From positions 1-40,646 of IMG/VR virus record IMGVR_UViG_3300043446_001217: a DNA stretch of 40,646 bases, one strand, 5' to 3'. Source of the DNA: a virus. This document shows positions 1-40,646 of this stretch, in pieces (within the stretch, counting starts at the first letter, position 1; every line of letters begins with the position of its first letter). Made by a program: the position numbers and the translations under genes. The notes below the pieces were generated by a model. It was not told the origin of the DNA and did no database searches. It worked only from the letters and a program-made list of their open reading frames with translations.

Positions 1-317
1 GCGGCACATTTACTTATCTTGGTTTTAGACCACGGTTTATTTTGTTAAAAAACACAGACAACGTAGAACGATGGTTTATTTTTGATAGTTCTAGGCAAAC
101 ATACAACATCCCACCGCCAGCTTCATCTTGGCTTGTGCCAAATAGTTCTGCCGCAGAAGGTACTAACGGCGCATCAACAGCGACAATCGACCTGTTATCA
201 AACGGTTTTAAAATTTACACAACCGACCCGGCCTCGGGGGAGGTTTCGTTTGGAACAAGAACTTACATCTACGCCGCATTTGCAGAAAACCCATTCACCA
301 TAGCAAGGGCAAGATAA
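1..317 (+). CDS. Phage tail/virion protein, C-terminal fragment (DUF7483-like)
   Basis: The reading frame is open from the first bases of the window (codons from position 3) to the TAA at 315-317, so this is the 3' end of a gene that starts outside. The visible ~104 residues begin GFRPRFILLKNT, continue with WFIFDSSRQ and end TYIYAAFAENPF...ARAR. This pattern, a 'GF.P.fvl.K' strand, a W.I.DS motif and a terminal 'YIYMAFAENPF' strand, is what I recall from the DUF7483-type beta-sandwich found at the C-terminus of phage tail or fibre proteins. It sits 2 nt before a collar-domain fibre gene, which fits an adsorption structure. Family call from memory; position and frame seen directly. Confidence 0.7.
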   Translation, partial: GTFTYLGFRPRFILLKNTDNVERWFIFDSSRQTYNIPPPASSWLVPNSSAAEGTNGASTATIDLLSNGFKIYTTDPASGEVSFGTRTYIYAAFAENPFTIARAR

Positions 318-319
318 CC

Positions 320-1411
320 ATGTCTACATACTCGACCAACCTTGCGCTGGAACTCATCGGTACTGGAGAACAGTCCGGTACTTGGGGAACCACGACCAAC
401 ACTAACCTTGGTACGCTGATTGAACAAGCGATCAGTGGCTACACCACCTACGCCGCTACCGGCGGAACCGACACGCTCACCATCCCGAACGGTGCGTCGG
501 GTACAGCCCGTAACATGTTCATTGAATTCACCGGCACGGGTGGCGGCACGATTGTTGTTCCGGCAAACAAGAAACTCTACTTCGTTTACAACAACACCAG
601 CTCTGCCATCACGGTCAAAGTTAGTGGACAGACCGGTGTTTCCGTCCCTGCTGCGGCAAAGATGGTGCTGGTGAGCAACGGCACAGATATTGTCAACGCA
701 ATCAACTATCTGGCTACCAACGCGCCGTTGGCGGTTTCGTCCGGCGGTACTGGGGTTGCTTCAGCTACTGCCTATGCGGTTCAGTGTGGGGGTACAACTT
801 CTACCGGTGCACATCAGTCCGTGGCAAGTGTTGGCACATCCGGGCAAGTTCTGACCAGTAACGGCGCTGGAGCGCTGCCGTCATTCCAGACGTTGGTTGC
901 GTTTACATCAGGCATGTTGATGCCGTATGCAGGATCAAGTGCGCCATCTGGTTGGTTGCTGTGCTATGGGCAAGCAATTTCTAGGACGACCTATGCTGAT
1001 CTGTTTACCGCGATTGGCACAACGTATGGTTCCGGAGATGGATCGACAACTTTTAACATTCCAGATTTTCGTGGTCGGGCGGCGTTTGGTAAGGATGACA
1101 TGGGCGGGAGCGCTGCAAGTCGCCTGACAACTGCTGGTTCTGGGGTTGATGGTTCAACGCTTGGTACTGGCGGCGGTAGTCAACTGACGCAACAACATAC
1201 GCATACTGTCACTGATCCGGGTCATAACCACACTTACAACACAAAGTCCAGTACAGCAATTCAATCGGGCAGTACAGTTGAGTGCTGGATTGGTGACTAT
1301 ACAGCCACAACAGGTACAGCCACTACAGGCATTACCAACGCCAATTATGGGTCTGGTTCTAGCCAAAACGTGCCTCCGGCCCTCGTAATTAACTACATGA
1401 TCAAAACTTAA
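320..1411 (+). CDS. Tail fibre protein with phage tail collar domain
   Basis: 363 aa. The N-terminal ~130 residues (starting YSTNLALELIGTGEQSGTWG) resemble the virion-attachment region of short-tailed phage fibres: Gly/Thr/Asn-rich beta strands with no membrane segment. Residues ~196-262 carry a Phage Tail Collar domain (PF07484): MLMPYAGSSAPSGWLLCYGQ, then Y..LF..IGTTYGSGDGSTTFNIPD and FRGR. The C-terminal third is rich in Gly, Thr and His (QQHTHTVTDPGHNH) and is probably the receptor-contacting tip. The start is an ATG 2 nt after the previous stop. No reverse transcriptase or variable repeat lies nearby, so no diversity-generating system is suggested. Confidence 0.85.
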   Translation: MSTYSTNLALELIGTGEQSGTWGTTTNTNLGTLIEQAISGYTTYAATGGTDTLTIPNGASGTARNMFIEFTGTGGGTIVVPANKKLYFVYNNTSSAITVKVSGQTGVSVPAAAKMVLVSNGTDIVNAINYLATNAPLAVSSGGTGVASATAYAVQCGGTTSTGAHQSVASVGTSGQVLTSNGAGALPSFQTLVAFTSGMLMPYAGSSAPSGWLLCYGQAISRTTYADLFTAIGTTYGSGDGSTTFNIPDFRGRAAFGKDDMGGSAASRLTTAGSGVDGSTLGTGGGSQLTQQHTHTVTDPGHNHTYNTKSSTAIQSGSTVECWIGDYTATTGTATTGITNANYGSGSSQNVPPALVINYMIKT

Positions 1412-1413
1412 TC

Positions 1414-1578
1414 ATGGAAGAAACCATCGAACTGGATAAGCGGTTGACTACACACGAGGCGGTTTGCGAGCTTCGGTGGAAGGAAACCATCCTGCGCATC
1501 AAGCGCATTGAAGCCATCATGATCAGCTCTGCTGGGGCCATCATACTTTTGCTCCTCCATCTGATCACCAAGTCATGA
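1414..1578 (+). CDS. Small XhlA-like single-TM protein
   Basis: 54 aa, beginning MEETIELDKRLTTHEAV. A charged amphipathic N-terminal helix (residues 1-33, heptad-like) is followed by one hydrophobic segment (about 35-51, ISSAGAIILLLLHLI) and a short KS tail. Size and layout match haemolysin XhlA-type phage proteins (PF10779), which help holins or anchor at the membrane. It lies 2 nt after the fibre gene and opens the lysis block. The XhlA assignment is by layout only; any small tail-anchored protein would look similar. Confidence 0.6.
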   Translation: MEETIELDKRLTTHEAVCELRWKETILRIKRIEAIMISSAGAIILLLLHLITKS

Positions 1579-1593
1579 GAGGATTTATGCGAA

Positions 1594-2127
1594 ATGATCG
1601 ACCCCGTAACGATAGGAGCCGCATTTGCCCTAGCTAAAACTAGTGTTGGCTTCGTAAAAGAGGCAATCAATCTTGGCCATGAAATCAAGGACTGCTATGA
1701 AGATTTGAGCAAGTTCTTCAAGGCGCAGGGTCAGATTGAAAAAGCAGCAAAAGAAGTCGAGACGTTAAAGAATCAACCAAAGTCGGAAGACCCGCAGGAA
1801 GCAGAAAAGCAGGAGTCCGCACTTTCGCAAGCCTTCACGATTGTGATGCAGCGAAAGCAGATGCGGGAGTTTGAGCAGGAACTGCGTGACATGTTCGCCA
1901 TGAAGGGCGAAATGGATTTGTACCGGGAACTGTGCGCAGAGCGCGACCGGATCAGCGGTGAGCAGGACGAAGCAGCAAGAGAAAAGATACGCAAGGCAAG
2001 GTTGGCTAAAGACCGTGCCGAGCGCAAAAAGCAAGAGCAGCAAGAGATATTGATGATTGCAGGAATTGTGGTGTTTGTTCTGATTGGCGCGATTACGGTG
2101 GGTGTCGCCATTTATTTCAAGGGGTGA
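1594..2127 (+). CDS. Conserved phage protein with coiled coil and C-terminal membrane anchor
   Basis: 177 aa. The N-terminus (MIDPVTIGAAFALAKTSVGF) is moderately hydrophobic and is followed by a long charged helical region (residues ~30-150) rich in Glu, Lys and Gln that should form a coiled coil. One strong transmembrane segment lies near the end (ILMIAGIVVFVLIGAITVGV) with a short basic tail. I remember similar 'MIDP..' proteins beside lysis genes in environmental podoviruses, without a defined function; a spanin-like or holin-accessory role is inference. The start is supported by GAGAGGA at 1577-1583; the ATG at 1587 is in another frame. Confidence 0.6.
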   Translation: MIDPVTIGAAFALAKTSVGFVKEAINLGHEIKDCYEDLSKFFKAQGQIEKAAKEVETLKNQPKSEDPQEAEKQESALSQAFTIVMQRKQMREFEQELRDMFAMKGEMDLYRELCAERDRISGEQDEAAREKIRKARLAKDRAERKKQEQQEILMIAGIVVFVLIGAITVGVAIYFKG

Positions 2128-2129
2128 TT

Positions 2130-2528
2130 ATGTTTCCACTCGGTGCTGTACTGGATATCGGTAGCAAGATTCTGGACAAAGTCTTCCCAGACCCAGCCGC
2201 TGCCGAAGCCGCCAAGCTGAAGCTGTTGGAAATGCAGCAAAACGGCGAATTGGCGCAACTGAACGCCGATGTCTCGGAGCAGCACGAACTGACAGATCGG
2301 CTCAAGGCTGACATGGCCTCAGACTCATGGTTGTCCAAGAACATCCGACCCATGACCCTGATCGCCATCCTGACGGGCTATTTCATCTTTGCCATACTGT
2401 CCGCTGCGCACATCGAGGTGAATCAGAAGTACGTCGAGCTGCTCGGGCAGTGGGGGATGCTCATCATGAGTTTTTATTTCGGTGGCAGGACGCTTGAGAA
2501 AATCATTGGCATGAAGGACAAAAAATGA
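2130..2528 (+). CDS. Holin of the 3-TM family
   Basis: 132 aa. The first ~65 residues are a soluble amphipathic helix (MFPLGAVLDIGSKILDKVF..., then Gln/Glu/Leu-rich). They lead into DSWLSKNIRPMTLIAILTGY, the hallmark of the 3TM holin family (PF11351, first described in gene-transfer-agent and phage lysis cassettes). Hydrophobic segments follow at ~75-95 and ~105-122 (GMLIMSFYFGGRTLEKI). Holins form inner-membrane holes that time lysis and let the endolysin out. I chose ATG 2130 over GTG 2124 because of the AAGGGG Shine-Dalgarno and because the upstream stop (2125-2127) lies between. The stop overlaps the next start (ATGA). Confidence 0.85.
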   Translation: MFPLGAVLDIGSKILDKVFPDPAAAEAAKLKLLEMQQNGELAQLNADVSEQHELTDRLKADMASDSWLSKNIRPMTLIAILTGYFIFAILSAAHIEVNQKYVELLGQWGMLIMSFYFGGRTLEKIIGMKDKK

Positions 2529-2758
2529 ACCGCGAAAAGACAATCTGCTTTGTGACGATCCTTGTCAGCCTGACGCTGTCTCTGGTCATGGTAGCGATGG
2601 TTGGGGTGTTTCTGTACGGCTTGTTCATGCCCAACAGCGTCATCAACAACAATGACGTTTTCCCCATTATCGGCCCTGCCTTTAACACCATCGTGGGCGG
2701 ATTCATCGGGATTCTGGCCGCTGTTAAAGTAACCGAACATTTGGACGGTGACAAATGA
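2525..2758 (+). CDS. Small 2-TM membrane protein, possible second holin or antiholin
   Basis: 77 aa with two hydrophobic helices: residues ~6-34 (ICFVTILVSLTLSLVMVAMV) and ~48-66 (IGPAFNTIVGGFIGILAAV), separated by a short polar loop (PNSVINNND). It overlaps the holin stop and the HNH start by ATGA junctions, so it is translationally coupled within the lysis block. A two-TM protein beside a 3-TM holin is often an antiholin or accessory holin; that role is inferred from context only. Confidence 0.65.
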   Translation: MNREKTICFVTILVSLTLSLVMVAMVGVFLYGLFMPNSVINNNDVFPIIGPAFNTIVGGFIGILAAVKVTEHLDGDK

Positions 2759-3255
2759 AAGAGAAGATTGCAACAGAAGTTGCATCTTTTTTGAACGCAG
2801 TCGCTAATGAAGTGCATGGTGGCCATAAAGGGTCATGCAGTATTGGTGGCTGTCCAAACAACGCTATTGCCAAAGGATATTGCAACGCGCACTACATACG
2901 GCATAAACGTGGTCTTAGTTTGGTTAAGCCCGTGCAAGCGCAGCACAAAGAAACTTGTTTAGAATGTTCAAATTTGATAGGCGGGAAAGGCGGGTGGGGA
3001 AGGTGTTCTAAGCACTACAAAGCGCTGCGTCAAAGAACCATAAAAACGGCTTTAATTAAAGCGCTTGGCGGTCAATGCAACAAATGCCAAGGAGTTTTCC
3101 CGGTTTCTGTATATGACTTTCATCATGCAGAGGAAAAAAATGAAAGTCCATCTTTTTTAATTGCAAATAAAAGTTTGGATGCAATTGCAGATGAAATAAG
3201 TAAATGTATTTTGCTTTGTGCTAACTGCCATAGGATTGAGCACTATGAAAGATAA
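2755..3255 (+). CDS. HNH endonuclease with N-terminal zinc fingers (homing-type)
   Basis: 166 aa. Three metal-binding clusters are visible. C28-C33-C43-H46 (CSIGGCPNNAIAKGYCNAHY) and C68-C71-C84-H87 are finger-like. The third is the HNH nuclease core: C108-x2-C111, the HH pair at 123-124 (YDFHHAEE) and C155-x2-C158-H (CANCHRIEH). This layout is typical of phage homing-type HNH nucleases. The gene sits inside the lysis cassette, coupled by ATGA to the 2-TM gene and overlapping the endolysin start by 11 nt. Its 3' third is visibly more A+T rich than its neighbours, suggesting later arrival. Confidence 0.85.
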   Translation: MKEKIATEVASFLNAVANEVHGGHKGSCSIGGCPNNAIAKGYCNAHYIRHKRGLSLVKPVQAQHKETCLECSNLIGGKGGWGRCSKHYKALRQRTIKTALIKALGGQCNKCQGVFPVSVYDFHHAEEKNESPSFLIANKSLDAIADEISKCILLCANCHRIEHYER

Positions 3256-3757
3256 TTTTGAATCTTGTTTAAAGGCCGTTCTTCAGCATGAGGGAGGCTA
3301 CGTAGACAACAAAAAAGACCCCGGCGGCATGACCAATCTTGGCTGCACCAAAACCGTCTGGGAAGAGTGGGTGGGGCATCCGGTGGACGAAAAAGCCATG
3401 CGAGCGCTGACCCCGGCGGATGTGGCTCCGCTGTACAAAGCCAAGTACTGGGACAAAATCAAGGGCGATGATTTACCTGCTGGAGTAGACTATGTGGTCT
3501 TTGACGCATCCATTAATTCCGGCCCCGGTCGGGCTGCAAAGTGGCTTCAGGAATGTGTCGGGGCGCACCCAGACGGGGCAATTGGCCACGGAACCCTGCA
3601 AGCTGTTGCAGCGCACAACCCAGCCGACATCGTCGATTTGTACCAAGCCAAGCGGCTCCAGTTCTTGAAAGCGCTGAACACTTGGGCTACCTTTGGCAAG
3701 GGCTGGGAGCGTCGTGTGCTTGAAGTTGAGAAGGCCGCAGAAACCATGCTGGCGTAA
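3245..3757 (+). CDS. Endolysin, glycoside hydrolase family 108
   Basis: 170 aa. N-terminal GH108 domain (PF05838) with the catalytic Glu16 in LQHEGGYVDN, followed by DPGGMTNLG and a Tyr/Trp-rich core (PLYKAKYWDKI). The C-terminal half (INSGPGRAAKWLQ... DGAIGHGTLQAV) fits the PG_binding_3 domain (PF09374) that accompanies GH108 in phage lysozymes. The length is normal for the family. No signal peptide is seen, so export should depend on the holin. Start chosen at ATG 3245 (MKDNFESCLKAVLQHEGG), 11 nt inside the HNH gene; an upstream in-frame TTG at 3218 only adds HNH-frame shadow. Confidence 0.92.
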   Translation: MKDNFESCLKAVLQHEGGYVDNKKDPGGMTNLGCTKTVWEEWVGHPVDEKAMRALTPADVAPLYKAKYWDKIKGDDLPAGVDYVVFDASINSGPGRAAKWLQECVGAHPDGAIGHGTLQAVAAHNPADIVDLYQAKRLQFLKALNTWATFGKGWERRVLEVEKAAETMLA

Positions 3758-3766
3758 GGAAGAGCT

Positions 3767-5863
3767 ATGCCGTTACAAAAACTCCAGTTTCGCCCCGGTG
3801 TAAACCGTGAGGGTACTAACTACTCCAACGAGGGTGGCTGGTATGAGTGCGACAAGATTCGCTTCCGCTCTGGCTACCCTGAGAAACTGGGCGGCTGGCA
3901 GAGTCTGTCCAACCCCAACACCTATACTTTCAAAGGTGTGGTGCGAACGCTGTGGAACTGGGTGACGCTTAACTTTAGCAACATCATGGCGCTGGGTACA
4001 AGCTGCAAGGTCTACATCGAGAACGGCGGCAACTACAACGACATTACGCCCCGGACTTCCAGCTCTCCGGTTGCACTTGCCAACAATCCGTTTGCCACAA
4101 CGTCTGGCTCAAAACTTGTCACTGTCACTGCCACAGGACATGCTACGACAGCGGGTACTTACGTTACGTTTGCTGGCGCATCGGCTGTTGCCGGACTGAC
4201 CATCAGTGGCGAGTATGAAATTATCACTGTACCGGATGGCAATACCTATACCATCATCGCTGCATCGGCTGCGTCTTCCACGACGACAGGGGGCGGCGCT
4301 TCAGTCACGGCAACCTACGACATTCCGGCAGGATTGGCGGTTTATGCCACGGGTAACGGTTGGGGTGCTGGTACATGGAGCCGTGGCACTTGGGGTTCTG
4401 CTACTACTGTTGGTATCGGCCAGCAGCTTCGTCTTTGGTCGTTTGATAATTTTGGCGAAGATTTGGTCATGGCCGTCCGTGGCGGCACAATCTATTACTG
4501 GGAAGCAGACACCAGCGCATACCCCCGTGCTATCACCCTATCTTCGGCTTCGACCACTGCCGGATACTCTGGCACGTTTGTGCCACATACGACCTATCAG
4601 ATTTTTGCATCCGACGTTCAGCGATTTGGCATCGCGTTTGGCGCAAATCCCTACGATGCAGCGGACGCCAACACGACCTTTGACCCCCTGCTGGTGCGCT
4701 GGTCAGATCAGGAAAATATCTACGATTGGGTTCCCACGACGACCAACCAAGCCGGTGAACTGAAGCTCTCCAACGGATCAGGCATCATTGCTGCGGTGCA
4801 CAGCCGTCAGGAAAACCTGATCTACACCGACACGGCACTGTTTGTGATGCAGTACCTTGGCCCGCCGTACGTCTGGGGCTTTAACCTGATCACGGACAAC
4901 ATTTCGGTGATGTCGCCCAACGCGGTGGCTTCAGTCAACAACGTGACTTACTGGATGGGGCTGGACAAGTTCTATACCTACACTGGTCGGGTTGAGACGC
5001 TGCCGTGCAGCTTGCGGCAATTCATCTTTAATGACTTCAACTACGAACAGTCTTTCCAAGTTGTCTCTGGCACGAACGAAGGCTACAACGAAGTCTGGTG
5101 GCAGTATCCGTCGGCAAATAGCCCAGTAAACGACCGCTATGTGATCTACAACCACCTTGAGCGCATCTGGTACTACGGTACGATAAACCGTACGGCTTGG
5201 CTGGATAGCCCCCTGCGTCAGTACCCGATGGCGGCATTGAGTATCAAAAACTCGTATCTGGACGCGGCGATTACTTCATCGCAAACCACGATTACACTAG
5301 TGGATGCAACGTCTTATCCGTCATCTGGGTCAATCCAAGTTGGCTCAGAGATCATCACCTACACGGGTAACACATCCAATACGCTGACAGGCTGTACTCG
5401 CGGCGCTGCCAATACAACGGCTGCATCCCATAGTGCCTATGACGCGGCGGCATTCCTTGTGCCTAATCAGGTGCTTTTCCATGAGTACGGTTTGAACGAC
5501 GGCTCACTGCCGACAGCGCTGCCCATTGATGCGTACATTCAGTCCTCTGACTTTGACATTGGGGATGGGCACAACTTTGGTTTTGTCTGGCGGATCATCC
5601 CTGATGTGAATTTCACGCAGTCTGCGGTCGGCAGCCAACTGACCATGACGGTTCGACCAAGACAAAACTCAGGCTCTGCGGCAGGAACGCCTGACCCAAC
5701 CGTTGTGCAAGCCTCGTCTTACACTGTGAATGAATACACAGGGCAGGTCTACACGCGGCTACGCGGACGGCAGATGGGCTTCAAGATTGCGTCAAGCGAC
5801 CTGAACGTGGCATGGCAGTTGGGTACTCCCCGGATCGACATCCGGCCTGATGGACGGCGTTGA
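3767..5863 (+). CDS. Large virion structural protein (stabilisation/tail type)
   Basis: 698 aa, beginning MPLQKLQFRPGVNREGTNYS and then EGGWYECDKIRFR. I recognise this N-terminus from environmental podoviruses, where it is labelled structural protein or P22 gp10-like packaged-DNA stabilisation protein; which is right here is uncertain. The body is beta-rich (Thr, Ser, Gly, Tyr, Trp) with no membrane segment. Residues ~503-566 hold a module (TTITLVDATSYPSSG, IQVGSEIITYTG, CTRGAANTT) that reappears in the next gene. The C-terminus (TRLRGRQMGFKIASSD... WQLGTPRIDIRPDGRR) is well preserved in relatives as I recall. Its stop overlaps the next start (TGATG). Confidence 0.75.
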   Translation: MPLQKLQFRPGVNREGTNYSNEGGWYECDKIRFRSGYPEKLGGWQSLSNPNTYTFKGVVRTLWNWVTLNFSNIMALGTSCKVYIENGGNYNDITPRTSSSPVALANNPFATTSGSKLVTVTATGHATTAGTYVTFAGASAVAGLTISGEYEIITVPDGNTYTIIAASAASSTTTGGGASVTATYDIPAGLAVYATGNGWGAGTWSRGTWGSATTVGIGQQLRLWSFDNFGEDLVMAVRGGTIYYWEADTSAYPRAITLSSASTTAGYSGTFVPHTTYQIFASDVQRFGIAFGANPYDAADANTTFDPLLVRWSDQENIYDWVPTTTNQAGELKLSNGSGIIAAVHSRQENLIYTDTALFVMQYLGPPYVWGFNLITDNISVMSPNAVASVNNVTYWMGLDKFYTYTGRVETLPCSLRQFIFNDFNYEQSFQVVSGTNEGYNEVWWQYPSANSPVNDRYVIYNHLERIWYYGTINRTAWLDSPLRQYPMAALSIKNSYLDAAITSSQTTITLVDATSYPSSGSIQVGSEIITYTGNTSNTLTGCTRGAANTTAASHSAYDAAAFLVPNQVLFHEYGLNDGSLPTALPIDAYIQSSDFDIGDGHNFGFVWRIIPDVNFTQSAVGSQLTMTVRPRQNSGSAAGTPDPTVVQASSYTVNEYTGQVYTRLRGRQMGFKIASSDLNVAWQLGTPRIDIRPDGRR

Positions 5864-6741
5864 TGGCAACAATTCTCACCAACTACCTGCGCCCGCCCAA
5901 GGCTCCCAACCTTGCGGTTGGTCCGGTTCAGTATGACCAGCGGTATCAGGATCAGCTAAACAACCAGCTGCGGATTTATTTCAACGAGCTAGACAACGCG
6001 CTCCAGACCATCCTTGGCACAGACGGCGGCGGGGGTAAGTTCATCCGGTTCCCGTACGGTGCGTTCCATGAGGATGGCGCAACCACGCTGTCCGTCGGTA
6101 TCACCAACGTCTCAACCACAGCGATTTCAGTAGGCTCTACTACAGGCTTCCCGTCATCCGGCTATATCCTTATTGGTAGTGAGGTTATCCAGTACACTTC
6201 CAAGACGTCCACGACTTTTGGCGGGACGATCACACGGGGTGTTTTGGGTACGACCAACGTAGCGCATTCTGTGGGAGCGGCGATCACCGAGGTGCAGGGG
6301 ACAGGGTCTAGTACGACAATTGGCAGTGTGCTGTTCAACAACACCGACTATTCCAACGGCGTCAGCATAGACTCTACTGATAACTCCAAAGTGGTCTTTG
6401 ATAACCCCGGCCTGTATAACATCCAGATCAGCGCTCAGTTGTTAAATTTCACAACGTCTGAAGACAACGTGACCTTCTGGTTCCGGCTCAATGGCACGGA
6501 TATTGACAACACCGCCAGCATTGCGGAAGTTCATCCCAAACACGGAACTGCGCCGGGGGCGACGATTCTGTCCTACAACATCTTCCAGCAGGTGGAAGCG
6601 GATGACTACATACAGGTCGAGTGGACATCCAACACAGGTAATACCATCGTTGCAACCTACCCTGCCGGAACCAGTCCGACGCACCCAGTTTCCCCAGCAA
6701 TCATCCTGACAGCCCAGTTTGTTTCGGCTGTATCCACATGA
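5863..6741 (+). CDS. Virion fibre/decoration protein with C1q-like C-terminal domain
   Basis: 292 aa in three parts. Residues 1-~62 form an attachment helix region (LRPPKAPNLAVGPVQYDQRYQ...LNNQLRIYFNELDNALQ). Residues ~75-145 are a copy of the module also found in the preceding protein (TTGFPSSGYILIGSEVIQYT... ITRGVLGTT). Residues ~150-292 look like a C1q/TNF jelly roll (FDNPGLYNIQISAQLL, VTFWFRLNGTDI, ILTAQFVS), which normally trimerises on the virion surface. The ATG at 5863 overlaps the upstream TGA, so the TTG at 5860 is not needed. Confidence 0.72.
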   Translation: MATILTNYLRPPKAPNLAVGPVQYDQRYQDQLNNQLRIYFNELDNALQTILGTDGGGGKFIRFPYGAFHEDGATTLSVGITNVSTTAISVGSTTGFPSSGYILIGSEVIQYTSKTSTTFGGTITRGVLGTTNVAHSVGAAITEVQGTGSSTTIGSVLFNNTDYSNGVSIDSTDNSKVVFDNPGLYNIQISAQLLNFTTSEDNVTFWFRLNGTDIDNTASIAEVHPKHGTAPGATILSYNIFQQVEADDYIQVEWTSNTGNTIVATYPAGTSPTHPVSPAIILTAQFVSAVST

Positions 6742-6775
6742 TATTATTGAAAAAATACGGCTTTTGGAGGCTGTT

Positions 6776-8542
6776 ATGCAGCAAGTAGCCCAAGGTTTGG
6801 CCTCGCTCGGGCGGGGTGACGACAAAATGCTTGTTCACATGACGCCCCGTGAAGTTGCCGGGTTGCAGTCATTGGCGATGGCACATGGTGGTTCACTGAC
6901 CATCAACCCCCACACCGGTCTGCCCGAAGCTGGGATTCTTGACAGCATTATGCCTACTGTTCTTGGTGCTGGCGCGATGCTGATTCCCGGTATGCAACCC
7001 CTTGCCGCCGCTGCGTTAGTTGGTGGTGGGTATGGACTAGCAACGGGTAGTTTGCGTAAAGGTTTGATGGCAGGTCTGGGCGCGTATGGTGGTGCAGGGA
7101 TCGGTCAAGGATTGGCCAACATGGGAGAGTTGGCTGCACAACAAACTGCGGAACAACAGGCTACGGCAGCAGCACAAAAGGCAGCAGCAGAAGCTGTACC
7201 AAATGAAATATCCCGATTAGCCTCCAGCAATCCTGAGTCTCTCATTGGTCAACCCGGTGGAATGTCTGTTTCGGATTACCAAAAATTGGTTGCCAATACC
7301 GGTGGATACGAGAGCATGGGGCAGAACCTTGTTCCTGCTTCCCAGTTGCAACAGTCTGCTGCGGATTATGCGGTCAATCAGCTCCCTAACTCTCTACCTT
7401 CAACTGCTGAAAACATGTATCAAGGGGCACAACAACTTGGTACGAAACAGGGATGGAAAGATTTGTACAACCAACCGGGAGTTGGTTTGACGGGGTTGAC
7501 TGCTGCATTTGCACAACCCGCATTGGCGGCAATAACCCCGAAACCGGTACAAATACCAACAGCAACAGTAAGCAAACCCAACTACCCGAACTATAGTTTC
7601 AAGCAGACCCGCAATCCGAACTGGGGTCAACCGGGTGAGTCGTATTACAAACAAGAGTACGTACCAATGGCAGCGGGCGGGCAAGTGCCGAACCCCAACG
7701 AGTTCTACCCCGGTGCAAACATCCCGCGCTCAACCTACGCAATGTCTACCCAAGCGCCGATGCCGCAGTCTGTGGTTGGTGACTACGATGCACCGATCAA
7801 TCCCTTTACAGGCGAGACAAACATAGGGGCTAGTACTCCGCGCTACATGGCATCTGGTGGATTGGCTCACTATGATCTTGGCGGGACCATAAAAAGTTTG
7901 TTTATGGGTGATCTAAAGGGGTCTGGCGAAGGTTTAGGGGTAGCATTACGTAATGTAATGGGCCAAATAGATGCACAGGGTGGGTTTGACCGGTATGGTT
8001 CTCCTGCTGGGTATACGTATGACTCACAAGCGCAACAATACATACCAAGGATGGCATCTGGCGGGTTGGCTGACTTCAAGATGTACTCGGACAAAAACGA
8101 AATCAGCAATGTGGAGGATTTGACTCCCTCCCAGCTGGAAGCTGCGGCCGATTCGGATGATCCCTATCTGATGGGAATTGCGTCATTGGAGCGGGATCGT
8201 CGTAAAGGTTCGGGCACTAAAGGATACAAGCGCCGTGAGTTTGCCGCAGGTGGTATGGCTGCGATGCCTGAGTATGCCGCTGGTGGCAAGCTGTTGCGCG
8301 GTCCGGGAGATGGGATGTCCGACGACATTCCGGCTGTGATCAAGGGTCAGAAGCCGCAACGTGCGGCGTTAGCGGATGGTGAGTTTGTGGTCCCGGCAGA
8401 CGTAGTGTCCCATCTTGGTAATGGCTCAACCGATGCTGGTGCAAAGCGCTTGTACGCGATGATGGATAAAGTACGTACGGCTCGTACTGGACGCAAGGCA
8501 CAGGGTCGTCAGATTAAAGCGGAGCGGTTCTTACCGGCATGA
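6776..8542 (+). CDS. Virion structural protein with conserved GPGDGMSD C-terminus
   Basis: 588 aa. The N-terminus (MLVHMTPREVAGLQSLAMAH, then NPHTGLPEA) leads into Gly/Ala hydrophobic stretches (~residues 50-120). A long low-complexity middle follows with repeated 'MASGG / MAAGG / AAGG' turns (e.g. YMASGGLAHYDLGG). The C-terminal ~85 residues begin LLRGPGDGMSDDIPAVIKG and contain LADGEFVVPADVVSHLGNGS. I recall this C-terminus from many environmental podovirus structural proteins, without a biochemical role. Start at ATG 6776 is supported by TTTTGGAGG 6 nt upstream; the longer TTG frame from 6719 overlaps the previous gene and is unlikely. Confidence 0.72.
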   Translation: MQQVAQGLASLGRGDDKMLVHMTPREVAGLQSLAMAHGGSLTINPHTGLPEAGILDSIMPTVLGAGAMLIPGMQPLAAAALVGGGYGLATGSLRKGLMAGLGAYGGAGIGQGLANMGELAAQQTAEQQATAAAQKAAAEAVPNEISRLASSNPESLIGQPGGMSVSDYQKLVANTGGYESMGQNLVPASQLQQSAADYAVNQLPNSLPSTAENMYQGAQQLGTKQGWKDLYNQPGVGLTGLTAAFAQPALAAITPKPVQIPTATVSKPNYPNYSFKQTRNPNWGQPGESYYKQEYVPMAAGGQVPNPNEFYPGANIPRSTYAMSTQAPMPQSVVGDYDAPINPFTGETNIGASTPRYMASGGLAHYDLGGTIKSLFMGDLKGSGEGLGVALRNVMGQIDAQGGFDRYGSPAGYTYDSQAQQYIPRMASGGLADFKMYSDKNEISNVEDLTPSQLEAAADSDDPYLMGIASLERDRRKGSGTKGYKRREFAAGGMAAMPEYAAGGKLLRGPGDGMSDDIPAVIKGQKPQRAALADGEFVVPADVVSHLGNGSTDAGAKRLYAMMDKVRTARTGRKAQGRQIKAERFLPA

Positions 8543-8943
8543 AAATAGAATACGTACCTATCGAATGGGTGAACCGAACTTGGCCGAAAGTTGAAGAGTT
8601 TGTGACAGCGGCCTTGGAACATGCTCAGGGCGACTACACTGTAGAACAAGTAAAGATGTTGGTAACGCAGGGTACATGGATGTTGTTGGTTGCAACAGAT
8701 GGTAGTGAAATCAAAGGCGCGGCGACAATCAATTTTTACAACCGCCCAAATGATCGGGTGGCGTTTATTGGCACGATAGGTGGACGGCTAATCAGTAACC
8801 CGGACACGTTTGATCAGCTAAAGGCATTTGCAGCATCGCAGGGCGCAACAGTAATTGAAGGTGCTGCACGGGAATCAATTGCAAGACTGTGGACTAGATA
8901 CGGATTCACAGAAAAATACAGGATTGTAGGAGTCAAATTATGA
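8539..8943 (+). CDS. GNAT-fold protein in the virion operon
   Basis: 134 aa. It shows the GNAT (Gcn5-related N-acetyltransferase) order: an N-terminal helix (VNRTWPKVEEFVTAAL), a strand pair around WMLLVATDGSEIKGAATINF, a central strand AFIGTIGGRLI, and a C-terminal helix-strand GAARESIARLWTRYGFTEKY. The acetyl-CoA loop R/Q-x-x-G-x-G/A is not clear, so activity is doubtful. Similar small GNAT-like proteins lie among ejection-protein genes in other podoviruses as I recall. Coupled by ATGA to both neighbours. Confidence 0.65.
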   Translation: MKIEYVPIEWVNRTWPKVEEFVTAALEHAQGDYTVEQVKMLVTQGTWMLLVATDGSEIKGAATINFYNRPNDRVAFIGTIGGRLISNPDTFDQLKAFAASQGATVIEGAARESIARLWTRYGFTEKYRIVGVKL

Positions 8944-9965
8944 GTCGTTACTCACGTCGTACGCTCTATGCAATGGGCGAACCGCTCGGTGAATGCGTTA
9001 CCCGTAAAGAGGGGGGTCGCATCATTTATGGCGGCGGTGACCCTGCTCCGCAACAACAGTCTCAACCGACTCAGAGCACAACGTATCAGACTAGCATTCC
9101 AGAGTACGCCAAGCCGTACATGGAACAGGTTATGGGTCAGGCACAAGCCCTGACTGATATCAATAAAAACCCGTATCAAGCCTATGGTGGGCAGCGCACC
9201 GCTGAGTTCTCACCTATGCAACAGCAAGCATTTGGAAATATCGCCGGTATGGGACCAGCTGCACAACTTGGCACGGGTACCGCCCTTGCCGGGGGTGCTG
9301 GCCTTGGCGGTTTGATGGCCGGTAGCAACTATGCTGCACAAGCGACCACTCCGTCAGCTATTCAGGCGTACATGTCGCCATACATGCAGAATGTGGTGGA
9401 CTATCAAAAAGAACAGGCCATCCGTGACTACGGACGGCAACTGCCGGGAATTGGTGCTGGAGCTACCCGTGCGGGAGCTTTTGGTGGCACTCGGCATGCG
9501 CTGGTTGAAGCAGAAGCACAACGCAATTTACAGAATCAACTTGCTGGTATTCAAGCAACCGGCGCTCAGAACGCCTTCCAGCAAGCTCAACAAGCACAAC
9601 AGTTTGGCGCGAACCTTGGGCTTCAGGGTCTTGGTTTGGCAGGACAAGCTGCTGGTACGCTGGGACAGTTGGGTCAGACGCAATACGGCCAGCAGATGGG
9701 TATCAATCAAGCCCAAATGCAAGCCGGTGCGCAACAGCAAGCGATGGAACAGCAAAAGCTCAATCAACAGTACCAAGATTGGGCTAACCAGATGAACTAC
9801 CCGTACAAACAGCTTGGCTTCATGTCAGATATCCTGCGTGGCGCTGGGCAACTCTCAACAACCGCTGGCCAACAAATGTACCAAGCACCACCTAGCGTGG
9901 CATCACAGCTTGGAGGTATTGCGCAAGCTGGTATTGGTGGCTTACTGTACGGTTTGAACAGGTAA
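8940..9965 (+). CDS. Gln/Ala-rich virion structural protein
   Basis: 341 aa, predicted internal or neck virion protein. After a basic N-terminus (MSRYSRRTLYAMG) and a Gln-rich linker comes TSIPEYAKPYMEQVMGQAQ, then YMSPYMQNVVDYQKEQAIRDYGRQLPGIGAGATRAGAFGG split over residues ~145-183. Residues ~195-280 are a Gln/Ala-rich helical region (QNAFQQAQQAQQFGANLG). It ends in Gly-rich hydrophobic turns. I recall the same layout just before ejection proteins in environmental podoviruses; function not established. No enzyme motif seen. ATGA overlap with the GNAT gene; 13 nt before the next gene, with AAGGACATAATT as Shine-Dalgarno. Confidence 0.65.
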   Translation: MSRYSRRTLYAMGEPLGECVTRKEGGRIIYGGGDPAPQQQSQPTQSTTYQTSIPEYAKPYMEQVMGQAQALTDINKNPYQAYGGQRTAEFSPMQQQAFGNIAGMGPAAQLGTGTALAGGAGLGGLMAGSNYAAQATTPSAIQAYMSPYMQNVVDYQKEQAIRDYGRQLPGIGAGATRAGAFGGTRHALVEAEAQRNLQNQLAGIQATGAQNAFQQAQQAQQFGANLGLQGLGLAGQAAGTLGQLGQTQYGQQMGINQAQMQAGAQQQAMEQQKLNQQYQDWANQMNYPYKQLGFMSDILRGAGQLSTTAGQQMYQAPPSVASQLGGIAQAGIGGLLYGLNR

Positions 9966-9978
9966 TAAGGACATAATT

Positions 9979-12354
9979 ATGGCGATGATGCAAGCACAAG
10001 GGATTGGGCAAGACTCTCCCATCAATAAACTTGCTATGAATATTGCCCAGCGAGCCATGTTGTCAAACGATCCGGCTGGGGTGTTGGCGCATTACAAAAA
10101 CATGCCTGATGCACGTCTTGCCGCTTTTTTGGCGGACGGTCTGGTTCAAACACAACTGGCTGCAAAACATAATCAACAAGCACTGCAACAGTACAACCCA
10201 AATTCGATACCCGTATTAGCTCGTTTGGAACAACAAGGGGTGTCTGGGTTATCTGTTGGGGATCATATGTTTGATCCGTCTTTGCATCAGCAAGGTATCA
10301 CCGGCGAAGGAGAAGGAACGGAACAAGCAATGGCTGGTGGAGGAATCGTAGCGTTTGCAGGGCGTGGTCCTTCCCGCGTTAGTGCAGAGGGTGGAGAACC
10401 CGGTATTGGCATGGAAGATTTGATTGATGAAATAGTCCGAGATAAAAAAGTTGAAGAGTTGCGAGCACGTGCTGCCGCTGCCCGTGGCATTACTCCTCCT
10501 CCGCCGGTAGAGACTATTACCGCAGAGGATGTAGCAGTCCGCCGAGCGATTGAACAAGGGAAAAGCCGCGCTGCCGCTGCCCGTGCTCCTGCCCCCGCCG
10601 CTGCCACTCTTGCCCCGGCTCCTGCTGCCGCTCCTGCCGCTCCTGCCGCTCCTGCCGCTCCTGCCGCTGTTGCTCCTGCTGCTCAACCTGCCGCTGCCAC
10701 CGCTTCTCCCTCACCGGGCGATGCAAGACTTGAGGCTGCAAGACAAGCACAGGCAAACGCAAGGAATGTGAGAAATGCTGCCCGGGTACAGGGATTGGAT
10801 ACCCTCACCGATTACGTCAAACGTATTCCATTTGCTAAAGCTGTCCCTAGTGCATTGAAGTCGTTAGGAGGGCTTGGGTTAGCGGGTTCCGTTGGTGTCC
10901 CTCTGGCGATGGATGCCGCAAATGCGGGTATTGATTATTTCATGGATAACCCAGAAGAGTTTCGTAGCGCCGTTTCTGATCAACCACTATTCCAATCAGC
11001 AGCTGCTGAATACGCTGCTAGGCAAGCAGTTCAACCCGTATCTCAAGCCGAGATTGATCGGTATCGTGCAGCAAGAATTGAAAGAGCAAATAAACCAGTC
11101 CAAAACACAAACGAAGTTTTTGATCTGTATGAAGCGCTTAACCGTCTTCGTGGCAGCGAGTCAGGCGATAACCCGAATGCAGTGAATCCGTTATCCGGTG
11201 CAACGGGCCGTGCACAAATGACTCAAGAAACTTTCAAACTCTTGCAAAAGAAATATCCGGAATTGAAAGATGCAAAGTGGTCTGACTACAAAGGTAATGC
11301 GCAACTGCAAGATATGTTTGAAAAAGCTTTGATCAAAGATGTACAGCAAACCTTTAAAAATTCAAACATACCAGAAACTATGACAAACTATGCTGCGGCG
11401 TGGTTTGGTGGACCAAAATTAGTCACAGCTGATGGTAATAAGAAGATTGAAACCGTATTCAGCGAAAAAGAAATAGAACAAAATCCGTGGGTTAAAGGGT
11501 TGACGGTTGATCAAGTTCGTCAACGAACTGTTTCCCGTGTAATGGGGAATCGCGGTGCTGCTACAGCAGCTTCTCCACAAACAAGATCAAATCGTGAAAT
11601 TGCTCGTGACTTTATAGTTCAAGCACCAGCAGCTGTTGCTGAGGGTGTGCTTGGAGAAAATGCACAAGGCGTCCTTCCTGCCACCATGCCGGAATGGAAA
11701 GAGTACATGAAGAATCGTGTACTTACTGGTGAGAATGCAAGGGAAGGTCTTAACATTGCTCGTATGGGTACAGCCAACGCATTGGAAGCCATGTTTGGTT
11801 TACCCGGTGAAAAAACTTCCGCCACTACAGCACCTGCCGCCGCCACTGCACCGACCGGACCAACTGCGTATGAGCAGTACGCAGAGAAACGTCTGCAAGA
11901 TGCCGCCGCTGCGGGTGCAAACAAACAGGAGTTGCGTGATCTTGGGCTTGCTCTGATGATGGCCGGTGCAAAGACAATGGCCGGTAAATCGCAGTACGCT
12001 ATGCAGAACATCGGTGAAGGGTTGGAGTCTGGAGTTGCTGGGTACGTTGGACTTCAGCAAAAACGTGCAGAGGCTGCACTAAAAGCAGAAGAGAAAGAAA
12101 AAGACCGTGCAGAGAAACGGTTTGCTACTTTGGTTAAACTGAAAGCGCAGCAGATCAAAAATCGTATGCCGGAAATTACTGACCCGGAAGAAAGGGAAGC
12201 ACGGGCATACTATGAAGTTCTGAGTGTAATGAGTCCGCGTGATCTGGCTGCGCAAGGTCTGACTAAAGCCGATGTACTACAAGCAAAGCAAGCGTTGTCA
12301 ACTGGCAAAGAACCCAAAGCTGATTCTCGATTCACGGTACGAGAGAAGTCATAA
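9979..12354 (+). CDS. Internal virion (ejection) protein with lytic transglycosylase domain
   Basis: 791 aa. Residues 1-~120 are helical (DSPINKLAMNIAQRAM). Residues ~195-240 are an Ala/Pro linker. Residues ~375-520 resemble a soluble lytic transglycosylase (SLT): LYEALNRLRGSESGDNPNAV with probable catalytic Glu394, then NPLSGATGRAQMTQETF (the 'G.xGLMQ' motif) and TNYAAAWFGGP. In T7-like phages a protein of this type opens the peptidoglycan during DNA entry; that role is inferred. The C-terminal ~150 residues are helical and charged. It precedes the giant protein with a TAATG overlap, so the two are probably made and packaged together. Confidence 0.82.
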   Translation: MAMMQAQGIGQDSPINKLAMNIAQRAMLSNDPAGVLAHYKNMPDARLAAFLADGLVQTQLAAKHNQQALQQYNPNSIPVLARLEQQGVSGLSVGDHMFDPSLHQQGITGEGEGTEQAMAGGGIVAFAGRGPSRVSAEGGEPGIGMEDLIDEIVRDKKVEELRARAAAARGITPPPPVETITAEDVAVRRAIEQGKSRAAAARAPAPAAATLAPAPAAAPAAPAAPAAPAAVAPAAQPAAATASPSPGDARLEAARQAQANARNVRNAARVQGLDTLTDYVKRIPFAKAVPSALKSLGGLGLAGSVGVPLAMDAANAGIDYFMDNPEEFRSAVSDQPLFQSAAAEYAARQAVQPVSQAEIDRYRAARIERANKPVQNTNEVFDLYEALNRLRGSESGDNPNAVNPLSGATGRAQMTQETFKLLQKKYPELKDAKWSDYKGNAQLQDMFEKALIKDVQQTFKNSNIPETMTNYAAAWFGGPKLVTADGNKKIETVFSEKEIEQNPWVKGLTVDQVRQRTVSRVMGNRGAATAASPQTRSNREIARDFIVQAPAAVAEGVLGENAQGVLPATMPEWKEYMKNRVLTGENAREGLNIARMGTANALEAMFGLPGEKTSATTAPAAATAPTGPTAYEQYAEKRLQDAAAAGANKQELRDLGLALMMAGAKTMAGKSQYAMQNIGEGLESGVAGYVGLQQKRAEAALKAEEKEKDRAEKRFATLVKLKAQQIKNRMPEITDPEEREARAYYEVLSVMSPRDLAAQGLTKADVLQAKQALSTGKEPKADSRFTVREKS
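10630..10665 (+). repeat. 9-bp tandem repeat in Ala/Pro linker
   Basis: Four perfect copies of GCTCCTGCC, flanked by diverged copies from about 10590 to 10700, encode an APAAPA linker in the 791-aa ejection protein. Near-identical codons suggest growth by slippage. Confidence 0.9.
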
Positions 12355-15300
12355 TGGCAATCTATGAAGTAGACGCGCCAAACGGTAAAACTTATGAGGT
12401 TGAGGGTCCACCCGGTGTGGACCACAATACTATCGTCCAACAGATACTGGCGCGTCACCCAGAAGCCGGAGTTGCACGTACGATTGCAGGGCAAGCCAAA
12501 GAAGCACTCAAAGCAATCCCCCGTGGGTTGATCGGTGGTCTGGAAACTGCTGCTGTTGGTGCATCGGCGTTACTGCCAGAAGGTATGGAAAAAGCCGTAG
12601 CAGGGAAAGCCCACGAGCTTGCCAAACGGTTTGCCCCCCAAGCTGCACCCGGGTATGAAGAGACAATCCCCACCCGTTTGGCAGAGGGTGTTGGCAGCAT
12701 GGGGTCATTCCTAATTCCCGGCGGACTCCCTGCTCGCGCAGCGATGGCTGGTGCAATGGGTGCAGGTGAAGCGCGGCAACGCGCCCAGCAAGCGGGTGCT
12801 ACCCCAGAGGAAACCAGTTCTGCCACTGCGTACGGCATCTTGCCGGGTCTGACTGACCTGCTGCCGATTGAACGGATCATGGGTCGGTTTGGGGTTAGCC
12901 CAATCAAAGGTATTTCAGACCGGCTAATCAGTGCATCCAAGACTGGCTCACTGGAAGCCGTGCAGGAAACGGCGCAGAGCATCGCGCAGAACATGATCGA
13001 GCAAGGGCTGTACAACCCTGAGAAAGACCCGATTGAGGGTGCAGCCGAGGCTGGTGGTTACGGGTTTGGTGTCGGTGCGCTGGTGCAGTCGATGGTTGAT
13101 TTGGTGATGCCAAATCGTGGCAGGGTGCGCCCTACCCGCCCCCCGGTCGCTGAAGAACCACCCGTTGCACCCCCTACACCAGAAGCCCCGCCTGTTGCTC
13201 CGGTCGCTGAAGAACCACCCGTTGCACCCCCTGTACCGGAAGTTCCTACCGCGCCGAAGGTCACCGCCGCTGCGCCTGTTACTCAGGAAACCTCTGCTGC
13301 GCCAAAAACCGATGTTGCGGCAGAAACTCCAATGACGTTTGTTGCACCGGAAGGTGTAGCAACCAAGGAAAAAGCCAAGGAAAAAGCCAAGGTCGCAACA
13401 ACTACCATCCCAGAGATTGTGCCGGTAGCACCCGCCCAGCCCGGTGTCATTACAGATGACGTATTAAAATCTTTGGAGATTAAAGGCTACGGCCAGAAAA
13501 AGCTCAAGGACGCGATCCGTGGGTTGGACTTAAACACTGATGAGGGTCGGGTTGCCTTCACTGCGGCATTTGAAAACGCACCGAAAGGCATCAAATACAA
13601 CAGTGCTGCGGTCGAAGTATTGTCCCCCACCGTTAAAGTTGAGGAGCCACCTCTTGAACTACGAACTCCTATCCAACCTGAGTCTGGACAACCTGCAAGA
13701 AGCGATGCAGTGTCTGTACCGGCAGGAACTACCGCAGTCACCCCAAGTGAAGTCGTTGGGGCACCCGGAGTGGGAAGCGATATCGCAGCTGCTACTGGGG
13801 CTGCTGAAGGAGAAAAACCAGTCAGCGCTCCACTGACAAAAGAACCCGAAATTGATCCCCTGCATGATGCAGCGGTAAAGCTGGTAACAGAAACTGGTCG
13901 GCCATCTATTTCGTTTCTACAAAGAAAACTCCAAATTGATAACAACCGTGCTGCACGTTTGTTGGAGGTTATGGAGCAAGAAGGTCTTGTTTCCCCCGTC
14001 AATGCAGCTGGTGCACGTACTGTTGTTCGACCTGCCACAGAACCCCAAGTTGAGGAAGAACCCAAGGTTGAAACCAAAGTAGAACCCAAGGTTGAAACCA
14101 AAGTAGAACCCAAGCGGGTTATCAAGAAGCCCGAACCCAAGGTTGAACCCAAGGTTGAAGCCAAGGTTGAAGCCAAAGTAGAACCCAAGGTAGAACCCAA
14201 GGTAGAACCCAAACCTGCCGCGCCCAAGACGGAAGAAATGACCGAGGCAGAAATGGATCGGCTGCTTGGGTACGAGGAAGAAAAATCGGTGCGTGAACGC
14301 GCCGTTGTTTTGCGCAAAAAATCAGCAGGGAAAGAAGAAATTGCTGATACCACCGAGCCTACCAAACAAAAATTTGAAGATCGCGCTGGTGAAGCAGAGA
14401 TTGAAGAAAAACTTGATGCTGATGAAGCGCGTCGGGAAGACCTTGCAAAACAGTATAGCGGTGCTGAAGAGCGTCGTATTACCGGGCGTAGTCCTACCAA
14501 ATCGCAGTTTTCAACCGGCAAGAAAACCGGGCGTAAAGAAAATACGGTTGAAGACGTTAAGGAAGAACTGCAACGGGAATTCAAGGACAAGAAGGGGTTT
14601 GACAACCTCGTCACCGTTGTCCAATCGGAAAAGGAATTGCCCCGTCGCGTCCTTGACTATGCTGACTACGATGTAGCAATCCGTGGTGTAGTCTACGACG
14701 GCCGTGTTTGGTTGGTGGCTGACAACATCCCCCGTGGTCAAGAACTGTCGGTTGCGCTACATGAAATTGGAGCGCACGTTGGTTTTGATCGGCTGATGTC
14801 GCAGAAAGAACGTAAGAAACTTTCTGACCAAGTTCGCACTTGGGCCACAGAGAACAACATGCGCGGGGAAGCTGCCCGTATTGCGTTGGGTAAAGGCAAG
14901 GAATCCAACGACGAAATCATTGCGTACATGACCGAGGAGTTGGTCAACCGTGGTGTTCGTCCAACCAGCTTCCGCCCAGCCAGCCAGTGGTTAAAGCGCG
15001 TGTTTGACAAGTTCAAGGCATTCTTGGAAAAACTTGGGGTGGGCACTCTTACCGAGCAGAACTTGGTGGACATGGCGTATGGTGCTGCGCACATTGCTAT
15101 CCGCTTGCCAGTCAACGTACAGTATGGCAAACCACGCTTTTCGGTATCCAACCCCGGACTTGCAGCAGCAGTAGACACTGCTAATGATTACTTTAAGGGT
15201 CCCCCAGCCCCACAGGGGGTCATCAGTAGTGCAATCGAATCGGTGACAAGTCCCAACCGGTTTCAACGCACGGGTAACACCATCGACAAGATTCGCCAAA

Positions 15301-17846
15301 ATATGGCGAACAAAAATACATGGTGGGAAGATTGGTTTGCTTCACTGCACGGTAACAACGCACTGGATGCGATGGGTGCGGCTAGTGCCCTTGACAAACT
15401 GCAATCTTCCACCAAAGTGTCAGGTATCTCCGCTGCAACGCTAGAGATGGGGGGCTTTCGCAAGAACGAAAAAACGGGTCTGTGGGAAGCATACAAAACG
15501 GATGCCAGCTACAAAGACATCCTTGAAGAACTGCAAAAGATGGTTGGCAAATACTCCGAAACCCCGGACTTCCAAACTGCGGAACGGTTGTTTGATCTTG
15601 CCGCAACTGCACGACGTGAGGAAGGGCTAATCAATTCCAAACAGTTGACTACCCAAGGCGGAACAGTTGCACCCACTTTAAATGCCAAACAACTCAAAGT
15701 TGGTTTGGCCGCATATCATTCCACGCCAGAAATTCGTAAAGCGTTGAACTTGTATGAAAAGTTCAAGAATCGTGGGTTGGATTCGTTGGTAACTGCTGGC
15801 GTGTTGGATCAAGAAACCGTCGATGGTTTGAAGAAAAACGCTGGTTATGTGCCGTGGTTCCGCTTCAGTGAAAATGAAGACGGTAGTATCAATATCAAAG
15901 CCGTGAAGGAATTTTCCAAAGGGCTTGTCAACCGCAGCAAAATGCAAGAGCTGAAAGGCGGCAGGGTTGAGGATATTGAAATCAACAACGTGCTGGACAA
16001 CATGGCGAAGTTGAGCAATTGGATGGTAAACAAGTCAGTGGGTAATGACACTGCCAAATACCTGACCAATTTTGCTTTGCGATACAACGAAGCCCGTAAA
16101 GTTGGTAGCCCAGTTGCCACCGGAGTAGACCCAAAACTGGTTGCGCAAGTTATGGTTGATGGGAAGGAGGAGTATTACGCCTTCAAAGACCCGGCTGCTC
16201 TCCCTGCATTCAAAGGGTATGAGTCTGCACATTGGGCAATCACCCCGTTTTTCGCTGCCCCTGCAAACCTGTTGCGTCGTGGCATTACCTTGAACCCGGT
16301 CTTCTCTCTGGCGCAGTTGCCGCAGGATGCGATTCGTGCGTTTACGTCCAGTGGATTGAAGAACCCCTATGCAATTTTCCCCCGGGTACTGGCTAACTTC
16401 ACCAAAGAACTGTTTGGGACAACTGAAACTGCGCAACGGTTAAAGCAGTTCGGTATCATCGGCAAGGGCAGTGACATCATGCCCGGCGAAGCCAAGCGCA
16501 GCTTTCGACGCAAGTTGGGATACTACGACGCAGGGATGGGTGGGTTGTTCAATCGCGGTATTGATGTATTGGAACGCATCAGTGCCGCCTCAGACGAAGC
16601 GGTGCGTACCGCGTTGTATGAACTTACCATGAAAGAAACTGGTAACGAAGTACTAGCTTTACGCCGTGCCCGGGAGATCATCAACTTCGATACGATGGGT
16701 TCGTCTGCCTACGCAAGCTTCCTGCGTCAGACCGTGCCGTTCATGGGTGTATGGATGAATGACATGAACAACCTTTATAAAGGGTTGGTGTTGGGTTCTG
16801 CGCGGCTGTCTGAAGGTGAAAAAGCAGCTACCAAGCGAGCAATCGTCTATCGCGGTACACAACTGGCTGTCCTGACCATGCTGTACACCATGATGGTTGG
16901 GGATGAAGACGACTACAAAAAGCTGGATGACAACAAGCGCAACCGCAGCTTCGTTGTGCCAAACACAACTTTCCGAATCCCTGTACCTAATGACGGTATT
17001 GGTTTCCTGTTTAAAGTAATACCCGAACAGATTACGCGTACGGTCTTGGCTGAAGGCGTGGAAGGAGAAGATGCAGGTAGTCGTGCGGGTCGAGCAATCG
17101 CTGGCGCATTTTGGGATTTGGGTAGCTTTGAAAACTTCTTGATCCCGGGCGGTGCATTACCAAAGCTAGGGGTAGAACTGTCATTAAATCGCAGCTTCTT
17201 CACACAAAACCCAATCGTTGGAAAGAGCAAGGAGTTCCTTGTCCCATCCCAACAGTACACTGATTCCACTACAGAGATTTCCAAACAGCTTGGTGCAGCG
17301 TTAAACCTGTCACCGTTGAAGCTAGATTACCTACTCCGAGGTATTGGTGGGCAGATCGGTGGTGCAGTGTTAAGTATGTCCAATGCCTTGTTCCATGCAG
17401 CGGAAGGTAAAGTTACACCCAGCTTGCGCTACGAAGATATCAGCGTTCTAAGCCCGTTCAGTTACAGCACGAAGGATAAGGGCGCAAAAGAAGACTACTA
17501 TGAGATGCGCAACCGTATCGACATGGTCGCACGGACATATCGTGATTTAGTTTCGGCTGGTAAAGGTGAGGAAGCCCTGTCTTACATCACCGATCCAGAG
17601 AATCGGCAAGCCTACGCACTACGTCAATTGCAAACCCGGATTGATGAAGACATGTCCAAATTCCGAAAAGTAAGAAAACTCATTTTGGACAACAAAAACA
17701 TTGACGAAGATGAAATGCGTCGTCAACTGGATGAGTTGGAAGCAAAAGAAAACAAGTATCTGGAAAGTCTGCGCTTACCCAAACTACGTGCCGCTGCGGG
17801 AATCGTTCCTGATATCACCCCCAACTTCCTGAAGGCATTGAAATAA
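12354..17846 (+). CDS. Giant ejection/polyvalent virion protein (LPD38-like)
   Basis: 1830 aa, the largest gene here. It has a small N-terminal domain (YEVDAPNGKTYEVEG), then Gly/Ala-rich hydrophobic helices (~45-245), a Pro/Ala/Glu linker (~260-330), and a helix-turn-helix-like stretch near 510-545 (SFLQRKLQIDNNRAARLLEVM). Lys-Val-Glu-Pro repeats fill ~561-625. A metallopeptidase-like HEIGAH lies at 803-808, which is HExxxH rather than the standard HExxH. The long C-terminal part resembles a large polyvalent-protein domain (LPD38): ITLNPVFSLAQLPQDAIRAF and REIINFDTMGSSAYASFLRQ followed by TVPFMGVWMNDMN. Such proteins are injected with phage DNA and are multi-functional. The stop is followed by a terminator hairpin. 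Family from memory; motifs seen directly. Confidence 0.8.
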   Translation: MAIYEVDAPNGKTYEVEGPPGVDHNTIVQQILARHPEAGVARTIAGQAKEALKAIPRGLIGGLETAAVGASALLPEGMEKAVAGKAHELAKRFAPQAAPGYEETIPTRLAEGVGSMGSFLIPGGLPARAAMAGAMGAGEARQRAQQAGATPEETSSATAYGILPGLTDLLPIERIMGRFGVSPIKGISDRLISASKTGSLEAVQETAQSIAQNMIEQGLYNPEKDPIEGAAEAGGYGFGVGALVQSMVDLVMPNRGRVRPTRPPVAEEPPVAPPTPEAPPVAPVAEEPPVAPPVPEVPTAPKVTAAAPVTQETSAAPKTDVAAETPMTFVAPEGVATKEKAKEKAKVATTTIPEIVPVAPAQPGVITDDVLKSLEIKGYGQKKLKDAIRGLDLNTDEGRVAFTAAFENAPKGIKYNSAAVEVLSPTVKVEEPPLELRTPIQPESGQPARSDAVSVPAGTTAVTPSEVVGAPGVGSDIAAATGAAEGEKPVSAPLTKEPEIDPLHDAAVKLVTETGRPSISFLQRKLQIDNNRAARLLEVMEQEGLVSPVNAAGARTVVRPATEPQVEEEPKVETKVEPKVETKVEPKRVIKKPEPKVEPKVEAKVEAKVEPKVEPKVEPKPAAPKTEEMTEAEMDRLLGYEEEKSVRERAVVLRKKSAGKEEIADTTEPTKQKFEDRAGEAEIEEKLDADEARREDLAKQYSGAEERRITGRSPTKSQFSTGKKTGRKENTVEDVKEELQREFKDKKGFDNLVTVVQSEKELPRRVLDYADYDVAIRGVVYDGRVWLVADNIPRGQELSVALHEIGAHVGFDRLMSQKERKKLSDQVRTWATENNMRGEAARIALGKGKESNDEIIAYMTEELVNRGVRPTSFRPASQWLKRVFDKFKAFLEKLGVGTLTEQNLVDMAYGAAHIAIRLPVNVQYGKPRFSVSNPGLAAAVDTANDYFKGPPAPQGVISSAIESVTSPNRFQRTGNTIDKIRQNMANKNTWWEDWFASLHGNNALDAMGAASALDKLQSSTKVSGISAATLEMGGFRKNEKTGLWEAYKTDASYKDILEELQKMVGKYSETPDFQTAERLFDLAATARREEGLINSKQLTTQGGTVAPTLNAKQLKVGLAAYHSTPEIRKALNLYEKFKNRGLDSLVTAGVLDQETVDGLKKNAGYVPWFRFSENEDGSINIKAVKEFSKGLVNRSKMQELKGGRVEDIEINNVLDNMAKLSNWMVNKSVGNDTAKYLTNFALRYNEARKVGSPVATGVDPKLVAQVMVDGKEEYYAFKDPAALPAFKGYESAHWAITPFFAAPANLLRRGITLNPVFSLAQLPQDAIRAFTSSGLKNPYAIFPRVLANFTKELFGTTETAQRLKQFGIIGKGSDIMPGEAKRSFRRKLGYYDAGMGGLFNRGIDVLERISAASDEAVRTALYELTMKETGNEVLALRRAREIINFDTMGSSAYASFLRQTVPFMGVWMNDMNNLYKGLVLGSARLSEGEKAATKRAIVYRGTQLAVLTMLYTMMVGDEDDYKKLDDNKRNRSFVVPNTTFRIPVPNDGIGFLFKVIPEQITRTVLAEGVEGEDAGSRAGRAIAGAFWDLGSFENFLIPGGALPKLGVELSLNRSFFTQNPIVGKSKEFLVPSQQYTDSTTEISKQLGAALNLSPLKLDYLLRGIGGQIGGAVLSMSNALFHAAEGKVTPSLRYEDISVLSPFSYSTKDKGAKEDYYEMRNRIDMVARTYRDLVSAGKGEEALSYITDPENRQAYALRQLQTRIDEDMSKFRKVRKLILDNKNIDEDEMRRQLDELEAKENKYLESLRLPKLRAAAGIVPDITPNFLKALK
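14035..14220 (+). repeat. Degenerate Lys-Val-Glu-Pro repeat tract
   Basis: About a dozen copies of a 12-nt unit (GTTGAACCCAAG and variants GTAGAACCC, GTTGAAGCC, GTTGAAACC) encode a KVEPKVE linker in the giant protein, residues ~561-625. The tract is charge-balanced, like TonB-type periplasm-spanning linkers. On the other strand it creates a long spurious Ser/Thr-rich ORF. Confidence 0.85.
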
Positions 17847-17851
17847 AAAGA

Positions 17852-17871
17852 CCCCCGGCATTGCACCGGGG
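17852..17871 (-). terminator. Intrinsic terminator of the leftward (early) transcript
   Basis: The stem CCCCGG/CCGGGG (17853-17858 and 17866-17871) has a 7-nt loop. Read on the minus strand it is followed directly by GTCTTTTTATTT, a good U tract. On the plus strand the downstream bases are AGAAGTTGG, with no U tract. It therefore mainly stops the minus-strand operon before it runs into the late genes. Confidence 0.8.
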
Positions 17872-17907
17872 AGAAGTTGGGGAGAAGCAGGGGCATGATA
17901 CCACAAC

Positions 17908-18114
17908 CTATCGTGTCCGCCACACCCGTACTCCCAACATGCTGTTTTCCACCACCGCCTGAATCTGCACTCCAATTTTTAATCTTTGCATCTCCCGGCG
18001 TAACTGCCTGATCAAATCATCCTGATCAATGCCGGGGATGAAAAACGATGTCCCTACCTTGAACTTCTCCCAGTCAATCTTGATCGGGATTCCGTGCGTT
18101 TGTAGTGTGCTCAT
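17908..18114 (-). CDS. Small conserved phage protein downstream of primase-helicase
   Basis: 68 aa, starting MSTLQTHGIPIKIDWEKFKV and then GTSFFIPGI, ending in a basic VRVWRTR. It overlaps the 3' end of the primase-helicase by 41 nt, yet has a strong Shine-Dalgarno (GGGGAAGGA) and a clear protein-like sequence. I recall similar 'GIPI.IDW..F..G.SFFIP' proteins in the same place in related phages. The alternation of basic and hydrophobic residues suggests nucleic-acid binding, but the function is unknown. Last gene before the terminator. Confidence 0.65.
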   Translation of the reverse strand: MSTLQTHGIPIKIDWEKFKVGTSFFIPGIDQDDLIRQLRREMQRLKIGVQIQAVVENSMLGVRVWRTR

Positions 18115-20893
18115 CCAGTAGTCCTTCCCCTACTCCGGTGAAGACCAGCGCCATCTCTGGGTCAGAAAACTGCAACCCCTTTCCCATGCGAACCTTGCGC
18201 TCCCCAAGGAACTGCCCCTTCTTGTTCAGGCTTGCCAGCACACCTTCGTAGGCCACCTGTGACTCCGTGCAGAACTTGCGGAATTTGGGTCGGTTGACGA
18301 ATAGCTCTTTGGTGTCTGGCTCGTACCGTACAACCAGTGGACCGCGTGGTTCGCGGATGGCAGCTTCCCGAATACCGGCAGAGTTGCGCCGTGTCCCGCT
18401 GTTGATGATCAGCACGTTGTTGATGTTCTCTGACAAAAACGCACCAAGCATGAGGGACGGGTCTGGTGCGCTGTTGACACTTTTTGCACGTTTCTGCGTG
18501 AGCATCTCGGCTGTCCAACTGTGGATGCGCTCAAAGTCGGAGTCGGAAAAATCCATTACCCCCGCCTCCCGCGCTGTGAGTCCCCCGGTCAATACGGTGG
18601 TGGCAATGTTCGACCAGTACCGCTCCCGCTGCGTCAGCTTTGCCGTGACATCCAATGAGTGCTGCATCTGATTCATCGCATCCACAATCTGCGGCAACTC
18701 ACGGATCGTATGCTGGATGAAGGGCACACCAGCCACCCCATAGTTGGACTTCAGTTTGGAGAACACATCGTCCGATACGGTCTTGGCATCGGTGTTACCC
18801 GGGGTGTATGGGAACTCAAGGAATCGAGCCAATTCGCCGTCCGGGTTGCGCTTCTTGGTAAACAGCTTGTCTTCAAGCCCGGAGTTGGCGGTGACTACAC
18901 AGTGTGCATTCCATGAGCTTGTGTTCAGACGCTCAATGTTGGAGATGTTACTCATCCGGTTCCTGCCTCGGGCATGCAGGTAGTGGTACAGGAACTCGGA
19001 TGTAACCTCTGGCGATTCATTGGTAATCTCGTCAATGGTCGGGGTGATGTTCTGCAATGTACCGATCCGCTGCATCCTTGCGTTCATGGTGTCCGCTTTG
19101 ATAATCAGCAGTTCATCGGGGTGACCGAATATGCTGTTGATCATCTTGAGTGTGGTTGTTTTACCCACACCGGAGCCTTCACTGTACAAACTGATCACGC
19201 CACCTTTGTGTTTGGAGAACGGAACCAGTGGGGAACCAAACCCTGCGAACAGGGTAAACATGTGCAGTTCCATGCCCGGACGGTTGTAGAACGCAGCGAT
19301 CCGTTTCCAATCCTCCAGCGTCCCGCTCTGCCCAAACAACTTGACCAAGCCAAGAGTGATTGACGAAGGGGGGCTGTATATGACATCCGTGGCGGTGATT
19401 TGCCGATCCCCGACGATGAACGATGAGTTCCGATCCGCCCAACCAAACTGCACCCGGGCTTTGTCGGCGCGACTTTCGCGTTGATATTTTTTAATTGCCA
19501 TGTGTGAGTATGCGATCAGTGATTCCATCTGTTTGCCGATTGTGCTCAACCCTTGCTCGGCAACTCGTTTGCTAAATATGTCCTTGGCTGTCATTTCCTT
19601 CATGGGGATCAGGAATTCCTTCACACCATCTTGGGGCAGGTGCAGCCGGAACAATGCCGACATGCCTTGCATCGGGTCGTCCACCGTGTTGACAAGGTAG
19701 TAGTCGTTCTCGTACACCAGCTTGTCCTTCGGGTTGTCGTCCTCGTCCTTCTCCCGCACATAGATGCCGCCGTTCTTGCCACGGACAAACGGGAAAGGGT
19801 ATTCCGGTATTGTGTAAACTTTTTCTGGTTGTTTCGTATCCTTGACAACATTGTCCTCGGCGGTGGCAACCTCGACCTCGCCCTGCCCAAGCACCAGCGG
19901 GGTGCTAATCTTGCCCTTGTGCTTGCATCCAGCGCAGCCGCTTGGGTTGTCGCCCTCAAAGGTGGTGCACAGGTATGGGCCTTGGATACGCTGCGCCTTG
20001 GCCTCGGTTTCCTCCGGGGTGTAGTCCGGATGACCTGCTGAGATTCTATGGATTGCGACATCCCGATCCTTGCAGAACTGAGCAATGGACAACGCCGCTC
20101 GCCACATGGGTTCGGACATGGTGTCTTGGTTGCTCACCGCATCGACCAACTGCTGGCATCCGTTACCGGCTATGGACTTCTTCAGAATCAACCGGAAGCT
20201 GGCTGGCTTGTTGGCTAGCAGGGATTTGGTCAGGGCGTTCAGCGGTCGTTTTGGCGCGGTTGCAAGGGCGGTATCCCCCACCCCCAAGCGATCCTTCATG
20301 ATGCTCAGGTCGATCAGCGGCACGGTGTTCAGCGCCGTTACCGGGCGCGGGTTGTCCGCATACTTGAAATTGGACGATCCCACGGCACGAAGCACTCTGG
20401 CGGCATCTGCGGTTACCGCCGGGTCTGCATGCAGCCCGTTCAACGCACAGATTAGCTTGAACCGATCCGCTACCACCTTCCATTCAGCGCGATCTACCTC
20501 CTCTGTCAGCGGCCAGTAAGCATGAACACCATTACCGGAGTCCACCACCATCGGGCGGGGTAACTTTAAATCTTTAACAAATTGCTTCAGCGCGGCGATT
20601 GCCGTCTGCTGATCCGGGTACTTCTTCGGGTCATTGGCTCCGACATCAAGATCGAGGAAAAAACTCTTCAGCCGTAGGGCGTTGGGAGCCGTGCGATTCC
20701 GGTCGTTCTGAAAATTGGCGAGTGCAACAAACGAGTTGACCCCTACCTCCTCCAGCCCATCCACCGCTGCATCCACTTCGCCCAACGTCTTGTGGAACGT
20801 CTGGCTGTGAATGGTTTTATCCTTGATCCCGACTACGCAGTACAGACCTTCAGGGGGAAGTACGGCCCCCAGAAATTCTTGTCTGGTAGGCAT
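18074..20893 (-). CDS. Primase-helicase: AEP primase fused to P-loop helicase (DUF927-like)
   Basis: 939 aa. The N-terminal half is an archaeo-eukaryotic primase: metal site D81-x-D83 (FFLDLDVG), S119-x4-H124 (DSGNGVHAYW) and the R...K motif (RVLRAVGSSNFK, to K177). It also contains PLNALTKSLL at 217-226. A Cys cluster lies at 309-323 (C309, C320, C323). The C-terminal half is an ATPase: Walker A GSGVGKT at 573-579, acidic PTIDEITNESPE and a sensor-like VVTANSG, as in DUF927/superfamily 3-type helicases. It should prime and unwind DNA for the family A polymerase encoded upstream. Lies 2 nt after the HTH gene. Confidence 0.88.
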   Translation of the reverse strand: MPTRQEFLGAVLPPEGLYCVVGIKDKTIHSQTFHKTLGEVDAAVDGLEEVGVNSFVALANFQNDRNRTAPNALRLKSFFLDLDVGANDPKKYPDQQTAIAALKQFVKDLKLPRPMVVDSGNGVHAYWPLTEEVDRAEWKVVADRFKLICALNGLHADPAVTADAARVLRAVGSSNFKYADNPRPVTALNTVPLIDLSIMKDRLGVGDTALATAPKRPLNALTKSLLANKPASFRLILKKSIAGNGCQQLVDAVSNQDTMSEPMWRAALSIAQFCKDRDVAIHRISAGHPDYTPEETEAKAQRIQGPYLCTTFEGDNPSGCAGCKHKGKISTPLVLGQGEVEVATAEDNVVKDTKQPEKVYTIPEYPFPFVRGKNGGIYVREKDEDDNPKDKLVYENDYYLVNTVDDPMQGMSALFRLHLPQDGVKEFLIPMKEMTAKDIFSKRVAEQGLSTIGKQMESLIAYSHMAIKKYQRESRADKARVQFGWADRNSSFIVGDRQITATDVIYSPPSSITLGLVKLFGQSGTLEDWKRIAAFYNRPGMELHMFTLFAGFGSPLVPFSKHKGGVISLYSEGSGVGKTTTLKMINSIFGHPDELLIIKADTMNARMQRIGTLQNITPTIDEITNESPEVTSEFLYHYLHARGRNRMSNISNIERLNTSSWNAHCVVTANSGLEDKLFTKKRNPDGELARFLEFPYTPGNTDAKTVSDDVFSKLKSNYGVAGVPFIQHTIRELPQIVDAMNQMQHSLDVTAKLTQRERYWSNIATTVLTGGLTAREAGVMDFSDSDFERIHSWTAEMLTQKRAKSVNSAPDPSLMLGAFLSENINNVLIINSGTRRNSAGIREAAIREPRGPLVVRYEPDTKELFVNRPKFRKFCTESQVAYEGVLASLNKKGQFLGERKVRMGKGLQFSDPEMALVFTGVGEGLLDEHTTNARNPDQD

Positions 20894-20895
20894 GG

Positions 20896-21150
20896 TTACT
20901 CATTTTCGGTGTGTTTGGCGTTCAGGCGGTCAATCAGTTTTTGGATTTTTTCGCGCATACGGCGACTGGGTTTGGTCGTGCCATTGAACCAGTTGTAGAC
21001 CGTGGGGCGAGAAACAGCGAACACATCAGCAACTTCCGCTACGGTGTATCCATGCTTGAGGCAGACGCGCCCCAGTTCGATAGCTACGCCCTCTTTGCTG
21101 TCATCAGTAAGAGAGTCAATTATTTTTTGTGAAAATTTGCGGATTGCCAT
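20896..21150 (-). CDS. Small HTH DNA-binding regulator
   Basis: 84 aa from the second ATG of an ATGATG pair; GGAGAAG is better spaced for this start than for the first ATG or the upstream TTG. A clear helix-turn-helix is present: YTVAEVADVFAVSRPTVYNW with a basic C-terminal helix (KPSRRMREKIQKLIDRL). It resembles XRE/Cro-size phage regulators that bind as dimers. A perfect 9-bp inverted repeat lies directly upstream (21168-21191) and could be its own operator. It sits between the SSB-like gene and the primase, so it may tune replication gene expression. Confidence 0.75.
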   Translation of the reverse strand: MAIRKFSQKIIDSLTDDSKEGVAIELGRVCLKHGYTVAEVADVFAVSRPTVYNWFNGTTKPSRRMREKIQKLIDRLNAKHTENE

Positions 21151-21167
21151 CATCTTCTCCAAGAATC

Positions 21168-21191
21168 GGGGTGCGGATCATACCGCACCCC
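21168..21191. promoter_or_regulatory. Perfect 9-bp inverted repeat ahead of the HTH gene (operator or hairpin)
   Basis: GGGGTGCGG (21168-21176) and CCGCACCCC (21183-21191) flank a 6-nt loop. On the minus strand the loop reads TATGAT, close to a sigma70 -10 box, and the HTH gene's GGAGAAG follows 8 nt after the repeat. No U tract follows on the minus strand, so an intrinsic terminator is less likely than an operator/-10 overlap or an RNA hairpin. Symmetry is seen; role inferred. Confidence 0.6.
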
Positions 21192-21216
21192 ACTTTTCAT
21201 TATTGTACTTTTTGGG

Positions 21217-22107
21217 TCACTCTTCGTCGTCCCACTCGTCCAGTACATCAGCCAGCTTGGACTTGGGCGGCACGACCTCTTCCTTCTTGCCAGCCCGCTT
21301 TTTTGGCTCCGCCGTTTCCTCGTCATCCGCCGCTTCTGCCTTGGGTTTGGCTAGCTTGGGCGCTGCCGGGGCAGCGGTGGCATCCGTTTCCTTGGGCGGG
21401 GAGTAGGACACCTTCACGGCATCCTTGGCTTCCTGCGTCTCTCCCCGGGCGTTGATGATTTCAAACTCTTCCTCGGTCAACGGACGGGTGGCACGGAACA
21501 CCAGCTTGGGGGTTTCGCTGTTGGTGTCAAACTTCATCTCAGTAACCACGTTGTTGACGTTGACATTGAACCCGGACAGGAACGTGGCATAGGCGTTCAG
21601 ACCCAGCTTGCCCTCTTCCTTGGCAAAGATCGACTGCGAGGGCAGCGACAACTGGAACAGGTCACCCTCCATATCATTCTCCAGCACCACGGCGATCAGA
21701 CGGTCATACTTGCAAGCCGCACCTTTGCCGTTGCTACCTGACCCCTTGACGTTCTTCGGGCAGTTGGCGCAGGTCTTGGATTGCGGATCGCTGGCTTTCT
21801 CATCCGGGGTCTTGCCGTTGGCGCTCCAGCATGCCGGAGAAGCTTTCTGACCCGGCACAAACGCCTTGTCGTAGTAGGCACGGGATGTATCGGGCGCTAC
21901 GTTGACGATTACCACCGGCATGGATCGCTCTTCACGGGTAGCAACTTCTTCGCCGTTGACCACCAAGCGGAACATGTTGCCGCGAATTGAGATACGTTTG
22001 CCACCACCGCCACCACCGCTCAACAGAGACTTGGTGATTGCATTCAGCGGTTGCGACTTGAGGTACGACGGTACTCCAGATTTGAACAGCGTTACTTCGT
22101 TGGACAT
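21217..22107 (-). CDS. Putative phage single-stranded DNA-binding protein
   Basis: 296 aa. The N-terminus carries PLNAITKSLL (20-29), then a Gly run and a beta-rich core (KRISIRGNMFRLVVNGEE). Cys residues C93, C113, C116 and C132 could bind zinc. The C-terminus is an Ala/Lys/Pro-rich linker ending in the acidic tail ADVLDEWDDEE, the usual protein-docking tail of phage and bacterial SSBs. Position in the replication block supports the role. It could instead be an annealing or recombination mediator. Start has AGGAG 6 nt upstream. The 10-residue N-terminal peptide recurs in the primase-helicase. Confidence 0.65.
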   Translation of the reverse strand: MSNEVTLFKSGVPSYLKSQPLNAITKSLLSGGGGGGKRISIRGNMFRLVVNGEEVATREERSMPVVIVNVAPDTSRAYYDKAFVPGQKASPACWSANGKTPDEKASDPQSKTCANCPKNVKGSGSNGKGAACKYDRLIAVVLENDMEGDLFQLSLPSQSIFAKEEGKLGLNAYATFLSGFNVNVNNVVTEMKFDTNSETPKLVFRATRPLTEEEFEIINARGETQEAKDAVKVSYSPPKETDATAAPAAPKLAKPKAEAADDEETAEPKKRAGKKEEVVPPKSKLADVLDEWDDEE

Positions 22108-22118
22108 GATGTCTCCTG

Positions 22119-22517
22119 TTATTTACGGCGAACGGTTACTTCGTAGTGGCTATCCGAATTCAACCCGGGCGGTAACTTGTCCGGGTGCTCCTCCAAATAA
22201 GTTTTCATATTGCTCTGGTGAATCCTCCTCTCCAAAAGATCAACTGCATCATTTTCTTTTACGAATGAGTGCATCTGTTCCCAATCAGAAGTCCAGTAAC
22301 GGGTCTTCACGGTTCGCACCACGGTCCCGAAATTAGTCCTCAGACTGTTTGCCCCAATCGCTTCACAAGTCTCAAGCAGTTTGGACTTGACTTCATCCAT
22401 CTGTGCATCGAGCTTGGCAACCTCAGTTTCATACGCATGCGTGAGTTCCTGCTTACGATCCCGCATCTTAATAAACACACGCACAAGTTTATCGGCGGGT
22501 ATGGCGTCATCACTCAT
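22119..22517 (-). CDS. Conserved phage replication-region protein (Gam/Gp157-like layout)
   Basis: 132 aa. Residues ~8-50 form a coiled-coil helix (VRVFIKMRDRKQELTHAYET). A compact domain follows with SLRTNFGTVVRTVKTRYWTS, HSFVKENDAVDLLERRIHQS and a terminal PPGLNSDSHYEVTVRRK. The layout of long helix plus basic beta domain recalls Gam/Gp157-type proteins near phage recombination genes, but I cannot assign it firmly. It overlaps the helicase stop by 8 nt and lies just upstream of the SSB-like gene, so a replication or repair role is likely. Confidence 0.6.
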   Translation of the reverse strand: MSDDAIPADKLVRVFIKMRDRKQELTHAYETEVAKLDAQMDEVKSKLLETCEAIGANSLRTNFGTVVRTVKTRYWTSDWEQMHSFVKENDAVDLLERRIHQSNMKTYLEEHPDKLPPGLNSDSHYEVTVRRK

Positions 22518-24066
22518 TTACTTCTCCCAGTTCTTCTTTGTATAGATCAACCAGACGTTGATGTGTATCGACTTTGTTTTGCAGCATTTGATACATCTTG
22601 CGTTCAACACGGCTACCTTGCAGATGCACAATGGTTACCTTGTTCGCTTGACCCGCACGGTGCACTCGGGCGTTGGCTTGAAGGTACGTCTCAACACTCA
22701 TCACAGGTGACCAGTACACAACCACGTTGGCAGCATGCAGCGTGACTCCGTGCGATGCAGCTTGTGGCTGAATGACCAGCACCTGCGGGTCTGGCGTAGT
22801 TTGGAACCTGTTGAATATCTCGGTTCTCTTGTTTGGTGATACAGCCCCATTGATAATTTCTGTCGTGTACCCCTGTTTCTTTAGCCATTCAGATACCATG
22901 ACCAAACTGTGGGTGTACGGCACAAATACCAATACTTTATGGCTTGCTTCCTCCACAACTTCTTTCAGTGCCTGTAACCGTTCTGAACAGTCAAACTCAA
23001 TGGTGTCACGATTGTCCGTGTACACCGCACCACCCGATATTTGCAGTAGCTTGTTCAAGTTGGCTGCTGCGGTTGGGGCACTGATCTCTTCACCTGCTGC
23101 TACCATCAACTGGTCTTTCAACATCTTCTCGTAGTACTTCGACTGTTGTGCGGTCAGCGGTACATCTCGCGTCACGTACATCATGTCAGGAAGATCGAGA
23201 CACTCTTCCTTGGTAAACCGGATAGCTGGTTGAAGCGCTTTGAACACTATCTCGGTTGCATTTGGTTTCGGAATCCACTTGAAGCGTGTGATGTTGTTCA
23301 TCACCTGATCACGGAATGCACCGAAGAACTTTGGTACACCGTTTGGATTGACCAACCGGGCAAGCCCGTACGCATCGCTTGGGTCTTGTGAAGCAGGAGT
23401 TCCCGTCATCAACCAAAGCCATGTCTGCGGTTTGATGATCTTGTTCAAGATCTTCCAGCGTTTCGTGTGCACGTTCTTGTACGCGTTGGCTTCATCCACG
23501 ATGATCAGATCAAACCGGCCATCTTCAATGATGGCATCTGACACGATCTCCAACCCGTCATAGTTGATGATGACGAATTCAGATTCACCCATGATTACTG
23601 AACGGCGCTTCTCACGGCGTGGGTTGTGCGCGATGTCAACCGTGCGGTGCATGACAAACCGAAATAGATCACCTTGCCATGCTGAACCCATGATTGATAC
23701 CGGGCAGATCACCAACACCCTGCGCACCTTCTTTGCAGTCATCAGATAGTCTGCTGCCCATATCGCTGCACCAGTCTTGCCAGTGCCTTGGGAGTTGAAA
23801 CAGAACGCTCTGCGGTGCAACGTGAAAAACTGTGCGGTAGCGATTTGATGCTGGAAAGGTTTGTGTATCCCGGGCCAGTTGTATTGTTTGAGGATAGGAG
23901 ATGGCACGTTTTTGATGCGCATGTTCTTTAGCACTTGCGCTTCTTCCAAGCCCCATCTAACCAATACTTCGTGGCTTCCAATCTGCTTGCTGCACGGAAT
24001 CACAGAGGTGATCTTTATCGGATCACGCACCTTAAGTTGTAGTGCTTTATTGTTAAGTATTTGCAT
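22510..24066 (-). CDS. SNF2-like superfamily II helicase
   Basis: 518 aa with the full SF2 motif set: Walker A SQGTGKTGA (92-100), motif Ia VLVICPVSIMGSAW, a DEAN box at 191-194 (LIIVDEANAYKN) in place of DEAH, TGTPAS at 221-226, and motif VI QANARVHRAGQ near 475. This is the RapA/SNF2-like branch common in phages. It acts as an ATP-driven DNA translocase in replication, recombination or fork remodelling. The Shine-Dalgarno is weak (GGGAAGC, distant). Three hairpins and a possible promoter lie just upstream, so this may head a transcription unit. Confidence 0.9.
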   Translation of the reverse strand: MQILNNKALQLKVRDPIKITSVIPCSKQIGSHEVLVRWGLEEAQVLKNMRIKNVPSPILKQYNWPGIHKPFQHQIATAQFFTLHRRAFCFNSQGTGKTGAAIWAADYLMTAKKVRRVLVICPVSIMGSAWQGDLFRFVMHRTVDIAHNPRREKRRSVIMGESEFVIINYDGLEIVSDAIIEDGRFDLIIVDEANAYKNVHTKRWKILNKIIKPQTWLWLMTGTPASQDPSDAYGLARLVNPNGVPKFFGAFRDQVMNNITRFKWIPKPNATEIVFKALQPAIRFTKEECLDLPDMMYVTRDVPLTAQQSKYYEKMLKDQLMVAAGEEISAPTAAANLNKLLQISGGAVYTDNRDTIEFDCSERLQALKEVVEEASHKVLVFVPYTHSLVMVSEWLKKQGYTTEIINGAVSPNKRTEIFNRFQTTPDPQVLVIQPQAASHGVTLHAANVVVYWSPVMSVETYLQANARVHRAGQANKVTIVHLQGSRVERKMYQMLQNKVDTHQRLVDLYKEELGEVNE

Positions 24067-24100
24067 TACTGCGATTGCTTCCCAAAGGACTTGTGGGGCG

Positions 24101-24117
24101 AGGTGAAGGTTTCACCT
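24101..24117. promoter_or_regulatory. Hairpin in helicase leader
   Basis: AGGTGAA and TTCACCT form a perfect 7-bp stem with a 3-nt loop (GGT), 35 nt upstream of the helicase start. No U tract follows on either strand. It could be an operator or a leader structure. Confidence 0.5.
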
Positions 24118-24148
24118 AGCCCGACTACTGTACTTAAATTTTAAACAC

Positions 24149-24166
24149 ACCACCTCTGCGGGTGGT
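24149..24166. promoter_or_regulatory. Second hairpin in helicase leader
   Basis: ACCACC (24149-24154) pairs with GGTGGT (24161-24166) around a 6-nt loop. On the minus strand it is followed by GTGTTTAAAATTTAAG, an A/T-rich stretch but not a clean U tract. It could be a weak terminator for the HNH/nuclease transcript or a leader structure. Confidence 0.4.
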
Positions 24167-24174
24167 TGGTTTTC

Positions 24175-24206
24175 ATCATATTGCACCCCTTGTGGGGGTG
24201 TGTCAA
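24175..24206 (-). promoter_or_regulatory. Possible promoter with inverted repeat in its spacer
   Basis: On the minus strand TTGACA (24206-24201) and TATGAT (24180-24175) are separated by 20 nt, longer than the usual 17. The spacer holds an inverted repeat, CACCCC/GGGGTG (24184-24200, loop 5). A long spacer containing dyad symmetry is typical of promoters that need an activator or are bound by a repressor. It would drive the helicase-to-primase genes. Sequence matches seen; function inferred. Confidence 0.4.
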
Positions 24207-24491
24207 CTACTTTTTGCTGACGTTGCGTTTGACCGTGTGATCGCTGTTCCGACTGAAGCTACGGTTGTTGGTGGCCGACTTGACCCGCAAGTTTCCCTTA
24301 CCGTTTGTGCCCCCTTTGGACAGCGGCAGCACATGGTCTACGTCCTTGCCATCACCTTTGTGGACAGCACCGGTCTTCATCAGCTTGGCACGGGCAGCAT
24401 TACGCTCCGCACGTTTCTTGATCTGCTCGGGCTTGCCTTGGTACTGCGCGTACTCTTTCTTGTACGGGCGGGGTTTGTTGACGTAGGGCAT
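24207..24491 (-). CDS. Small HNH endonuclease-like protein
   Basis: 94 aa. A basic N-terminus (KPRPYKKEYAQYQGKPEQIK, then RAERNAARAK) leads to an HNH-type core: DVDHVLPLSKGGTNGKGNLR with the central DH pair, followed by SATNNRSFSR. Small stand-alone HNH proteins of this shape are frequent in phage replication regions and are proposed to nick DNA in packaging or mobility. It lacks the Cys pairs of the larger HNH gene at 2755. Start has a strong AGGAGGGAAC. Confidence 0.8.
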   Translation of the reverse strand: MPYVNKPRPYKKEYAQYQGKPEQIKKRAERNAARAKLMKTGAVHKGDGKDVDHVLPLSKGGTNGKGNLRVKSATNNRSFSRNSDHTVKRNVSKK

Positions 24492-24499
24492 GTTCCCTC

Positions 24500-25159
24500 C
24501 TATTTGTTCTTGCCGTTGTGAACGCAGCTACTCACCGGACACCAAGCGCGGCAGGTAAAGTTCTGCTTTGCGTTCCATACACCATGATCGTAGGAATACT
24601 CCAACTGCTCGGACTGATCCAACCATTTCTGCCAGCGCTTTTCTTCTTCAGCGCGATGGAAAGTTTCCTTGACAAACGCAGTATGCACCACAAACAGCAA
24701 CCCTGCTTTGACCGTCTGCACCTGCGGGAAATGCTTGAAGGTTGCCAGCGCCAGCAACTCCAACTGTTTGGTGTCAGGATACCCTGACTTGCCTGTCTTG
24801 TAGTCCACCACCCGGGCGGTGTCACCATTCACAATCAGCAAGTCAGCGATACCCCGCCACCAAACATCGGGCGCTGCAAACGAACAGGCTTGCAAGTCCT
24901 GTGTGATACCCATTTGATGCTCACAGTACTTGTCCCCGTCAAACTTCTTCAGGCGATCCAGCGGTTCTGCCATGTAGGAGAATGCTTCAGGTAGAGGGGT
25001 TCCATCCCGCACATAGTCTTCAGCAGCCTTGTGCACGACCAGACCGTAGCGCATCTGCTCGGACTCTTCTTGCTTGATGTCCTTCGCAACCCGCAAGTGG
25101 AAATACTTCTTGGGGCATTGCTGGAACAGCGACATGCTGCTGTACGACCACCTGATCAT
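24500..25159 (-). CDS. PD-(D/E)XK nuclease, RecB/Cas4-like
   Basis: 219 aa from the ATG that overlaps the polymerase stop (TGATG); the longer frame adds only polymerase shadow. The RecB-family motifs appear in order: YSSMSLFQQCPKKYFHLR, H43 (GLVVHKAAE), D106 (WRGIADLLI), D119-x-K121 (VVDYKTGKS) and Q132-x-x-x-Y-like (TKQLELLALAT). The C-terminus has three Cys (FTCRAWCPVSSC), recalling the Fe-S or Zn end of Cas4/AddB-type nucleases. It probably works as an exonuclease in phage recombination next to the polymerase. Confidence 0.85.
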   Translation of the reverse strand: MIRWSYSSMSLFQQCPKKYFHLRVAKDIKQEESEQMRYGLVVHKAAEDYVRDGTPLPEAFSYMAEPLDRLKKFDGDKYCEHQMGITQDLQACSFAAPDVWWRGIADLLIVNGDTARVVDYKTGKSGYPDTKQLELLALATFKHFPQVQTVKAGLLFVVHTAFVKETFHRAEEEKRWQKWLDQSEQLEYSYDHGVWNAKQNFTCRAWCPVSSCVHNGKNK

Positions 25160-27039
25160 CAACAATCTCCGTAGGTTTTCCCGAAGCCTGATTCGCAGTT
25201 CAGGGGCAACCCTTCTGCCCATGACGGAAGCCAGCGCATGCACTCTTCAACATACGTCTGTGCCTGTACTGCTTCTTCCTCGGGCGCAATGATGGCGATT
25301 GCATCGTGCACCGTCATGACAACCCGGTACTTCCGTGCGATTCGCAACATCTGTTTGGCAATGATACACCGAGCCAAGTGCTGGATCATGTTTTCTGTGA
25401 ACGTCCCACCCCAAATGCTGGTAATGCCGGTGCGCGAAGCATAGATCGCTTGGCGCTTGCCGTTCTCTGCCGTGTGGAATCGCAGGTTGTGGTAGTGCAT
25501 CGGGATGCCGACCGGGGTGGACACGCGGTTGACCCCCACATCCCCCACCGTGATGATCCCCGGGCGCTGCCCCCATCCCCGGCTGGTCTGCTCGATCATG
25601 GCTTGGATACAGGCATCGCCGTCCCGCCACAACTCAGGGATGCGCGGGTAGCTCTCCCGGTAGGTATTGACGATGTGGGTCGCCTCATCGTGAGAGAGTT
25701 CAATGTTTGATTGTTTCATGAACATGGCGAACTTCTTGCCACCCAGCCCATACCCCGCACCCAGTACTACTGTTTTGCCCACGAACCGCTCGGTTGAACT
25801 GATTTGACCGATGGGCTTGTTGTAGATGCGCGAAGCCATGATCTTGTATACGTCGAACTCCTGCTCCTCCGGCAGCACCCCGGTGCGCTTTTCGTAGTCG
25901 TTCTTGCGAAACGTCTCCAGCAGGTCTTCCTGTCCGGCCATCCACGCCAGCACCCGGGCTTCGATCTGCGATGAGTCAGCGTCGATGACAACGTACCCTT
26001 CCGGGGCAAGCACCGCCTTTTTCAGCGTCCCAGCGTCCGGTCCCCGGCTTGGTAGGTTCTGCATGTTGATCTTGTCCGTGCCACCCCAGCGCCCGGTGTG
26101 GGCGGCGTAGTAGCGCAGTGGGATCGGCAGACTCCCCCGGCTGGCGATGTCAAGAAACCGTTGGGTGCGTGTTTCCTCCAGCGTGGACTTGACCCCCAGC
26201 CGGACTGTGGCAAGGGTCTGCACCTCCAGATTCTCATGCTCCAGCAGTGCCTTCAGTCCCTCATCCGTCTTGGCGAACGCATAGGTTTCTTTACCGGTGG
26301 TCAGGCTGGTCTTCATCGGCGGCTCAACCCCAAGCTGGCGCAGCAACTCCGCAAACTTGGCGTTGCTCATGATGATGTCCTTGGCCTTCTCCGGGTTGTC
26401 CTCACTCACCCGAGCCAGCAGCGCATCCTTGCGCTTGGTTAGCGCCGCCTTGTGCCGCTCCAGCAACAGGGCGTCCAACTCCAGCACCGGTTCGGTGAAC
26501 ATGCGGGTAGTCAAGTCGACAATCTTCAACTCGTCCTTGGTGAAATGCTCGACCATACGGTGAAACAGTGCATAGGTCAGGTCAACATCGTTGATGCAGT
26601 ACTCACCGTACCGGGCCAACGCCTCAGCATCAAAATCTACCCGGTGTTTACCCAGCGCGTTGACGACCTCGGTTCCTTTCGTACCTAGCCCGTAGTGCTC
26701 CACCAGCTTTGCCAGACTGCCACCTACCTCTGACCCGTGGAGCGCACGAGCCATCGCCAAAGTATCCGCAATGATCTTCGGTCGGATGTCGAATCGCCAG
26801 TTCAGAATCGCCATATCAAACATCGCGTTGTGGGCAACGACGATGGTGTCCCAATCAAACTGATCCAGCCACGCTTTGATTTGTTTATGCGTACCTGAGA
26901 ACCATTCGGTGACACCATCATCTATCTTGACCGCAACCCCGATGGTTTCATACTCATCACCACGAATGTATTCCTCCGTGGTGATTTTGCTCAGGGAATA
27001 GGTTTGACTGTAGTACGTCTCAAAGTCGATTGTGATCAT
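25159..27039 (-). CDS. polA: Family A DNA polymerase with 3'-5' exonuclease
   Basis: 626 aa. The exonuclease motifs are D5-x-E7 (TIDFETYY), VAHNAMFDMAI (70-78) and YCINDVDLTYA (147-157). The polymerase motifs are motif A DADSSQIEAR with catalytic D355, the O-helix R418-x3-K422-x3-L426-x3-Y430-G, and motif C TVHDAIAII (H578-D579). The residue equivalent to E. coli Phe762 is Leu426, and the Glu after the motif C Asp is Ala. There is no 5'-3' exonuclease domain, as usual for phages. Coupled to the 58-aa gene by ATGA and to the RecB-like nuclease by TGATG. Confidence 0.95.
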   Translation of the reverse strand: MITIDFETYYSQTYSLSKITTEEYIRGDEYETIGVAVKIDDGVTEWFSGTHKQIKAWLDQFDWDTIVVAHNAMFDMAILNWRFDIRPKIIADTLAMARALHGSEVGGSLAKLVEHYGLGTKGTEVVNALGKHRVDFDAEALARYGEYCINDVDLTYALFHRMVEHFTKDELKIVDLTTRMFTEPVLELDALLLERHKAALTKRKDALLARVSEDNPEKAKDIIMSNAKFAELLRQLGVEPPMKTSLTTGKETYAFAKTDEGLKALLEHENLEVQTLATVRLGVKSTLEETRTQRFLDIASRGSLPIPLRYYAAHTGRWGGTDKINMQNLPSRGPDAGTLKKAVLAPEGYVVIDADSSQIEARVLAWMAGQEDLLETFRKNDYEKRTGVLPEEQEFDVYKIMASRIYNKPIGQISSTERFVGKTVVLGAGYGLGGKKFAMFMKQSNIELSHDEATHIVNTYRESYPRIPELWRDGDACIQAMIEQTSRGWGQRPGIITVGDVGVNRVSTPVGIPMHYHNLRFHTAENGKRQAIYASRTGITSIWGGTFTENMIQHLARCIIAKQMLRIARKYRVVMTVHDAIAIIAPEEEAVQAQTYVEECMRWLPSWAEGLPLNCESGFGKTYGDC

Positions 27040-27212
27040 GAAGATAGGGTCTTATTTAGTTCGTGCATACAAAACACACGGATGGCACGGGCGGCAACGA
27101 TGATCTCGTCGGCTTTGTCACAGGCAGTCTGCCAGTCACGCGCTAGTAATGCGTCCTGCGCTTCGCGTTGCAGGGCTTTGATCTTGAGTAGGCTTTCGCT
27201 GTAGTCAATCAT
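27036..27212 (-). CDS. Small helical hypothetical protein
   Basis: 58 aa from ATG 27212, chosen because this ATG overlaps the upstream stop (ATGA) and its own stop overlaps the polymerase start in the same way. It is all helical (MIDYSESLLKIKALQREAQD, ALLARDWQTACDKADEII) and may fold as a helical hairpin. I do not recognise the family. Confidence 0.6.
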   Translation of the reverse strand: MIDYSESLLKIKALQREAQDALLARDWQTACDKADEIIVAARAIRVFCMHELNKTLSS

Positions 27213-27493
27213 TTTCTTTTTTGATCCCATTTTTTGTGCCATTGCATAAGAGTGTAGAACAAGAAATCGTGCAGTATGTCCCAGTACCATAACCGCATTT
27301 CAGCCCAAAAATATCGCACGTTTCGTTTGGTCAAGTTAGTTCTTAGGTTCCGGTGCAAAGTGGCAAGGTCATAAGCAGCGGGGGCAGCGCCGGAATGAAT
27401 TGAACCATCATCACTGACAAACCACCAATCGTTATGTTTCCAAATGATGCCGATACACTTTCTCCCAGTGTTATCCATAACGAACGGTTTCAT
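27209..27493 (-). CDS. Hypothetical Trp-rich protein
   Basis: 94 aa starting MKPFVMDNTGRKCIGIIWKH. The N-terminal part is beta-like (DWWFVSDDGSIHSG); the C-terminal half is helical, aromatic and basic (WAEMRLWYWDILHDFLFYTL), ending KKWDQKRK. ATG 27493 overlaps the stop of the 52-aa gene upstream (ATGA), which fixes this start over the longer frame. The C-terminal aromatic helix could associate with membranes. Family unknown. Confidence 0.55.
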   Translation of the reverse strand: MKPFVMDNTGRKCIGIIWKHNDWWFVSDDGSIHSGAAPAAYDLATLHRNLRTNLTKRNVRYFWAEMRLWYWDILHDFLFYTLMQWHKKWDQKRK

Positions 27494-27648
27494 GTGAGCA
27501 CCAATTTCAGTATGTTGTAGACCAAGAACAAACCGTAGCAAAAGATCATGCCTAACCCAAAGCCTAAACTCATGCCGCGCTTGTATGCTCTCTCAGTGTA
27601 GCGCAGTCGTATCTCGTTCTTGCGATAAGAGTCAGGACTCCACTGCAT
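27490..27648 (-). CDS. Small single-TM protein
   Basis: 52 aa with a polar basic N-terminus (MQWSPDSYRKNEIRLRYTER) and one hydrophobic segment (MSLGFGLGMIFCYGLFLVY) near the C-terminus. Shine-Dalgarno GGGGAAAG. The start overlaps the upstream gene by 17 nt and the stop overlaps the next start (ATGA). Unrecognised; a small inner-membrane early protein is likely. Confidence 0.6.
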   Translation of the reverse strand: MQWSPDSYRKNEIRLRYTERAYKRGMSLGFGLGMIFCYGLFLVYNILKLVLT

Positions 27649-27979
27649 CACTTTCCCCCGCTGCGTTGGAGTCTTCAGAGATTACACCGGACATTGCTTG
27701 AGCCATACTAACAAGGCCGCGAATATATTCATCTCCACCGGTGTAATAGAAACGCAGAGTGCCAAATTTTTCTTTCACTTGTTGAGCAACAACTTGTGGC
27801 ACAGAATCGGTTGAATCAATATGATGTTGGATACACCCGCACAGATTGTTGACGATATCGTACCAACCATCACCGTGGGCAAAACCCCAACACATCGCTG
27901 TGGTCTGCGCACTAGCGTTGCGATTGACAAAAATCTTAGGATATTTTTCACACAGCTTCTTGTCTAGCATCTCGTTCAT
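27632..27979 (-). CDS. Conserved phage protein with QVKEKFGTLRFYY signature
   Basis: 115 aa. It contains KYPKIF, MCWGFAHGDGWYDIVNNLC and QQVKEKFGTLRFYYTGGDE, a set I recall from a widespread phage family of unknown function. In relatives the C-terminus usually has a C-E-x-C-G knuckle; here the matching region reads SEDSNAAG, with Ser at both Cys places. ATGA overlap with the upstream gene sets the start. Confidence 0.65.
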   Translation of the reverse strand: MNEMLDKKLCEKYPKIFVNRNASAQTTAMCWGFAHGDGWYDIVNNLCGCIQHHIDSTDSVPQVVAQQVKEKFGTLRFYYTGGDEYIRGLVSMAQAMSGVISEDSNAAGESDAVES

Positions 27980-28209
27980 TCTTTCCCCCTTGGCACGTAT
28001 CCAAACTTCTCCAGCATCTCAGGTGAGATCAGTAGTTGGTTCTGTTGTAGTTGTGGTGGCTCGGCGTACAGCGCGAACGTGTATCTGTCAGACTTCTTGC
28101 CGACAGTGATCGCGTCATACACGCCAAACAGAAACCCTTGCAGTTCGTTCGGATCGCAGTAAATCACCGGGCGCTTGGCGTCTTCCTGTGCTTTAAGTAA
28201 TGGGTCCAT
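27976..28209 (-). CDS. Hypothetical small protein
   Basis: 77 aa, MDPLLKAQEDAKRPVIYCDP then GFLFGVYDAITVG and PEMLEKFGYVPRGKE. A mixed alpha/beta fold is plausible; no motif recognised. Shine-Dalgarno GGAGAAG lies in the end of the upstream gene, which it overlaps by 17 nt; its stop overlaps the next start by ATGA. Confidence 0.55.
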   Translation of the reverse strand: MDPLLKAQEDAKRPVIYCDPNELQGFLFGVYDAITVGKKSDRYTFALYAEPPQLQQNQLLISPEMLEKFGYVPRGKE

Positions 28210-28426
28210 CGTTCTTCTCCTTCAGGTCTTTGATCTCTTGCCGCATTTCGAAATTCTCGGCATACAGTTTGGCGATGACATTCCGATTGTCCTTATCTCG
28301 GTTTGCTACCACCGTTGCGAATTCATGAAGCGCTCCATGCAGCTCGGCAATTTTGGCACTCATCGCTTTGGCTTCCTGCCAAAGATAGTCTTCTGTGATG
28401 CCTTTACTGACAATTGATTCTTCCAT
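28193..28426 (-). CDS. Hypothetical coiled-coil protein
   Basis: 77 aa, helical throughout (LWQEAKAMSAKIAELHGALH and KLYAENFEMRQEIKDLKEKN), so probably a coiled coil. Its C-terminal LKEKNDG is encoded by the Shine-Dalgarno and start of the next gene. It overlaps the upstream gene by 23 nt with the same kind of junction. Family unknown. Confidence 0.55.
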   Translation of the reverse strand: MEESIVSKGITEDYLWQEAKAMSAKIAELHGALHEFATVVANRDKDNRNVIAKLYAENFEMRQEIKDLKEKNDGPIT

Positions 28427-28562
28427 CGTTCTTCTCCCTCAAGTTGATAATCAACTGCTCCAACTGCTCTATCGAATACTCTCCGTCGATGCGGTACTTC
28501 TTGTCTTGCACCATCAGGTTGTGGTGTTGTATCTGTCCACACATCGGGCATTCAGTATTCAT
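28404..28562 (-). CDS. Small zinc-knuckle protein
   Basis: 52 aa from ATG 28562, with a strong AAGGAGGAAG upstream. It opens MNTECPMCGQIQHH: Cys5-x2-Cys8 and the nearby HH could hold zinc. The rest is helical and ends LREKNDGRINCQ, overlapping the next gene. ATGA coupling to the gene before it. Unrecognised. Confidence 0.55.
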   Translation of the reverse strand: MNTECPMCGQIQHHNLMVQDKKYRIDGEYSIEQLEQLIINLREKNDGRINCQ

Positions 28563-28792
28563 TTCTTCCTCCTTGTTCGGATACGGGTAGCACAGTAATA
28601 GCACCCCTGCTCCCAAGATCCATCTTCATAGTGCATATTTGCAATTCTTTCACACAACTTCGCACACTCCTCGCGCTCATTAAGTACGGCCATCTTGACG
28701 ATAAACTGCAATGCTTCGTATTCCTGCTGTAGAACCGCATCTCTGGTAACGGCTAATTTTCTAAACCGTTCAATCAACTCATCAATACTCAT
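28559..28792 (-). CDS. Hypothetical helical protein
   Basis: 77 aa. MSIDELIERFRKLAVTRDAV and NEREECAKLCERIAN are helical; the 'EREECAKLCE' motif is common in small phage proteins of unknown function. The C-terminus has a CYYC pair and a basic tail (RIRTRRKK). It overlaps the GNAT-like gene by 11 nt and couples to the next gene by ATGA. Confidence 0.6.
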   Translation of the reverse strand: MSIDELIERFRKLAVTRDAVLQQEYEALQFIVKMAVLNEREECAKLCERIANMHYEDGSWEQGCYYCATRIRTRRKK

Positions 28793-29204
28793 AATTCACC
28801 GTCTCTTCGTTTGTTTGCAACAACCGTGCGCCGTTCTTGTAGTGGAAGTTCCGTGCCATCTCGGTCTTCGGACTCATCGTGACGATGCGTTTGATTGGGG
28901 AACCCTGCACACGGAGCATCTCCAAATACTCACGCACCAGCTTGCTCGCTGTGCCTTTCTTGTACGACCAAACGCTGTACAGGATTGCGTTGTCAAGACA
29001 TATCCTGATCGGCGGCTCCATCAGTTCCGCTTCCGTGGTGGGTATCGTTTTGTGAAACGCAATGCACAGGATCGCCCCCAACTGTTTGTCCTCAATCAAC
29101 GCCCACACATCTCGCGTGTATCCAAGCCTGTCTTCGGGTTTGATGTTCGGGCGCACCGGGTCTTCAAGCAGGATGGGATCAGGTTTCTGTAGTTGGACTA
29201 GCAT
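28782..29204 (-). CDS. GNAT-like acetyltransferase-fold protein (early region)
   Basis: 140 aa from ATG 29204 (AAAAGGAAAAG Shine-Dalgarno). GNAT order is visible: GYTRDVWALIEDKQLGAILC (strands), AILYSVWSYKKGTASKLVRE (the acetyl-CoA helix, with KKGTAS as pyrophosphate loop candidate), and a C-terminal IVTMSPKTEMARNFHYKNGA (helix-strand). Substrate unknown; phage GNATs in early regions may modify host proteins. It differs from the virion-region GNAT at 8539. Confidence 0.65.
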   Translation of the reverse strand: MLVQLQKPDPILLEDPVRPNIKPEDRLGYTRDVWALIEDKQLGAILCIAFHKTIPTTEAELMEPPIRICLDNAILYSVWSYKKGTASKLVREYLEMLRVQGSPIKRIVTMSPKTEMARNFHYKNGARLLQTNEETVNYEY

Positions 29205-29209
29205 TTGTT

Positions 29210-29302
29210 CTTTTCCTTTTCTATGAGTTTTTCTGCCCACTCATTAAATCCATCCATTTGTCCTTTTCCTTTTCTATGAGTTTTTCTGCCCACTCATTAA
29301 AT
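29210..29302. repeat. 40-bp direct repeat from a 53-bp tandem duplication
   Basis: Bases 29210-29249 and 29263-29302 are identical over 40 nt, with a 53-nt period. The repeat covers the end of the 100-aa gene and runs up to the Shine-Dalgarno of the GNAT gene. Since 53 is not a multiple of 3, the second pass is read in another frame and ends the ORF. Confidence 0.95.
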
Positions 29303-29523
29303 TCATCAATGGTGAACCACGCCTTTGTTTCGTTGCTCTCCCGCAGCTTGGCTTCGACTAAACGGCGAATCAACTTTTTTTGCATCAACCAATACAATTG
29401 CTCGTCAGTCGTGTAGTAGCCTTCCCCATGCGCTTTAATGTTCTCTTGCTGAAGCTCGTCCTCAAGCGTATCAAGCTGAATATCAAACTCATCCCAAATG
29501 TTTTTCCAATCGTCGTCAGTCAT
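29221..29523 (-). CDS. Acidic hypothetical protein with duplicated 3' end
   Basis: 100 aa, acidic at the start (MTDDDWKNIWDEFDIQLDTL) and helical after (DEQLYWLMQKKLIRRLVEAK). The end reads FNEWAEKLIEKEKDKW and then MDLMSGQKNS. The last eight residues come from the repeat copy read in a second frame. Without the duplication the frame would have run to a TAG within the GNAT gene's first codons (ending EKEKNKC). ATGA coupling to the upstream gene. Function unknown. Confidence 0.6.
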   Translation of the reverse strand: MTDDDWKNIWDEFDIQLDTLEDELQQENIKAHGEGYYTTDEQLYWLMQKKLIRRLVEAKLRESNETKAWFTIDEFNEWAEKLIEKEKDKWMDLMSGQKNS

Positions 29524-29858
29524 GTGTTCTTCTCCCGCAGCTTGGCTTCGATCTTTGCGAACAACTGGCGCGCATATCCATTGACGTTTAAATCACCGTA
29601 GTATCCGATGATTTCTTTGATGTCTTCATCAGTCAGTCCGACCCACTCGCGTTTTCTTTGTAGATTGACTTCATCTAATGTCTTGTGGATTGACGAGACG
29701 CATTCACGCCTTTCCCCTGCAAAAATTCTTGATTTGATATGCGTGGGAGTAACGATAAGCTGTTGCGTCCAGTCGGGCGGTATCTTGCCTGTCACTTCTA
29801 CTTCTTCCTCCGGTATCCACTGCATGGTCTGCCTCTTTCTCCAACCTTTAGCTGGCAT
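29520..29858 (-). CDS. Hypothetical protein
   Basis: 112 aa from ATG 29858, which overlaps the upstream TAA (TAATG). An internal ATG at 29825 (MQWIPEEEVEVTGKIPPDW) has a better Shine-Dalgarno (GGAGAAAGAGG) and is the alternative start. It contains TPTHIKSRIFAGERRECV and GLTDEDIKEIIGYYGDLN, then KLREKNT at the end where the next gene's ribosome site is embedded. The 'LTDEDI.EI' piece is frequent in small phage proteins. Function unknown. Confidence 0.55.
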   Translation of the reverse strand: MPAKGWRKRQTMQWIPEEEVEVTGKIPPDWTQQLIVTPTHIKSRIFAGERRECVSSIHKTLDEVNLQRKREWVGLTDEDIKEIIGYYGDLNVNGYARQLFAKIEAKLREKNT

Positions 29859-30037
29859 TAACGTAGCACCTGTCCGATCCACACCACCGCACCGATGATC
29901 ACCACACCGAAACCCAACATCATTAGCCCTGCGCAGAGGTCTTCCAGCCACATCCGCTTGTCGTTGACCGGATCGGCGAACATGACGAACACACCAAACC
30001 CTACGGCTATCATGAACAATCCACTAAAGAAAATCAT
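29858..30037 (-). CDS. Small 2-TM membrane protein
   Basis: 59 aa with two hydrophobic helices (residues 1-20, MIFFSGLFMIAVGFGVFVMF, and ~36-57) joined by a short polar loop (ADPVNDKRMWLED). Strong Shine-Dalgarno (AAGGAGAAG). Starts by ATGA inside the zinc-protein stop and ends by TAATG on the next start, so it clearly belongs to the gene chain. It could affect the host membrane; function unknown. Confidence 0.65.
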   Translation of the reverse strand: MIFFSGLFMIAVGFGVFVMFADPVNDKRMWLEDLCAGLMMLGFGVVIIGAVVWIGQVLR

Positions 30038-30213
30038 GTCTTCTCCTTGTATGCGTGGTAACGGAACTTGTTATCCTCTCTGACACACGCCTTGCACCAG
30101 CTATTGAGCGTGTTGTATCGAGTCTTGTGATACTCATACGGTTGCTTGACTACCTTGCACATCGTGCATCTTGCTGGCTGATCTGCCGGTCTTTTTGTAC
30201 GTGATGTCGCCAT
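30034..30213 (-). CDS. Small zinc-ribbon protein
   Basis: 59 aa. The basic N-terminus (MATSRTKRPADQPARC) leads to two Cys pairs: CTMC (16-19) and CKAC (40-43), spaced as a zinc ribbon with YEYHKTRYNTLNSW between. This shape is common in small phage proteins related to HNH/recombination-helper folds. Start has GGAGG 9 nt upstream. It overlaps the winged-helix gene by 80 nt in another frame, which is long for this region. Confidence 0.6.
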   Translation of the reverse strand: MATSRTKRPADQPARCTMCKVVKQPYEYHKTRYNTLNSWCKACVREDNKFRYHAYKEKT

Positions 30214-30481
30214 CCTCTTGCGCCTCCAGTTTTCTGACTGCCAATGTATTGATACGCCACAGCATGTTCTTCGCTCGATACTTGCCATCAAACTGCAAGA
30301 TCATGCCGTGTCTACGCACCAAGCCTTCCTTCAACATCTTCTGTAGATTGACCCCCACGTTCTGTGTTGTCTGCCCCAACTGCTCGGCTATGTTGCGCGT
30401 GGTGATTTCCTTGTTTGCTTTACGCACTTCACGCATGGCGTTGATGATGCGCTTGGCTGCTGCCCGCATGAAGTCGGTCAC
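30134..30481 (-). CDS. Winged-helix DNA-binding protein
   Basis: 115 aa. After a helical start (RAAAKRIINAMREVRKANKE) it has an HTH (ITTRNIAEQLGQTTQNVGVN, LQKMLKEGLV) followed by a wing-like RRHGMILQFDGKY. The tail is basic and probably flexible. A transcription regulator of the early region is likely. Its start overlaps the upstream stop (ATGA). Confidence 0.65.
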   Translation of the reverse strand: MTDFMRAAAKRIINAMREVRKANKEITTRNIAEQLGQTTQNVGVNLQKMLKEGLVRRHGMILQFDGKYRAKNMLWRINTLAVRKLEAQEDGDITYKKTGRSASKMHDVQGSQATV

Positions 30482-30741
30482 TTCGCCACCTGTATCAGCT
30501 TCTCCCCCAACTGTTGCCGAGCGCGATTGAACGTGACGGTGATGTCGGTATGGCTGGCTTTTGTTGGTACAAAGTGCCCATCAAGAATGAACATGTTGCG
30601 CTCACGTAGGTACGCGATACACGCCTTGCGCCGCTCGTCATAGCGCCGAGGATCAGTCGGCTTGCAGTTCTCCACCGGAATCAAGTCCGGTGCGAGCGCG
30701 TCATACACAAACAATGAATTGATCAGGTCTGCCAGTCTCAT
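30478..30741 (-). CDS. Hypothetical protein
   Basis: 87 aa: MRLADLINSLFVYDALAPDL, then RRYDERRKACIAYLRERNMF and TFNRARQQLGEKLIQVAK. Mostly helical and basic, possibly nucleic-acid binding. GGAGAATTAA Shine-Dalgarno. The 87 nt between it and the upstream gene hold no gene I can support. Confidence 0.55.
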   Translation of the reverse strand: MRLADLINSLFVYDALAPDLIPVENCKPTDPRRYDERRKACIAYLRERNMFILDGHFVPTKASHTDITVTFNRARQQLGEKLIQVAK

Positions 30742-30828
30742 TTAATTCTCCAAAAAGGTGGGGTACTCGCTGCACTGGCGTACGTGCCTTGCGTAGCGTC
30801 ATACCAGCATCCGCTTTCCCCCGTTGAT

Positions 30829-31197
30829 CTACGATACGCGCAGTATTTCAAGCGCTTTGTTATCGTTAATGCGATGCGTGACGTAGTTCCCCGAACCCCA
30901 CAATTGCCCCGCCACGGTTGCGGTAGTGGCTTGCAGTTGGTCAATGGCAACATGCTTCAGATCATCGTTGGACAGATCAAGCACAAGGGTTTCACCCGCT
31001 TGCATAGATTGCAATCCTTCACGGACATGCCGTGTCATCTTTCCGCGCAATGGACCAATGATGTAGGAGCTACCTTTGGATCCTCTTTGTTTCGGCAATT
31101 CCCCATACACTTGCCCTTCATAATGCACCTCATACACAGCACCCGCTGCGTTGAGTAGTGCGATGGCTCGATCTACTGCAATGTTCTTTGTGCTCAT
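30829..31197 (-). CDS. Hypothetical protein with WGSGNYVTH motif
   Basis: 122 aa. MSTKNIAVDRAIALLNAAGA is helical, then a beta region (YEVHYEGQVYGELP, SSYIIGPLRGKM). The C-terminus (QLWGSGNYVTHRI... ALEILRV) resembles a small basic domain found in several phage hypothetical proteins. Function unknown. It follows the DUF3310 gene with 1 nt between stop and start. Confidence 0.6.
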   Translation of the reverse strand: MSTKNIAVDRAIALLNAAGAVYEVHYEGQVYGELPKQRGSKGSSYIIGPLRGKMTRHVREGLQSMQAGETLVLDLSNDDLKHVAIDQLQATTATVAGQLWGSGNYVTHRINDNKALEILRVS

Positions 31198-31198
31198 G

Positions 31199-31630
31199 CT
31201 ACGCTCCCGGTTTAAGTGAATTGAGTTTCAACAGGTAGTGCTGTGCCTTCAACAGATCATCCGCGTTCTTCTTCCGGGCAAGGTACTTGATTGCATTACC
31301 CTTCAGGAATCCACGAAACTCCTCCGGAGTGAGCCACGACTCCATCGCATCCCACGGTTGCACACCCAAAGACTTGTAGTGGTCCCCACCGATCTGCACC
31401 GCATTGGGATCATCGGCTTGGATTGCATCGACGGGTTCAACCACTTCAAACGCAAACTTCTGCTCTGGTTTCTTCTTTTTCTTAACTTGTACAAGTCCTT
31501 TCTTTTTCTCGGTTGACTTCACCACGTACACATACGCCTTGCTCACACCGAAGTGTTCGGCAACTTCTGCCGCTGTGTACCCCTTGTTCAACATGCTCAT
31601 GATTTTGAATTGTTTGGTTACTTTTGCCAC
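31199..31630 (-). CDS. HTH-DUF3310 fusion protein
   Basis: 143 aa from a GTG start (AGGAGAAG, 4 nt upstream). Residues ~10-38 are an HTH (YTAAEVAEHFGVSKAYVYVV), followed by a Lys-rich linker (KKKGLVQVKKKKKPEQ). Residues ~80-140 are DUF3310 (PF11753): QIGGDHYKSLGVQPWDAMES, then FLKGNAIKYLARK and DLLKAQHYLLKL. DUF3310 is usually stand-alone in phages and related to nucleotide-metabolism folds. The added HTH suggests DNA targeting. The 148 nt upstream hold no clear gene or promoter. Confidence 0.85.
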   Translation of the reverse strand: MAKVTKQFKIMSMLNKGYTAAEVAEHFGVSKAYVYVVKSTEKKKGLVQVKKKKKPEQKFAFEVVEPVDAIQADDPNAVQIGGDHYKSLGVQPWDAMESWLTPEEFRGFLKGNAIKYLARKKNADDLLKAQHYLLKLNSLKPGA

Positions 31631-31778
31631 TTTGCTTCTCCTGTAAAAGTTGAGGGTGCATGGTGTCTGAATTACCTGTCAAGCTATGACGCGTCTCAGG
31701 TTTGACGTGTGGCGAACTACACGCATTCAGGCTGTTATCCGCATCCATGCCAACGGAGGGAGGTAGACGCCGCTTGAT

Positions 31779-32081
31779 CTATGACGGAGTGCTGAGTGCG
31801 TCCAGCATCTCGCGTACTAAATCCATACCATCTTCATAGATGACCAGTGCCGTGCCACCTGCATCCGCGATGCGTCTTAACTCGCGTTCTTGCAATGCGG
31901 TAGTCTGCCCTTTCCCCGCCTTGCACTCGATGGCAAAGAACACGCCCTTGCAGCAGCCGATGATGTCAGGCACACCAGAGCGTCCATAACCCCCGGTGGC
32001 AGGGCAAAAGTAATACACCCCGCGCTCATCCAGTATGCGTCTAACTTGCGCTTTGACTTTACCTTCGGGTGTGCTTGCCAT
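31779..32081 (-). CDS. VRR-NUC domain nuclease
   Basis: 100 aa from ATG 32081. It shows the VRR-NUC (PF08774) core: TPEGKVKAQVRRILDERGVY, the G-x-x-D-I motif SGVPDIIG and the E-x-K pair FFAIECKAGKG, then LQERELRRIADAGG. Stand-alone VRR-NUC proteins in phages cut branched DNA or act in recombination and packaging. The ATG lies 2 nt after the DUF3150-like stop; the ribosome site is poor, so translational coupling is likely. Confidence 0.88.
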   Translation of the reverse strand: MASTPEGKVKAQVRRILDERGVYYFCPATGGYGRSGVPDIIGCCKGVFFAIECKAGKGQTTALQERELRRIADAGGTALVIYEDGMDLVREMLDALSTPS

Positions 32082-32083
32082 GA

Positions 32084-32932
32084 TCAATCCATGAATTTCA
32101 AAATGTCATCAATCCTTGACTTGACTTCGGCCCGTGCACCATCCGTTTCGCGCAGGTCTTTTGCGTCAAGCCCCATGATAGTTTTCTCCAACTCTTTCCG
32201 TGCATGCTCCAGCTTCGGATCATTGGTCACGTTAAGACGCGTGAGCAGACCACACAACTCGGCGGCATTCTCAAGCATGCTATCTCTGAAGATTGTCTTC
32301 TTCCCGTCTTCGGATACTGATAAACGCCCTTGCATGTGCGTCAAGCATCCGTGCAGCCTATCCCATAAATCCTTAGTGACACTGTTCAACCTATCTGCGT
32401 AGGCTTGTTCGTACTGCCGTGCCAATTCTTGTTTGATGGCATCGTCAGCAGTCACCCTCCAGTCCCCTACATCGGGCACTGGGGAAAAAGTGTAACTCAA
32501 ATTAAATTTGCTTGCAATCACATCCGAGTGGGGGTACTCATCCCGGTTGAACAGCGCTCCCAACTGGAAGGCTTGTGCCGCAATCAACACCCCGTACTTA
32601 GTACAAAAATTCTGCACCGCTGTGTTGAATTCCGTCTCAAGAACGCTAAGTTCCCGCTTGTAGTCCATGAAGTTAGACATCGGCAGTAGACGCTCCCCGC
32701 TGTCTGCCCACGGCAGGGTCTGCTTAACGTGCCAATTCCTGATCTTCCCTGAAACAGTCTTGACTTGCTCCAACTCCGTGACCCCTGCGAACAGGTTCTT
32801 GTGGTAATTCCCTGCGCGGGTCTTGGTGGACTTAGCAACGTCCACTTCTTCTGACACTTCACGGTCCAGCTTGCGTCCCGTCCACACAGACAATGAAATG
32901 TTAGCCAGTACACCTGAATTAGCAATGCTCAT
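32084..32932 (-). CDS. DUF3150-like protein, partner of MoxR/VWA proteins
   Basis: 282 aa. The N-terminus (NISLSVWTGRKLDREVSEEV), then AGNYHKNLFAGVTELEQV and RNWHVKQTLPWADSGERLLP match the DUF3150 signature as I know it ('sLW..RkLd', 'TLPW.D.G.RlLp'). The rest is long helices (~95-282) with no catalytic motif. In bacterial genomes DUF3150 occurs with MoxR AAA+ and VWA genes; here the same three genes are adjacent, which supports both the call and a joint complex. Directly abuts the VWA gene. Confidence 0.75.
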   Translation of the reverse strand: MSIANSGVLANISLSVWTGRKLDREVSEEVDVAKSTKTRAGNYHKNLFAGVTELEQVKTVSGKIRNWHVKQTLPWADSGERLLPMSNFMDYKRELSVLETEFNTAVQNFCTKYGVLIAAQAFQLGALFNRDEYPHSDVIASKFNLSYTFSPVPDVGDWRVTADDAIKQELARQYEQAYADRLNSVTKDLWDRLHGCLTHMQGRLSVSEDGKKTIFRDSMLENAAELCGLLTRLNVTNDPKLEHARKELEKTIMGLDAKDLRETDGARAEVKSRIDDILKFMD

Positions 32933-34081
32933 TTAAACCTCCGTATTGATATAGATTGCTTTACCCACAGTGGGCACAGCACGTTTGTTGTTGACAATGC
33001 ACCACACCACAGGGCACGTCCATCCTCGCCCCCAGTTCGGTACATACCCGTCTGTCAACATGATTACGCATTCGGGTTGGATGCGTTCCTTCAACAAGTA
33101 ATCAGACACGCACATCGGATTAGTACCGCCCCCACCTTTGGGTTTGGTGCTATCGCGCATCTGTTCGTACTCATACTGGTTGTACTTCTCATGCGCAGCA
33201 ACATGCGTGTCCCAGTAAAGCAAGTCCAACAACTCCGGGTTGAGCACGGTTGCCAGCGATACGACTTCCGCAATGAACTTGGACAGCACCGGACCCTGAA
33301 TCGAACCTGATGTGTCTGTGCCGACCACGATCCGTCCCAAGGTTTCCGAATACATGGATGGCAGGTAATCCCCCCTGTCAATCGCACGGCGGTTGGGTCT
33401 GCGCCATGTGGAGATGTCTCGCCCCTTGCACAAGGTCATGACGTACTCGCGCAACTCATCCTCCCACCTGACCTCCGGCTCAATGGATGCGCGAACCTGC
33501 CGATCCATCGTCTCGGACAACTTACCCGCCACCACCCCGCCCTGACGGATGGCAGACTCAACCTCCTTCGCTTGTGCTGCGGCTTCCTCTTCGGTCAGTG
33601 TCTCTTGCCCCGTCCAGTCATGTTGGTCAAACCCCTGCTTCCCACCGGATGGGGGTGGGTCTTTCTTCAGCAGCCGGTACACCTCCCCGGCATCCATCCC
33701 CCTGTATTTGGGGTCGTACAGCCCCAATTTGGGTAACTGCACAAACCCTTCCCCGGCATCGCTGTCCATGATCATCAGGTTGATCACGTAGTCACAAGCC
33801 ATGTTTGCCAACTGCGGGTTCTCCTTCCACAGCCCCCGCCATGTACTGAGATGTCTGAGCGCCTTGTGCAAGTTCTCGTGCAGGATGGCGAACCGTAACT
33901 CAGGATCAGTCAAAGTTTTAATAAACTCCTCCCCATACTCGACGTTGAACCCGTCCGTACAGGCAGTGGGTACGTCCGACAGCAGGGTCTTGCCCATCAT
34001 CACCACCCCACCCAAGGTCCGATACTTCTTGTGGGTGATGATTGACAGGGTGCACTTGGTCAGTCTTTGCTCTGGTGTCAT
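32933..34081 (-). CDS. VWA protein with N-terminal HExxH metallopeptidase-like domain (DUF2201)
   Basis: 382 aa. The N-terminal half has H68-E69-N70-L71-H72 (FAILHENLHKALRH) followed by NMACDYVIN, the DUF2201_N putative metallopeptidase pattern. The C-terminal half is a VWA-like domain: MIDAS D256-x-S258-x-S260 (VVGTDTSGSIQG), then a core with CVIMLTDGYVP. Such proteins pair with MoxR ATPases, which remodel or load metals on target proteins. It lies 6 nt downstream of the MoxR gene and abuts the DUF3150 gene. It probably acts in the cytoplasm on a host or phage protein not known. Confidence 0.88.
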   Translation of the reverse strand: MTPEQRLTKCTLSIITHKKYRTLGGVVMMGKTLLSDVPTACTDGFNVEYGEEFIKTLTDPELRFAILHENLHKALRHLSTWRGLWKENPQLANMACDYVINLMIMDSDAGEGFVQLPKLGLYDPKYRGMDAGEVYRLLKKDPPPSGGKQGFDQHDWTGQETLTEEEAAAQAKEVESAIRQGGVVAGKLSETMDRQVRASIEPEVRWEDELREYVMTLCKGRDISTWRRPNRRAIDRGDYLPSMYSETLGRIVVGTDTSGSIQGPVLSKFIAEVVSLATVLNPELLDLLYWDTHVAAHEKYNQYEYEQMRDSTKPKGGGGTNPMCVSDYLLKERIQPECVIMLTDGYVPNWGRGWTCPVVWCIVNNKRAVPTVGKAIYINTEV

Positions 34082-34087
34082 GGCTCG

Positions 34088-35176
34088 TTACGCTCCGAAC
34101 ATCCACTCGTTTGCCGTTGCCCACTTGACGAAGGTACGGTTGTTGTGGGCGATGGTCCGCTTGTTTGTCGTGACAATGTTCAATGCAAACACCCCCTGAT
34201 ATTCCTTGGGAAGTCGCTCACAGTATTCCAACCATGCGTCAAGGGTCTTTGCCTCCACCAGCATGATTGCGCTGAACACCGTGATGAAGAGCGCCGCGAA
34301 GTCCTCCGGCTCGGGCACAGGGGCGGTCTTGGGGTTGGCTACGATGGTTTCCCATGCAGGTAGCCGGTCATCAACCTGCGCAAAGCTCATGATGTCCCGA
34401 GCAGCAGACTCACCCACACACCCGGCGATGGCGGCGTAGGCAGCGTTATCACTGATGTACTTACGCTTGTGCAGGATGTGGCTTGCCTTGTGCAGCGAAC
34501 GGGGGGTGACGAATGCCCGAGCGGTCTTGTGCGGGTAGTAGATGTACGGGTTGCCATCACCATCGGTGTAGGACGCAAGGCACATCGGGAACTTCTTCAC
34601 CCAAGAAGATATTACAGGATGAATACCGTTGTCCGCTGCCCACGGCAACCACTCCTCGGCGTTGGGTTTGCGCACCGTGATGAAGGACACCCGGTTCTGT
34701 GCATGGGACTGCACATGATCCCCCAACCCCTCGGCGCTCAGGTTGGTCGTACCGAACACGATACTGCCCGAGGGCAGCGAATACTCGCCCACCTTCTTCT
34801 CATGCAACAGACGCAGCACACTGTTTTGCACAGGGCGCATTGCCTTGCCGATCTCATCAGCCATGAACAGCACAGGATTCGTGCCTTGGATGTTGAGCAT
34901 GGCATTGGGTGCAAACCGTGTGACCTTCACACCGTTGGTTGTTTCTGTGAACGGCACACCGCTCATGTCTGACACATCGAAGGTCGGCATCTCGGCATAC
35001 ATGCAGGTGTACTGCGGCATGCGCTTGCCCAACTCATACAGCATGTAGGACTTGCCGATCCCCATCTCACCTTGGAATATGAAGGTCACATCCTCACCGC
35101 AATGCTGCACAAGACTTGCGGCTTCAACCAGTGAAATATTTTGTCCAAAAGATACGTCTTTGCTCACGTTCTTCAT
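34088..35176 (-). CDS. MoxR-family AAA+ ATPase
   Basis: 362 aa. Walker A GEMGIGKS (36-43), Walker B VLFMADE (102-108), sensor 1 GTTN (142-145) and a helix-insert region typical of MoxR/CobS-like ATPases. The C-terminal ~180 residues form a lid and helical region (YYPHKTARAFVTPRSLHKAS). MoxR proteins act as chaperone-like motors with VWA partners, here encoded next door. Shine-Dalgarno GGGAGAAG; the start overlaps the paralogue gene upstream by 53 nt. Confidence 0.9.
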   Translation of the reverse strand: MKNVSKDVSFGQNISLVEAASLVQHCGEDVTFIFQGEMGIGKSYMLYELGKRMPQYTCMYAEMPTFDVSDMSGVPFTETTNGVKVTRFAPNAMLNIQGTNPVLFMADEIGKAMRPVQNSVLRLLHEKKVGEYSLPSGSIVFGTTNLSAEGLGDHVQSHAQNRVSFITVRKPNAEEWLPWAADNGIHPVISSWVKKFPMCLASYTDGDGNPYIYYPHKTARAFVTPRSLHKASHILHKRKYISDNAAYAAIAGCVGESAARDIMSFAQVDDRLPAWETIVANPKTAPVPEPEDFAALFITVFSAIMLVEAKTLDAWLEYCERLPKEYQGVFALNIVTTNKRTIAHNNRTFVKWATANEWMFGA

Positions 35177-35486
35177 TTGCTTCTCCCGTATATAGTTTTA
35201 GTTCTACATTTGCTTCTGCTTCTGTGAAAAACCATGTTATATCTCGTTTGTCTTCTTGCGTACCCTCCATAAATTGTTTGTAAATTTTCCACACAGAATG
35301 CACTGCTTCTTCCCGCGTTGCACCGACACGAGCAAAGTGCTTGAGTTCATTCGGGTTATGCAACGCACTTACTGCCAACTGAACAGATGCCATGTAGGTC
35401 TTGTTACTACCTGTTGGTGACTCTTTACTATAGACCTGCAACTGTGCACCGTCCAGTTTTAGCAATGCTTCAACTTCATCTTCTCG
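35124..35486 (-). CDS. ALLxLDG-family paralogue 1 (longest, diverged)
   Basis: 120 aa, starting MREDEVEALLKLDGAQLQVY. It shares the N-terminal 'E-x-ALL-x-LDG' and 'G-x-T-x-EEA-x4-W-x2-Y' (GATREEAVHSVWKIYKQF) with three genes upstream, then has an extra C-terminal domain (DITWFFTEAEANVELKLYTG). The 3' end overlaps the MoxR start by 53 nt. Function unknown; position suggests a link to the MoxR block. Confidence 0.65.
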   Translation of the reverse strand, partial: REDEVEALLKLDGAQLQVYSKESPTGSNKTYMASVQLAVSALHNPNELKHFARVGATREEAVHSVWKIYKQFMEGTQEDKRDITWFFTEAEANVELKLYTGEANEEREQRRIFWTKYFTG

Positions 35487-35670
35487 CATTGTTATACATC
35501 TCCCATGTAGTCTCCCATGCTTCTTCCAAGGTATCACCGTACCCGATAACGAATATGCCTGTAAAATTTGGGTGTTTGAGTGCCATCGCATGTTTCCAAT
35601 GACCATATATTATTTTTTCCCATGTCACACCATCAAGCTTGAGCAGTGCTTTTATTTCGTCTACGTTCAT
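35476..35670 (-). CDS. ALLxLDG-family paralogue 2
   Basis: 64 aa: MNVDEIKALLKLDGVTWEKI, then IGYGDTLEEAWETTWEMYNN. A short N-terminal helix, a beta-like centre and a C-terminal aromatic helix. GGGGGAGAT precedes the ATG. Overlaps paralogue 3 by 38 nt and paralogue 1 by 11 nt. Unknown family to me. Confidence 0.7.
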   Translation of the reverse strand: MNVDEIKALLKLDGVTWEKIIYGHWKHAMALKHPNFTGIFVIGYGDTLEEAWETTWEMYNNARR

Positions 35671-35869
35671 ATCTCCCCCATGCGTCTTGCCATGCTTCTT
35701 CTTCAGTCATACCGTACCCGCCAACAAATGGGTAAAAGTAGTTAGTAGCTGCATATTGAATCTTCACCCGATACTTCCAAGGACTCACTTTGTCCACAGT
35801 ATTGATACTTTCCTCCCATGTAATACCATCAAGGGTGAGTAGTGCTTTTATTTCGTCTATCGTTCTCAT
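35633..35869 (-). CDS. ALLxLDG-family paralogue 3
   Basis: 78 aa from ATG 35869 (GGAGGAGGT). MRTIDEIKALLTLDGITWEE, centre YRVKIQYAATNYFYPFVGGY, then GMTEEEAWQDAWGRYERRRN and tail KSTAQA. The tail is encoded by the start of paralogue 2 in another frame. Unknown function. Confidence 0.7.
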   Translation of the reverse strand: MRTIDEIKALLTLDGITWEESINTVDKVSPWKYRVKIQYAATNYFYPFVGGYGMTEEEAWQDAWGRYERRRNKSTAQA

Positions 35870-36074
35870 ACCTCCTCCATGCGTTTTGTAGGGCGGTATC
35901 TTTAGTGCGCCCATGTCCTCTGTAACGTTTGCTACTCCACTTCCCATTACGAACATCATCGAAACTATAGATGGTTACCACGATTTCTCCAATGTTGTTT
36001 CGAACACTCCATGTCATGCCATCCAGCGCAAGTAATGCAGTGATTTCTTCTGATGTAAGACTAATACTTTTCAT
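35829..36074 (-). CDS. ALLxLDG-family paralogue 4
   Basis: 81 aa from ATG 36074 (GGGGGGTGG). MKSISLTSEEITALLALDGM, then a beta-like centre (GEIVVTIYSFDDV), GRTKDTALQNAWRRYENDRR and tail NKSTTHP. As in paralogue 3, the tail is written by the first codons of the next copy in another frame (41-nt overlap). Coupled by ATGA to the tiny membrane protein upstream. Confidence 0.7.
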   Translation of the reverse strand: MKSISLTSEEITALLALDGMTWSVRNNIGEIVVTIYSFDDVRNGKWSSKRYRGHGRTKDTALQNAWRRYENDRRNKSTTHP

Positions 36075-36172
36075 CCACCCCCCATCGAGAACAGCACCAC
36101 CACGCTGACCCACAACACCGCTGCGATAGCACCAAGCAGCAGGAACTCTCCCAACCATCTAAGCACAGTCAT
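36071..36172 (-). CDS. Tiny single-TM protein
   Basis: 33 aa: a short basic start (MTVLRWLGEFLL) running into one hydrophobic helix (LGAIAAVLWVSVVVLF) and a Gly tail. AGGAAG precedes the ATG. It overlaps the 84-aa gene by 14 nt and the next start by ATGA, so it fits the gene chain. A toxin-like or membrane-modulating peptide is possible; unproven. Confidence 0.5.
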   Translation of the reverse strand: MTVLRWLGEFLLLGAIAAVLWVSVVVLFSMGGG

Positions 36173-36413
36173 TTTCCATCTTCCTAAGTTTATTTACCAT
36201 CGACACAAACAACGGTGTCTTATCGTCGCCACAGACGAACGCACTCTCGTCCTCATCCCACAGCGCGAGGAACTCGCCAAGGTCACCAACCAACTCATCT
36301 GTTTCTATGTCCGTCTCCCCTCCGTCCATCAGCGCAAAGTAAGACCTGCGCAGCATCTGAACCAGTTTGTCTACCTCGGTCATATTGTCTACCCATGTAA
36401 GGTAATTGCTCAT
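36159..36413 (-). CDS. Acidic hypothetical protein
   Basis: 84 aa, strongly acidic in the middle (GGETDIETDELVGDLGEFLA, LWDEDESAFVCGDD) with helical ends. Acidic small phage proteins are sometimes DNA mimics, but nothing specific shows that. Strong AAGGAGGTG ribosome site, part of a leader shared with two other genes. Confidence 0.55.
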   Translation of the reverse strand: MSNYLTWVDNMTEVDKLVQMLRRSYFALMDGGETDIETDELVGDLGEFLALWDEDESAFVCGDDKTPLFVSMVNKLRKMENDCA

Positions 36414-36414
36414 C

Positions 36415-36579
36415 TCACACCTCCTTGATTATTGACATCATGCGCACCTCGTACTGGGACACGCACCCCGCACGCAGGTCACCCTGCTTGCATAGCGCCA
36501 TGTCTTTCTCGGCGAGCATCTCGTTTAGGTACACCCCCACCACATCGTCATCACACAGCAACAGATACACATAGTTCAT
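36415..36579 (-). CDS. Small hypothetical protein
   Basis: 54 aa: MNYVYLLLCDDDVVGVYLNE, then MLAEKDMALCKQGDLRAGCV. Begins with a beta strand and acidic turn; four Cys. Its stop (GTGTGA) lies inside the next gene's ribosome site, 1 nt before that start. Uses the GGAGGTGTGAG leader. Family unknown. Confidence 0.55.
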   Translation of the reverse strand: MNYVYLLLCDDDVVGVYLNEMLAEKDMALCKQGDLRAGCVSQYEVRMMSIIKEV

Positions 36580-36591
36580 CTCACACCTCCA

Positions 36592-36768
36592 TTAAAATAA
36601 TGCCGCTTCCGGCTCGGGTTGCTTGGGTTTCTCGGTATCAACAATCTTCGATCCGATCTTGCTGTTGTAGTACAGCGCAGCGCAATACGCCTCTGCACCG
36701 ATGCGCGTAGCGAAAGAACGCTCTAGCGATTTCTTCTTCTTGGGTATTGTCTCGACGCGGTATCTCAT
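36592..36768 (-). CDS. Small basic hypothetical protein
   Basis: 58 aa: basic start (MRYRVETIPKKKKSLERSFA), central TRIGAEAYCAALYYNS and a Pro/Glu tail. GGGAGG Shine-Dalgarno. 11 nt lie between the M20-like gene's stop and this ATG. The positive charge suggests nucleic-acid or acidic-partner binding. Unknown family. Confidence 0.5.
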   Translation of the reverse strand: MRYRVETIPKKKKSLERSFATRIGAEAYCAALYYNSKIGSKIVDTEKPKQPEPEAALF

Positions 36769-36779
36769 GCCAGCCTCCC

Positions 36780-37847
36780 TCAGTTAATTGTGTTCGTGTT
36801 GTAAACCAAGTCTTCAGCCAACATCGTCAGCATGTCAGCTACACTTGCCGCATCACCACACTCGACCCAGTCCAACAACTCTTGAAACCGCATGCCGACA
36901 ATATCCTCGGCGCTCTGTGGTGCTCGTACACGATGCCCACGCTTGCTGTACCGCTTGTCGTACAGACCGTCATAGTCAATCCCGCTTGCCACTTCATACC
37001 GACCATACCCACTCCAGTCGTACTCCGGGTCCCGCGCATGGGGATCACGCTTCACGGGCAGAGAAGTGATAGTTCTTGAATCCTTGAACACATTCACCAC
37101 CGCATCACGCAGCGTACTGAGGAAGATAGCGTCCAACATCTCGCTAGCCGTATGCTCTGAGTCATACCCCACGCTGATGTTCGTACACTCGGGGATGAGC
37201 CGTCTGTAGTTAGCCGTGTCGGTGAATATGCCTGTCGGGTCAGGATGCAAGTCGAGAAAGTCAGGCTTGTACCCGTTGATGCGATCACCGAATGCCAGTG
37301 CAAACTCGTTGCTGGCACACACCCCACCTGACTGCTCGGTGATGATGCTGGTATCCCCGCGTCTGTCGAATGCCACGGCATACTTAAACCCGGACAGCCA
37401 CTCGGCATGGTGGTCTGCCATGCCACCCGAGCCAATGCCCCCTCGCTCCTCGCCCCGGTGGAATATGTAGCTACCGGGCACACCTGCGTCGATCATCTCC
37501 ATCAGTAGCCATATACCCGCTGCATCATCTGCGCCTAGCGGTTTGCCATCGTCTTTGTAGAACAACCCACACGACTTGTCATACAGCACGGTCTGCATGT
37601 AGTTCTTGTTGCTGTCCTCCACCGTGTGCACGGTGTCCACATGGCATGACCACAGCATGGGTGGCACGACCTTGTTCTCGTCTGCCACATCCACGACAAA
37701 CGCCAGTATGTCCTGCGTTAACGGATCATGGAATACCGTGGGCTTGTATGGCAGGAGAAACTTCTTGATGAACACTCGTTCACCCACCGAGTTATGCGCC
37801 CGACGATAGCGCATCATGTTAGCCAGTCGTTTCATATTTTCTTGCAT
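36780..37847 (-). CDS. M20-like zinc metallopeptidase/hydrolase
   Basis: 355 aa. Zinc-hydrolase motifs appear in M20/M28 order: H69-x-D71 (WSCHVDTVHT), D107 in LGADDAAGIW, the catalytic Glu pair E133-E134 (HRGEERGGIGSGG), D161 (VAFDRRGD) and H232 (GYDSEHTASE). These bind two zinc ions in aminopeptidases, deacylases and related enzymes. The C-terminal ~100 residues differ from the family and may be a phage-specific domain. No signal peptide. Substrate unknown: a host peptide, acylated small molecule or modified amino acid. Confidence 0.82.
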   Translation of the reverse strand: MQENMKRLANMMRYRRAHNSVGERVFIKKFLLPYKPTVFHDPLTQDILAFVVDVADENKVVPPMLWSCHVDTVHTVEDSNKNYMQTVLYDKSCGLFYKDDGKPLGADDAAGIWLLMEMIDAGVPGSYIFHRGEERGGIGSGGMADHHAEWLSGFKYAVAFDRRGDTSIITEQSGGVCASNEFALAFGDRINGYKPDFLDLHPDPTGIFTDTANYRRLIPECTNISVGYDSEHTASEMLDAIFLSTLRDAVVNVFKDSRTITSLPVKRDPHARDPEYDWSGYGRYEVASGIDYDGLYDKRYSKRGHRVRAPQSAEDIVGMRFQELLDWVECGDAASVADMLTMLAEDLVYNTNTIN

Positions 37848-37849
37848 GG

Positions 37850-39469
37850 TTATTCCCCTTCGGTTTCAGTTTCGGTTTTAACAACAGGATCATCCTCGTG
37901 GTACACCAACCCGTCATCACGGATTTCGGCATCTAACTCGTGGATCGTCCGTCCATCATGGGTTGTTGCGGTATCACGGAAAAACGCATAGGTATTGCCA
38001 TCGCTGTCAGGCACAGCGAGTTCCTTACACGAACCGTTATGCACCAGACCGCGACTTGTCATGCACAGATCGTCGATGTGATACCAGTCACCCGTTACCT
38101 CACAGCAATAAATATCCGCTTGGTTGGCATAGTCCACATGGTAATTCTCGCCATCGCTCTCGCAATGAATGACATCATCGCTAGAGACAAACTCTTGATC
38201 GCGCCGTGAGACATACGCAAGGGTGTAGTAACGGTCTACACAATCCTGACAGACTGAATCACCCCGACTCTCGATGTAACAAAAATCATCATCGTCATCG
38301 TAGCTATCGCCACAGTCCGGGCAGGTGCATTGCCCACCATTCAATACCCCACTGGTAGTCTGTGCGTCCCAATCTCCGTCACGACTGAGCAGCAGATACT
38401 CCTTGCCATCGCGTACCACCAACGATGCCGACATATGGATGTCGTTACCTGAGTCAATGTAGGGGCAGACATACGAGTTATCCCAACGATTGACCCGCTC
38501 GGCGGCAAGCAACACATCCCCCATGCCACCATGCGTATACCCTTGACTCTCCAGTCGCTCACGCATTGCCATATGCCAGCGGGTATTCTCGGAACTAGTG
38601 GTGTTTGGATAGGGGCGGATGTATTCCTTGGTGTCCTCACGCACGATGCACCGCGCTGTGATTGTGTCACCATGCGAGAGATACGCCAGTCGCAACACCG
38701 ACTTGTCATGGGCATACACCCTGACTGAACTGTCGCCAGTCATGCAGGAACTAGGACCATACCGGTACACCCTGACCCACTCATCGGGGTCATCGGACGC
38801 AGCAAAGTTAAGGTCAGCCGGTGCTGCCATTGCTTGCACACGCTCAGACCAAGTGCGAATCTGATTCTCGCCCAACACATGACCGAAGAACTTGGTCAGA
38901 TACCGCCCGGGTTTAGTGCGTGTCCAGCGGTCTGCCATCAACTTGTCCAAGCTATCGGCATAGGCTATCTGCAACGGGTCTTCCTCGCTGATGTGCACAA
39001 AGTGCAACCGTGCTGCGTTGCTCTGCGCAAACCATGACTCGCTGTCCCACGGCGCTGGCATCCATGTGCGCCCTATCTTGTTGCTCGCCGTCTGCATAAC
39101 ATCGAGGAACTTTCGCTGCACCTCGTAATCCCGCGTGACGACTGCAATAGCCAGCGCATCAGGGCGGACGTTGAAGTTGCTGGTGTACTCCGTCTTGAGC
39201 AAATCGCCATACTCATCGGGATGCGAAGCTACCGAGTAGACGGTGCGCATCTTGTCCTCCACGGACATATCCTTGATGTTGAGAAACGCAAGCGTATGCC
39301 CCACAAACTTTGCAAACTTACGGTGTTGCATTACGCGACCCCGAGAACCACAATAAATGTACTCACGGACAGGGGACGGTGCTGGGGGTAAGACTTCCCA
39401 CTTGCGGCGCACATAGGTTGCCGCAGTTGGTTTGACGGATTGAGTCTGTTCAATGTGTTCGCTTTGCAT
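37850..39469 (-). CDS. Phage protein with SCM motif and Cys-rich zinc domain
   Basis: 539 aa from ATG 39469, chosen for its strong GGAGGTTCAA ribosome site; the longer TTG/ATG starts near 39514 lie in a palindrome without a ribosome site. The centre has YRYGPSSCMTGDSSVRVYAH, then SVLRLAYLSHGDTITARCIV, a pattern I recall from phage proteins of unknown function. The C-terminal third has zinc-finger-like Cys pairs (CTCPDCGDSYDDDDDFC and CQDC, later CCEVTGDWYHIDDLC). Ends in an acidic Thr/Glu tail. Role unknown. Confidence 0.7.
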   Translation of the reverse strand: MQSEHIEQTQSVKPTAATYVRRKWEVLPPAPSPVREYIYCGSRGRVMQHRKFAKFVGHTLAFLNIKDMSVEDKMRTVYSVASHPDEYGDLLKTEYTSNFNVRPDALAIAVVTRDYEVQRKFLDVMQTASNKIGRTWMPAPWDSESWFAQSNAARLHFVHISEEDPLQIAYADSLDKLMADRWTRTKPGRYLTKFFGHVLGENQIRTWSERVQAMAAPADLNFAASDDPDEWVRVYRYGPSSCMTGDSSVRVYAHDKSVLRLAYLSHGDTITARCIVREDTKEYIRPYPNTTSSENTRWHMAMRERLESQGYTHGGMGDVLLAAERVNRWDNSYVCPYIDSGNDIHMSASLVVRDGKEYLLLSRDGDWDAQTTSGVLNGGQCTCPDCGDSYDDDDDFCYIESRGDSVCQDCVDRYYTLAYVSRRDQEFVSSDDVIHCESDGENYHVDYANQADIYCCEVTGDWYHIDDLCMTSRGLVHNGSCKELAVPDSDGNTYAFFRDTATTHDGRTIHELDAEIRDDGLVYHEDDPVVKTETETEGE

Positions 39470-39498
39470 TTGAACCTCCGATAGAAAAGAAAAAGAAT

Positions 39499-39516
39499 CG
39501 TTGGACATGTCCAACG
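39499..39516. promoter_or_regulatory. 18-bp perfect palindrome, copy 1 (operator or terminator hairpin)
   Basis: CGTTGGACATGTCCAACG is fully symmetric. It lies between the stop of the 72-aa gene and the start of the 539-aa gene, 30 nt before that ATG. On the minus strand it is followed by ATTCTTTTTCTTTTC, so as RNA it could be a terminator or attenuator. Its 16-bp core and the same flank (AGC on the minus strand) recur at 40438-40456. Confidence 0.8.
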
Positions 39517-39735
39517 CTAAACACGGACTGCTTTCTGATTGCTACCACGCAACACCTCTGCTGCACTCTCACGGGTCACCAACTGATACGCACCCTTTTG
39601 GTATTGCTGGGTCACGCACCACGATTGCCGTTCGATCCTTGCTGCTTCCTCACCACAGAACAGGCAGGTCTGATACCCCAGCGCCCACCGCTTTGCAGGT
39701 ACATCGTCACCACACCACATGCAGAACTTATCCAT
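39517..39735 (-). CDS. DksA/TraR-like zinc-finger protein
   Basis: 72 aa: MDKFCMWCGDDVPAKRWALG followed by YQTCLFCGEEAARIERQSW. The C-x2-C ... C-x2-C-GEEAAR set looks like the DksA/TraR zinc finger. The tail (YQKGAYQLVTRESAAEVLRG) matches a phage family I recall with a 'kGgYqLit' motif. It could touch host RNA polymerase but is unproven. GGAGGCG ribosome site; overlaps the next upstream gene by 8 nt. Confidence 0.7.
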   Translation of the reverse strand: MDKFCMWCGDDVPAKRWALGYQTCLFCGEEAARIERQSWCVTQQYQKGAYQLVTRESAAEVLRGSNQKAVRV

Positions 39736-39883
39736 TACGCGCCTCCACTTTCTTTATTGCTTCGGTTGCATTCCATGCACGGACATAAGTGCGCTCGCCC
39801 GTGCGCTCATTCACCACGACCCACACGCCTACATTTTTGCCACGGACTGCCTTCAGCCCGAGGTTGTTGCATCGGTTACACAT
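39728..39883 (-). CDS. Small zinc-binding hypothetical protein
   Basis: 51 aa: MCNRCNNLGLKAVRGKNVGV, then WVVVNERTGERTYVRAWNAT. The opening C-x2-C and beta strands suggest a single small zinc-stabilised sheet. GGAGGAGG ribosome site. Overlaps both neighbours by 8 nt. Confidence 0.6.
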   Translation of the reverse strand: MCNRCNNLGLKAVRGKNVGVWVVVNERTGERTYVRAWNATEAIKKVEARNG

Positions 39884-40280
39884 GCTGATCCTCCTCCATG
39901 TAGTTAAGACCCATGTAGCCTGATGCGTAGTCGGAAGGCGCAAGCCCCATGCGAAACCCGATGTGCTTGTACCAACCATTTTCCTGCTTGCCACACGCAT
40001 AGAAAAACCCATCGCTTGATTGCGAGCGGTTGCCAAACGCGCAGAGCGCCCATGTGAAGCGCGATTGCAAAATATTTTTTTCGCACCATTTGTGAAACTC
40101 AAACTGCGCTTCCACATCGTTGTCGTATGTGTAAAGAGCGTAATCCCTGCGCCACTTCTCCAGCGTCATGTCGCGCACCCAGTCTGGCTCAGTTGTCAGA
40201 ATCATTTTGTGAATCTGCGCATCGCTCAGTCGTACTGAGTCCGGCCATTGCACAAGCTGCACTTCCCACATTGTTCTCAT
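39876..40280 (-). CDS. Hypothetical protein, first gene of the minus-strand operon
   Basis: 134 aa from ATG 40280, chosen for its GGAGGTGTGAG leader. MRTMWEVQLVQWPDSVRLSD, RDMTLEKWRRDYALYTYDND, then aromatic segments (CEKNILQSRFTWALCAFGNR) and GWYKHIGFRMG. Trp/Tyr-rich, mixed alpha/beta. The frame stays open for another 113 codons upstream, but that part crosses the hairpin and palindrome and lacks a ribosome site. Unknown family. Confidence 0.6.
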   Translation of the reverse strand: MRTMWEVQLVQWPDSVRLSDAQIHKMILTTEPDWVRDMTLEKWRRDYALYTYDNDVEAQFEFHKWCEKNILQSRFTWALCAFGNRSQSSDGFFYACGKQENGWYKHIGFRMGLAPSDYASGYMGLNYMEEDQHV

Positions 40281-40401
40281 CTCACACCTCCAGTAAAAAA
40301 TTAAAAAGTAATCGGCGCATGGAATGCACCCAGCAACACACGGCGCGGGAGGCGATGATCGTTCCCGAGGGTTACTGCAAAAATGCTGTGTGCTGGTGGG
40401 T

Positions 40402-40423
40402 GCACCCTGCCGAGGCAGGGTGC
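40402..40423. promoter_or_regulatory. Strong 9-bp stem hairpin
   Basis: GCACCCTGC and GCAGGGTGC form a perfect 9-bp stem with the 4-nt loop CGAG. On the plus strand GGTTGTTGTTTGG follows, a weak U-rich tail, so a terminator for rightward transcription is possible. It sits 14 nt from palindrome copy 2. Confidence 0.65.
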
Positions 40424-40437
40424 GGTTGTTGTTTGGT

Positions 40438-40453
40438 GTTGGACATGTCCAAC
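40438..40453. promoter_or_regulatory. 16-bp perfect palindrome, copy 2
   Basis: GTTGGACATGTCCAAC, identical to the core of the site at 39499-39516 and in the same orientation by its GCT flank (19 identical bases, 40438-40456). No U tract follows on the minus strand here, so at this copy a protein-binding site is more likely than a terminator. Confidence 0.75.
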
Positions 40454-40646
40454 GCTTTGGTCGGTTTTGGTTTGGCTCAGGCGTTTGTACCTGTGCTGTG
40501 CATAGTGGAGGCGGTTGCCCCCTGTTAGCCACGCAGGTGGATAGCGGCGAGGGTGTGCTAGACCCCGCGCCCAAGACCTTGACCCCGATCTCGTACTGGC
40601 TACCCATAACTGCACCCATGCTGACCCGTCAGGACAACTCACACGC

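Follow-up and report, generated by a model that had tools for sequence, protein, structure and literature searches.

A predicted lidless di-zinc peptidase of phages is frequently encoded beside a partner protein with a likely GNAT-like fold

What might a phage do with a zinc peptidase encoded in the same arm as its replication genes, and does such an enzyme act alone? The question is raised by an open reading frame of 355 amino acids (36780..37847, minus strand) in the window, meaning the whole 40,646-nucleotide stretch of viral DNA that was analysed (positions 1 to 40,646 of record IMGVR_UViG_3300043446_001217). The original prediction, made from the letters alone, had read this frame as an M20-like zinc hydrolase in a phage early operon; the jobs that it proposed treated the peptidase as a lone enzyme, and the partner gene at 37850..39514 (minus strand) was left unconnected. 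The observation itself is confirmed here, and the earlier interpretation proved correct as to the class of enzyme but incomplete in content.

The order of residues typical of M20/M28/M42-type di-zinc exopeptidases, for which we use the name clan MH, is H-x-D, D, E-E, D, H, and it is present in the peptidase at the residue numbers originally given. The H69-x-D71 motif lies at 37635..37643, D107 of a GAD motif at 37527..37529, E133-E134 at 37446..37451, D161 at 37365..37367 and H232 at 37152..37154, all on the minus strand, and each is invariant in every homologue that covers its column. From the M20/M28 enzymes we take H69 to be the first zinc ligand, D71 the Asp that follows it, D107 the bridging Asp, E133 the catalytic Glu, E134 the ligand Glu, D161 the ligand Asp and H232 the last ligand His. 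In alignment A3, all seven residues were found in 88/88 members. A survey of homologues for lost zinc ligands, using 272 distinct stretches from profile hits at E <= 1e-30 and including divergent huge-phage copies, found none lost, with the canonical residue at all seven columns in 269-270 stretches and gaps in the remaining 2-3. R162, T209, D210, C221, N223 and E236 are also invariant or nearly so and serve as markers of the family. The integrity of the zinc site is thus well supported, and the protein is, in all likelihood, an active zinc hydrolase as predicted. Enzymes of the M20/M28/M42 group take off terminal residues or acyl groups.

The assignment as a peptidase is not a chance match, as the phrog_4191 "peptidase" profile matches residues 3-330 of the window protein at 4e-62 and solved peptidase T (3gb0) is matched at 3e-11 when a profile built from the family is used. 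An AlphaFold2 model of the protein (mean pLDDT 89.9, with residues 280-298 forming a poorly predicted linker) has the predicted catalytic-domain fold of the M20/M28/M42 group, with peptidase T ranked first by Foldseek (1.6e-12) and with 3gb0 and 3rza both at Z 25.1 by VIA-align (rmsd 2.6-2.7 over 242-243 aligned residues), ahead of the M42 aminopeptidases. The comparison with M20, M28 and M42 structures therefore agrees, at the level of a model, with the proposed class of zinc exo-hydrolase with an intact site, for which fold match, profile match and invariant residues all speak. Peptidase T and the related M20 tripeptidases (3gb0, 3rza, 1fno) share the catalytic domain and the order of site residues with the window peptidase, at 18% identity to peptidase T across the aligned region; the aminopeptidases of M28 and M42 belong to the same fold group. 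A divergent C-terminal third, as had been noticed, is borne out by the model, where structural matches stop near residue 265 and residues 271-310 have block-mean pLDDT values of 41-68 before a helical end.

The label "M20-like" holds for the catalytic domain, whose closest solved relative is peptidase T, and fails for the rest of the M20 architecture. Profile comparison with 3gb0 did not find the lid, the dimerisation domain that M20 enzymes carry as an insert within their catalytic domain, and the matched blocks are separated by 73 residues in the phage peptidase vs 182 in 3gb0, from which we conclude that the lid is absent; the ~109 extra residues of PepT are where its lid lies. At the level of Pfam, the 88 members matched M28 more often than M20 (M28 74/88, M20 19/88, M42 9/88, counted at E <= 0.01 instead of the curated cut-off; one member can match several families). 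The window protein itself gave no row against PF01546 (M20) at E <= 1, and its 16.2 bits against PF04389 (M28) lie under the curated cut-off of 21.3. On the evidence of the model and the profiles, the peptidase is best called a lidless di-zinc exopeptidase or amidohydrolase of the M20/M28/M42 group, and it is filed in neither M20 nor M28.

Taken alone, the peptidase is an already annotated phage family, phrog_4191. The phrog_4191 members of KP34-like, phiM1-like and related phages belong to the same family as the window protein, with 28-51% identity to it among the aligned rows. By tblastn at E <= 1e-3, the peptidase was detected in 364 of 50,697 phage records, all at < 60% identity and mostly from phages of Klebsiella (230), Pectobacterium (51) and Vibrio (42); 5 of 72,556 plasmid records have it as well. 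No close relatives were found at the DNA level or with exact peptide patterns taken from this one protein. Labels among the rows listed were "peptidase", "putative peptidase", "metal-dependent hydrolase" and "hypothetical protein", and the Pseudomonas phage YMC11/06/C171_PPU_BP (L143 4157-4959) has the peptidase annotated as two ORFs. The earlier remark that such peptidases are not commonly discussed therefore stands for the literature, where the parts of PMC4411677 and PMC6115819 that were available give it one line without a function, and does not stand for annotation, since many phage records name it. Those parts list both the KP34p11 peptidase and the preceding hypothetical KP34p10 as conserved among KP34-like phages (PMC4411677), and describe the peptidase as the sole one of six conserved early ORFs of phiM1-like phages to be given a function (PMC6115819).

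The partner gene encodes a protein of 554 amino acids that matches phrog_6980 at 4.3e-15 and ends 2 bases upstream of the peptidase ATG; by eye, a ribosome-binding-like AGGGGAA lies in its last codons (37853..37859, minus strand), upstream of that ATG. When adjacency is defined as a gap of -450 to +900 bases between the longest ORFs, the partner lies next to the peptidase in 103 of 114 loci drawn from viral contigs, genome contigs, the window and five annotated records. In a viral scan seeded with the peptidase, 78 of the best 80 of at least 548 confirmed relatives were adjacent and one lay at a contig end; in L053, also among these best 80, the contig starts within the tail of the partner. 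The gap was <= 70 bases in 69 of the 78 adjacent viral loci, and 22 of the 78 had a 4-base overlap. Of 50 loci on genome contigs, 28 were taken to be of phage type, with 19 adjacent, four at contig ends and five without the partner (L099, L104, L110, L114, L117); in L098, one of the four contig-end loci, the partner lies directly downstream of the peptidase, which is the reversed order. The other 22 (L118-L139) were distant and, being regarded as cellular M20/M42-type loci, do not enter the linkage counts; seven of them passed the peptidase profile and none had the partner.

The same arrangement was recovered from other starting points. A reverse scan seeded with the partner gave 38 loci, of which 34 were adjacent and four at contig ends, and a scan seeded from Klebsiella, Vibrio and alpha sequences gave 72 adjacent loci, five contig ends and three loci without the partner among the best 80 of 379, many of them near-identical. 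Contigs recur among these scans and only the best matches were kept, so they are neither independent nor unbiased samples. In individual records, the partner lies directly upstream of the peptidase in Rhizobium phage Pasto, in Bradyrhizobium phage BDU-MI-1, in Methylobacterium and Limnohabitans plasmids, in CB5 (where the partner region consists of two ORFs) and in Klebsiella NTUH-K2044-K1-1. Thermus phage P23-45 has the peptidase without the partner, and no partner was found beside the Lactococcus P087 peptidase, judged by annotated names only. Two joined frames were also seen. In Klebsiella phage pKP-M212-2.1 both proteins lie in one ORF of 1004 residues, the only ORF in the loci of the viral and genome scans to match both profiles, and this fusion may be an indel. 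In Shinella sp. PSBB067 (L005 4993-7863), a 956-aa ORF directly before the peptidase combines a T7-type RNA polymerase-like part with the C-terminal tail of the partner, probably through a deletion in a decaying prophage.

The genetic linkage of peptidase and partner is well supported, and the two also diverge in step. Across 100 loci that have both genes, a Mantel test gave r 0.905, and the highest value among 999 permutations was 0.098, which speaks for co-inheritance of the pair and not for contact between the proteins. Neighbouring genes were grouped by single-linkage clustering, with links at >= 95% identity excluded, and the next commonest neighbour family was present in 18 of 114 loci; the idea of a third, constant companion of the pair was rejected at this best value. 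These figures bear on the simplest of the alternatives, in which a broad peptidase frees amino acids for phage growth and the partner sits beside it by common inheritance only. That the closest solved relatives of the peptidase are tripeptidases and aminopeptidases suits such a nutritional role; yet the linkage persists at median identities of 0.37 for the peptidase and 0.25 for the partner while other neighbours are not shared, and it occurs in both gene orders, and we regard this reading as the least probable of those considered here.

The pair is kept in 40-kb podoviruses, plasmids and prophage-like contigs, and also turns up, with the gene order reversed, in phages as large as 500 kb. It is very likely that the two proteins share a function, and highly probable that they act together. 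In the parts of the records and papers available to us, one half of the pair appears as a bare "putative peptidase" and the other as a hypothetical or "putative structural" protein. A search of open-licence PubMed Central found no literature that treats the pair as a unit, which is no proof of its being unpublished. What is new here is the frequent partnership, the two gene orders and the likely fold of the partner, the peptidase family being known by annotation.

The partner was predicted with high confidence across most of residues 150-540. Its core (residues 200-358; 38441..38917, minus strand) is GNAT-like in the model and carries an S256-C257-M258 signature (38741..38749, minus strand), in which S256 is kept by 76 of 78 homologues; C257, M258, Y267, R288, P351, D354, G389 and C398 are kept by 78/78. 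Foldseek against the PDB gave nothing at E <= 1e-3, and its top rows, at 2.2e-3 to 7.8e-3, were aminoacyl-tRNA-dependent peptide synthases, with 10 of the first 12 rows being aminoacyl-tRNA-dependent synthases, FemX or MprF. With VIA-align, nearly all rows were GNAT proteins, the best reaching Z 9.1 over 94 residues at 230-356, little above the Z 7-8 that models without a clear match reach, and a GNAT-like fold of the core is thus likely without being proven; the absence of a family from the VIA-align rows does not exclude it. The GNAT-fold aminoacyl-tRNA-dependent transferases Sbb17, FemX and MprF head the Foldseek list with E no better than 2.2e-3 and no sequence link, and the Cys-rich tail is a phage-specific feature that sets the partner apart from them. 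By hhalign, the partner matched none of four GNAT-type Pfam families, in a test without power since known GNAT families failed to detect each other (0/6 pairs), and it showed no relation to Fem/MprF-type transferases in a comparison whose positive controls failed also.

We take the loop [QR]xxGx[GA] at the beta4/alpha3 junction to be the acetyl-CoA motif of GNAT enzymes, and it was not found at the expected place in the window partner. It stands there in 6 of 78 partner homologues, somewhere in the core in 15 of 78, and in none of 11 huge-phage copies; in the comparison sets it was found in 15 of 24 PF00583 stretches, 8 of 18 of Acetyltransf_6 and 2 of 6 of LPG synthase. Its absence is weak evidence on the use of CoA, because the pattern also occurs anywhere in 5 of 11 Leu/Phe transferases. 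Among phage GNATs, the acetyltransferase Rac (LUZ19 gp28) acts on the host in infection; it differs from the partner in being another gene (gp28) and in being described, in the available part of PMC7552054, with a predicted acetyl-CoA pocket. Against a library of viral structures, the first 18 matches of the partner model had no functional name, and among the 21 matches at E <= 1e-3 one was called "LIM domain protein" and one "acyltransferase". At 39499-39516 (minus strand) there is a perfect palindrome of 18 bases, with a T-rich stretch after it, that looks like a terminator or attenuator; as it overlaps the listed start of the partner ORF, the start codon of the partner is uncertain.

The reading that we prefer, at a probability of about 0.35, is that of a two-protein module in which one part makes and the other cuts an amide bond. 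The peptidase would be a competent di-zinc exo-hydrolase, of aminopeptidase or N-acyl-amino-acid hydrolase type, working with the protein of the upstream gene. The GNAT-like acyltransferase core of the partner would form an amide bond between a target and an amino acid or acyl group, its Cys-rich tail may recognise a protein or peptide, and the peptidase would remove or trim what was added; the outcome would be the editing, in infection, of a protein or peptide of the host or the phage. This proposal comes from the type of the peptidase, which cuts, and from the ranking of its GNAT-like partner beside aminoacyl-tRNA-dependent transferases, which would add; transferase activity, amide chemistry, target, timing and purpose of the pair are all what we infer. 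If the making and cutting of an amide bond is the true function, phages would have a novel way of editing proteins or peptides, and the pair would supply enzymes that form and cut amides.

Making and cutting is the simplest joint job for the two proteins, and an explanation nearly as good gives the partner no catalysis at all; through its tail it would recognise a peptide of host defence or signalling, or the end of a protein, and deliver it to the peptidase, which would destroy it in counter-defence or host takeover. The tail of the window partner (residues 390-545; 37880..38347, minus strand) is Cys-rich and weakly LIM-like, with PF00412 (LIM) matched in 4 of 78 members (best 0.0077) and a solved LIM protein at E 0.08. 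Such weak LIM-like matches fit an adaptor, as do the variety of the tails, which are Cys-rich or made of repeats and include CxxCxGxG runs in huge phages, and the strictly conserved site of the peptidase. Set against this are the residues of the partner core that are invariant in 78/78, e.g. C257, Y267, R288 and D354, and the huge-phage copies beside the peptidase that have no tail; both make the core, and not the tail, the constant part of the partner. We consider the adaptor possible, though somewhat doubtful. PADLOC found no match at E <= 1 for five proteins of the minus-strand arm, a null result that says nothing on counter-defence.

The huge phages show the pair in a different state. A scan seeded with the copy from a 642-kb phage gave 80 loci, the best of 584, and an upstream partner was found in 0 of the 77 non-edge loci. 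In 12 of these best 80, two of which (L293 and L294) share one sequence, the next ORF downstream is a shorter, partner-like protein with the SCM signature; most of the 80 have no partner downstream either. Eleven downstream copies can be aligned well; they share RARALLW-, DRIY- and YPYLD-like blocks, lack the Cys-rich tail, and match the window partner family by profile comparison at probability 94.8 and E 5e-8. Among 28 records picked from the huge-phage loci, seven of them on contigs where the pair was already known, the partner family was present in 23 (1-8 copies) and the peptidase in all 28 (1-4 copies); by coordinates, the peptidase is directly followed by the partner in 14 of the 28, namely the seven known ones and 7 of the 21 others. 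Scan and copy counts together show a pair in both gene orders whose families also live apart in huge phages, and since none of the 77 non-edge loci has an upstream partner and both families also occur as solo copies, neither protein strictly needs the other.

Other huge-phage partner copies that were read have varied tails, among them CxxCxGxG runs, acidic repeats and others. Two solo partner copies (L441 1128-2735 and L442 1377-2927, both minus strand) end in long CxxCxGxG runs, which to us resemble DnaJ zinc fingers. A more specific and rather unlikely form of the make-and-cut proposal would have a CoA-independent transferase that uses aminoacyl-tRNA to tag host or defence proteins or peptides, a dedicated zinc aminopeptidase that edits the tags, and an expansion of the transferase in huge phages, to as many as eight copies in a record, whose recognition tails can be exchanged.

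A GNAT-like partner could instead act on a base or nucleotide in the manner of Mom, with the hydrolase trimming or reversing the product. Mom-family GNATs do occur in phages and modify adenine, as stated in the available part of PMC7824862. No nucleic-acid-modification gene recurs among the 12 largest named neighbour families, however, and the closest solved relatives of the hydrolase are peptidases, and DNA or nucleotide modification thus appears improbable. A link to tRNA synthetases was suggested by a glutamyl-tRNA-ligase-like gene ~2.8 kb downstream of the pair in the Methylobacterium plasmid and was dropped, because among all ORFs examined it recurs only in the huge-phage loci L299 and L307.

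Read from the right end of the window, the minus-strand arm carries the partner, the peptidase, small genes, a MoxR-type ATPase (34088-35176, minus strand; phrog_1297), a VWA protein with a DUF2201 putative metallopeptidase domain (32933-34081, minus strand; phrog_1314) and the polymerase, helicase and primase genes. Placement in an early operon, as first proposed, agrees with this position in an arm with replication genes and gains nothing from the promoter scan, which was at chance (6 found vs a mean of 6.3 in shuffles); a terminator scan of the window was near chance as well. The right third of the window (28000-40646) had no megablast match among 50,697 phage records, and the best-ranked row for the window polymerase was a Rhizobium phage at 34.6% identity. 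A MoxR gene was near the peptidase in 10 of 114 loci and a VWA gene in 11 of 114; in Thermus phage P23-45 an ATPase and a VWA gene follow ~1 kb after the peptidase. A MoxR-vWA pair with an N-terminal metallopeptidase domain is described for jumbo phages in the part of PMC7824862 that was available. A possible DUF3150 protein, with a match under the cut-off, lies within 32084-35176 (minus strand), and between peptidase and ATPase four small ORFs (35124-36158, minus strand) share an ALLxLDG ... GxTxxxAWxxxWxxYE pattern and are apparently tandem duplicates.

Finally, particle data exist for one relative. In the GenBank record of the Klebsiella phage fHe-Kpn01 (MN380459), notes of detection in particles by LC-MS/MS stand at the partner (gp12), the peptidase (gp13) and gp14, and these are the only marked proteins in gp02-gp23, the primase, helicase and DNA polymerase being unmarked. 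On this basis both proteins might belong to the virion, where they would process or modify structural proteins, or they might be packaged and enter with the DNA. The 29 proteins marked as particle-associated in the record, a figure that the available part of PMC7291057 also gives, nevertheless include obvious candidates for carry-over (RNA polymerase, nucleases, scaffold, maturases and endolysin); the pair too may have been carried over, and in loci whose annotation was read the pair lies beside replication and not structural genes. A virion role is accordingly judged unlikely. The third marked protein, gp14 (L443 7000-7467), is encoded by the small gene after the peptidase in fHe-Kpn01, and CB5 and NTUH-K2044-K1-1 have a small gene at the same place.
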